A stretch of DNA of 64,000 nucleotides from Polytrichum commune (Eukaryota; Streptophyta; Polytrichopsida; Polytrichales; Polytrichaceae). Positions within the stretch are counted from its first letter, which is position 1; each line of letters opens with the position of its first letter. Under the pieces are notes generated by a model. It ran no database searches, was not told the origin of the DNA, and worked only from the letters and a program-made list of their open reading frames with translations. Both the position numbers and the translations under genes were made by a program. The stretch spans positions 4,960,501 to 5,024,500 of the forward strand of contig OX485805.1 in the NCBI GenBank assembly GCA_950295325.1. The letters are read 5' to 3'. Positions 1 to 64,000 of the stretch are shown in pieces.

Positions 1-3000
1 GACAAAAATTTGATGTATGTTTGGAGTTGGTGCTAGAAAATAAATTCTATATCAAATCATTGAGGGTCAAACTCTTCTTGGTGTTGTATGCAAAAAAACA
101 AAAAACCAACCCCTAACCAAACTTAAATTAAAGAAGAGCTATAGCATTGGATTCTCTTAAGAAATGTAATTTCATATTGAAATGATTTCAAGTTGTGTGT
201 GTGTAGCAAGGTTGGCGAACAACTACTCAATTAAGCAGTAAAAACCCTATGAGGAGAGAGGACCCCAAATTTATAGACTAAGAATGAAAAAAAAACACAC
301 ATAATTGTGGGCAACACAAGTTAAGGTGGGTACACCTAATGCGCACAAATACCTATAATGGTTTAAAACTATGTGTACATATCCACTTCAAGAATTCATA
401 AGATAATTTTATGGCATACATAATGAGTGGGCTTGAGAAAGCTTGACTATTGGTGTTGGCTGGTCATCCACATCATTCCCCTCCATTGGTTCTTCATTCC
501 AATCAAAACCCAAATGGATTTTTGTACCCCATGTCAAATCCACCAACTTGGCCATGTTGTACTTTGCATCTACAATTTCCTCTCCTAACAATTGCAAATA
601 TTTTTCAATAAGCATGTTTTCAATTCAAAGATTCAAAGAGGAAATAAAACTTAAAAAGATTCAAAGCATGGTGAGTAGTAGAATAATCAAATTGAGAGAG
701 AACCCATTCTAAAAAGCTTATTCTAAACTTTGAATGAAGCAATTCTTTAATGATCCAAGGATTGTACCACACTTGTAACATTATGCGGTAAGAAAGAATT
801 AGTAATTGCTCAACTGCAAGGTTGAAAAACCAAATGAGTCACCCCTACCAACGTGCTTGAGGGAATCAGTAGCATAATTGTCCATAATTAAAAGTACCTT
901 TCATTTTTGAGATTTGGAATGCACATAGAGGCTAATCATCCAACTCTCAAATACATTTGTTGTCATCCATGTTGTTTGGTTTGCACACCAACGCACAAAA
1001 TTTGTTGGCAACCACCTTCCAGAGCATCTTGGGCCTAGGGATTTATAAATTATCACAACCTTCAACTTGTTAGTGCATGTTGTGTTTATAGCAAGAACAA
1101 GCATGAGACGGTCCTTTTGAATCTTGCGGCCACAAGCTTTTCCTTGAGCTAGTGTCTTGTTTGGTTGGGCTCATTTAAATAATTAAGAACTCCCTCTTTT
1201 ATACAACTACGACACCCAATAATGCGACGTTTAGAATCTCCGTTTTGTCATATTAAAGAGGTAGTTAATGCTAACCTTTCATCTATGTTATGTACATCTA
1301 AAATACATCCATTTTTACTTGGGAACTTCACTTATCATTGGGAACTTAATGAGAATTCGGGTTACTAGTGTAGAATGGGCATAGTTAGGGTTAGAGTGGC
1401 CTCCTGCCTAGCATGTTGCCTTGTACTCATGGTGATATAGTATCACTAGTATCTTGATGCTAAACATCACGCATCATTGTTGTTTAGTTTCTTAGTAGAG
1501 ACCTCTTTATGTTTTGGCGTTAATAAAATGATTAATTTTCAAAAATTCGTAGGGAATTTAAATAAGATGACAGTTGCTAACTTGGGTAGGCAACACCAAA
1601 AATCTTTGGACTCCTTTTTCAAGAATTATTGAAAACATTTGTATTTGTTTGGAGTTATAAGTCATTTCATACCATCTATATTGCTTAAACTCGTTGTACA
1701 TATATTTTTAAGCTCATATTACTTATGTTTTTTGTATTCTCTCAACAATACGACAACTTTATGCCATTTGTCATATTAATGAGAGACGACGTCTCCATAA
1801 CACGATATTTTTTTTTGGTGTGTTTCCCAATCGCGTCATACTAAAGAGGGAGAACAGTAATGCCATTGTCTTCATGAGGAGACGACTGTGCCTTTTGATC
1901 TCCACTGGAATATTATTTCACCCCGGAAGGAAGACGACCAAAGTTTCCAACATGCCCACCGTAGACCGAATTTACTTTTTTCTAGAAGGTCATTGAATTG
2001 GGTGCCACATCAGCTCCATGTCATCCTCCCTCATCTTCCTTATCTTTTGGCTTGTTTTCTTTATTGCCCGAGCTTGTCTTCATACGGTCGACCATATCTT
2101 GCACCCCAAATTTGACCGCTTATTTATGATTTTTTTTTTTCTTTCTTTCTTTCTTTCAATATGCTATTTTTATGACAACATGAGCATGAGTATGCGCATA
2201 CCTTGTTTTGAAATTTTTGGATTAGATTATAAGAGTTGTATAAACCGAAATAATACAATAAATCATAACACTTATGCATCAAATTCAAACATCATAACAC
2301 TTCCACAAACTATGTAACGTATTTATACGAACACCATGGTAAAGTCAAACTTAGCTCTCGTATCTAGACATGGAATTTTGGATAGAAAACGTGTAATTGA
2401 AACCTTTAGTTATGTAGAACTAGTAGATTCAATTAAACAAACAACTATTGCATATTGGAATAGAAAAAGTAGACTCGGAGAATTTTCATTTCAATCGTTG
2501 AACTTATCATAAACAATTGAAACCGTCTTCAAGATAAACTTCAAGTTTGACTGTCAAAAAAGCCCCAAGGGGGGGGGGGGGCTCCTTAGGCAATAAAGGG
2601 TTATTATTATTAACATCACTTGCCTTTTTGGGCACATCCTTGCCCCCATCCAATCACCATGTCTACCAAAGAAGCTTAGGACTCATCAACGTCCCCCTTC
2701 CATTCAAAGCCGGCCCTCCAACTAGACTGACCTTGTTTGGGACGTGTTTTGGTGTGTTTATTTTTTTCTTTTTCTTTTGTGGTTGGAGGCGACCCCACTT
2801 TGAGACTCGGTGGTGGCTCCTCTTCTCATTGTCACGTGGCCAAAAGGACGTATAAAGAGAAGTCCACAAGTGATCCAAACACTACACGAGGGGTTAGGGA
2901 CACCACTCGAGTCAATGACATCCACCCTAGTGTTGTGGGTCTTGGCTATTGGTCTAATGCACCGGCCGGTCTAATATGGAAGCTCCTCTACTTCTCACCT

Positions 3001-3103
3001 ACTAGTACAACATGACCGTTAGCGGCTACTTTATGGTGTTCGTTTTGCTTTTTTGAATATACTATACATGTATGCATTGAAGAGCGATTTTTTTGGATGT
3101 TGA
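1..3103. other. intergenic, no gene seen
   Basis: This is AT-rich, low-complexity sequence with no ORF that resembles a protein family and no clear splice structure. A run of 13 G lies at 2569-2581 and a T/C-rich stretch near 2129-2158. The short ORFs present have no recognisable domains. It reads as decayed intergenic or transposon-derived DNA. Confidence 0.6.
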
Positions 3104-3462
3104 GGGTTAGTTTAGACGACGATGAAGAAGTGCACTGGTTAGTCAAGAATTTTAGCCCAAGACAAGGTTATTTGAGGCACCGGTTGTTGGAGATTCTTTG
3201 GAGGTCAAGTTTATGGTCCAAGGGTTTGGGGTTGCCCGACAAACTTGACCTCCTGAGAACTCCCTAGCAAAAAGTGTTGCCATGATGGTGGCCATGTCAT
3301 TTTTTCATCCATGCTCGAAGCTTGTCCGTTGGAGAAGTCTTGGATGTAGTGTAAACCTCGGTGGGTAAAGAACCCATATTTGATAACCAATATTATGCTC
3401 CATTCCCCTCTTTTTTTTTGACCGGTGCACTTCTTCACCATAATCTAAACATGCCCTAAAGT
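3104..3462. mobile_element. foldback MITE-like element, about 359 bp
   Basis: The left end (GGGTTAGTTTAGACGA, then GAAGAAGTGCACTGGT) is repeated inverted at the right end (GGTGCACTTCTTCACC, then TCTAAACATGCCC). The arms are about 40 bp with several mismatches. A second short inverted pair (GGAGGTCAAGTTT near 3198 and AAACTTGACCTCC near 3240) lies inside. The GGGC...TTTAGA ends resemble PIF/Harbinger or hAT MITEs, but no target duplication is clear. Confidence 0.6.
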
Positions 3463-3604
3463 CTCCATGTGGAGGACTCATGGTCAAATATGACCTTGTG
3501 TAAAACGAAGTGGGGCTACCACACGTTTCTCAATGAATGAGAGGTTTTAGAAAGCAGTAGGCATGGTCACTAATCATTGGTGTCATCTGGCCCTAAGTCA
3601 ATAC

Positions 3605-3848
3605 AAGAGGGAGAGATGCAATTGTTGCATATGAGTATAGTACCTCTCATAATCCAACATAAAGCCCTCAAATGATATGTAGTGCCAAAGACTGCTTTTT
3701 AAAGCTTGTATGACACCGTTTTAAAATTCAAAGATCATGAATTGGTCTAGTCCAAGTCATTTGAGATGAATTGGCCACAAACCTATTTGGAGTTGAGTGT
3801 TTATGTGGGATGGATGAGAGATAATAACACTCATAATGTCCTCTCTTC
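3605..3848. mobile_element. MITE family D, copy 1
   Basis: Terminal inverted repeats of about 45-50 bp contain TTGTTGCATATGAGTAT, CCTCTCATAATCCAACATAA and, inverted on the right, TTATGTGGGATGGATGAGAG. The same termini occur at about 9949-10193 and 26226-26476. The interior is short and has no coding capacity. Confidence 0.6.
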
Positions 3849-4254
3849 ATGCAAGAGTGTTTGAACTAGATAGACGAGATAGGTTGTGAGCCACTTGGAA
3901 CTTTTAATGCACATAATACCACAATTAAAGTATGTTGACATCAGGTTTGTGTTTGAGAAACTTGAGGTCCAAAACATCCCTTAGTGGACCTTATTTTATG
4001 TCCTTCAAATATGTGTCATTGTGAATTGAGGGACCTAGCTCGAAGAGCAAGATATCCACCTTTGACCAAACCTTGGAGGGTTTTGATCTTGATTGATTAC
4101 AAATGAGATAATTATTATTATCCTTTTATGGACGAGCGCGAGTCACCCTTGAGCTCATAACTTACAAGGACTAGAATCTACAAGAGACACATGATTGAAC
4201 CAACTATATTTGGAGGTCCATATCTTGTGCTCTTTTGCTTCTAAACCCGACTAT

Positions 4255-4655
4255 AACAAGAAAACGGTAGAACCGTGAGGCTCTGTCCTTTACTATGAAA
4301 GACTACAATTGTAGATGTCCACTTTGCTCATGCCAATCCATGGCTATTCACTATACCAAACCTTCCTTGGATTTTGTGCACCTTCTTCTCAAATGCGGGT
4401 CAAGGATTGAAGCTACTCATTACCCGAATTTTTTTAAATGAATAATCTAGAATTGCCGAAATAATTATAGTTAACTAGATTTCTTCCAATGCATTCAACT
4501 CTCTCTCTCTCTCTAGAGAGAGAATCCACATTAAATAAAGTGGACCAAAAATAATAAGAACAAGTAACGTTCAAGTGTGAACGCAAAGTGGTTAGGAAAT
4601 TTGCTCTTGAAACGAAGAAGTTGATGCATAGACTCTGTCCTCCATACAGAGCCAA
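4255..4655 (+). repeat. long direct repeat E, copy 1
   Basis: About 400 bp is repeated in the same orientation at 44456-44868 with roughly 90% identity by eye. Both copies begin AACAAGAAAACGGTAGAACC and end in ACAGAGCCAA. The centre differs: this copy has a CT/AG tract near 4498-4522, while the other has an AT-rich palindromic insert. GGCTCTGT near the left and ACAGAGCC at the right end form a short inverted pair, suggesting a non-autonomous element. Confidence 0.7.
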
Positions 4656-7600
4656 TAAAGGCACACTTCCATGAGCTAACCATCTCGGAGAAATCCACTA
4701 ATTCAATAAAAATCGATCTCCATCCATATGGAAGTGTGCTTATTTTTGTCCGAAGAATGATAGCTGGCATAATTGCATGGAGAGGTTGAAGTTGGATAAA
4801 GGAGAATTGATCATTGTTTTTTCTTCTAAAATTAGAATTTGACTTTAGATTTGCATAAACATGTCGATGTGGATCAAAAATTGTCGAATTTTACATTATA
4901 AAATGTTTATGACGGCATACAATTATTATCTAGACATCCTCACAATTTTCATAAATGTTTTGAGTTTATTTTGGTTAGTATAAAAAGTCAACACATAAAG
5001 GTCAATATGTTACTCATACAAAAGTAAAACTAGATAAATGGAATGATGGCCACACCCGACTTGCATGTTTGACAGACAACAATGCAAATATGATCTCTCT
5101 CACATGTCTCCTCCCCGGTCCTCCCCCGACTCCATTGTGGAAGTGCTTGGCAAACAAAATGTTGGGAGATCATGTCCAAAGATTTACCGACATCAATAGA
5201 AGAGTTTAGATTCCTTTGCCATAACGGTCAACACAAGTCTACACTTAGAAGTACACCGATGGAACACATATATTTAGACATGCAACGATATCCATGTTTG
5301 AGATTAGCAATGTTAGATGATTTTACTCTTGTGTTCATAAGTTAGAGCCCAACCCCAAACCCAAACCCAAAAGGGGCCAGTTGCGAGCGAGGAGGCCTCT
5401 CTCTCTCTCGCTCGTAATAAACATGGTTGGAAGCAATTTGTACCTTTTAAAAAATAGCGGGGTTGGCACTATGGTGTAGGATTGCTAGTTTTTTTTGAAC
5501 GATAATGTAATGATAATGTAATGACATTTCTGATCAATCATGATACGACCCACAATTAGGATGAGATTCGTAAGGATTAGTTCCCATGCAAGCCACTCGC
5601 CCACCAGATTCTAGTGGGCGAGCGGCCTACATGGAAACTAACCCCCCAAAAAAATCTCAAACTTGGATGGCCAGGCTGTGGGACGCATCCACTTTGGATG
5701 AAAAATGACAGGTGTCAGCTAGATTAGGATTAAAAATATCCAAGGAAGGAAGCACCTACGAACTTCTTAACCAGCAAGCTGCCCGCGGGAAGGAAGGGGG
5801 AAAAAGTAAAAGGAAGTGGGCGGGCCCCACCTCGAGAACGGTAGACAAGGAAGGAAGCAGTCGGGGAAGGCCGGCCAGGCGCCGCTTTCCCCCCGTCATC
5901 CTGGGTCTGACACGTCAGACGATCGTTGGTGGGCCCACCCGCCAATCATCCACGTGTACAGTCAACTCCCCAAATACTCATCACCTGGTGGATCGTGATT
6001 CGCTACTCACATTATTGGTAACTTCATTTTGCAGGAATCTATGGAATATACCTCAAATTAATAAAGGAAAGCGGAACGATCCCAACATGTAACCGGCCGG
6101 TTGGGCTTCGGAAAACCACTAGGGATCTTGACTCATTCTAACCCAAAAAACCTCCCTTCGCTGGGGATTATGTCCACAAATAGATCTTGGTCCACCACTT
6201 TTCACACTGGTACAGTCGGAGATGCCGACAGATGGTGTCAAAACTGGCCGGTGGGATTAGCCCCTCATGCCCATTTCTTAGGGTTTAGCTGCACATCCTG
6301 GTTAAGGCTTTTCGGTTAAAGTAAGTGGACCCGACTTGAATGAGTTGTATTGTGCTTGCATTGCCCAGTTTAGGGAGTTAGATAACCTGTATGAGAGCTA
6401 ATCTATCTCACGACTGCACAACCCTGTTGAGATTAAGGTTTGGATAAGTAGTTATCAAAATAGAAGTTAGCTAAGTTTTGGGACCTTGCTTTTGTGAACG
6501 AAATCTTAACTCGTCCATACCCCTAATGCTAACTAACTTCTACAAATGAGGTAGCCCAAGATTTTGTCTTGAATGTATGCCTTTCATTTTCCCCATCTCT
6601 TCTCCATTCCACTGCGAGGTGGACCACACTATTTCTTACATCGTCCTAAATTAGCATAATTACATATTGTAAATTAATATTGGGTGTAAGCATGGTAAAG
6701 TGGACAACTCTTGATCCCTACCCAATGTTAAGTGAAATTGATTCAAAACTATGCACTAACTTTGAATTTATGTGAAGAATAAATCATAGACATTTAAAAA
6801 ATAAAAATAATCCACAAAGCCAAGCAATTTATGATGACAAAAATAATTTAAAGAAAAGTCTAGATATTCTAGAAGGCGGTGCAAGTGGTGTGCAAGGAGG
6901 TGACATTGAACAAGCAACTATTTTAAATTTGTTTAAAATATGATAAATTACATTAAATTGATGGTTTTCTATGAATTTTTGTGACGATGCCCTCAAGTGG
7001 ACAATGCATTCAAGGAATATGAAAAATTCCAACTTTAACGTATTTAATTAAAATCATGAAATCTTATGTTCAAGACCATATTCAATCATTTGCTTTTGAG
7101 CATCATTTTTAATGGAAAGCTAACACAACAATAAAGGTCATCCTGAAGAAAAAAAATCCAATTTAAACAACACTCTACTACTACTTTTAGTCCTTTGACC
7201 ACAAAAATGATGGTTTTAGTGTGCCGGAGCACTATTTTGGTCCACTTTACCATGCATGCACCCTATTAAAATATCATTTAATGCTCAACATTAGATAAAT
7301 AATACGTTTTGATATAATTACACTTATTTCTTTTAATCATAATGAAACAAAAACGGTGTGGGCCACAAAATTATAATGTATCATAATTAGTGTCATGTTC
7401 AAAACTTGGGCAAGTTGAGCAAACCTTTGAGCGGTCAACCTTAACTCCTCTCTTAGATTGGTCAACCTTTGGTTAGTGGTAACTAGGATGTGCGGCCGTG
7501 TGATTGGTTAGCTCATATACGAGTTACTGTAGATGACCCCCTATTTCATCTTTACATGTGCCCAAATGTAGTTTCCATGTGGGATACAAGTGGGTTGTGA

Positions 7601-7715
7601 TGAGTGTGAGCATGACATATGGCAAATTTGGAGGGGAGAATAATTATTTTATGTTGAATAGAGAGCTCTCTATGGTAGTTGATCTCACTAACTCACATTG
7701 TTAGCTAATTCTCCC
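4656..7715. other. intergenic; GC-richer patch at 5760-6300
   Basis: No gene is recognised. A GC-richer patch at about 5760-6300 has a 126-codon ORF without family resemblance. Part of the patch (about 6035-6165) matches the upstream region of the second Dof-like gene (repeat family F). The remainder is AT-rich. Confidence 0.5.
6035..6165 (+). repeat. repeat family F, copy 1
   Basis: Sequence including GGAATCTATGGAATATACC, CTCAAATTAAT and CAACATGTAACCGG is shared with about 28112-28345. Parts of it are shared with about 39720-40050, upstream of the second Dof-like gene. All three copies are in the same orientation. Boundaries are approximate. Confidence 0.5.
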
Positions 7716-7716
7716 A

Positions 7717-8035
7717 GCTAGGTGGGTGCGGTTAGGCCCTTACTAGGATGAGAAAAACCATATGATTAGGACGCTATGGTTAGCAATTTCAAATCGAGGT
7801 TGTAGCCACTTTCCTTATGATTTTTGGAGCATTTATGAATATCTCAAATTTCATAATCAAAGTGAAGATTCTTGTGCTCATTAAATGTTTACATTACCCC
7901 CCCCCCAAAATATATTGACCATTGAGCCTAGAACTACTATCATGTTTTCAGCATGTAGGCCAATCTTTTTAAAAACACATGTATGTTTGGTATCCATACA
8001 TGGATTTAAACCTGACGACATACGACTCAAATAAA
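7717..8035 (+). mobile_element. MITE family A, copy (diverged)
   Basis: This matches the family core: GGTTAGCAATTTCAAATCGA, GGTTGTAGCCACTTTCC, AAAGTGAAGATTCTTGTGCT and TTGAGCCTAGAAC. A run of 10 C at 7897-7906 lies where other copies have C-rich tracts. The ends are eroded and boundaries are approximate. Confidence 0.6.
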
Positions 8036-9621
8036 GGCGTTCAAATAAGAATAAACAATCGAATAATGCATATGTACCTTACATGATAAGCAATGCAACT
8101 AACATTAATCCAAAATTATGAGTAAAGTGCCACACGTCACATTTGTATTCGTTGGAGAGTCTACAAAATTTCACATGTCATCTCATAATAATTAAACATT
8201 TTGGTACCAAAGTGTCAAACTTGCTTATCACCTATCCTATACAAGTAGCATTGGATTCTAAGGCTGTTGGTCCAAAAAAAGTGTTGATCTACAATGGGAA
8301 TTTGATTTAATGAATGATCAAAGTGTTTCTTTTTCTTTTTCTTCCGCTTACCTATTCCATGATTTACAATGCACGCGCACATGTGCTATGGGCCAGGTCC
8401 AACGAAATCACCATACCAGAGTTTCAAAATGCTCGACCGTCAATGACATAATACTGAATTCACATTGCATGGATGGTTTGGAACATTGATTTATACGTGT
8501 AGATGCAACGGACCGAGAAGGTGCAGGGTGACCTGAGACATCAATTCATATGCTTGGGTGCAACGGACTGGGATGGCAATATACTTACAAGGTATGTAAA
8601 CATAAACTAAGTGTCGGTTGTAAAGTGGTCAAAATGTTTTAGAACATAGCAAGTCTTTTGCATTTTATAATGCAAATCCAAGGGACTTTTTGTGTTCTCG
8701 GCCGTCTGTAAAAAACGCATGTTTTAGTCTCTCATACTTCATGCCTAGCATTTATGGTATGTAGTTAGCAGTGCCTCTCATCACTGGTCAGCTCTTACCG
8801 GTCATCAAGAACTTCACCTCTTGGGAAAGTAAAAAACAAAAAACAAAAAATGCAATGGCAATTGTTATTGCAAAGTTCAAAGCTAGGTAACATTAACCTT
8901 CTCCAAAATCATGAGTGCTTTGCTCAAGCAATTCTTACAAGATTCATGGGTTTGAGGAACAATTTAGTGGTTGGTTTAGTGGTTGCCATGAGAGGCTCTC
9001 TTTAAATTGGATTGCTTAGGGTAATTTAACAATGTTTAGATTGCTTCTTAGACTCAATCTTAATCTTTTATTCTACCTAGAGATACCTAAACTTGCTCCT
9101 ATGGAACTTGCAATGGTTCTAACACAAGTTAGACATAGGCTTCTCAACTAGACTCAATATAGGCCACATAACATTACTAAGCGGCTACATGGTGATCTCT
9201 TTCCTCATAAAGAAGGTTGCATTTATAAAACTTTGATAATCTACGTCTGCTTGTCAAAAAGTTTAAAGTTTGTAGTTTGAGTGCTCCCCATAAATGGCGA
9301 ATTCCATAATCGAAGGAGAATTATGCTCATGTGATACAAAGTCCCACGGAACGTAGCCAATAAATTGTGTAATGTTTATGCAGATTTGAGTAAGAGCCAA
9401 CGGTATTCCTCAAGCCTACCGCTTATTCTTTCTCGTTATTCGCTCAAATTGAGTCCCCATAATGGGGTAGATGTTCACCTACCATCGGGGAGGGTGGAAA
9501 TGTTGATTCCTATTCAAAGCCTGAGTTATTATTTTACTCCAAACACATATTTGTATTGTAGATCCCGGGTGTTATTTTACTAAATTAACCTCTAAATCAA
9601 CATCAAGGACCATGAAGTGGT
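8036..9621. other. intergenic, no gene seen
   Basis: AT-rich sequence. ORFs are short and without recognisable domains. I see no splice structure and no full repeat copy. Confidence 0.5.
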
Positions 9622-9850
9622 CTACACTGTTTATGGTATATAGTGTCGCTTACTGTTTGGAATTACGCTATGCTATAACTTTTTGACATAGATTTTATTT
9701 ATTTTAACCAACAAAGGTTAAATATGTTGTTTGGACATCACATGACATAAACAACTCAACTTGACCATAACTAACATTCTAAGCAAAAAACTTATAGAAG
9801 TGCGTAACTCCGAATAGCAAGTGACACTAAATACCATTTATGGTGTAGTG
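9622..9850. mobile_element. MITE family B, copy 1 (229 bp)
   Basis: The terminal inverted repeats are about 45 bp. The left reads CTACACTGTTTATGGTATAT then AGTGTCGCTTACTG and ends ATTACGC. The right, inverted, reads GCGTAACTCCGAATAG, then GTGACACTAAATACC and ATGGTGTAG. A second copy lies at 41294-41516. The interior is AT-rich and non-coding. The superfamily is not assigned because no target duplication is obvious. Confidence 0.75.
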
Positions 9851-9948
9851 AGCTTAAGTTGGGATGAATCAACAACCAACCTATCAGGGGTCAATTTTTA
9901 GTATTACCCCCTCGGTAGGTGTGTGGAAACCACACCAATGACATACAA

Positions 9949-10193
9949 AGAGAGGGAGTTATCGCATATGAGCATACCCCTCATCCATCCAACATAAAAA
10001 CTCGATCCCTTGTAGATATGTGGCCAGTTCATTTCAAAATGACTTAGACTAGACAAATTCATGGCCTTTGAAGCTAAATCCAATGTCAAATCAACCAAAA
10101 ACAATAACCTCCAAGATGCATATTATTTTAAGGTTTTTTTTTTTAATGTTGGATGAAGGAGACGTACACTCATATGCGATAATGACCTTTCTC
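9949..10193. mobile_element. MITE family D, copy 2
   Basis: The left terminus, containing GGGAGTTATCGCATATGAGC and CTCATCCATCCAACATAA, is inverted on the right as ATGTTGGATGAAGGAG and ACTCATATGCGATAATGACC. It is the same family as 3605-3848 and 26226-26476. Confidence 0.65.
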
Positions 10194-10564
10194 CGTGACA
10201 TATCTTATACCATGCCCACACTAGGGGCAATCGCTCGTTCTCGGCAACAGGAGAAGCCCCTCTTGATAGGGAGAGTGCATCTCTTTCCGAAATATGCTGC
10301 TAGTAGTAAGGATCTCTCGTCCTACGCACAGTAACCTCGCTGGATGCAACGTACTGCAGTTCCGCCAACGCATACAAGACAAAAACTCCAATCAAAGATG
10401 GAAACTTTCCCACTAGATCGCCCTCTCCTAGTGTGGACATGGTAGTAGTTGATTCCGAACAAAAAAAGGGGTGGCAGCTTATTAGTATGCATGCTTGAAA
10501 CTGCCAATCACCATAGCCTTCAAACCTCGAAGCGATCAGAAGGAGCTTCCCCCAGTCAACTCCC

Positions 10565-10720
10565 TATAAAAAGAGCAGACTTCTCTCACACTCACTCAGG
10601 TGCACCTGATCACCAGAAACCAACACACACTACAGTCTGGACTGGAAATTACAGTCCAGTACTTATTACTTTTCCTGAGCGACGATCATTTCTCTGAAAT
10701 TCACCGCTGCCAGTAAAGGT
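10565..10720 (+). promoter_or_regulatory. TATA box and first leader exon of the hydrolase gene
   Basis: CCCTATAAAAAGAG is a good TATA box at about 10563-10576, so transcription should begin near 10595. A consensus donor, CAGTAAAG|GTGAGT, starts at 10719, suggesting an untranslated first exon of about 120 bp followed by a leader intron before the ATG at 12068. This is sequence inference only. Confidence 0.5.
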
Positions 10721-11338
10721 GAGTACTTTTCTTACAAGTAGAAATCACACCACACTCCCCCTCCTGCCACACTTGTCCATCTCATCTCATTCTTATTATT
10801 CTCCTTGATCTGCTTCCTCAAGATTCTGACTTCATCATCACAACTCTAGTCCACCTCTGTAACAACTCATCACAACTCCCCACATTTGTTGCTGCTTCCG
10901 ACTTCCAGTCACAGGATCAGTAAGTAAGTGAGTGAGTAAATCCTCCGGGCCACATCGGATTCATACCGTAGAAAGTGAGTATGATGCATCACTTGGGGCC
11001 TCTTGGATGATGCAGTGATCTTGGTCAGCAGTGATCGTCATCACATTTTCTCCTCAAGAGATTGATTCAACTTACGCAGCTTCCAGTAGAAGTAACAACG
11101 AACTCTGGACAGTGGTGGACTAACGCGGTGTCATCATCATCATCGTCATCGTCATCATCTCAGTTCCATTAATTCATTCTTCTTCTTCATGCACTTTGCA
11201 GACGCACTGGTCATCAAAGCCTTTCCAAATTCCGAGGTCCTAAAGTGCGTGTGCCCAGTGGAGCGTGTCAAAAGCTCAAATTTGGAGTTGATTCTGTGGT
11301 CTCAGCATTGTCGCATCTGACACAGTGACAGCAAGGTC

Positions 11339-11341
<3 letters not shown>

Positions 11342-11409
<68 letters not shown>

Positions 11410-11430
11410 AAGAGCGAGAGAGAGAGAGAG
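11342..11430. repeat. (GA)n microsatellite
   Basis: About 89 bp of GA dinucleotides, interrupted by two GCGAGAAA-type units near 11404-11417. It lies in the probable 5' leader region of the hydrolase gene. A shorter GA tract at 12049-12067 runs directly into the ATG. Confidence 0.95.
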
Positions 11431-12067
11431 TTGGTTTGTGTTGTTGTCGGCGATGGAGTTGCTGTGGGCTGGACTGGACCATGTCCTTTGTTGAAGAGGT
11501 TTGGGTTGGCGGTTGCGTCACAACAGATTTTCCATTTCTTCGTGGTGTCAGGTAGACAGGCAATCTGTGGGAAGGAACCGGAGTTCGGGAAGCTGGAGCT
11601 TGGTGATGGACACAAATTGAGGGGTATATTTGTTCCTTTTCAGTAAATTGCAACAATCTTTGGGTGAGGGTCGGCGGGTGCGGAGATTTTGGAGCCCGGA
11701 GCTCAGTTAAGTAGTTCATAAGTGTGAAGCTTGGTGGTCACAGTTTGAGCTTTCGGCTCTACATTGGTGCATTTTTCAAAGCTTGCATTTTGGAGCGCTT
11801 GGGTTGGCTTGGGAAGTTTTGGGTTCACAGAAAATTGTTGAGAGGTTTGGGTAGCTTGGGGAGTTCTGGGTCCACAATTTTTTTTTGTTGAGCTCTAAGT
11901 TTGGGTTGGGCTTGGGCGGGAGTTTTGGATTTACACATTCTTGAGAGGCTTGGGGTTGGGGAGTTTGGATTTAGAAGAAAATTGTTGAGAGAGGTTTGGG
12001 ATTTTATAAGAATAGATTTTGGTTTGGGAGGTGTGGGGGAGATTTGAGGAGAGAGAGAGAGAGAGAG

Positions 12068-15000
12068 ATGGGTGGGAAGTCGTCTTGCGTGAATGTGAGC
12101 ATGGTGGGGATTAAGATGAGTTTTGTGAAGCATCAATTCGAAGCGTCGGGGTTACGGTCGGAGATGGTGGAGTGGGAGGAGGAGGAGGGCGGCGCGACGA
12201 GGATCCATTGCTGGGTTCCCCGCCCACCGCAGGCAGAACGAGGAGTGTGGTCCGTGTCTGCTCCGGAGAAGCCTGCACTGCTCTTGTTGCACGAGTTTGT
12301 GGCCGGCGGGACGCTCAACTGGGAGAAGCAGATTCGTTCCTTCCACAAGCACTTCCACGTCTACGTCCCGGACCTGCTCTTCTTCGGTGCGTCCACGTCC
12401 AGCCGCCAGGACAGGACGGAGATCTTCCAGGCCGAATGCATGGTCAAGATGCTCCACGCCTTGGAGGTTTACAATGAGGTAAAATCTGCTCTTACTTGCT
12501 CTCACAGACAGACAGATAGAGGGATGGAGGTGGTAGGTATTCCAAGAGTTTAGGCACATGGTTTGTGAAATTGGGAGTGACTCAATGACCGAGGGAAGAA
12601 AGAAGGCAGGCACTCGATTTCATGGTAGCATGTTTTCGAGGAAACTTTGCTACCGTACTACATTCATCAATCGACCGCTGAATGGTTCCGAATCATGATG
12701 AGATTCGAAACAGACGAGAGATGATTCACAAGGAACTCTATTACAAGTACCACAAATCATGTCAGTCTTTTCAGAACCCATCTTTTCAGAAGGACAGGCT
12801 TTTCTTGCTCTTACAGACAGATGGATGGGGTGGCATTCCAAGAGTTTGGGCACATGTTTGTGAATCGGGAGTAACTCAAGTTAATGGCCGAAAGAGGGAA
12901 GAAGCAAGCTACTCGATTTCATGGAAAAATTTGCTACTGTACTACAGTCATCAACCGACCACTGAACGATCTCTAAGCACGATGAAACTCAAAGTAGACA
13001 ATAGATAATCCGCAGGAAGAAATGTTGCAATTATAAGCGCCAAAAATCATGTCACCAAGTCCAGTGGCTGGGTGGCTGCCTGCCTGCCGTATTCTTGAAC
13101 CCGTCTTTTCATCAGAATTCGTCCATTGAATCTTCAGCGGATTGTGGGACAGGCTTTTACTTGCTTGAAGCCGACTTAGAGACCATTCTCGATGGATGGA
13201 AGATTTTCTTTTCTTTTTTCTTTTTCCTTTTTTCGCACCTAGGAGAGAAACGCACGCCGCCGACTCTTTTCTTGGTTATGGCCGTGGTGATGGAATTTAG
13301 TTCGTTCACAGAAATCAACGATCCCGGCGGCGAGTTACCTCTATCTTTTTTAGGTGAGGCAGGCAGGCACCTCAAGAATGGAAAGAGAAATGATCAGTTT
13401 GGTAACTTGGTGACCAGTGCACTAGCATCATTTTCATGACTGGGTATATAATTCACTCCTTCCTAGAGCATTCTCGAGGGACGGAGACCAACATCGATGA
13501 ATGACCAGTGCATTTTCTTCTGCCATCGATTTTTCTTTCTATATACGGTGATGATGGAATCTATACATGGAAAAGAAACATCAACTTGAAGGCGAATCTC
13601 CCTCCCTCACGGCTTATGTTTGTATTTCTTTTTTCTTTTGCACAATGGAGTTCTTTTGATGATTTGGAACGCAGTACTGATGGGTGGCCGGGGATTTGCA
13701 TCATGGGTTTGGTGATTGCTTCAGGTGAGCGTGGTGGGATGTGGGTATGGAGGATTGGTGGCTTTCTGGATGGCACATCTGCACCCAAAGCTGGTGGAAA
13801 AGGTGGTATTCGTGGACGCAGGAACACACATGGACTCGAAATCTCAGAAAGCACTTCTCGGACAATTCGATTATGACCACATCTCCGAGCTTCTGTTACC
13901 GACGACGGTGAAGGGGTTGCGGAACTTGGCCTCCGTTGCCACTCACAAGCGCATCCACAACAGGCTCCCGGAATTCATCTCCCGAAATGTGCTGGATGTA
14001 AGTTAGTGCACACACACAATTCATCTGTCAACTCTATGAAGCCGGCATGCTAATAAATTTAATGAAACATATCGCAATTAGTGCGAGATGATTAGCAAAT
14101 CCAATCGTGCCCGTAGCCATTTACCTCATGAATCTTGGAACTCATTTGAATTATCATCAAAGTGAAAATTCTTGTGCTCATCAAGTGCTCATATAGCCCC
14201 TCCCCCCATTTATGTTGACTATTCAGCCTAGAATGGTTAGCATATTTTCAGCACGTAGTCCAATCTCCTCTAAACACATGATGTCTTTTTGGTGTCCGTT
14301 CTTAGATCCACACCTGACCACATACTCCTCAACTATATTTACTAGGTGTCCAGATTATTGTTGAGTTTGATCTAGGCATGTGTATCTTATGTAAGTTAGG
14401 CCTTCCTGGAGATTTGTTAAGAAGTTATTGACAAGTCTGGGTTGTTTGCGGCCATGAAATTTGCAGGTTTTCTTTGAGAATCAGCGGGAAGAGAAGGTGG
14501 AGTTGTTGAACAACATGGTTTGTGGCTCCCGACAAGCACCTCCGCTTCCACACTTGACACAGGTGTGCTACATCGTTTTTTCTAACTTCCTTTTTGTTTG
14601 GGTGGTGAAATTCAGAACAAGCAAATAGAAGACAACTGTTTAGCCTATCTCTTTGCTCCAGATTTTGAACCTTAGCTTTTGAAATTACAGAAAATGGGAG
14701 ACGAGTTGAGTACATCTAAGATCATGACAGAAACTGGTAATCTTAGTGTTTGATGTGCGAAGAGTTATGTGGCAGCTTGAGTGTGATCATTGACCTGGCG
14801 GTCTTATTGGGGGTTACAGGAGAAGATGCTGGTAATTTGGGGCGAGAATGATCAGATTACAAGTTTGGATTTGGCTCACAAGCTTGCAGTGTAAGTCCTC
14901 TATTGGAATTGAAGTTCACAACTGCTCTTGATCATAGTTCCATATTTCTGAAGCTTATTGTGGTTTCCTTTGGTGGATTATAAACTTCGTGAAACGAACT

Positions 15001-15188
15001 TGACTAATTTTTCATTTTTTTATTTTTGTTGGTACAGTCACTTAGGCAATGCAACGGAGTGTGTGGTGATGGAGAAGTGTGGCCACTTTCCTCACATTGA
15101 AAATCCCCAGAAGTTCAACCGCATTCTACATGATTTCCTCACCGATGCAAACAGTAGACCACTTGAGAGAACACAAAGTCAGAGATGA
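12068..15188 (+). CDS. alpha/beta-hydrolase fold protein lacking the catalytic serine
   Basis: Five exons, 12068-12478, 13725-13997, 14467-14562, 14820-14890 and 15038-15188, join in frame to a 333-residue protein. The start follows a GA tract and suits the family's short hydrophobic N terminus; ATGs at 12101 and 12116 are alternatives. The fold is shown by WEKQ, VYVPDLLFFG, the nucleophile elbow at 142-146, LVIWGEND (Asp271) and EKCGHFPHIENP (His300). In active plant members of this family the elbow is G-T/V-S-Y-G. Here it is G142-C-G144-Y-G, so Ser is replaced by Gly. The oxyanion HG motif reads H75-E76. Asp and His of the triad are kept. It is probably not a working hydrolase by the usual mechanism; a binding or scaffold role is inference. 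No signal peptide is evident, so it is probably intracellular. Confidence 0.9.
12494..13115 (+). repeat. two-copy tandem duplication inside hydrolase intron 1
   Basis: Two units of about 312 bp lie head to tail, 12494-12805 and 12806-13115. Each starts CTTGCTCTYACAGACAGA and includes ATTCCAAGAGTTTRGGCACA, a CTCGATTTCATGG segment and a CATCAAYCGACC segment. Parts of the motif recur at about 13138-13170. The duplication is non-coding. Confidence 0.75.
14037..14398 (+). mobile_element. MITE family A in intron 2 of the hydrolase gene
   Basis: It has the family core: CGAGATGATTAGCAAATCC, AAAGTGAAAATTCTTGTGCT, GTTGACTATTCAGCCTAGAA and TTTTTGGTGTCCGTTCTTAG. It ends near GTGTATCTTATG. It sits between coding exons 2 and 3 and fills most of that intron. 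Confidence 0.75.
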
Positions 15189-16418
15189 TGATGATGAAGC
15201 TTAAATTGCAACATTCAAGACAACCATGGTAAATATTTCAACTACTTATGGCCCACAAGCAAATTTTGCTAGTATGATTACTTTTTCTCCACAGATACCA
15301 AGAAAAGTGTACAGTGATGTATCGATCCCACCAGCTTCGGAGTGCAAGAGATTGGAGGCCATGATTCTTCACCAAGGATGTGTAAAATTGAAGATTTTCT
15401 CAACAACTTTCTTTGTGGAAGACGATCTGCTCATATTCCCATAACCCACAGTTGCAATGTTCAGCAGCTACGATGTATCAATATTATTACTACAATATTA
15501 TTCCCAACAACTTCGGTGGTCGAAGTAGGGACATACATACAGGACTGCTTGTGAGTTGGAACTCTAAAAGGGTAGTTTTGATGAGATCCAAATCTCCAAG
15601 ACAAAAGAGGTAGACAAGGATATTAGGTAAGGTAGTCACACTTAGACAGGAAACCTTATACAGGCAACCAACCCCGTAGGTTCGAAAAGCTTCATTTTAG
15701 GGTTGAGTCGCCATTTCGTTTTTGACGAACGAGAGTTTCAAGTCAACAAATGGAATTAAATAGTCATGTAGAGTATGAGTTTCAAAGTATCATAAGGCTC
15801 AAGCAAATTGATGACTCGATCTGCCCTTTTGATTGTAAACCACACGGTTGATAAATCTGGATTACTGGCACTACGAGTTCATGAAGCTAATGTCTCGAGT
15901 TTTGCACACTTGATTTGTCGCTGTTGGAAATGCCAATGTCGTTCATATTTATTCTTAGTGAATAATTGCACCCTGTGAATACTATTGTGAAGCTGTGAAT
16001 TGTAGATGTGCAAATGATACCAACAGTAGTAGTATAAAAACTATCGGGATAGAAATGTAGACATGGTCATGTTCGGGTTTGCAAATATTTCAAGATGAGG
16101 GGCACAAGAATGATGGAATTTATGCTAAGGTAAATGGGCTTATTTGACGACTTCTTTCTGTTTGCACTTATACCACTGGGATTCATGACGTCGAAATTGA
16201 TGTGCATCCGCAAATGTACAAAAAACCATCAAACACATAATATGAAGCCAGTTTTTGGAGACACAGGGACACAAAGCATGAAGGTCATATTGCATCAATT
16301 TTGCAGTACTTACAACATTTTTCTAAGCAAGATGACTTCTAGATAAACTACATCTTGCTAATTGAGGTTCACTTACTCATATGTCACCCATTTGGTGCGA
16401 CATCCAGCTCTGATAATC
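15189..16418. other. space between convergent genes
   Basis: This holds the 3' regions of the hydrolase gene (+) and the first Dof-like gene (-), which converge here. ORFs are short and without family resemblance. No repeat family member was recognised. Confidence 0.5.
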
Positions 16419-17348
16419 CTACAAGGTTCCTACTTGATTAGTTGCTGTTGTGAATGTCATACATCTCAAGTTGTATCTTGTGTTTTGACTTTGTCTAGCA
16501 ATTGGCAAGACAGTTTGAGTCTCTCCATCAAACTTCAAGTATCCTCCACAATCTTCACATTGGTATTCCCACAATTTCCCATCCTCGAGGACTCTGTGAA
16601 TCGTCGTGCTTGATGACTTACACCAATTGCAGGGTTTGACGATATCGACAAATTCAATCGGCTCCTCACATTCTTCTTCATCGGAATCCTCATCTTGAGA
16701 GGCCAACTCGATCATAATGCGGCGTTTTCTATCCATCTCACACATCTCGTGCAACCAAGCCATTTCGTCCTCATCAATCTCCTCTTCGCTTTCATCACTC
16801 GAGTCATCGGACTCTCTTTTTCGAGAGGGCACTTTTATTTTCTTGTTGGCATTTCCCAACACCCAAGGTTGTCCGATTGTCTCGCTTCCGCACGATTCCC
16901 AAACGTCTAATACAGCGTCAACCTCGGATTTTCTCTTAAGTCTTAGCCGTCCGCCCTGCGTGAAACTCATTTTGCAAGCTCCACATTTATACCGCGGTTG
17001 TGTGACCTTGCCATTATTGTAGTATAAAAACTTATGAGCACCAACTTTTCCGCACTCTGGATGAGGACAAACTACAATAGCATTGTCATGGAGATCCTGA
17101 ACTTGAGACACCGGTCTGTTGTTTCGCGCAGCCTTCTTGTAGCCTTGAGGGTGTTTCCTCCTTCGGGAATTAGGATTGTGTGTGAAATGTTTCGTACACC
17201 CCAAACACTTGTATCGCGGTTGCTCAATACTCTTGTTGTTCAAGAACTTGAAGACCGCGTTCGTGGACTCGCAAAAGGGACATGTTTTAATCACATCAAC
17301 ATAAATCGGAGGCTCCATTGCTTGGCACGATCTCCCCATTTTTTTCAT
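16419..17348 (-). CDS. Dof-like transcription factor with three zinc ribbons, copy 1
   Basis: A single exon encodes 309 residues. Ribbon 1 (C23, C26, C48, C51) has the Dof spacing C-x2-C-x21-C-x2-C and the Dof-like strings CPFCESTN and EQPRYKCLGC. Ribbon 2 (C94, C99, C122, C125) is C-x4-C-x22-C-x2-C and ends FTQGGRLR, recalling the Dof WTKGGTLR segment. Ribbon 3 (C240, C243, C264, C267) is C-x2-C-x20-C-x2-C. Between ribbons 2 and 3 lie basic stretches (KRK, KKIK, RKR), likely nuclear signals, and an acidic region with IDEDEMAW. Dof proteins are plant nuclear DNA-binding regulators that usually carry one finger. The lack of introns fits Dof genes. The start is the first of three near ATGs (residues 1, 4, 11). 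Its paralogue lies at 38612-39637. DNA-binding specificity cannot be inferred. Confidence 0.88.
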   Translation of the reverse strand: MKKMGRSCQAMEPPIYVDVIKTCPFCESTNAVFKFLNNKSIEQPRYKCLGCTKHFTHNPNSRRRKHPQGYKKAARNNRPVSQVQDLHDNAIVVCPHPECGKVGAHKFLYYNNGKVTQPRYKCGACKMSFTQGGRLRLKRKSEVDAVLDVWESCGSETIGQPWVLGNANKKIKVPSRKRESDDSSDESEEEIDEDEMAWLHEMCEMDRKRRIMIELASQDEDSDEEECEEPIEFVDIVKPCNWCKSSSTTIHRVLEDGKLWEYQCEDCGGYLKFDGETQTVLPIARQSQNTRYNLRCMTFTTATNQVGTL

Positions 17349-17573
17349 TCACATCCGTCAAATGGGTAGTATGTTTTTGCAATGTTTCACCAAGGCTGTC
17401 CAGTCACTACTTCTGGATGATTCTATAATTATATCCTTGAAGATGTATTCGATACTAAAAATTTCCTCAGCATGTCTTCCAACATGTATAAAGGGAGATG
17501 TGAAGTTCAGCGGTTATAAGAGAGTCGGTAAGAGAAAGGGAGAAAGAGCAAATCATCTTCTCTGCTTCCACCA

Positions 17574-17585
17574 AATTATATAAAA
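17574..17585 (-). promoter_or_regulatory. TATA box of Dof-like gene 1
   Basis: On the minus strand TTTTATATAATTTGG lies about 225 bp upstream of the ATG, predicting transcription start near 17550 and a 5' UTR of about 200 nt. It is the only strong TATA-like motif in the 640-bp gap to the EG16 gene. Confidence 0.5.
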
Positions 17586-17984
17586 CGACATGTAGGTTGA
17601 CTTTAAATTTTACTTTTATTAGTTTTAATCTTTTAATTTAAACTGCTTCCAGAAAAGTAAAAGTAGAATAAAGTAGAATCAATATTGGACACCACTTCAG
17701 CACGCGCACACACACACATTGATGTCCACTAACTAGTACTACTAGTGTAGGTTACCATTGGGAGGTACAAACAACATGAAATAGCATACTTGGCAAAAAA
17801 ATTATAATCTCAGCAACATAGGACTACTTAGTGTAGATTTGTGCTATCCTGGTTACTCAAGGAGTAGAACGGACGAAATTTGGATACTCATGGTAAACTT
17901 TCAAAGTATCCACATAACACACATCTACCTTACGCAACTCCTAATTTTATTAATTAATAAAAAAAAACCACGGGTTGATTTTCC

Positions 17985-20515
17985 TTACACATGAGGAATT
18001 TGCACGTCCTTATATGTGCACAGGTAAGGCTCATCACACCCCACATAGCAGCCTGCCCAGTTGCCATTGTCAATGTAGCCTGCATTCCACACGGATGCAT
18101 ACAAAAACATGGGTTTCGTAGGATAAGCTCCGCCCTCCTTGCGTTCGTGTTTTCGGACTTGAGTGCCATCAATTAGCCACAGAATCCTCTCAGGGCTCCA
18201 ATTGATTGTGTATTCGTGGAACTCCAAGGAGGAGTCAAAGCCCAATTGGTGGATCTCCTCCCGGTTCCCAGTTCCGACCGTATACACATTGGTTTGGATG
18301 ATGCCCTTGTCTTTGCCCAGAAACTCAAAATCGATCTCGTCTTGCGTTTTGTCACCTTCTAGAGACGACAGGTAGAAGCTGCAGTTCAAGCCGCTCGTGT
18401 TGCCTGCAGGCGTTTTGATCTTTGCACTGAAAATGCCTGCATTCATGTATTCCAGTCAACAAAAACATTAATTAGAATGATAGGACTGTTAGGTAGATGG
18501 AAATGGTTACATATTCCGATTGGCCCACTTCCCCTAGGACATGAAGCACGCAATTAGGTAGTACAAGATGGTTAGCAAATCCAAATCAAGGCCATAGCCA
18601 CTAAGTTCCTCATAATTTCTGGAGCTCATATGAATAACCTATTTATTATCAAAGTGAGGATTCTCGTGCTCATTAAATGCTCATACATGTCTCCCCAAAT
18701 ATGTTGACTGTTGAGTATAGAATTGTTATCATACTTTGAGCATGCACTCCAATCTCTTTTAAGCACATCATGTGATTTTGGTATCAGTTCTCAAAGCCAC
18801 ACCAAAACCACATACCACTCACATATAGGTGTCCAATTATGATAAGCAACCAAATTAAGAACATTCACCTTAGGAGTTTGGAGGCTAGATCGTCAGTGGA
18901 GTGACAAAATATTATATAATTTGGATGAAAGCATTTCATAAGGTTTAACTGAATAAATCCAAGAATTTGATCACAGATTCAATGGAGTCGACAGCTGAAA
19001 AGTGGCATCAGGGATCTACGAGTTTGTCAAAACCCAAAAATTAGTGAAACGAGGCGGTGTCTGGGTTTGTAGGCAGGGAGGTCCACAGTTGACACCTAAT
19101 CTCTTGAACTGTTTATAAATCACCTCCTGAACAGTTCAGGATTTTTTTTAATCTCCTGTCAACATTAAAAGTCGGAAGTGCGCAAAAAAGTAGGGCTTTT
19201 CAGAAATTTTGGGTTGGAATATCAAACCATTTATCATTTAAAGGTGAGCCACAAGTTCCTGAAAAATGGTTTTGGCGCCATCTATCTTAGTAAAGAAATG
19301 TAACAATCTGACTCTTGGACATTGCTTGCTGAACATTTGTCAGCCAAAAATTCAGTACAAATTAGACATGAGGTCATATCAAAGTGTTTGCGGTTATGTT
19401 GTTATGTTTGCCCAATCATTCTGACATGTGAATTCCCAGTATAATTCTCCATGGCACAATCAAAGGAACATGGATCAACCAGGACAAATGTTACATGTAT
19501 ATATATCCTTGTAAGTATTGATGTTCAAACAACATTTACAGAGTAAAGTAACCAGAAAACCAAAAATTCAGCTTTAAGAGTTGCATACTGAATACAAAGT
19601 GCAATCAAATGAAGCAATCAGAAACTAGAAAGTCAAAATAAAGAAATAAAAATAAAAATAAACAAAACAAATCACGCATGGCACAATGTATGACCAGGAG
19701 TTATCCACAACAATCTACATGGACAGAGCCACCAACCAGCAGCAGGAATATAAGAATGAAATTCAGCAATTAAGACATTGAAAAGGCTGACAGAATATGC
19801 CTGGGGTCTGAGGGACGTATGTTGCAAGAAGAAATATAACAAAGTAACATCCTGGTCTTTGGAAGCACACCAATTGCATACTCTAGCAGTGATCCTAGTT
19901 CGTCGTTGATTATTTGAAAACACAAAAATATGAAAACATGCAAAATCAAACCTTAACCTGGAGCAACAAATTATATGCAAAATGATGCTATCTCTATCAT
20001 TTTAACATAAACCTTCCTGTTTTCAGTACCTTTCATGAATCGATGATGAAATTACTGAAAATATTCAAATAAGCCTTATGAAGTGCTTTCAACCAAATAA
20101 ATTAATATTTCGTCACTCCAGTGATCAACTAGCCTCACTTCCTACGCTACTCACTTGTCACCCAAAAATCATCATAAATGAGAAGAAAAGAGAAGTCGGT
20201 GGTTTTGATCCAAAGCCAAAGTGTTTTAGGTTATTCTCAGATGCGAAGTTTCCACTACGAATTCCAGACCACAATCCAGCAACCAAAAGAAAAAAGAGAA
20301 GCACAAAATTAGGGTTGCAGGGATATATGCATACCAGATTCAAACCGATGCTTCGTTCTCCAACGTGCCCCATTTCGGGCATCGTAAGTGATAGCAATCT
20401 CCCTCGCCTCTTTGCTGTGCTCCAAGATCTCGTGCCCGTAGTCGACTTCAATTTCCTCCAGGTGCTTGCAGGCCGTGGTGACAAAAACTACCCCTTCGGC
20501 TTTGGAACTTGCCAT
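17985..20515 (-). CDS. EG16: GH16 endoglucanase of the EG16 type (XTH relative)
   Basis: Two exons on the minus strand, 20515-20335 and 18436-17985, join in frame (phase 1, a Gly codon split) to 210 residues. The GH16 active-site motif is D93-E94-I-D96-F-E98-F-L-G, giving Glu94 as nucleophile and Glu98 as acid/base. ARWRTKHRF, FEFLGKDKG and FHEYTINWSPERI are XTH-like strings. The protein has no signal peptide and ends just after the catalytic fold, without the C-terminal extension of XTH enzymes. These two features, and the length, define the plant EG16 group, known as broad-specificity endo-beta-glucanases acting on xyloglucan and mixed-linkage glucan. Without a signal peptide its route to the wall is unclear. 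A consensus acceptor, TTTGTAG, ends at about 20520, four bases before the ATG, so a leader intron is likely. The 1.9-kb coding intron holds a family A MITE. Confidence 0.87.
18493..18875 (+). mobile_element. MITE family A in the EG16 intron
   Basis: It starts near AGATGGAAATGGTTACATAT and ends near GAACATTCACCTTAGG, with the core strings GATGGTTAGCAAATCCAAAT, AAAGTGAGGATTCTCGTGCT and CATATAGGTGTCCAATTATG. It is antisense to EG16. Confidence 0.78.
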
Positions 20516-22790
20516 CTCCTACAAATGCACAAGTGCAAGAAACTTTTCAGAACCCTGGAGCTCAAAAGTTCATGAAATTTCGTAGGGAAGTTAAAGTTAT
20601 CCTCATAGGGTTCTTCATTCAAACTCAAACACTACCTTGAGCATGCACCACAAGGGCAAGAAATATTTGATATTGTTTGCAAAACAACCAATGGAAAATC
20701 GAAAGAGACCAACTCCTCACGAAAAGCCTTATTGAGTTAAAGGATGACTCTAATGAACTTGCACAATTTTTTGGTACAGGGTGTAAAGCTATGGTGGAGT
20801 GTTAGGATGAGAAAAAGTGAATCACCTGCACCGGGGGTGACCTTCCAACACAAGCACAACCTCCACTGCAACCTCCTTCCATTTTTACGACTCGGCTTCC
20901 CCTATCTCAGAGAAATGCCCTGCAACAAAAACAACAATGGTCAGAGCAATTTAAATGGGTACACAAAATGCATTAAATTCATCCAGGTGGGTTTCGGTTA
21001 ATATCATCTCTGTAAATGCTCCGCCAATAATTGAGAAGGGTGGCTTGAACCCAAGGCCTTAAATAACCCGGACTCCATGGGATCTCCAAGGCTAAGCCAC
21101 CTAAGGCCAGAATAGGACTCGGATGAGTGACATTCCTTGCACTTGATTTCCTGCCACCTATGTCCACCCAATCATAGTGACCTTGCCCTTGAGGGAGAGA
21201 GGTGCCGGCCGGCTTGATTCAAGGTGTTCGCCTTCGAAAGGAGGCAGTAGTCTTCAGAACCCCGTAAATATCGAAATGCCCATTTCGGAATTACATATAG
21301 AGTTAGACCAACTCGAAAACGAAGCATCAAAACCATAACAGACACACTGGTGGCAACTTCAGAGTCGTCTTTCTGACAAGCGATTTCTGTACTGGGGACC
21401 GGACTCATGGTCTCAACACAGCAAGCATAAATCCGAAATTTGACACACAACAAGCACAAACCTACTAATCCAGAACTTCAATATCAGAAACCTTGTTGCA
21501 TGGTAAGTGCACATACACCATAACCCAATCCATCACTGACCTAATATCTTCACCAATCATTGAGACAAATAGGATTCTCATCACTGATTGTGCCCCACAG
21601 ATTTAAAATTCAACACAACAAGGACAAACCCATAAACTCAAAACTTCAGTATTATAAATGTTTGTTACATGGTAAGTGCACATACACCGTAACCCAATCC
21701 ACCACTTTCCCAAATCTTTCACCATTGAAGAACTAGAAGCTGCCAACAAACAACGTGCCATTACTCGCAGAAACTGCAAATTGAGAGGCATTGTAGACCA
21801 ATGATGATGCTCTCACTGAGAACTAATTTGCACTAAAGAATCTGACTACAAATAGTGCTTCGATCGGTCAACCCATTCAAGAGGCAAATGAATTCAAGTG
21901 TTGAGAGACTCTCTGTTTGCATAATCTACTACACTGCGTTGCAATTCAGGGTTTGAATTTTGCATTTTAATCAACTAAGAGTATGGCTTGTCAATACATT
22001 TAGGGAAAATTGCACGACACCAGATCTTCACCCCTCTGTGCCATCCATCTCTCCACTCAATTGGAAAGTTCGAATCCACTAACTTGACCCAAAATGAGGT
22101 GTAGCAGAAAAGGAAAGGCCAAAAAGGAAAATGCCATTTACTTGAGCTCCCACCTGTAACACTGCAGGTTCTTTGAGCTTGTAGCTTTTGCGAAGAGACA
22201 ACAATTAATGAACCGATTTTGTTGATGATGAATCGATGATGATCTCCCTGGAAAGACAAAGATGCAGTTTAGAATCTGGATTTAATGAAAATCATCCTGC
22301 TTCCTAAAGACAGCACAATAATCTGAACCCAAAAGAGTACATAGAAGCATGGCTAGCTGATTGATACCCCTAAATCGATCTGCACCGATTGAGCTCACTT
22401 CCATGATCGAAGCAAGGCATATTCTCGTTGGATTCTCGCTTGCAAGTTGCAGGCACTATGATCCAAAAACACAATAACTTGAGTTATCATCCCATTCATG
22501 AGTGCGGCCCCATGAATTCCGTGGAGTTCTGGTAAATTGGGAGAGGTAGGAGCGTGTATAAATGGACGCTTTGAGCACTCGAGAAAAAGTTAAGTTTCTT
22601 GGAAATTCTCGGTAAATCCATGGGGAGCTCGTGAACTTTGGACATCGTGTGATGTAGATATGATTTATGAAAGCAACGGTTTTGCATACAAGAATATATA
22701 TTTTCGAAGAGGAACATCGTCCACTGTAGATTGGCGTGAATGAGAGATGCTTCATCCTTGATCAAAGTTTTGGGTTCATACGTAAGTTAC
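20516..22790. other. EG16 upstream region (leader and promoter)
   Basis: No coding gene is seen. It should contain the EG16 leader intron, since an acceptor lies next to the ATG, and the promoter. A partial internal repeat is visible: CATGGTAAGTGCACATACAC followed by GTAACCCAATCCA occurs at about 21497 and again at about 21668, with similar flanks, a period of about 170 bp. The transcription start was not located. Confidence 0.4.
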
Positions 22791-24117
22791 TCAAGAAGGT
22801 AAATAAGTATTCTCGTGACATTAAACAATAGATTGACATGATCTTAAACTTCACTCATTTGCGAGGTGAGAACTGAATATATGTACTATGATGTTTGCAA
22901 TTAGGTTACCTTCGCGAACATGTTGCCTCTTTACCCATGTAAATTATCTTGGGTCAAATTCATCTTTCAAAGCCTTGTGACTTCATTTATTCATTTGAAT
23001 TGCAACAGGGTAAAACCAAATATAGATGTTTTATTATTATGGTAATAAATACCATAGTATCTTTACCACTTTGGCTAATCATAGGCGAATGTTTATTATA
23101 GTTCCTATTCTAGATCAAATAATTTCGGATTTAAAGGAGTAATCAAATTTTCCCATATTTTTTTAGACTTAAAAAAAGCAACCTCCAAATAAATGAATTT
23201 CGTATACATAGTTAATTAGTGCATAAGTGGTAGAGGTACTACGGTACTCAAAATAGTGTGGAATATCAATAAATTAGTGTGGGGCAACCTAATAGCACAT
23301 ATCAATGTACATAGTTGTTGGTTCTCCCAATTTGGATTGAATTACCATAGTTATCTTTCGCACCATAGAGTATTTCATAAAATCTCATGATTCAAAATAA
23401 TAAGGAGTCTTCTACAATTAACAAAGTCAACATATTAGAGTTTTCTCAATGAACAAAATAAACCTAGGAAATCAACTAAGATATGTGGGTGTTGTTCGGT
23501 TAGTTTTCCACGGTCTTCAACTTTAACATTCTAGGTTTACGCAACGAAACTAGTGTTTCATTACCAAATCCACAATTTGAAACATCACCAAAACAACCAA
23601 AAAAATGAACTAGAAATCGAACCTCCCTTGATTTAGTTTGTGATTACCATTAGTGCATACTAGTCAATTCCTTAAGTAAATACATAGGGTTTAGGGTTTA
23701 GAGTTTTCTTAAAACATCTTTGCTTAGAACATGTGTTTCTTTGTGATGTTTGATCTTTGATCCCCACAAAACCACACACCGATCAAATCATAGGTGTCCA
23801 ATTACGAAAAGTAATTGAATAACACTGGTCCCATGTACCTTAGTGCCCGATCTCAAAGGCAATCAAAGCATGCATCCAAATAAATTCTTTCCACTTGTAC
23901 CAAAAGACCATGTTCTTTGTGACATTAGGTACGTCCCGATGACATGGCGTTTGCATGGCATCACGGTCTCCAAAACGCCATCCACCTACTTATTAAGCTA
24001 AGCTACACCTTCCAAGACCTCGGGGATTCCGTAACAAGGAGGACGTAACACATGTGGTCATCCTTCTTAATCGGACTTCTATGGTTGATTGGTAAACCCT
24101 AACCTCCGAAATGCCAC
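22791..24117. other. intergenic with a partial MITE A fragment
   Basis: AT-rich. About 23740-23860 (AGAACATGTGTTTCTTTGTG, then CATAGGTGTCCAATTACG and GTACCTTAGTG) matches the right-hand third of family A. No gene is recognised. Confidence 0.5.
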
Positions 24118-24436
24118 CCCCGTAATGTCACTCCCTCTCTTATATCCCGAAACCCTGGGGAACGGATGTGTTCGGTGTAGATCTCCCTCCTTGTTGTCAC
24201 ATTATCCTCCCATATACTACACGTTTTAACATTAAAACAATCCACCAAAGAATTCAAACCACACACTCATGTGCATCACGATGTCATCATTGCAACATTG
24301 ACTATGTGTTCTTCCGTAATGTCATGTGCTACACTAATTCTCTATTATCATGCATCCACACTAACACTGCAAACCTCCTTAATATCATGTGCAATTTGGT
24401 AGCCACATGCATGAAATCAAGGAGGTTAGAGTGTAC
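24118..24436 (+). repeat. dispersed repeat C, copy 1
   Basis: About 320 bp runs from GTAATGTCACTCCCTCTCTT to AGGAGGTTAGAGTG. It includes ATCCACCAAAGAATTCAAA and CTACACTAATTCTCTATTAT. It matches 28347-28672 (inverted), 30590-30872 and part of 37668-37788 (inverted). A 149-codon ORF (24168-24617) covers it; the homologous frame is also open in the inverted copy but broken in the 30.6-kb copy. The ORF resembles no known family. Confidence 0.75.
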
Positions 24437-25452
24437 TTGCACAACACTAAAATATAACATGAACCCATGTGAAGTTGATTCTTGTCCGACTATTTCACGA
24501 GTTCACATGACCAATGTGAAAGTTACTGCTTGTGTTGACTATACATATAGAAATAGATATAATCATCGGTTGCATGAGGAAACAATTATGAATGAAGAGC
24601 CTCGAACTGACATTTAAGTATATAATTGGGACAAACCACTTGTCCATAATATAATAAGGGGCATGCACTCGTGGAGACAAAACATCGAATGACAACACAA
24701 CAACCACAACTTTTAGATGCTTGTATTCCATATTCGCCAACCATCATATTTGTGTAATTTTGTGATCTAGTGTACGTCATAGTGGCAATTGAAATTGTCC
24801 ACAATTCATGCATAAATCCAAATATACTTAAATCCTAGTTCTTGACGCAAGTATGCTATTGCCATACAATGTCAATGGAGTTTATGACAACATGAACTAC
24901 CACAATAAAAAAATAACTCCATTTTACATCTTCGGAAACTTTAGATATGTTGAAGATCAATTATTCATTATTTTGTGTTTATTTTAATAGAAAAAACAAA
25001 AAATGAAAATGAAAAAGCATATTCTCGTGAAACTTATGGTATGCTCAAAATGTATTCAAGGCACAAAATGATCAAATGTTGGAAATAAGAACATCATAAT
25101 TTCCCAATTAATATCATGATGATGTTATAGTATCATCCCATGATATGATGCCTCCTTGTTGAGCCATTATTCATCCAGATTATTAGTACATGAAATGTAA
25201 TACATTAATTAGCACATGATCACACTCACACATAATACGCTCGGTGTTCTTTGAACGTGGTAATTTCCACATCTAGAAGTTTCTAGTGCATCCTCTATTC
25301 CAGGACCCAAGTTTCACATCCATGAACCGGGAAAGGTTCTCCTGCTATATTATTATTACCTCATGAGGAGTCAGAAAAGATCATCCATTACCCCATCTTC
25401 ATCCATCTCTGCCACAAGTGTATTGTGCCCCAAGCCAGCTCTATCTTTATTA

Positions 25453-26120
25453 GGGCCAAGTTCCATGTACCGGTCCCGGTCCATTTTTCCGATGGGTGAG
25501 AAACGGGTGACATCATCCAAAAAATGGGTGATGTCACCCGTTTTTTGGAAGGGTACTTCTATGTGGGGTACCGGTTTATTGGGATTTCCTACTTTCTAAC
25601 TAAATTTGGTGATACGTAAGACATGACACTTTATGAAGGTGACCGGCAATGGAGGTCATCCTCATTGAACTTTTCATATTTGATTTGCACATCAATTTCC
25701 ATACCCCTAATTGATAATTTAGTTATCAATATAACTACTACATAAAATGAAATAATTATGTGTTTATTTTAAGGGAATTTAACTGTAACACCTAAATGAT
25801 ACCAAAATAATATTTTAAATAATAATATATAAGTAATCATATTATACAATATAATCATATAAATATAAATGTTTATACCCTAGGTGACCGGCCGATCCGG
25901 TCACCATAGCTCTCTAACCGGCACATGTCCTTCACGTTACCGTTAGGACCGCCGGTCCTTTGGCACCCGTTCTTCCACAACACAAAATGTGGGACACCCA
26001 TCCATGGGAGGTACCGGTCCTTGGGTGAGAGGGATGGGCACATGGCACCACCCTCTTTTCACCGGCCAACCCATTTATTTCAAAAAAAACGGACCGGGAC
26101 CGGTACATGGAACTTGGCCC
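25453..26120. mobile_element. Harbinger-like non-autonomous element, 668 bp
   Basis: The ends are near-perfect inverted repeats of about 30 bp: GGGCCAAGTTCCATGTACCG then GTCCCGGTCC on the left, and GGACCGGGAC then CGGTACATGGAACTTGGCCC on the right. TTA flanks both ends (25450-25452 and 26121-26123), the target duplication expected of PIF/Harbinger. Inner parts also pair (GGGTGACATC/GATGTCACCC near 25504-25540). No transposase ORF is present. Confidence 0.82.
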
Positions 26121-26225
26121 TTAGCTGTAGCCATTAGTAGTACCCTTGCTGATTCGCGGGTTTCTTCCTCCCTTCATCCATTTTTCACACAAGGTCATCA
26201 TAGCAAACGTGGATGGAAAAATGAT

Positions 26226-26476
26226 AAGGAAGGGAGAGGGAATTATCGTATACAAGCGTACCTCTCATCCATCCAACATAAAAACCTTTATAGGGTTTGT
26301 TGTCGATTCATCTCAAACGACCTCGAGTTTCAGACTAGTTCGGAGTCTTTCAAGGCTAATTCCGGTGTCAAATCAACTAAACAAAGCAACCTCCGGGCTG
26401 GATATCATTTCAAGGTTTTTATGTGGGATGAATGAGAAGCACACTCTTGTATACAACAATCCCTTCTTCCCTACTG
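26226..26476. mobile_element. MITE family D, copy 3
   Basis: Left terminus GGAATTATCGTATACAAGCG then CTCATCCATCCAACATAAAA. Right terminus, inverted: TTTTTATGTGGGATGAATGA then CTTGTATACAACAATCCC. The arms are about 50 bp. It is the best preserved of three copies in the window. Confidence 0.7.
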
Positions 26477-26884
26477 ACATAGATGTAGTAGTGTCCACGG
26501 AGATGTTTGGACATAACTGATCGAAATTCTAGTGTTTCCAAGTCCAATTGGTTACATGTTGACATCTTTCGGTTTTTCCTTATTGATTCGAGGCATGTTA
26601 TTTGGATTCGTCTTAAAATTATTAGTGATTTTCCTAAGGCCTTGAAACTTCAACCGGTTCATGTGTAACTAGCGGTCGGTTCTTCCCCCGTTCATTGAGA
26701 TGTAGTAAGCATGGCAACTTTTGGATCGAACGTGTGGAGGCTTATCACTCGATTTTGAGTCACATTAAGCATGGCTTGAATTGGGCACTCCACATGTTAT
26801 ACCAAAGGCTAGGCGACGAGATTTGGAATCCAATTCAATTTTATCATGAGGAAGCTCCGGCGAAACATGTGACCACATTTCCCT

Positions 26885-28111
26885 AGTAAGGTATGCAAGG
26901 TGTGTCATTAGGTTCCTTTTTCTTAATTGGAGACACTCTATGTATTCAAGTGGTGTGTGGTTAAGTGAGGATAGAAGGGGGGAGGGACTTTAATGACACT
27001 ACACGAACTATTGTAATTAGTGTCATCAATTAACATGGTGTTTGTGGAAAACGTCACATGGCATGTAAAAAATTACACATGCCTTTTTTTCGAATACAAA
27101 GAAGGTTGGTTTGAATTGGTCTTTGGAGGCTACCAGCTACACGAGTTTTTGGCCAAACTACAGGTTTCTCCCAAGTTCAAGTGCACGCCACAAAGACTAG
27201 AAATCGAGTCACCCTTGGGAAAAGAAAAGTCACATGCAAAAATTTTGGACAGTTCCAATCGCCAATATGACGTACATTAAATTGCGAAACTACACAACTA
27301 TGGTGGTTGGTGAACATCGAATACAAACATTTGAAGTGGTGGTTGTTGTATTTTGATAAATTTCGTCCCCGTAAGTGCACATCCCTTATTATTTTGGAAC
27401 AAGTGATTTGTTCAAATATACTTAAATGACAGTCAAATGTTGTTAGAAAAGTTACCAAATGACACTAACAACATTTTGAAAGAGATTGGATTACATCTTG
27501 ACATTGTATTAACACTCAACCATACATTTGATGGACAGTCGGGAGGACTTGTGATTTGCAATTGCTAACCGCATGAGACAATTCTTGAGCTATCCAATGG
27601 CCATATGTGCATGTCGAGTTGAAAGTGCCCACAAAGGGGCCACGTACGTTAATAGCTAACTTACTCGGCTTTGGGGAAAGAGGCGAGCTTCTTCTAGAAG
27701 AGTACATGAGAAGAATAGTCTTTTGAGGTACTTTGCTTGTGCGATTGAATGAGAAGCATGCATCCTATGAAGAGCATAGAGCCTTCCAAGAAGCATAGAA
27801 TGCAAAAAAATCCATTCTATTCTTGCTTGACTTTTATAGGTGTGTGGTGCTATTGTGGACACTTCCAACTCCACATACATGGCAACCATATTGGATAGGG
27901 GAATTGTTTCATTTGGGTAGCAATTGCAAGCCAAAAGATTTTCATTCTAAAATCTAAAATTAAGGTCGAGATGTCAAATTTGTAAGGAGTGAGTCAAAAG
28001 TCAAGATTTTTCTGGCTCTTTGAGTGTTCATTATAGGTCCTTTCAATTGTGTTTATGCTCCAATCTCATCGTAGCATGTGTCTTTTTGGTGTCCATTCTT
28101 AAGTACAAGCC
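26885..28111. other. intergenic with MITE A fragments
   Basis: About 26885-26970 (inverted) and about 28020-28111 (forward) resemble the right-hand part of family A: AATTGGAGACACTCTATG, and ATGTGTCTTTTTGGTGTCCA. Other sequence is unassigned. No gene is recognised. Confidence 0.45.
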
Positions 28112-28345
28112 AATGGACAGGGATAACTAACCGCTCGTTACAAATGAACCGGTTGAGTTTGAGAAATAACTACTGTAGTTGAAGTTCAAGACTTCAAAAA
28201 ATTGCCGATCATTTTAGAGGAATCAATGGAATATGTCTCAAATTAATGAAGAAAATTTGAAAAATCACAACATGTAACCAGTTGGACTTGGAAACACTTG
28301 GATTTTGACCGATTATGCCCAAAAATATGCTCAGACAATGGTACA
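28112..28345 (+). repeat. repeat family F, copy 2
   Basis: It contains ACAAATGAACCGGTTGAGTT, GTTCAAGACTTCAAAAAATT, GGAATATGTCTCAAATTAAT, CAACATGTAACCAGTTGG and GACCGATTATGCCCAAAAAT. The first, second and last match the region upstream of the second Dof-like gene (39720-40050); the middle part matches 6035-6165. It abuts an inverted copy of repeat C. Confidence 0.55.
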
Positions 28346-28346
28346 A

Positions 28347-28672
28347 GTCTTGCCACATGCACTCTAACCTCCCTAATACCATGCATGTGACAACCAAAGT
28401 GCATGTGATATAAAGGAGGTTTGTAGTGTTAACATGGATGCATGATAATAGAGAATTAGTGTAGCGTGTGACATTATGGGAGAACACAAAGCCAATTATG
28501 CAATAATGACAATGTGATGCGTGCGAGCATGTGGTTTGAATTCTTTGGTGGATTATTTTAACGTAAAAACATATGATATATGGGAAGGTAATGTGACAAC
28601 AAGGAAAGAGATGTAAATTGGAGACATCCATTCCTTAGGGTTTCAAGATATAAGAGAGGGATTGACGTTACA
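28347..28672 (-). repeat. dispersed repeat C, copy 2 (inverted)
   Basis: Reverse complement of the repeat at 24118-24436, from CACTCTAACCTCC to AAGAGAGGGATTGACGTTAC. Its 140-codon minus-strand ORF (28209-28631) matches the ORF over copy 1 through much of its length. Confidence 0.75.
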
Positions 28673-28859
28673 GAGGTTAGGGTGTATCACCGTAGTTGTC
28701 AATGGCCATGTATGTATAATAACAATTAAATACATTCCTTTACACCGTCCGGGCACGGATATTTCAATATACATATATTTGGATCAATTGGATCTATGTA
28801 CCATACAATGACCTCAATATCAAAGTTTTATCCTCGCCTCATTCCAATACATATTGGTC

Positions 28860-28861
<2 letters not shown>

Positions 28862-28895
<34 letters not shown>
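28862..28895. repeat. (CA)n microsatellite
   Basis: About 34 bp of CA dinucleotides following TTGGTCCC. Confidence 0.95.
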
Positions 28896-28897
<2 letters not shown>

Positions 28898-30299
28898 TGA
28901 CCCAATATAAGTGTTGAAGATGCCTAAAGTGTCATGAACATTGGTACTCCCTAATGCTGGAAGACTAGGTCTATGTTGAATGTGAAGTGTTAAATCTTAG
29001 AGTGTTAAGAAGATATGCCCGTGTTGACACTCCCTTCTTCACTACCTATTTTTCCCTCCATGTATTTTTATTGAATTTTTTTTTTCATACACAAATTCTT
29101 ATACATGGGCCATTGTAGTATAAGAATATTGATAGCTAAACTTTGCCTTCACTTTTTGCATGATGTTATAATTCTTGATACCAATCAAATGTATTCTCAC
29201 ATGCCAAATGACCACATAACTTACTTTGTCCACATACAATACGGCTCATGTACAAACTCAAAATGCAATCGAAGTAAGTTACTTAAAAGGTAGATGGATC
29301 TTAAGTGGCTCATTTTCTTAATTTGAACCCTATGTTTGATTGGTATGTGGTTCAGTTAGGATCAAAGAGCAAACACCATAAAGACACATGTTTAAAAGAG
29401 ATTGAACTACGTCTTCAAATGTTAATAACTACTTTACACTCAATATAACGAACACAATTGAAAGAACCTATGCATCTAACTATGAAATCAACAAACATGC
29501 ACTTCCACTAACCATAACTAAATCAAGGGAAGGCTGATTTTCAATCCGGTCTTTGTAGATGTATTATCGTAGATTTGCTAATGCAACACAAGCTTTGTTG
29601 TGTAAATCTAATCCATACAAGCCGGAGAACATGAAAAAACAAACCAAACAACACCCACATACCTTACAAGCTATCCCTCCCAATGCATTTGGTATACACG
29701 ACTCTTTGTACATGTGGGAATGTGGATGGATGATGTGTGAGGTCATCCATCATCCATTCATCCCACCAACCAAGTTGACCTTCACAACCGGTGGGACCCT
29801 ACTTAACTCTCAAGGATTTAAAATCCATCCACCGTTTGAAAGGGCTCCTTCCTTATCCAATCAACATCAATGTTCATCCCATTGCTATGATACCTCATTT
29901 AGTCTAGAGGGTCTAGAGTATCCCACCCAAGCTTACATGCCCATACGTATCACTAAGTTCATGATATGAAGCCCTTGTCTATAGATAAAGTTGTAATCAC
30001 TAGTTCTACTATCATTAGTGTAAACACACGACACTTGACATTTATATATTTAAACATATTTTCCTCTAGTATAATAGTAGAATGTAAAACTATCATCCCA
30101 TGTACTACGCTAAATGTTGTACTATATACATTGTTCACTCCAAAAATTAACCTATATTGATCAATAATGGATTGTCTACAGTTAACGAACATAGTGTTTC
30201 CAAGCCTTTGGCAAACTCAACGTGTAACCTTTTGCAAATAATGTACGTGCCACTAAACTATGGCGTGAACATGGTAACGCACAAAGGTAGACAAGGGCC
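28896..30299. other. intergenic with a MITE A fragment
   Basis: At 29285-29425 an inverted family A end begins AAGGTAGATGGATCTTAAGT and includes GACACATGTTTAAAAGAGAT. The 136-codon ORF at 29559-29969 has no recognisable domain. No gene is supported. Confidence 0.45.
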
Positions 30300-30575
30300 C
30301 TTGTTTGTTGGTTCCAAGACCAAATACTAGGAAGACATGTGTTCGAAAGAGATTGGACTGTGTGCTCAGAATATAAGAAGCAACTTGGGCTCAATAATCA
30401 ACATTGGTATTATTATTGGGGGGAGGGGGGTGAAGGGGGCTATATGACCATTCTATGAGCACAAGAGTCAATTTAGTAATATGAAGAAGACCATTATTCA
30501 TTTTGAGCTCCAAAAACAACAAGGAAAATGGCCACGACCTCGATTTGGAATTGCTTACAATTTTGTACTACACCA
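30300..30575 (-). mobile_element. MITE family A, inverted partial copy
   Basis: Inverted core strings: GGAAGACATGTGTTCGAAAG, GAGATTGGACTGTGTGCTCA, a G-rich tract at 30418-30432 and GGAAAATGGCCACGACCTCG. It abuts repeat C at 30590. Confidence 0.6.
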
Positions 30576-30589
30576 TAACATCCTTAATG

Positions 30590-30872
30590 TCAACTCCCTC
30601 TCTTATATTCCAAAAACCTAGGGAACATATGTGCTCAATTTAAATATCCCTCCATGTTATCACATTTCCCTCTCAAATATCACAAGTTTTGATATCAAAA
30701 TAATCCACCAAAGAATTCAAAGAATGTTATTGCAATATTGACTTTGTGTTATTCCATAATGTCACATGCTACACTAATTCTCTATTATCATGCATCCACG
30801 TTAACACTGTAAACCTCCTTAGTATCACGTGCACCTTGGTTGCTACATGCATGATACTAGGAAGGTTAGAGT
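30590..30872 (+). repeat. dispersed repeat C, copy 3
   Basis: It matches 24118-24436 from TAATGTCAACTCCCTCTCTT to GAAGGTTAGAGTG. A segment after CAAAGAATTCAAA is deleted relative to copy 1, and this breaks the reading frame open in the other two copies. Confidence 0.75.
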
Positions 30873-30999
30873 GTAATTGCTTGCATGTTTCATATCCTAG
30901 AAGAAGTGGGCTAGTGGGGAATAGTAACCATTTAAGACCCATCTACCTTAGATCAACTCCCTTCTAGATGGACGAGAATTTAAGTATAATCCTTTGTTT

Positions 31000-32700
31000 G
31001 TCCTTTGGGTCAACCGTGACATAAGGGAGACTGATCGAAAACACGATAAAATTGAGCCCCCCCCCCCATACTTAGTAGGTACTAGGGTAGGCCTGGGCCA
31101 GTTACTGACAAAGAAGGCAGGGACGCCACGTGTAGGCTACTCATGCCCCGTCAGCATCTCACACTACCGGCTGCGAGCGGTGGAGATACCGGAAATAACC
31201 AGTCAACGCGCATCCAGCGGCTCGGGTGCTGACCGGCTACACGCTCGGCGCAGGATCGGTTCGGCCCGAACCTAAGTGGGTTCCGGCCGAGCGTACTAAG
31301 CAGCCCGGTTTTAGAGGTCGTCGCGTGTGAAGTGAAGTTCGCTTGCATTTCGACTTGCACGTCGCACATGCATGAATCTCTCTCTCTGAGCGCCCGATCA
31401 CTCCCCCACATGCTTATAAGAATTCCTCCTTCCATTTCAATCTGCAAGAATTCTTTCTATCTACGTTGCCGCATCGAAATCAACTAAGAAACGATAAAGT
31501 TCGTCCCGAAGTGCGACTGCTCTCGAGCATTCTCGAAGCCGGTCGACGACGAAGGGAGAAGGTGCAGTTCGCTCTTCGTTGCAGTGCACGATTGAAAGTG
31601 ATTTCACTGCTTTTTGTGTGGATCGTGTGATCGGTGTGTTGGTTTTTCTTTGGTTTTGTTTTTGGCGGAGGTTCGGTGTGGGTTTTGTTGAGCTGGGTTG
31701 GACGGGAAATGGGGAAGTGCGAATTGTGAGAGGGGAGGTGATCGGTTGTTGAAAGCATGTATGTACTCGCTAGCTTGTCTCCGCTTCAACCCTGGAGGGC
31801 TTACCGTAGAGTGATGTCTGGTTCAACACTTTGAGTGCTGACAGTAATTTTCACGTAGGATTCTTATAGGTCTTGACCAATTTGAGTACGACACATGTCA
31901 AAATGCTTCCCGAAAATTAATCATCTTGTGTCGATTTAGACAGCACCCTGTGACGGTAGTATGGAATTTTGGATATTTTTTTGTTGGGTTTTGAGTGGGA
32001 ATCGGGGTAGATCGCTTACCGGGAGTGCTCTGTAGCTCGATTGAAGCGGACCTGTATTTTTCTCAATACCAGCTCATGATCGGCTCTTGGACTCTGTGGC
32101 TTTTGTTTTAAGCTACAACCCGTGTGTTGCGCACAAAGTCGTCCAAGAAAGGGTTTAAGACCCACAAATTTTTCATCCACAATTTTCTCTCTCGTACAGT
32201 AGTTGCACTAACCCATACCCCACCATTTCCTTAGATTTGATTCAAATAGTTGATTGTGTTTTCATGACAGGAAGTTTCGAGGTTGGCTTTGAGGTTTATT
32301 TGTTTATGTGTTTATATGGATGTTGGGCGTCTCTTGAAGACATGCAAAGTATGATGGGGATTTTTGGCTTTATTATCTGTTTGTGTAGTTTATGAAGCTG
32401 CTTCTGATTTCGGTAGATTTACGGGATTAGGGGCATCAAGTTGTTGTTCTTTTCTCAGAAATAAAGTTCTGGAAATTAAGAAGTAAATCTCTTCATTACG
32501 GATGTAGATTTGTTTTGTGTTGTATAACCTCCTTGTCCGGAAAGAGTTGGTGGTTTATCTGTTTTGATTTTTAGCTCTGCTTTACAGTGGGAGATACTTC
32601 TCCGATTGCAGTAACTTGATGGGTTAGCACTGTTTTTGAACTGCCCATGGGTTGTTATTTTGCAGATTTGAGATAAACTGAGACTCCACTTTCTCCAACC
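31000..32700 (+). promoter_or_regulatory. promoter and 5' leader of the GAPDH gene
   Basis: A GC-richer stretch (about 31070-31340) precedes a CT tract at 31376-31389 and a TATA-like TGCTTATAAG at 31410-31419, which would place transcription start near 31445. An acceptor, TTATTTTGCAG, ends at 32664, 36 bp before the ATG, so the leader probably contains an intron of up to about 1 kb. Leader introns are usual in plant GAPDH genes. The donor was not fixed. A run of 11 C lies at 31057-31067. Confidence 0.45.
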
Positions 32701-36375
<3,675 letters not shown>

Positions 36376-36847
36376 AGCACAAATGTGTCACCATTCAACA
36401 CTCAATTGTGTTGTCATCTTCAGCTACAATTGCTGTTAATGAGCGGATTGGTCATGGAAGTCTTTTGAACTGCTGTCGCATGCTCTGTAGATATGCGAAC
36501 ATTGATCGGTAAATTTTGTGAAGGAGACCAGCTGTTGATGAATATCTTCTATTATAGAGCTAATCACTTCAAATGAGCAAGGACCTCTTCTATTGCCTCA
36601 CGGCTTTGTAAATTCAAGTTCTGGCTTGGATTTTGAGTCGGGACTCAAAGAAATTGTGACTTGGGACTTGTACCTACTCGCAGTTTGTTACCAGCATCCC
36701 ATATAGCAAATCTCTCATGTGATGGTGAATATTGTTTGTGTACCCTGTATGATAGATAAGTGTTTGAGATGGAAGGTTATAATGATGAGTGTGTCTGGGG
36801 ATTTAAGGAAAAGTTACAACTTGTAAGTTCATGTTTTTCGAAAGTAG

Positions 36848-37197
36848 TCAAGGTTAGATGTGCCTCATTCGGATACTTTTCTCACTGCATCCACTTATAG
36901 ATATGAAACATGCACTTACTGCGAGATAATTAGCAAATTCGAATCATACCCACAGCTCATATTTGCCTCATAATTTTTGGAGCTCACATGAATATCTTGT
37001 TTGTTGTCGAAGTGAAGATTCTCGTGCTCATTAAGTGGCCACATAGGGTAATGTTCATTTCTGAGCTTAGAATAATCTGCAGATTTGAGCACACAGTCCA
37101 ATTACTTTCAAACACGTGTCTATAAGTTTGCATTCTTAGACCCACACCTAACCTTACACCACTCTAATCTAAATTAATGGACATATCTACCTTATAT
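36848..37197 (+). mobile_element. MITE family A in the 3' flank of GAPDH
   Basis: It begins AAGGTTAGATGTGCCTCATT and ends GACATATCTACCTTA. Core: TAATTAGCAAATTCGAATC, GAAGTGAAGATTCTCGTGCT, GAGCTTAGAATAATCTG. It lies about 470 bp after the GAPDH stop codon. Confidence 0.78.
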
Positions 37198-37667
37198 GTG
37201 ATGAAACATGCTCCCAAACCTCCAACCCAATTTGATGTGATCTCTATTGGGGAAGAAATGGCAAGGCAAACAATTGGAAATGCTTACATGAGCTTTATGG
37301 TTTTCAAATTGGAAGTGCAACAAATTGTGAATAAATACATATGAACTTCACAAGGAACATACATATTGCAAAAAATCCTCAGGCATTAAAGTTCAAGGAT
37401 TACTGATGTTTTGTGATAAGTAGTTTATTTCTTTCAAGGACAACTTAAAGTCAACCAACAGTCCACAGTCCTTTAATAACAACCACAGTCCTTTAATAAG
37501 CAATAACAATGATATATCTTTATAGCTATTGGTAATCCAAGAGTTGGTCCAGGTAAAAAATGAACAATCATACATAACATTACACAACTTCTTGGCTGCG
37601 TTCTGTGGGACCAGTTATCACATAAGCATAATTTTCCTTTAATTTTGAATGATGAAAACGTAATGTA

Positions 37668-37778
37668 TGCAAGCGTGTGGTTTGAATTATTTGGTGGATT
37701 ATTTCAATGTCAATTCCATGAAATATAGGAGGGAGATGTTACAAGGGGGGAGATTTAAATTGAGCACATCTAGTCTTT

Positions 37779-37820
<42 letters not shown>
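37668..37820 (-). repeat. repeat C fragment followed by (GA)n
   Basis: 37668-37784 is an inverted fragment of repeat C: GTGTGGTTTGAATTATTTGG, TGGATTATTTCAATG, GGGAGATGTTACAAG. It runs into 36 bp of GA dinucleotides at 37785-37820. Confidence 0.7.
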
Positions 37821-37822
<2 letters not shown>

Positions 37823-38611
37823 ACATAATTAGGGAGTATTTGTCAACATAAGTAAAAAAATTTAAGTGATAAATTAAATTACATTGTGACATTTACCAAA
37901 GCATATTGGGATATTTGAGATCATAGTTTTGTGTTTTAATACGCAAGCGGAAAATAAGATTGAGCATACTAATGGCAAGTGTCATGTGTTTACATTATTG
38001 CATGCAAGAGAAAGACATTCTTGAACATACTAATGCCAAGTGTCATTTGTGTCTGAGATGGTGTATAACTCTTTTGAACATTTTTAAACTCCTAGTTCCA
38101 GTTCAACATCATCCTGACCAAACAAATCCACAACAACATGAGTGGAGTGGGATATTCAAATCAATGTACTGTAACAGTTTGGACACTTATTCATCAAAAA
38201 ATAATCACAGCCAAAATTTTGAAAACTTGCAAAATGTTGGATCCATGAGGATTCAGAAATCTTGGAGAATTAAAACCTTTGATGTACGAGCAACAAACTA
38301 CATGCAAATGACGGTCGTGTTGTCTATGTCTGCTTCACAGAGCATTGCTTGTTTTTTATTCACTTTTGAACTTGTGATGAAATTTTGGAATCTTCAATCG
38401 AGCCAAGTTATGAAATGCTTTCACCCAAACACACAAATATTTCGTCATCACTCCATTGCACTTGGACGGGTATTCAAAAGCACATCGACTTTGGAAGGTG
38501 ACTTCTCTCCGTTGGGGGAAATCGTTCAGATTTTCATTCATAATTTCATGTAATGTTCCAAGTTCCACACATGACGATGGTAATTTCAACTATTTACAAG
38601 AATCTAATAGC
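37821..38611. other. region 3' of Dof-like gene 2; unassigned ORF
   Basis: A 197-codon frame opens here on the plus strand (37960-38553), its first codons being non-ATG. It matches no family. Near its start a unit of about 60 bp (GCATACTAATGGCAAGTGTC and ACATACTAATGCCAAGTGTC) occurs twice. About 38370-38460 resembles 20040-20125 in the EG16 intron (ATGAAATTTTGGAA, TTATGAAATGCTTTCACCC, AATATTTCGTC). The frame is probably fortuitous. Confidence 0.4.
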
Positions 38612-39637
38612 CTAAGTTTGTTCTGATTCAACCAAATTCCTTGTACATCTCAAGTTGTATTTGGTGTTCCGGCTTTGACGTTCGATCGGCAAGACTCTTT
38701 GCGTCGCACCATCGAACTTCAAGTGTGCACAGCAATCTTGGCATTGATATTCTAGCAGCCCAGAGTCTTTGAGCGTCTTGCAGAACTCTGTGTTTGGCGA
38801 CTTACACCAGTTGCATAGTTTCAGAGTTTCGACAAACTCAGACGGCTCCTCTTCGTCTTCGTCTGAATCCGAATCCGAGTCTTGGTTTCTCTCCACATTC
38901 ATGTGGCGCAGTATGTCCAGTCTGGCCATCTCGTTAAACCAAGCCATCTCATCTTCATCGACCTCCGAGTCTTCATCACTGGAGTCATCAAGCTCGTCTT
39001 CTTCTCTCCGTCGTCGAGATGATAATTTCACTTTCTTGTTGCAGTTCCCTAACACCTTGGGTCGTACAGTAGTTCCACATTGTTCTCCCAAATCCATGGT
39101 CCCGTCCCCAAATTTCCTCTTTAAACTTAAGAGCTGTTCAGCACAGAAACCGGCAACTCCTTGCATTTTGGTGTTGTCCTGATCAAAGTTCCTCTTGGAG
39201 CTTAAGCGTCCGCCGTGTGTGAAAGTCGTGTTGCAACTTCCACATTTGTAGCGCGGTTGTGTCAGCTTGCCATTGTTGAAGAATAAGAACTTGGAAGTCC
39301 CCACTTCCCCGCACCTCGGGTTCAGACATGATACGGTCGCGTTATTTGGGAGTTCCGGGACTGTTGCACCATCTATGTTGCTGCTACTACCACTTCTTTT
39401 TGCTGCAATCTTGGAGTAGCCTTGAGGGTGCTTCTTCCTGCGGGAATTGGGATTGTGGGTGAAAAATTTAGTACACCCCAAACACTTGTATCTCGGTTGC
39501 TCCATGTTTTTATTATTGAGGAACTTGAACTCTGCATCGGTGGAGCTGCAAAACGGGCACGTCTTGGTGACGCCCACATACATTGCAGGCTCCATGGCTG
39601 TTTTTGGCCTCCCCATTTTAGCCGCCTTCTTCTCCAT
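38612..39637 (-). CDS. Dof-like transcription factor with three zinc ribbons, copy 2
   Basis: A single exon encodes 341 residues from the ATG at 39637, chosen because it aligns with the start of copy 1; an in-frame ATG at 39670 would add 11 residues. Ribbon 1 (C27, C30, C52, C55) keeps the Dof spacing x2-x21-x2 with CPFCSSTD and EQPRYKCLGC. Ribbon 2 (C104, C109, C132, C135) is x4-x22-x2 and ends FTHGGRLS. Ribbon 3 (C275, C278, C299, C302) is x2-x20-x2. MGRPK at 8-12 resembles an AT-hook core. An acidic, serine-rich region with VDEDEMAWFNEM precedes ribbon 3, and the tail VLPIERQSRNTKYNLRC matches copy 1 closely. Compared with copy 1 it has about 30 extra residues, part of them after ribbon 2. 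It is presumably a nuclear DNA-binding regulator; targets are unknown. Confidence 0.88.
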   Translation of the reverse strand: MEKKAAKMGRPKTAMEPAMYVGVTKTCPFCSSTDAEFKFLNNKNMEQPRYKCLGCTKFFTHNPNSRRKKHPQGYSKIAAKRSGSSSNIDGATVPELPNNATVSCLNPRCGEVGTSKFLFFNNGKLTQPRYKCGSCNTTFTHGGRLSSKRNFDQDNTKMQGVAGFCAEQLLSLKRKFGDGTMDLGEQCGTTVRPKVLGNCNKKVKLSSRRRREEDELDDSSDEDSEVDEDEMAWFNEMARLDILRHMNVERNQDSDSDSDEDEEEPSEFVETLKLCNWCKSPNTEFCKTLKDSGLLEYQCQDCCAHLKFDGATQRVLPIERQSRNTKYNLRCTRNLVESEQT

Positions 39638-39719
39638 CACACCAATGGATGTCAACGCAATACTCAACAAAACGATGATCAGCTTATGTAGCTGAAGGAT
39701 CGAATCAATGAACGGGGGA

Positions 39720-40050
39720 GAACCCGACAGCTAGTCACAGATGAACCGGTTTAGTTTCAAAATTAACCGGTTGCAGTTCAAGACTTCAGGAAAATTTCCC
39801 GATCGATCGAGAGGAATTTTACAAAAAATTTACAGAGTCTCTTTTCTGAAAGCCAACTCGATTTCAAACCAAGCACGTGTGGCCTTTGTCTTATTGCAAT
39901 TTGTTTTGCACACCGATCTCTAGGGTTTTAAGCCTCTTCAATTCAATGAAGAAATACCGAAAGATGTCAACATTAACCAGTTTATATTGGAAACAATAGG
40001 ATCTCGACCGATTGTGCCCAAAAATCTCCCCGGACACTGAATCGAAGACT
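39720..40050 (+). repeat. repeat family F, copy 3, in the 5' region of Dof-like gene 2
   Basis: Strings GATGAACCGGTTTAGTTT, GCAGTTCAAGACTTCAGG, AACATTAACCAGTTTATATTGG and GACCGATTGTGCCCAAAAAT match 28112-28345. It lies within the predicted 5' UTR of the Dof-like gene, antisense to it. Confidence 0.5.
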
Positions 40051-40180
40051 TCTGTAAGAAAAATGGCTACTGAATATTGCGCCTTCAATCAATGGCTCTT
40101 CTCAGGTTCTCTCTGTTGGGTTTGAGAGAGACAGACACACAGAGAGCGAGAGAGGTGAATGATTCTCTCTTCCTCCCCGC

Positions 40181-40197
40181 GAGCTTATATATATGTA
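40181..40197 (-). promoter_or_regulatory. TATA box of Dof-like gene 2
   Basis: On the minus strand ACATATATATAAGCTCGCG lies about 550 bp before the ATG, which would put the transcription start near 40155 and give a 5' UTR of roughly 500 nt. A GA/CA-rich tract (40124-40154) lies just downstream of it on the transcript. Confidence 0.5.
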
Positions 40198-40559
40198 AAC
40201 CCAGCTATACAGCTCAAAAGTAAAAGCAGAACTGCGAATGTACGCATCGCGAAGAATGATGCCCAAGCGAAACAATCTGGAGAATTTTGAAGATTGTGAA
40301 CCGCAGCACGTGAGTAACATCTACTGTATGGAGACATAATAAATGGAGATAAATCAGCGTAGTCTGGTAGATATTGTCAAGGACGTCGAGACGTAAACCC
40401 TAATTACCTCCAAAAGTAAAAGTAGTTGAAGCGCTGTCGCTAAATCCACGTAATCTGGAGATTTCTGAAGATTCGCATGAGAAATCTACTTCTTCTAGAA
40501 GATTTAGTAATCGTACCCCCGATCAGTAATTCTGTCAGACAGCCACGCTGGCCACAATC

Positions 40560-40805
40560 ATTGAAGTGATGAAGCCCCGTATGGATGATAATACGTGTTT
40601 ACATCCAGAAACCTTCACTTCCATCCACGTTCCCGATTTCATCCATTTCCTGCGATTTCCTGCGATTTTTGTTTCTGTCGAAATGGCAACACTAAGTGGA
40701 GTGATGAAACCACATATGGATGATACGAGAAATCTCCATCCAGAATCGTCTTTTTCATCCAAATTGTATGTTTATGTGGGAAGTTTAAGGCGATTTCATC
40801 CATGA
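40560..40805. promoter_or_regulatory. TTCATCC/GGATGA-rich patch upstream of Dof-like gene 2
   Basis: TTCATCCA occurs exactly at 40638, 40754 and 40795. CCATCCA and TGGATGAT occur at several further places in 245 bp. The same octamer is clustered upstream of the IREH1 gene. Function unknown; it may be repeat-derived. Confidence 0.35.
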
Positions 40806-41029
40806 ATATTTGACGGAATATGCTATAGTATATTAAATTTTAGATTTTGCAATCTCGCCTTTTTTTCTACCTCAAAATGATAGGGCTCGTTCTAAGCTTA
40901 ATCAAACTTTTAAGTTTGAAGGAGTTCAAACCATAACGTAGATGGTGCTAAAACCAACACTTTTAGCTCGTAACGTCCTACGAGGATGTTTATTGTCCTC
41001 ATTAAAAACAAATTGGAAGGGTGAATGGA

Positions 41030-41130
41030 CATAACACATTATTCAGACTGAATGTGGAAAATATCTAGGAATACTATGTGGAATAATGTTAGTCCCATAT
41101 AACATTGTTGTGGATCTGACTAATGTTATG
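41030..41130 (+). repeat. fragment of the 50.4-kb hairpin family
   Basis: It contains GGAATACTATGTGGAATAAT, CCCATATAACATTGTTGTGG and TCTGACTAATGTTATGG, matching one arm of the foldback at 50448-50604. A related fragment is at about 47085-47195. Confidence 0.55.
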
Positions 41131-41293
41131 GAGATGCCAATGAAATCACTCTTGTTCAAAAGAAATTGTGATATCATGTGGCATATGTATCTACTTGTGA
41201 CCTAAAACTAGATCAATTTTTTTAAATAAGTATTTTTTAAAATATAGAAAATTGGGTGCTAAAGAACATTGGGCAACCAATGAATGTTTTTCA

Positions 41294-41516
41294 CTACACC
41301 GTTTATGGTATTGAGTGTCATTCACTATTAAAAGTTACAAAATGCTATAATTATTTATTAATAATGTAATATTTTACCAAGCAAAGTCATTTTTGTTCTA
41401 TGACATATGAACAACCTATACAACCTTTGAAAGTAAAAAGTGTATTTTCTAATAATAGAAATATACATTGTGTAATTCTAAATAGAAAGTGACACCAAAT
41501 ACCATACACATTGTAG
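41294..41516. mobile_element. MITE family B, copy 2
   Basis: Ends: CTACACCGTTTATGGTATTG then AGTGTCATTCACTA on the left; GTGTAATTCTAAATAG, AAAGTGACACCAAATACC and ATTGTAG on the right, inverted. It pairs with 9622-9850 over the termini; the interiors differ. Confidence 0.7.
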
Positions 41517-41544
41517 TTGAATGCAATGGAATCACAGATTATTG

Positions 41545-41690
41545 CATAAAAAGACGTAGTCCAATCTCTTTAAACATGTGTCTTTATGATGTTTGCTCTT
41601 TGATCCTCATCCCACCACATACCATTAAAATATGGGGGTTTGATTAAGAGAATGAGCCACTTAAGACCCATCTACCTTACATGGAGTAAG
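41545..41690 (+). mobile_element. MITE family A, right-end fragment
   Basis: It contains TAGTCCAATCTCTTTAAACA, ATGTGTCTTTATGATG, and the terminal ACTTAAGACCCATCTACCTT. The terminal string is the inverse of the left end of the copy at 34294, showing that both ends of the family share the motif. Confidence 0.55.
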
Positions 41691-41894
41691 TCAATCTTTT
41701 CTAGGACATCAACCATATAGGTGTGAACTTCATGTTGATATTGACAACAAGATTGCTTCACATCAATGAATATTATACCATATGAATAATGATTGTTACT
41801 ATGTGACAAAGACTTGTGGCTTTAGGGGTTAAAGGTTGAGCATGTAACTACTTGTATTAGACTGAACTTTTTGTATGATTATCGTTAGCTACTA

Positions 41895-42123
41895 CTCCCT
41901 CTGTCCCGAAATGATTGTCCTACCCTCTAGAGTTTTTTATTCCCAATATGATTGTCCGAGATCAAATGTTTATTGATTTTGTTGATATAAAAATTGTTTG
42001 GCATAGCATATTGGCTGGAAAAAACATTTCTACATCAACAAGATCAATAAACATTTGATCTCGAACAATCATTTTGGGACCAAAAACTCCAGGGGTAGGA
42101 CAATCATTCCGGGACAGAGGGAG
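41895..42123. mobile_element. Stowaway-type MITE, complete, 229 bp
   Basis: The left end CTCCCTCTGTCCCGAAATGA is the classic Stowaway terminus. The right end is its inverse, TCATTCCGGGACAGAGGGAG. A TA dinucleotide flanks each end (41893-41894 and 42124-42125), the target duplication of the Tc1/mariner group. The inverted arms extend far inward, pairing AACATTTGATCTCGAACAAT with the left-hand GATTGTCCGAGATCAAATGT. No ORF is present. Confidence 0.93.
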
Positions 42124-44455
42124 TACAAATAAACGTGAATGAACCAAAATCAAAGCCATAAAATTTGAATCTAATCTTGCATTCTCCATGAAATATCACA
42201 GTCCACTAACAATGAACCATTTGAAGGCCACGTATTGTAGATCCTTCCATTTATGTTGACTATTAAGTCTAGAATGCTTAACAAATTTTGAGAATGTAGT
42301 GCAATCTCATTCAAGCACGTGTTTTTTTTTTTTTACCTCCGTTCTTACATCTTCACCTAAACACCTACCACTAGAATATGGGTGTCCAACTAATCTAAGT
42401 AATTGAATTAGGCTTGTGTACCTTAGGTGTTCTAACTACACTAATTAATGTGTTTTATGTCATGTAGTATTTTATGTCACTAGTAACTTTTTTGGTGACA
42501 CTTCTTATTAATAAGTTTACAAGTATTGTCATCCCAACTTACTTTTAGTTCATCCAAATGCCAATTATTGAAACAATTTTTGGTGTATTTTCCCAAATAA
42601 GGGTGCAATGTCTGATGTTGATGTGGAGGCTTGGACATGTCCTTCAATTTGACATCAACAAACACCTAATTATTGAATGGTAAAGTACCATGGAAAGGTG
42701 GAAGGAAGAAGGAGTCTCAATCCCTACAAATGTTGATTGAGGCTTTGACAACTTCTGCCTCTATTGTCCTTGATGTTTACACATCCACATGTTGGTGATT
42801 ATTTTCTTTTGATGTTTTCGTTCAAACTAAATTTCATCAAGGTGTTTGTTGTTGCTTGTGCTAATTTATTAACCTTTGCATGATTCAATTGGAGGTGCAT
42901 CTGTTCACGTTTGCAGACGTAGTGGCCGCCATTTAGTTGCATACGATGAGGACTCAACATGGTTTGATGCCATCCTATTCCCATTGCATGATGCAAAGCT
43001 AAAACCTGATGTTGGTGGGTATGTTTCCTAGTATGCCTCAGTCAATTTCAATAAATATCTAGTGATGAATGTTGCAAGAAAAAGAAGAAAAAGTATGTAA
43101 GTTAACAAATTTCCTTTCGTTTGTGTAAATACGTATTTGATCTTTGAGCTTTGTGATTTGTTTTGTAGAGGAGAGAGTTCTCCTCTAATTACTATGGGAT
43201 TACCTATTTGTGTGAAACATGTTGCCAAACCGATGGCAGAGTTTGCATCACTGATTCCACGACATAGGTGAAAATGATTTGCTCATAACCCTTACGTAGA
43301 TGTCAATGTAGATGAGCGTAATAACAAGCTAGAAGATTAGGTGACACTAGTGGATTATCAATTTGTTAGTTGTCCATATCATCTATAGTTATTTGAATTG
43401 GATATGATTTGAATGGATTTATGTGATTCTTTTAAATTACCACAATCAGTGGACATTACTTTGTGTGAATTAATTTTGTGTTCCACGAAGACCTATGAAT
43501 GTGATCATGGTCGTACATTGACTCTCACATCATTTAAAAACCTTTATATTCAAACCCTCGTGCACCTTCTGGTTGTAGAATTTTAGAGTATAAAATGCCA
43601 CATATATATAGGGTAGTGGTGGCTGTATTTCCAACTAATTTTCTACAAAATTGCTCTTGTGTTACTTCTCACCGCTCACATGATAGTGCTCCCCCTCTTA
43701 AGATTCAACGTAGTCGAAAGCTTTCATTGTACGTCTTCGATCAACTTGCATTGGGCTTCATATTTTTCAGTTTTTATGGGGAATCCCAAAGTTCAAACCC
43801 CTAAGGCCATGACAATGCTAAGGTGAGCAACATTCATAAGCACTTGAATATGGTGTATCCTACCACTACGGTCCACTTGAGTATAATGGGGGTAAGATAT
43901 CCAAGTCAACTACTATTCTTAGTCAATCATATTGGGGCCTAGCACATCTTGCGTTAAAAGGAGATAGGTGGAATCCGGTTCGTCAATGCCTAATCTAGAC
44001 AAGGAGACAAAAATCTTTGAGGCCCCTGTAATTCTTGTCATGTTAGTTTCATAATTACACAAAGAATAAGACCGGCCTAAGATAAAGAAAAAAACACCAT
44101 AAAAGTTCACACCAATAGCAACACCACCATACAATCATCTCTTCTTCTTTTACAAAAGGAAGAAGAAGAGAAAGACACGCATTAATATTGAGTATTGTAG
44201 GAGCCGGCCCCTTTAAATAGGGACCGGAGTTTCTATCTATCTATCTATCTATTGTAGGACTGCTATGTGGACATATGTGTTTCAAGAAAGTGTTCTTGGA
44301 CAATGCCCGCTTCAGTCCCTCATGAGACCCATAATCAACCCGAGACATGGATTTGGGACTCTTATATAACCCTATTTGGCGATGATTTCCACAAAGTTGT
44401 TTGTAATTAAAGGGGAAGCAGTCCCACAAAGTTGAATAATCTCGTGACGACATTG
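42124..44455. other. intergenic; MITE A fragment and (TCTA)n
   Basis: About 42235-42435 is a family A right-hand fragment (ATTTATGTTGACTATTAAGT, TATGGGTGTCCAACTAATC, GTGTACCTTAGGTG). A (TCTA)n tract lies at about 44234-44252. Other short ORFs carry no recognised domain. Confidence 0.5.
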
Positions 44456-44868
44456 AACAAGAAAACGGTAGAACCGTGAGGCTCTGTCCTTTACTATGAA
44501 AGACTATAATTGTAGTTGTCCACTTTGCTCAAGCCAATCCATGGCTATTTACTGTATCAAACCTTTCTTGGATTTTGTGCACCTTCTTCTCAAATACGGG
44601 TCAAGGATTGAAGCTACTCATTTATCACCTGAAATTTTTAAAATAAATAATCAAGAACTACCGAAATAAACTATAGTTAACTAGATTTTTTCATTTTAGG
44701 GAGCAATTATAGTTTATATATATAACTATAGTTAACATCCACATTAAATAAAGTGGATCAAAAATAACAAGAACAAGTAACGTCCAAGTGTGAACGCAAA
44801 GTAGTTAGGAAATTTGCTCTTGAAACGAAGAAGTTGATGCATAGTCTCTGTCCTACAGACAGAGCCAA
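44456..44868 (+). repeat. long direct repeat E, copy 2
   Basis: Same orientation as 4255-4655 and about 90% identical outside the centre. Here the centre carries CTATAGTTAAC units and an AT-rich palindrome (44700-44740) in place of the CT/AG tract of copy 1. It ends CAGACAGAGCCAA. Confidence 0.7.
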
Positions 44869-47633
44869 CAAACAAATGATCGTCGATATACCATCACCAT
44901 TTGGAGCAAGGATGGAACAAGCAAACTCTTCATGAAAGAAACCCCCTCGATGGATCTTCCATAAGGTATTTGGCATTTGCCACCCAGGCTCAGGTTGTAA
45001 AGCAAACGTGGGAACAAAAACAACCAATGCAACTACAATGCACGAACCTAAATTTGAAATGTCCATATGTATGTTACATGTGACAAACACAACACAACAC
45101 AATGAACCCAAACTCAACACCAATGATTTTGATTTCGGTGGCTCTTACTTCTTGTCCAATTCCGCCCGGGCCCTTGGCTATTTTCCCACAAAGGACCCGG
45201 TGTCCAAAAGTGGAAAGGGATTCGAGCTTGCCAAATGCCATCGGCCCAAATTAAATGCAACAAAAGTTGCCAATCTTAGGCAAGACTGGTTCCGTCCCAT
45301 GAAATGTTGAAGTTGCATGGAGGACCGAGTTTCATAAACCCTAAAAATAAGAATATGATAGGTGGGCCTTCAAAGTGGGGTTTAAAAAAAGGGGGTTGGA
45401 AAAAGCCCATGATCCATGTGGCACCATGATTCGATCCCATGACTGGGGGAATTTAGGCCTCCCTTGATGGGCCCCACATAATATCCCATTGTAGGCTTGA
45501 ATTGCGCCTTCCCCCCCCCCCCAACTCACGCTAGGACCATTAATATTCATCCATCTAATATTTTAACATCTTGGGTATCATCCATCCATCCCAACCAGAT
45601 CCTGCCTTTTAAAGCACAACTTGACACTTTTAGCGTCATTTCCATCCACCCATAAGGGCCTCTAAATCATCCATCCTTTGGGATTACATCAAATCAAGGC
45701 CAACTTGCCTTGGCCTAAAGACCGCTCTATCGCGACCATGAGCGGTGACCATGAAATTCTAAGGCTCAATTTAGACGAGCGCCCAAACAAAGTGTAATTT
45801 GTGACACCCTTGCTATTTTTTGTCTCCCCAAAGCACCTCCACATCATCAAACTGTCATATGTGTCGTTCAATTCATCATATAGAACTTCATACTTGTCGG
45901 TAATCCTAACCAACCATAACTAAACAAGCAGGAGCCTCCCTCACTAGAGGAGTTTGGAGCCACCCCTCATGCAAGACCCAAAACTTATCCATCTTGTCTG
46001 TTGAGGTGGCTACATTGGTTGGTGACATGGCAGGTTGACGGAGTGGACAAACCCTAGGTATGAACAATGCACTAGATGGAGTTGTTATTTCAGCCAATGA
46101 TCTTTGAGATTTTTTTGTCGATGTGTTCATACAAACCGGGGCCTAAGGACCCTTCAAAATCATCCAAAGGTCGTACCGTGGGAAATAGAATTCCAATTTT
46201 GCAATTGAATGGCCCTCGAGCTCAATGAAAGTGAACCTTGTCGAGGGATTGCAAATTATTTTGTATAGTAGGTAGCCCATGATCCCACCATAACAATAGA
46301 ATATTTTATGAAGCCAATGCCAATTCAATTGTATGCCACAACCCCCTAGTTTGCATCAGACCCACCTCTTTTTGATAGGCCTAACACAATATTTGGTAGA
46401 CCATTAAACATTATCCACTCATTGCCATGTAGGACACCGTGTAGAATGTTCATCCATTTAATTTTTTTTGGTCCCTCATGCCCTCGAGGCCTAGTGTAAG
46501 TGAACTTGGACCGGCTCCAACTTTTCAATCAATCCCATAATATGTACTTTATCACAGGTCAAGGGTCCTCAAGCTCTAGTGTCAAGTGGCCCTAAGGCAA
46601 GTGGGTTTCATTTAGGTCACTTGTCTTAAACGGAAACCCACATTTGAGTGGTGCATGGTTAGGTGTGGACCTAAGAATGGACCCCAAAAGGACATGTGTT
46701 TCAGAGAGATTGGACTATGTGTTCCAAATTCCATTGGGATTGGGATTTTTCTTACTATGTACGGACTAACGTGGGTGTAAGAGAAGATGTTATTTGAGGC
46801 ATTAGCGTACATAGTATACATAAGGGAAAGGTATTGTTGTTCTCTAGCTTGTACATCTAATAAGGCTCCTAGAATTTAGTAGTGGAGGTAGATGTACAAA
46901 GGGGTGCCCTAAGGTTCACAAAAAAAAGGATAAAAGAAGACAATAGATGTGTTAGTTACATCCAAATCATGCTTTCAACCATAGTTATCATATGGTAACA
47001 ATCCTCAATGATTTCCATGTCCATTATGTGGTAGGGTTTGCATTTGGGTTCCAGAGTTATACTAACTCGAGTCTAAAAACTACGAGGAAAGCATCTGAAT
47101 GTGCGAAATCTATGGGAATATTTTGTGGAATACTATCAATCCCGCAAAACATTGTTATGGATCTGAATAATGTTATGAGTGACTACAAACATGATTTAGG
47201 TTTGTTTATTAGCTCGCACTAATTGCGTGTTTCATATCCAATGAGAAGAGTTGAAAGTGCCCATTTAAGGCCCGCTTACCTTATAACATTGCATGTGGAG
47301 CCCCCCCCCTGGGTTTCCGTTGGTAAAACTTGAACACCACAAAGATGAACTCAAATTATTTATGAGCTCAACTAATGGAACAAAGTTCCTTACACTTTAC
47401 TTTCTACCCCATTTCACAAAACTGTAACATTTCCAAACTCGAGGTTTGATTGCATTTGCAAGCTCTATAGGTCAACGTTCTCGACTACATTATATAGAAT
47501 GTTTCTTTTTAACTTAGGTTCTCATATTTGGATACTATAGCTAAAGTTGACCTCACCATAGTAATCTTCAACAAGTGCTACATAGTGTGAATTTTTGTTG
47601 TTGTGGATCGTGGATCGCGATCGTTTTAGTTTT

Positions 47634-47673
<40 letters not shown>

Positions 47674-47781
47674 GTTTGGAACTACAATATGTTGTTCAAA
47701 TCCGTTTTCAAAAACTACTACCCATAATATTCATCATCTAGTATTGCTAGTGTGCTTAGTATAATTGGCCGGTGTTTGTGA
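44869..47781. other. intergenic; fragments of MITE A and the 50.4-kb hairpin family
   Basis: 46605-46720 is an inverted family A fragment (GGACATGTGTTTCAGAGAGA, TGGACTATGTG). 47085-47195 carries GGAATATTTTGTGGAATACT and GGATCTGAATAATGTTATG. Homopolymers: 12 C at 45511-45522, 9 C at 47301-47309 and 37 T at 47636-47672. ORFs are short and unassigned. Confidence 0.5.
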
Positions 47782-48110
47782 CCCCAGGCTAGATAACATC
47801 TTCGTTCGGTTGGGCCCTGCTCCTCCCACGCCTCCTTCACTACCTGGTTTTTCTGCTCACACATGCGTGGAAACTCTTCCTCGTTGGGAACCGATGTGAC
47901 AATACCCGGTCATAATTATGAATATTCAAATTGACATCACTTTCATTATTTAACATGCCAAAGAAACTTAATGGCTTGAGTGACCAGGCATTGTCACATT
48001 GGTTCCCAACAGGAAAGAGTTCCCACGTATGTACAGGCATGAAGACCGGGCAGTGAAAAAGGCGGGAGGGGCGAAGCCCAACCGAATGAAGATGCGATCT
48101 AGCTTGGGAT
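47782..48110. mobile_element. long foldback element, arms about 120 bp
   Basis: The left arm (GCTAGATAACATCTTCGTTC, GGTTGGGCCCTGCTCCTCCC, then GTTGGGAACCGATGTGACAA) is inverted on the right (TTGTCACATTGGTTCCCAAC, then GAAGCCCAACCGAATGAAGA, then ATGCGATCTAGC). Arms pair over roughly 120 bp at about 80% by eye, around a 60-90 bp AT-rich loop. There is no coding capacity. Confidence 0.8.
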
Positions 48111-49759
48111 GTGTTTGTCACAACATTGTTCACCAATGACTATTGTTGACATTATGAAATACTCCGGTTATTATTAACTACACTAATCACTACAATGTAT
48201 AATGTTCAAAGAAAAGCTCAAAGATCCCCATGTTTCATATTCAGGTTGAAATGGGGTCAATGTTCAAATTGTTTTGAATTTATGCAAGTGCATGGAGAGC
48301 TAGGTGCTTGCCCCAACAAACCCTCTAGCCAAAGAATGTTATGAATGAGTCATTCCTCCTTGTTGATTGTCTTCCTAGGTAGGTCGGGTTGTAGGTGGGA
48401 GCGGGTAGCAACTTCCATGAAGATTTTCCATCCTTCAATTTGAATACCAAATGAATAAGAGAGCAACATAGCATGATACGCGGGAGATCCCAATCTATGT
48501 AACACTCCAGTTTTTAAGGCATTGGAACAAAAGTTCTAAGGAGGTTGAATAGCAAATTAAATAACCAACGTCGAGCAATCTAACATAAATTTGAGTTTGT
48601 TGGTCTTACCCTGCTCAAGAGTCCTCTTGATGCAGGGTGAGGTTTATTTCCTACCTTGCGGTGGGTGGGCTCTTGGCTTCCTACCTACCTAGCTAATTTT
48701 TTCTCTATTGTCAAGCAAAGAGAAGATTTCACAGCATGACTCGAACTGCCAACCACTCCATTCGGAAATGGATACCTCTCCACTATCACATGGTTGTTTA
48801 GGGTCATCTCGGACCGTTGAATAGCAATATTGTGAGTGTCTTGGAGAGTGAATCGACTCAACTCAATATGACAAGATAAATATGTTTGATATTTTGTAGA
48901 AAATGATTTGTATTTTGTTACATCCAAATTGGTGGTGGTATAACATTATTCAGCCGAATGACCGGGTTGGGTGGGGCCGGGAATATGTTGTGCAAGGTGC
49001 TATAATTAAACCTTGTGGATGTTTGTTTAAGCATAATCAACTTGATAAACTTGAATGGAGCATTGACACTTAATATTTATTAGAATGGAACAGTTGATAA
49101 TAGTTGAATAACGTTATGGGTTTGGCATTCATTCATCCGCAATCAAAATAACATGGGTATCTACCCATAGGCACATGACATGTGTGATTTGGAGATGATT
49201 AGAATATGTTAAATAATGTCAAAGTGGGAAGTGGTTGTGTTTTTGTTGTCTTGGGAGCTCATGTGAGGGTGTTACCTCCTATCAACGGGTGCCACTTCAA
49301 TGCAAATTATGCATGAACATCGATGATGGTTTTAATGGTAAAGGCAATTTTTCTATTTATTTTCATGTAAAAATGGCCCTCTGCGCTCACATCGACCATT
49401 CGAATTAATTTTTGAACACTCTCTAATTTTTAAGGAATTATTTGCATATATGTGGTTAGAATATAAGACAAGTTACATACTTTGAATGTAAGGTGGCTAG
49501 CATGTAGCAGTTTGCACATTTTGGCATGAGAATTTGCGGAGGTGCTCAACTATTGAGTTGTTTTCATCTAATGGATCACACAAGTATTCCACTCATATTC
49601 CATGTGAATATTTTGGGTCAAAGGTTTTCATAGGCTTGGGAAATTAGGGGTTAATGTACATTCCCGGGCCCAAGACAAAAGAGGCTTTCAACTACAATTT
49701 CAATGGACTCAAACCTAAAATATTGGTTTTTCATACTAGGAGGAGTGAGTCCGAGTCAA
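48111..49759. other. intergenic, no gene seen
   Basis: The sequence holds only short ORFs. A segment near 48735-48760 (minus strand GGCAGTTCGAGTCATGC) resembles a pol III B box but lacks a convincing A box partner. No gene is supported. Confidence 0.4.
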
Positions 49760-50323
49760 GGGTTGTTTACACCATGGACCATGAAGTCATCCCAAGGCTA
49801 TGTAAAATATGTGATTGATTGAACTCGTCCCAAGACCACTTCGGTTTAAACGAATGAATTTTTTTTTGTTAGAGTGACCATGGAGTTCGAGGTCCCCAAA
49901 AGACATATTTTAAGGCCTACATTATTCATTGATGTGGTCCAACGGTTTTTGTGGTGGGAGAGGCAAAAAAGGTGCTCTGGTAGAAAAAGGCAAGGGCCCA
50001 TGATAGAGAAATAATGTTATAGTAAGTTTTAATGAGTTTTTTTATGGGGAAAAGAAGGTGAAGAAAATAGAAGAAAATAGAATGGTCAAACTTGATTTAT
50101 TTTATTTTATTTTTTCAAAACTACCCTTTTTGGTCATATATATTTTTTTTTAAATTAGCACATGCATTTTTTTGGTGCATGATCATTCCTCTTGGTCCAC
50201 ATTCGATTTACACCTAGTGAGAGGCCTAAAGGCTTTGTAAATTGATATTTTTTAAGAAATCGGACCATGAGGTCGGACCATGGAAAAAGACCATCTTCCA
50301 TGGTCCATGGTGTGAACTTGCCC
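49760..50323. mobile_element. non-autonomous inverted-repeat element, about 564 bp
   Basis: The left end GGGTTGTTTACACCATGGAC then CATGAAG is inverted at the right end as TTCCATGGTC then CATGGTGTGAACTTGCCC. Arms are about 30 bp. The ends resemble the GGGCCAAGTT termini of the 25453-26120 element, but a TTA duplication is not evident on both sides. Confidence 0.5.
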
Positions 50324-50447
50324 TTAGTGAGAGAGAGAGATATGACGCCATCATAACGGCGAGCTCATATGCCCAAGTTAGTGATCGGATTGTTGATGAC
50401 ATGTTTTCATTTTATTTTATTAAATGTTCTTTAATGGGGAGTTGATC

Positions 50448-50604
50448 CATAACATTATTCATATCCATAATAATGTTATGTGGGACTGACAATATACCAC
50501 ATAATATTCTCCACATTCCCCACATTCAATCTGAACATGGGGGAATACTTTGTGAAATATTGTCAATCCCACATAACACTATTATGGATCTGAATAATGT
50601 TATG
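50448..50604. mobile_element. 157-bp near-perfect hairpin MITE
   Basis: The left arm CATAACATTATTCATATCC, CATAATAATGTTATGTGGGA and CTGACAATAT pairs with the right arm ATATTGTCAATCCCACATAA, CACTATTATGG and ATCTGAATAATGTTATG. The loop (CCCACATTCAATCTGAACAT) is short. Single-arm relatives occur at about 41030-41130 and 47085-47195. Confidence 0.75.
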
Positions 50605-51249
50605 TCAATGACACATATTTTATCACAACTTTGTTTCTTATGCTTCGGGCTCGGAGCTAATGCAAACTTCGTAGGTCCAAATTTTCATCCTTCGCCAATA
50701 AGAAATCACGGAGTTCATAATTCCTTGATCTTGAACCCTTAATGATAGACCCATTTTTAATGAGAATTTGTCTACTTAAGTTGGTTCCATGATGAGCAAC
50801 CCAAATTAATAAGGAAAAAAAACTATAGTTGCAATGAACCAAATTGGTTGTCATGAAAATTACATAGATATTGAATTATAGGGGTCAAGTGGAGCACACC
50901 TGACGTCTACATGGTGCCATATGCCGAACATAGTTTACCATGGCAATTGTTGATGCGTCCATCTACAAATAGGCGTGTTAACACATGCCCATCCATGCCA
51001 CGCTCATAATTAGTGCACAATATTATCATGAGTAAATGTACCTTCTTGGTAAATGTAACATTGGCATTCTTTCATTTATATAATGTTGTAGTGTGCCACT
51101 ATAGTAGTGTATTTTGTTCCCGTTTGTTATTTGAAATGTTCTCAATGATAAATAACAAGGCGAGAGTGTATTCTATGTTCCCCAACACCATGAGGAATGT
51201 GACCAAAATATGCTTCCACCATGTTCTCCACGAGTGATTTGTTAGAGGT

Positions 51250-51425
51250 GTTTCCATCATCTCCCTGGAGACTAGTTGGTTAGCATGATCGGTATGGACT
51301 TTGAGATGGAAAGGACGTAGGTTTGAATCCCTTCCTCTACACATGGCAGCTCGTGTAGCATTGATTTATTGTTTCCACACAACGGTTACCCCTGTGTAAG
51401 CATCTCTAATATTCTCAAAAAAACA
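51250..51425 (+). mobile_element. possible tRNA-derived SINE
   Basis: TTGGTTAGCATGATCGG resembles a pol III A box, and AGGTTTGAATCCC, about 40 bp later, fits the B box consensus GGTTCRANNCC. A body of about 100 bp follows and ends in an A-rich tail (AAAAAAACAAAACAAG) near 51418-51433. This layout is that of plant tRNA-derived SINEs. Target duplications were not identified. Confidence 0.5.
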
Positions 51426-51433
51426 AAACAAGT

Positions 51434-54129
51434 CATCTGGTTTTACGCTCAAATCTAAAACACCGCAAAATCGACAAAGTGAAACAATGATGGTGGTCAT
51501 TATTTGGTTCATCTACCCAAGGTGGTAGTTGGGCTCTTATTTTGGGGGGTACCATGGGCATGTGATCCAATCTTGCTTATAGGATCACATTAAAGACTAA
51601 TACGATAAACTATGTTAAGCGTGCCATCTCATTCATTGTCCATCACCATAGTTTTATTGTTGAGACAAATGGTGTAGTAGGGTTTTTGCCCAAACCTTCA
51701 ACCAAAGCCCTTTAGTTTGCCAAAATCATGTTGTGAATGTTGGGGTGGCTAAATTTGACAAATGGCACTTTTTGTGTGGTGCCTTGACCCAACCTCTTCG
51801 TCACCCTTCGAACTAACGTATTATTCTCATGTAGCCATCTCAACTTCACTTCTAGAGTTAAGAATATGTTGACTAAGTTGGTAACACATAAAAAATATGC
51901 CCAATTAAGATTAAGTTGGTAACACATTCAGTAGAAGAAAACTTGTTCATTCTAACCATCCATTGCAACTCATGATGAGACATACATTAATAAATAAATT
52001 AGGTTTTTGGAGATCAACTAGAGATCACTTTTTGGTTGTAGTTTTTGGACCATCGACAACTAAAAGCCTTATGGTTGACAACCAAACTACTTATTTATGC
52101 ATTTTCCCATCACCGGTTTACAATGAACATTTTACAACATATGGTTATAATGTCCAAACTTTCTTCTACTAGTTTAAGACACTTTTGTCACAAGCTTGCA
52201 TAAGGTATATATGCCGACAACTCCTTCACCCTATGTTGTTTTACTCGTATCATGTGGGACCGACTCCAAACATGACAATATGAAACTATTCCTTCTTCTT
52301 TTTTAGATTTCAAGTTTGTAAAGTCGTAACTTCTTGGACTTTGTGTTCGGGGCCTACTACATATATGGAAAGAGGTGGTTCCAAGAAACTTATGATTCGT
52401 TATCCAATTTGCACAATGTTTTGTTATTTTCGTAAGGGCTATCATGTTGGTCCCACGAGTCCTTTGTCGGGGGCGCACTTCGAACGTCTCACCTTCTTGT
52501 CAACGAGTTCTTTGGGTTCAATTGTCATGGGCCCTCAACCTACTTATGAGGCACCAACCGACATGGCGATTCACAAGACAACACTATCCCCTTGGATACT
52601 ACAACGTGACTATCACAACTCCCGATGTACATGCCTAGCAAATCTCAGACCAGACGTTGTATACATACGAGGCATCCCCTGTGAACAACTTAGTCTCATA
52701 GGTTTGCAATTTGTGATGTATGTGTAAATTCATCCATTGTGGATGAAGGAGCTCCAGTTTCAAAAAGTTCCCTAAAATTTGAGGGTTGATTCATTTCAAT
52801 ATGACAACACTATACTTATTTAGGGTCTTTGACTCTATTTGTAAAGCCAAATTGCCTTAAAATAGGCATTTACATATTATAATAATATAGTTCAATTGTG
52901 TGTTTCACCTTTGCAGTGAATGGGTTTATATAGATACCATAAATCCCTAGCTAACCCCATATCCTTGACTCCCAATCACATCATACGCATATTGGAATTC
53001 ATAGGCACCCATGATAAGTACATAAAACATGCCAATCAAACAACAAGTGGATAAATACAACCCACTAGTGGAAGCAATCAAAGCATAAGGATGGCAATTC
53101 GAACCCCTCATTTGTCATCACAACAGGAGTAAATGGTGCAATCCATACTAGAAGCATCAACCTACTAAAGATCTCCACGTTGCACCCCCTCATCAATCAA
53201 AAAAGGCACGAAAGGAATACACTAGGATGTCATAAATATCTTACATACCTTATACTAAACAAATGAAAATTAGATAACAACCAAACCCCCATCCCCTCCC
53301 CCCCCCCCCCCCCCAAACCTAGACAAAAACCGACAACGAACCCTATGTAGGATACAAAACTTGCACTGTCACTACAATAGGGCCCTACCTACTGTAATGT
53401 AGGCAATAGACCCATCTTGTACCAAGGGGACTCTTGAACAAGATAGGGCCAATGGACCCAATTTCACGTTAGAGCAACATACATTAGTTTTCTTTTTTCT
53501 TTTTCTTTCTTTCTTTTCTTACAAGGTATTGTAGTGGGCTCTTAGTATTCCAACAAAAGACAACTCTTCTTCCTTTAAATTTTGCCACATGTCATGCTCA
53601 CATTGGCTAAGACCCACTTGAATCTCACGTAGAAACTACATCTTGGCATTTGTATAGATGAAATAGAGCGCCCTTTACAGTTTATGGCCCTAGTGTGGGC
53701 GGGCACTTCCAACTTTACATATAATTTAGAATGTTGAATTTTGATCCTTTAGTGCAAGATTTGTACTTTGAAATATACACTAAAAAAACATGTTAGGATG
53801 AGATTGGATCATGTGATCAAGATATAGACATCGTTCTAGGTTTAACATTGAACACAACTACATGAAGTAGCTACGTGATCACTAAAAGAGAGAGAAGAGC
53901 TTCACATTGACATCTCATAATTTCCGCGTCCCAAATTCAATTATTAATCTTGAATAACAATATACAATTGCTAATCGGATGATACAATTCCAGGTCCAAT
54001 CCAATGGCTAACGTCATATGTGGAGTTGGAAGTGCTCATGATTGGGCCATGTACACAAGTATACTAAATGACATGTATGGGGGATGTAACAACACATGGA
54101 AGACCCAAATGGTTGTAATCCCACCATTG
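51434..54129. other. intergenic, no gene seen
   Basis: Unassigned sequence. The 128-codon ORF at 52341-52727 has no recognised domain. A run of 17 C lies at 53298-53314 and a T/C-rich tract near 53490-53520. Confidence 0.45.
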
Positions 54130-54440
54130 ATAAGGTATGCATGCCTAATTCGATTACTCGTCTTAAATGGACACCTACATTTCAGCGATGTATGGTCAAT
54201 CGCGCTTCTTAGAACAAAAAGACGTATATGTAAAATATATAGAATCACATGCTCAAAACTTGTGAATTGTAATAAGTCAATAATCAACATAATCGGGGAA
54301 ACCCATGTGATCTTCATGTGAGCTCTGGAAATTAAAAGAAAGGAAGATGGCATGCATAATTTGGACTTGCTAATCATCTCACGATAATTACATGTTTCAT
54401 ATCCTATAAAAGTGTCCGTTTAGGGTTCGCTTTATTTTAG
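54130..54440 (-). mobile_element. MITE family A, inverted copy
   Basis: It starts AAGGTATGCATGCCTAATTC then GATTACTCGTC and AAATGGACACCTACATT, the inverse of the family's right end. It continues with CTAATCATCTCACGATAATT and ACATGTTTCATATCCTA. A forward partial copy follows at about 54690-54960. Confidence 0.65.
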
Positions 54441-54689
54441 GAAAATGACTCACAACTTTCCAAGTCTGCCTCTACATGAACGTTGTTGGATTATCCACTC
54501 CCGGGCCACTTCCACTTCATATGTGCCCTTGGTGGAATCACCCCAAGTGGCCAAATGCATTAATTTCAAGTTTGCAAGTTCTATCGGGAGGCCATTTGGG
54601 CTTGGGTGTAAAGGGGTCTTTAGTACATGGCACCCATGATCCTACTTGCTACACTCAAGGCAAATGGGCTTTAAACGGACACTTTTAGA

Positions 54690-54960
54690 TATGCACCCAC
54701 TTCTCGTATGATATAATTCAATGAACTAGTGGGAGATGATTGCCAAATCCATATATACCATGACCGTAGCCAACTCCCTTACAATTTTTGGAGTTCATAT
54801 GAATGTTTCATTCAATGCCAGAGTGAAAAACGAATGTGCATGTAAAACCGTCAAATACCCTTTCCTCCCTATTGATTGTTGAGTCTAGAATGGTTGACAA
54901 GTTTGAACTCATGATCCAATGTTCTTTAAACACGCTGTTGTGTGGTGTGTTTTTGAACGA
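54690..54960 (+). mobile_element. MITE family A, forward partial copy
   Basis: It contains GGGAGATGATTGCCAAATCC, CATGACCGTAGCCAACTCC, TTTGGAGTTCATATGAATG and GATTGTTGAGTCTAGAATGG. Its tail is replaced by unrelated sequence. Confidence 0.6.
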
Positions 54961-56323
54961 TCCCATTAGCTCTCCCGATTGTCTTATTGTAACGAAGAAC
55001 CTAAAACAATGTCTTTATTTTGAGCACGTAGTCCTATCCTTCATCCGATCCCATCACAACACCTATCCTTTTGGTGCAGTTATACAAGCCTTGCCATGTA
55101 CCACATAATTAGGGCATTTGCAAAAGACCAATGCTTGCTTAAGGCATGCATACATTGAGGGTTCCAACTACTAACATGTTGTTTGAGAGTCATATGTATT
55201 TGTATTATGTGTGCGTAATTATCCATGCGTTTGTTTGATTTTAGTTACAAATGGCGTTTCCTCCTGTGTGGATCGCATGGTTAAATGAACCTACAACTGC
55301 ATTGTTTATGGTAAATATTGTGGGCCACATTGTATATGAGGAATCCAACATCATGGATTATAACATTAGGTGCACATTGTGTTCCAACCTATAGTACATA
55401 ACATTGGAGGCCTACATTGTAGGTCATGATATTTCAATCAACGGAAAATAGTGTGCATATGAGAGGATTCCAATGAAGTGGAATCCAACTCCTGCTCGTC
55501 CTACCTAGATGGTTTCAAATCTAAAATTACAATACTTACATTATATCCAAAAATATATATTTCAACCATATTGAAAATTAAGAATATCCAAAATCATATT
55601 TGTTAGATGTTATTTTTTTGAAATTAAAAGTGACGGGGAGAGATTGATGCTAAAAAAATTCCATCAAGTGTAGGCTTCCACACTATTTTTTGTGATGGTG
55701 TAATACCATGGGCCATACAACATGGCATCGAAAGGGTGAGTTACACTATAAGTATGCCCACGATAGCAAGAGTGTGTTTTGTTCTCCTCTTCTAGGGCTC
55801 CCTTTTAAAAACGCCATCTCACGTTGGGACTGACTCTATCTTACTAAGGTATGTGGGTATTATTCAATTACTTCTCTTAATTGGACACCTACACTTGATT
55901 GTTGTGTAATTAGGTCATAATCGTAGAAGAAAGACCACAAAGACACATGTGTTCTAAAGAGATTGGATGACGCCTTCAAAGTCCATCCACTAATCCACAC
56001 TCGACAAATGAACACAATGAGATGACCTATGTATTTAGTTAAGGAATCAACAAACATGCACTTCCAATAACTAGACCTAAACAAGGGGAGATCTGATTTT
56101 GAAATCTAAATTTTGCAAATACTCAATCATAGAGTTGTTGATGCAATGCAAACTTAAAGACGTAAAATATGGTCAATAGAAGATGGAGAACAAGCAAAAC
56201 TAACTGAATAGCACCTGCATTCCTTAAAGAAAGTTGATTAAATGTGTTGTAAATTGACACATTGTGTCTATGTGGCCCTTTTGTTCAGGAAAGTAAATAC
56301 TAATATGTTAGGGGAAGGGAGAT
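54961..56323. other. intergenic with a MITE A fragment
   Basis: 55850-55990 is an inverted family A right end (AAGGTATGTGGGTATTATTC, TTAATTGGACACCTACACTT, GACACATGTGTTCTAAAGAG). The remainder is AT-rich with no gene recognised. Confidence 0.5.
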
Positions 56324-58095
56324 TTCATCCATTGTGAAGGATGCCGTACGCATCTTTCATCCATGTGGATAGGCCGCATTGAAGAGTGAGCCTGGTCTGG
56401 GGCACTGACATGTTTCATCCACCGCGATTAACCCATCCAGCTAGCTTTCATCCCGTACCCCCTGCGGCCCAACAGGAGATCTGATCGCCGCGTTACGGTC
56501 CGAACGCGTCTATGACATTCATCCACATGGCACGCAAATTTAATCATCCATACCAGTCGTTGTGTGGGACGTGGAGTTGGATGAAATAATTATGTGTATG
56601 GATGACGAGAACGCACATTCATCTTCTCTGTTTCTGCTCTTAATAAGGCCAAGAATGTTTCCTGGTCCCCCTGATACGGATGAATGATAAGTTGCGTACC
56701 ACATTCAGGAGCTGCTTTACATTTACAGAATGAGAATGAATGTTTAATTCATTATGGACACAATATTGCACTGGAATTTTTGTTTGAATGTATAACATTA
56801 TCCAACTGAGTATGGAGGGTGGGTGGAGGCGGGGAAAAATCAGATATTATTCGGGAACTTTATCATGGATATTCTTATATCATCATTGTTATCTCATATT
56901 GAATTTGATAAACTTGGGTGAAGCACTATCATTGAATATTATTAGAACGGAACACCTAATAGCAACTGAAGAAGGTTATGTGAACCTCCATCTTATCAAT
57001 CGCAGATGAATCATATAACCCTCTTCAAAAAATTGTATAGCAAATCATGGATGACATTCATCAAAGTTCCTGGTTCTCATGGCGGTGGAGCCACACCAAG
57101 TTGGGTCCCAGTTTGAGTTCCCCAACATACTTTGATCCAATATCAACCGAGCTATCACAATTTGCTTAGGCAATGCTTTGTGGATGGATGAATTTCAAAT
57201 CGAGCAGAATGGATGACGTTGAGAAAACATGCATCCACAACTCGCCGTTGTCATCCGGAGGGCCGATGTGGAGAAGCAGGCCAGTTGGCCACACTAGAAG
57301 TTCATCCATTCTGGACATAAGTTCATCTAGTTGCATTTGGATGATGTCCATCAACGTCAGTCGGCCCTTTGAATGTTCTCCGCGCACCCACCCCTCATCC
57401 TCATTCACACGCATCGGACATTCATTGGAATGAACATTGAAGTCACCTGACATTCATCCGGCCATGAACCTGAAGACTGGGTTTGATGGATGAGTTTCAT
57501 CCATAATCGTGCCTACAGCCACCTGGAGTTCAATTCAAGTTTTCCCTACCTATGACAAGCATATTGGCCACCGGGGGCTGGGGCGAGACTGCCCTACTTC
57601 ATTCCGCATCCACATATTCATCCAAAGAGCACCCACGTCCTCTAGGATTCATCCACGGAAGGTGTATATTGTGTACTGGAGAGGTGGGCCAAGTAGATGA
57701 GATTCATCAAATGTCATTTTCATTCTTGTGATTCAACGTTCATCCACTTCTAGCATAGTAGCCCAGTGGCGAGAGGGCCCAGTCTTTCCCTCTCGAATTT
57801 CATCGAATCCCATAGAGAATGGAAGCACAACAGATGAATATTTGGGGAACGGACGAACGTGTGGTGGGGCAATACTCATCCTTCCTCGCCACACGCTCAT
57901 CCTGAGTCACCGAATATTCATCCACTGGCTCCGACCATTCATCCGTTTCTGTCGGGACTCGCAGGCGTGATCCCCCACCAACACATTAATCTGTTACGTA
58001 ACAGGGAGATTACATCGAGGAGAATTCATCCACATCACAACTGGCGCAGGGGTTTTCTGGATGGAAGACATCCACATGGTCGTCGTTTTCATCCA
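56324..58095 (+). promoter_or_regulatory. TTCATCCA-rich region upstream of the IREH1 leader
   Basis: Twelve exact plus-strand TTCATCCA octamers start at 56324, 56356, 56414, 56518, 57301, 57496, 57617, 57648, 57739, 57917, 58025 and 58088. There are also TTCATCCG, TTCATCTA and several inverted TGGATGAA copies. Spacing is irregular, from 31 bp to several hundred bp, so this is not a simple tandem repeat. The region ends just before a GA tract and the presumed leader. It may be a promoter or enhancer element array, or the remains of an old repeat. Confidence 0.4.
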
Positions 58096-58165
58096 AATGT
58101 AGAGGGCCACCGAGTCTCTCGCACAACTCGCAACTTCAGCTTCTTCGGCTCGGGTGTCAGAGTGT

Positions 58166-58201
<36 letters not shown>

Positions 58202-60078
58202 GGGGGCTTCAGCTTCAGCTCCAACGCAACGCATCGCATCGCATCCAAAATAGAAGCAGCGAGGGCCAGATCACGCGAGGAGCCTGGACCCCTCCCGCCT
58301 CCCCGTCACCACCTGCCACTGCGGTGCGTCGTTTCTCGCCCGCATTTGGCTCCCTGACGAGCCAATACAGCCACATAGGGCTGCAAAGATCTAGGCGCGG
58401 TGTTGTTGGTCGATGCACCGAGCTGGGCGGAGGAAGAAGTAGAACCTGATGACTCGGGCACCTTAGCACCATCAATATTAAGTGCTGAAGACGTGATTGG
58501 ATTCGGTCGGAGTCTGAGTCAAGAGCAAACGGTGAATGAGGCAATTTGGGTGAAGGTCCAAGGGTTTGGTGTGGCTTGCCTGGGTTCTGTTAGGGTTTGG
58601 TTTTCGCAGCAACAATCCACCCTTTTGATTGGATTCGGACTCGAGGACTACCAGTGGCAGAGTTGTGGCGGGAATTAGGGAATTTGGTGGAGGTTCGAGG
58701 TTCGAGCTCAAGGCCCGCAGCTCGAGGTCCGAGGATTTGCGTTGATTTGATTTCCTTTGTTAGGGCGGTGAGGTGAGGTGACGGTTTGAATGTGGGCTGG
58801 TGGTGTCAATGGGGGCAGTATTGGTGGACGAGGAGTAGGAGTGGTTGATGTAAGAGTGTGATGGCAACTTTAGCGGTGAGAGGCGAGTGTGACGTGACTT
58901 GGGAGTTTGGAGGAGTGGTTTCGAAGGCGCAGACGCGTTGGCCGTAGCTTGGTAGCGTGGGAGTTTTTCAGGAACGCAGGTGGAGTCCATGCCATTCGTG
59001 TGAATTGTGCTGGCGGTGAGGAGAGATCACACATTGCAGACTCATATAAGCAAGAGCAGAGAGAACTTTGTTGTAGATCTTGTTACTGAGACACCGTGCA
59101 CACATGTTTCTGCATCGTGGACTTTGTGTTGCAGTACCCTTGTGGATCTTGCCCTGTCCCTTGTTCACGCACTTTTCTCTTGTGTGTGGTCCTCCTGGCC
59201 AAGTGTATGTCAGCTAGCTTTGAAGCAGGCTGATTCCTTTCTCCTAATTTGATATTGGACGGTATTGACGCACATGGCAGCTAAGTGACGCCATTATCAG
59301 CTAAGTGACGCCATTGGCAACACGATTTTTGAAGACTTTACTGGTCGGACATATTATTTGTGGTACAGGTTCTGGCTCCTACACAAGTGGTTTGGTTGGT
59401 GTAAATTGTTATGTGGTCAGCGGTACAAGGAGGGAGAGAAAGGGTTAACTTACTTTGTTTTAATTCGCTGAGCTGGTCATCACATTGACATTGGAAGTGA
59501 AACTGCTTCAAATAAGGGCTGGAAGCAGCAGGTGGCCAAACTCCTTGATGCCCATCAATTGCTACAAATTGATCATTTGGGGTGCATCTGTTAACGACCT
59601 TGACGTGGGGTTATGATTGAAGTGTAAGGCAAATCGGTGGCCATGGTGGCATTGGTATGGTAGTGGCAAGTTTGAGAGGCTGGAGCATTCATTGGCTCAA
59701 ATTGACATGAAGTTCAGGTGGGGACTGTATCGCCCCTGCAAAATGTTGCAGAAGATGCATGGAGGCTTTTGACAGCAACGATTAGGGTTATTGGGCGACA
59801 TATTGAGCCAACATGTATGGCTTTGACAGGGCATGTTGCCTGTGGGATGTGGTGCTTCAACCGGGGGCACGTCTTTGACATCTGATTTAGGACTGACGCG
59901 AAGAATTTGCAATAATCTGCTCCGACATGGACCTCTTGCCACGTTTCTTGCAGTGATTAGCTAGTTGTGGGCCCGAGTGTGATGCAATTATGTTTGACGT
60001 TCAAATTCTCATTTAGGGTTCTGTGCAAGGGTTAAAGGCATCCCTGTAGTTTGCATTCAGGACTATTGGGTAGTCCAT
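58096..60078 (+). promoter_or_regulatory. 5' leader region of the IREH1 gene
   Basis: A GA tract (58166-58200) and GC-richer sequence to about 58450 mark the probable start of transcription; no clear TATA box was seen. An acceptor, TTTCTTGCAG, ends at 59952, suggesting at least one leader intron. Short ORFs here show no family resemblance. A direct repeat, CAGCTAAGTGACGCCATT, occurs twice, at 59278 and 59299. An in-frame TGA at 59995 closes the frame upstream of the start codon. Confidence 0.4.
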
Positions 60079-63000
60079 ATGGGACCATTTGGCAGGGCAG
60101 CTGTTGGCCTGATAGTAAACAAGGATGGAACGAGCAAGAAAAAGAAGGAAGATGGAGTTGGTAGCCTTAAGGGTGGTAGACGAAATGCTGGTACCTTGCC
60201 GAGCTGGCTCAAAGATGATCTTCCTGACGAAAAGACAGCTAAAGATGGGAAAGAAAAACCCGTGAAGGAAGGCAAGGACAAATGGGTGAAAGAAAGCAAG
60301 GAGAAGAATAAGAAAAGCTCGAGCTCTGGGAAAAGTCATATTGATGAGGAAGTTGAGATGGAGATCTCAGCTCCCATTCCAGATGAGGATTTCCGGCTTG
60401 CAACATCACTTCTGGGACTTAATCGCATCAAGACCAGGTCGGGACCTCTGCATTTTCCTGCTGCTAGCACTCGTTCTGGCCCAGTTTTTGCTGGAACTGT
60501 GCAGAGCCGATTTGATACCGGCAATGAGGGGAAGAGAGAAGACAAAGCTGTGAATAGCTGGTCGAAAGGTGAATCCTCAACCAAATTACTTTCAGGAGGG
60601 CGAAAAGCTTCCAAGGTGCATGCACGAGACTCAGTTTCACCTGAGGAATTCTCGCCAGCAGAAGAAAGCAGTTACAACAGAAGATCGTCACTACCTGGAG
60701 AGTCAACTGACATGGGAGCAAGTCCGCTTTCAGAGACTAGCCCTGGGTCGTTAAATTTGAAGAAGTTACAAAGGAGCTCACGGATTGGTGAGCTTGAAAA
60801 AGCTTTTGGTGGCCGTCCAGGATCTGGTCTTAAGGTTGAGGGAAGTGGCGATGGTTCACATTCAGGGAGTCAGTTCGGAAGCAGTTGGGCCCCCTCAGCA
60901 GGGGGTTCAAGGGGTGTTGGCAATCCCAGTAGTCTACGTGCACCAGATTTTTCATCACTAGGTAAGCAGTGAAACCTTCCAGAAATGGCACTCTGTTTTG
61001 GAATGGATGTAAAGGAGCTTCTATTCATGTTTTTGCAGGTGGCCTTCAGTTGTGGAACATGTGTGATGCAAATTAATATAGGGTGTATGGTGAAGAAGCA
61101 ATTTGACTATTATATCCCATAGTTAAGCTCTACTTTTACAGGCACTTGGGTGAGTAGCATTCTTCTTTGTATCAGGAAACTTGATAACAAGTTAATCCCT
61201 TTCAGGCATAGGGCTATGCTTTGGTTAAGATTATAAGAACCAAAAATGAGCAGATTGACAATTAGTATGCATCTGACGTGAAAAAGCTAGTACTCTACAG
61301 AATTTTCATTTTTTCTTCTCTTCCAAGACCAGCCTATCAGATTTATAGATGTCACATGGCAGCTTACTTTGTCTGCCTGCTGTGCAGGGCCCTCCATGGA
61401 TCACAAGAGTTCACATGGCAAGGCCTCTGATGATGATGCTGAAGCCCAAGAAGCTGAGGTGTGTACAATATTTGAATCTTGTTTGACAAGAGAGAAATGA
61501 TTCACAGAAGTCCTGGTTTTTGATAAATATTATCATTCTTGTATATAGAGTTTTTTAAAGAGATTTACTATGTTTGATGTCATTAAATATTTTGGAATAT
61601 TGAAAAGCTAGAACTGTTACCAGCCTTTCACTCTGTATTTTCTGATACATGTCATGTAATCTCCATCAGGTCCACTTGCATATTGTCCACTTCTTTCTTT
61701 CATCCCCTTTGTCTGTCACCCTTGTGATTGTTTTCTGCTGTAGAATTGTGTCAAAAAGTCCATCATGCATGGTTTGTTTCCTGGTGATGTCGATATGTAT
61801 ATATCTAATCAGGCGATTACTTACCATGTGGTCTGCTTCACAGAGCCCAACAGAATCACCTCGATTCAAAGCTCTTTTAAGAATGACTGGCAGCAAAGGC
61901 AAGAGGCCTACTGACATCAAGAGCTTCTCCCATGAGCTAGATCCGCGAGGGGTTCGTTCCCATGAGTTCTTCCGGCCTCACAATTTGGGTGGTTTTAATG
62001 ACCTGGAGGTTTGTCTTCTTTCGATCACTATGAGATTTTCCTCTTTATTTTACCTCTTCAACAGCGGAGATATTTATGTTTCTTTGCAAGTGAGATACTT
62101 GCCTGACTTGATTGTCTTATGCTTTCAGGAGTTTTTAAATACATTACGAGCCAGGTTCAATACTGCGAAGGAGGAGGTCAATGCCGAACTTGCAGTATTT
62201 GCTGGTGATGTTATTGAGATTCTGGAGAAGAATGCTGATGCTGCTCCAGACTGGCAAGAAAAAGCAGAAGATTTACTTATACTAGCAAAAGAATGTGCCA
62301 TGATGAATGCACAGGAATTTCGGAAGAGTTGTGAGGCAATTGTACATGATTTGGATGAGAAGAGACAAGAGCTATCTATGGGAGTGTTGAAGCAACTACA
62401 CACACGTCTGCTCTTCATTTTGACACGCTGTACGCGTCTTTTGCAGTATCAAAAGCGAAACTTTTTAGAATTGGATCTCCTCAGATTGCAGAAAGTTGAA
62501 AAGTTCTGGCAAGAAGATAATGTCAAGAGACCCTTGGATGTGAGAAGTGATCCTGTTAAGATTAGAAAGCCTTCATCCCCTCCCAGATTTCGTCCCAACG
62601 ATGTTGGCTCCATCCAAAGAAGGCCCAAAGATGAAGGCGTACATTCTAAGCCGTCGATGCCCAGCATTAGAGAGACGGAGCCAAAGGCTGATCTGACAGC
62701 AAATAAAGTGGAAGATATCAAGGATGAACTGTCTAATATTATTATTGATCGGATCACATCTTGGAAGAAATTTCCTCCTCCCTCAGAGAGGAAGTCTTCT
62801 GTAGAAAGACCAGATCTTAAACAACAAACTCCTGAGAAAGATCCATCCCAATTTAGTCCCAGTTTATTCCCACCTTTGAAACAACGAATTCCAGAGCATG
62901 ATCCTGGTCTAGCCAAGGTGTCGAAGCCCCAACCACCACCAAAACGTCAGCAAAAAGTTCCACCACAGGATGAGAAACCAATGGTAATTTGTAGAATATG

Positions 63001-64000
63001 TGAAGAAGAGGTTCCCACAGTGCATTTGGAAGAACATTCTCGCGTTTGTGCTTTTGCAGACAGGTGTGATCATAAAGGATTAGGTGTTGATGAACGACTC
63101 CGAAGGTTAGCAGAAACTCTTGAACACCTTGTGGAGTCTTATACTCCAAAGAGTTCTTTGGTAGCTGCTAGTGCAAGTCCAGATACTGCCAAGACATCTA
63201 GTGGTGGTGACCCTGGTAACTTCCTTTACTTGCAAGTTCTGGTTTTTTTCCCTTCATGAATTGGAGCATTTTCATATATCTATCATTTTGGAGTTTGCTG
63301 TAAAGAGAAACTGAAGGACTTAAATGGATGATATTTGAACTACCTCCAGGTTGACTACTTGATGTCAGGGTTTCCTGTCATAAATTTCAAAATTCTGTTT
63401 AATGTACTTAAATGTGCTCTCTCTACGAACTTTCATGTAGTATATTTTCGCTGTGGATGGTTGGGTGACTTGTATTGGTCTTGTACTTTATGAAAATGTT
63501 ACTGCAGAGACAATTATTGCTGAGAAGCTCACCTCAGTTTCGGAAAAACTCGGAGCATATGAACGGGGAGGTGGTGATCAATTCTGTAGAGGCTCTGAGG
63601 ACATGCTGGAGGACCTTCATGAAATAGATACAGCAAGCATTCTAGACGAGCCAAGGGTGTTCAATGCCATAGCTTGTAAGACACGGTTTGGGCCTAAGGC
63701 TGATCCGTTGGTGACTCTTGCGTCATCAGTGGGTAGCTTACTTGCCCCATCGTCATCAGTTGGTAGCATTACACCCCGGTCTCCTTTGGCTACCCCCAAG
63801 AACAGCCAGATCGACCTTCTTTTGGCTGATAGAAGCAATTTTGCAGAATCTGAAAATCTTCAGCAGGTTTTTACCTGTCTCCTTGCAGTACTGTCTTCTT
63901 TTATTACCTTCCCTTTTCATACATTCCCTTTTTTATACAGATTATCTATGTTTTTCTGTCGTTGGTATAACTACTTAAGGTTTCAGATGCTTTCAGATTC
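60079..64000 (+). CDS. IREH1: IRE/IREH1-type AGC protein kinase, N-terminal part (runs off the window)
   Basis: Exons 60079-60961, 61388-61458, 61844-62008, 62129-63215, 63508-63866 and 63987 onward join in frame, giving about 859 residues before the window ends. The ATG is the first after an in-frame TGA at 59995. Family hallmarks: a basic Ser/Lys-rich N terminus, LGLNRIKTRSGP, SPTESPRFKALLRMT, the conserved helical block NTLRARFNTAKEEVNAELA, a zinc-finger-like motif CRICEEEVPTVHLEEHSRVC (Cys661, Cys664, His672, His676, Cys680), and ILDEPRVFNAIACKTRFGP. The Ser/Thr kinase domain of this AGC family should follow downstream of the window. In Arabidopsis, IRE promotes root-hair tip growth and IREH1 affects root skewing and microtubules; the role here is inferred by family. 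IRE rather than IREH1 orthology remains possible. Confidence 0.92.

Follow-up and report, generated by a model that had tools for sequence, protein, structure and literature searches.

Tandem zinc ribbons in a Dof-derived protein family of the moss Polytrichum commune

Two genes within a 64,000-nucleotide stretch of the Polytrichum commune genome (contig OX485805.1; hereafter the window) are predicted to encode proteins with three zinc ribbons each, against the single-finger criterion of the Dof family and the one ribbon found in each of the 8 canonical Dof copies of this genome. Sequence comparison shows ribbons 1 and 2 to be homologues of the Dof domain, the zinc-ribbon unit having been duplicated in tandem within a protein of a Dof-derived family. 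The features of both genes, hereafter gene 1 and gene 2, are collected in Table 1.

Table 1. Features of the two three-ribbon genes, in positions of the window
Feature	Coordinates	Strand	Remark
Gene 1, three-ribbon Dof-derived protein, 309 aa	16419..17348	-	Predicted ORF, ATG to stop, apparently intronless
Gene 1, ribbon 1 lead-in motif QAMEPPIYVDVIKT	17283..17324	-	Pattern common to family members
Gene 1, ribbon 1, CxxC-x21-CxxC	17196..17282	-	45.1 bits to Pfam Dof as isolated piece
Gene 1, ribbon 1 basic tail TKHFTHNPNSRRRKHPQGYKK	17133..17195	-	Replaces the Dof RNVPVGGG tail; gene 2 retains 18/21 residues
Gene 1, ribbon 2, C-x4-C-x22-CxxC	16974..17069	-	50.4 bits to Pfam Dof as isolated piece; positional clade in tree
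Gene 1, basic patch NKKIKVPSRKR, putatively nuclear-localisation-like	16815..16847	-	Gene 2 counterpart NKKVKLSSRRR
Gene 1, acidic stretch with predicted helix (DEDEMAWLHEM...)	16671..16808	-	Possible activation region
Gene 1, ribbon 3 lead-in motif EEPIEFVDIVKP	16632..16667	-	Pattern as in ribbon 1 lead-in
Gene 1, ribbon 3, CxxC-x20-CxxC, probably a degenerate third copy, without QPR	16548..16631	-	Profile and isolated-piece scores
Gene 1, conserved C-terminal motif LPIxRQSxNTxYNLRC	16461..16508	-	Gene 1/gene 2 alignment
Gene 2, three-ribbon paralogue, 341 aa from its ATG	38612..39637	-	Layout identical to gene 1
Gene 2, ribbon 1	39473..39559	-	Pfam Dof 44.0 bits alone
Gene 2, ribbon 2	39233..39328	-	Pfam Dof 43.6 bits alone
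Gene 2, ribbon 3	38732..38815	-	Pfam Dof 13.0 bits, below cut-off

The open reading frame of gene 1 and its ribbons are exactly those reported in a preliminary description of this DNA, with the spacings C23-x2-C26-x21-C48-x2-C51 in ribbon 1, C94-x4-C99-x22-C122-x2-C125 in ribbon 2 and C240-x2-C243-x20-C264-x2-C267 in ribbon 3, the first of which is the only one with the canonical spacing C-x2-C-x21-C-x2-C. The strings NN...QPRYKC and FTxGGRLR that had been named for ribbon 2 are present as well, the second in gene 1 as FTQGGRLR. The start region of gene 1 is resembled by those of the paralogues at loci L009-L012, L016 and L017. According to the alignment, the basic patch and the acidic stretch are common to gene 1 and gene 2, and a predicted structure, a low-confidence model, places the helix of the acidic stretch at residues 193-218. 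Adjoining gene 1, a piece of an open reading frame at 17985-18446 (-) matches glycosyl hydrolase family 16 (Pfam, 137 bits) and may be part of a xyloglucan endotransglucosylase.

The whole gene 1 protein matches Pfam Dof (PF02701) with 75.9 bits (E = 2.7e-21) and, when the ribbons are scored as separate pieces, ribbons 1 and 2 of both genes each exceed the curated cut-off of 26.6 bits on their own (Table 1). Among seven PDB sequence matches of gene 1, the best and sole strong one is the Dof domain of CDF1 (8xuf_C, E 1.2e-6), the runner-up having an E value of 0.45. On these scores, the match of gene 1 to Dof is not due to chance. Ribbon 3 proved to be more diverged, as had been noticed: it has no QPR and, as an isolated piece, its gene 1 version has no Dof match among those listed in the Pfam search and its gene 2 version remains below the cut-off.

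Compared with canonical Dofs, the likeness resides in the ribbon core, i.e., the Cys2/Cys2 arrangement, the x21 loop in ribbon 1 and the NN...QPR-x-x-C-x-x-C string. Four positions after the last ribbon cysteine, all 8 canonical copies have a tryptophan, whereas family members have phenylalanine or tyrosine: the Dof Trp is absent in 33 of 33 non-canonical units (29 Phe and 4 Tyr), a count that excludes ribbon 3 and near-identical copies. According to passages of PMC9897228, Dof proteins possess one such finger only and this Trp is important for DNA binding. Similarly, the tail GGTLRNVPVGGGxRK, a criterion derived from the canonical copies of this genome, follows the ribbon with small changes in all 8 of them and is absent from gene 1, where it is replaced by NPNSRRRKHPQGYKK after ribbon 1 and GGRLRLKRKS after ribbon 2; in the subgroup of the window genes, ribbon 1 is followed by a conserved basic tail, NPxSRRxKHPxGYxK. 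Conversely, a lead-in of the form EP..(Y/F)V...K.C is a feature of the family and is absent from the canonical Dofs examined here. Thus, the earlier mention of Dof-like strings holds for the ribbon core and does not extend to the Trp or to the RNVPVGGG tail at the C-terminal end of the domain; as both are missing, we call the family Dof-derived rather than canonical Dof.

In both window genes, ribbon 3 follows EEP.EFV...K.C, which matches the MEP..YV.V.KTC preceding ribbon 1, a pattern found also before most ribbons of other members. On a profile built from 24 lead-in-plus-ribbon units of ribbon-1 type (no ribbon 3 among them, ribbon 1 of both window genes included), the tail fragments containing ribbon 3 scored 22.3 (gene 1) and 17.8 bits (gene 2), and 500 cysteine-preserving shuffles of each fragment all stayed below its score, with maxima of 16.5 and 11.4 bits. 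Scored inside the whole proteins, the ribbon 3 stretches reached 19.4 and 14.9 bits. With its family lead-in and this profile score, ribbon 3 most likely represents a decayed third copy of the lead-in-plus-ribbon unit of the family. A genome search with 79 residues comprising ribbon 3 and its surroundings retrieved both window genes and three weak matches (E 0.26, 0.39 and 0.42); those at 0.26 and 0.42 lie within family ribbon units (L022 and L025). In the tree described below, ribbon 3 sits on a long branch beside one of the L022 units, a grouping with values of 96/75 that is not starred; an unusual composition is flagged for the gene 1 copy. An unrelated Lar-type zinc ribbon fused onto a two-ribbon Dof protein is an alternative reading of ribbon 3, and the whole gene 1 protein does exceed the Pfam Lar (PF14354) cut-off (32.9 vs 28.6 bits). 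However, this score spans two stretches, with a ribbon 1 piece of 17.7 and a ribbon 3 piece of 19.0 bits; ribbon 3 alone stays below the cut-off in gene 1 (19.0 bits) and in gene 2 (15.6 bits), whole gene 2 obtains just 13.5 bits and the family lead-in precedes the ribbon, making such a fusion very improbable.

Across 302 aligned codons, the products of gene 1 and gene 2 agree in 60% of their residues, with all 12 ribbon cysteines conserved. The synonymous differences of the two genes are near saturation (pS 0.69, dS ~1.9) and their nonsynonymous ones far fewer (pN 0.24), which yields a dN/dS of ~0.15, a rough value given the saturated dS, the direction (pN < pS) being firm. Indeed, each of the 10 sub-regions has a lower pN than pS, including ribbon 3 (pN 0.26, pS 1.01). 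A pS exceeding 1 arises artefactually from the way differences are counted, and some of the sub-regions span just 12 to 22 codons. By these substitution counts, both genes are under purifying selection and, as three ribbons were kept while synonymous sites approached saturation, the three-ribbon protein has long been maintained.

Gene 1 is no lone oddity of the genome, as the preliminary description might have suggested. Within this 408-Mb assembly of 64 contigs (the seven large ones totaling ~406 Mb), a Pfam Dof search of the contigs gave at least 59 matches, all above cut-off, which were grouped manually by reading frame into 42 places. Canonical Dofs account for 8 places (L001-L008, 113-120 bits), open reading frames with two or three Dof matches for 16 (9 of them on contig C3), and single matches for the remaining 18, among which are broken copies and possibly intron-split genes. 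A ribbon or partial ribbon is present at every one of the 34 non-canonical places; among them, an intact arrangement exactly like that of gene 1 and gene 2 occurs in these two only. The same layout is truncated inside ribbon 3 in L017, and L022 has three Dof-type units in a different arrangement (three Pfam stretches). By eye, ribbons 1-2 are accompanied in other layouts by C-terminal acidic repeats (L009-L012, L016) or by an extended acidic region at the N terminus (L013-L015, L018). In L011 (935-2037, G000:C3), a C-terminal array is made up of 10.7 copies of an acidic-hydrophobic repeat of 34 residues (102 bases), shorter runs resembling it being seen by eye in L009, L010, L012 and L016; situated behind two Dof-like ribbons, this array has the look of an activation-type region capable of expansion.

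A genome search with the whole gene 1 protein returned 48 matches, including further weak or broken copies, and stops interrupt L034, L032 and the matches at C3:1899317 and C3:50856969. For 12 of 15 paralogue pairs compared, dN/dS was finite and ranged from 0.15 to 0.75, the recent pairs falling between 0.37 and 0.75. These stops, the cut inside ribbon 3 of L017 and values as high as 0.75 in recent pairs are what would be expected if the multi-ribbon genes were functionless duplicates decaying on their way to loss. For the family as a whole we regard this as very improbable, since the window genes are intact and combine near-saturated synonymous sites with a low dN/dS and a full set of ribbon cysteines.

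In a tree of 43 ribbon units of this genome (66 columns, poorly resolved; near-identical copies, L029 and L030 excluded), the 8 canonical Dofs form a single tight clade (100/99). Another clade (97/89) brings together the second ribbons from seven genes with three layouts, to the exclusion of their own first ribbons, and this clustering by position implies that the ribbon 2 form predates the multiplication of those seven genes. With the canonical Dofs as outgroup, L028 and then L026, both single-ribbon members, branch first in the non-canonical group. RYYTHGG persists in L028 and L029, GYYTHGG in L030 and FYTHGG in L026, in each case with a tail resembling part of the Dof tail. Since the canonical clade is tight and the family long-branched, with recent and broken copies, the latter looks like a derived, expanding lineage in this tree, and for the same reasons a relict of early Dof diversification, as proposed in the preliminary description, is not favored.

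The ribbons of IS1 InsA and IS1595 transposases share a similar CxxC...C..C arrangement, and it might be argued that the family arose from domesticated or captured transposase ribbons of this kind, without recent Dof descent. Pfam matches of this sort do occur, for L028 to InsA (21.5 vs 26.1 bits) and for L017 to IS1595 (16.4 vs 25.4 bits), both below cut-off. The Dof scores of the same proteins are far higher (69.5 bits for L028 and 68.9 bits for L017), and the series of graded Dof-like intermediates (L028, L029, L030 and L026), with L028 and L026 branching first, argues further against a transposase origin, which we hold to be the most improbable of the readings considered. Relatives in prokaryote or viral contigs were not confirmed by scans sensitive only to close relatives.

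How might such a protein work? We favor, with a probability of roughly 55%, gene 1 being a functional member of the Dof-derived family that acts as a nuclear regulator, with ribbons 1 and 2 on DNA and ribbon 3 in protein contact. The gene product would be a nuclear transcription factor imported through the basic patch NKKIKVPSRKR. Ribbons 1 and 2, which are net basic (+2 and +4 in gene 1, +1 and +4 in gene 2) and share the QPR-Y-x-C-x-x-C core, would jointly contact DNA, so that two ribbons of one polypeptide might match what canonical Dofs achieve by occupying two AAAG sites. Passages of PMC9897228 report that a two-site oligonucleotide was bound by canonical Dof domains ~100 times more strongly than a single-site one, and such a gain in affinity at paired sites would favor a tethered ribbon pair. 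The binding of composite DNA sites by tandem ribbons is plausible. Ribbon 3, which lacks QPR and is net acidic (gene 1, -2; gene 2, -1), may serve in protein contact, and the helix-containing acidic stretch (~181-226) may be a region for activation or partner binding.

The main rival explanation holds that the ribbons no longer read DNA sequence and have become modules for protein or RNA contact in an adaptor or co-regulator. The loss of the Trp from every unit counted, the replaced Dof tail and the acidic ribbon 3 lacking QPR would all fit such a role, and CDF1 is no better a match to the ribbon 1 model than are zinc-ribbon chains from entries of the ribosome and of RNA polymerase II. Yet NN...QPR and the second CxxC are retained almost throughout the first and second ribbons compared, and the basic tail conserved after ribbon 1 is what a nucleic-acid surface would show; hence, we consider a pure adaptor unlikely, albeit deserving of attention.

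Proteins with more than one Dof domain have been noticed before. A 2024 review mentions 16 such genes, previously unreported, functionally uncharacterized and possibly artefactual (PMC10842470): 7 of them belong to two mosses, Physcomitrella patens (4) and Ceratodon purpureus (3), and 9 to three flowering plants, Aquilegia (5), Actinidia (3) and Rhododendron (1). From the passages of this source, tandem Dof domains are thus neither new nor demonstrably confined to mosses, and those of flowering plants may have arisen separately or be artefactual. Like the present proteins, these genes have several Dof domains per protein, and they may belong to the family described here. As described there, their domains cluster by gene, whereas clustering by position is what seven genes of the present tree show for their second ribbons. 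For the three-ribbon layout, no prior description was found in the titles, abstract openings and passages of a mostly open-access literature. The idea of an undescribed subfamily survives for this unusual layout and has to be tempered in view of the multi-Dof genes noted in passages of PMC10842470. The present analysis adds an expanded family, seen in an assembly that nearly reaches chromosome scale, the positional divergence of the ribbons, the shared lead-in motif and the loss of the Dof Trp, together with a three-ribbon layout which, on the codon comparison, is retained under purifying selection.

It is tempting to go one step further and propose, tentatively, that mosses possess a distinct class of regulators descended from Dof, in which the duplicated ribbon unit became fixed as a reader with two or three fingers, ribbon 2 having acquired its stretched form before the genes multiplied and ribbon 3 having turned to protein contact. 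If so, the array would read composite DNA sites beyond the reach of any one-finger Dof, and the name 'one finger' would fail for a whole land-plant lineage. Independently of this proposal, the multi-ribbon genes provide a natural experiment on how tandem duplication can make a protein that recognizes short DNA sites more specific. With multi-ribbon genes numerous and the window pair intact and under purifying selection, the suspicion of artefact voiced in passages of PMC10842470 is answered for this genome, whose multi-ribbon genes form a ready set for expression work.

Finally, several further arrangements were observed in the same assembly. At L020 (1798-7066; G000:C6, ~44.47 Mb), four consecutive family open reading frames, one of them with two ribbons, extend over ~5.3 kb. 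The frames of L019 and L035 open with the second half of a ribbon followed by a complete unit, C..C...C-x4-C, the two being joined by KPHRGGYKK or KVHPEGYKK; both probably represent multi-ribbon genes that are split by introns and belong to a branch of their own. In L025 (2446-3219), one Dof-like ribbon, the only cluster recognized by Pfam Dof, precedes two CxxC...CxxC clusters with other spacing. Outside the family, a chlorophyll-binding protein of this genome matches chain 9 of 7xqp (329 bits) and of 8htu (328 bits); among the 46 matches listed, the rest stay at or below 227 bits, apart from long chains of the entry 9vfj (231-362 bits). For LHCII, the best matches aside from 9vfj are 8htu_U (461 bits) and 7xqp_a (459 bits), followed by one at 438 bits. 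Both entries are from Physcomitrium patens and chain 9 is Lhcb9, as would be expected for a moss, and the seven large contigs would fit mosses with seven chromosomes, such as Polytrichales. PMC9434285 describes Lhcb9 as an antenna protein specific to Physcomitrella and its supercomplex as moss-specific. Fourteen equal-scoring chlorophyll a/b-binding matches are spread across 95 kb (G000:C5:1751760-1846160) and probably constitute a large tandem LHCII array.
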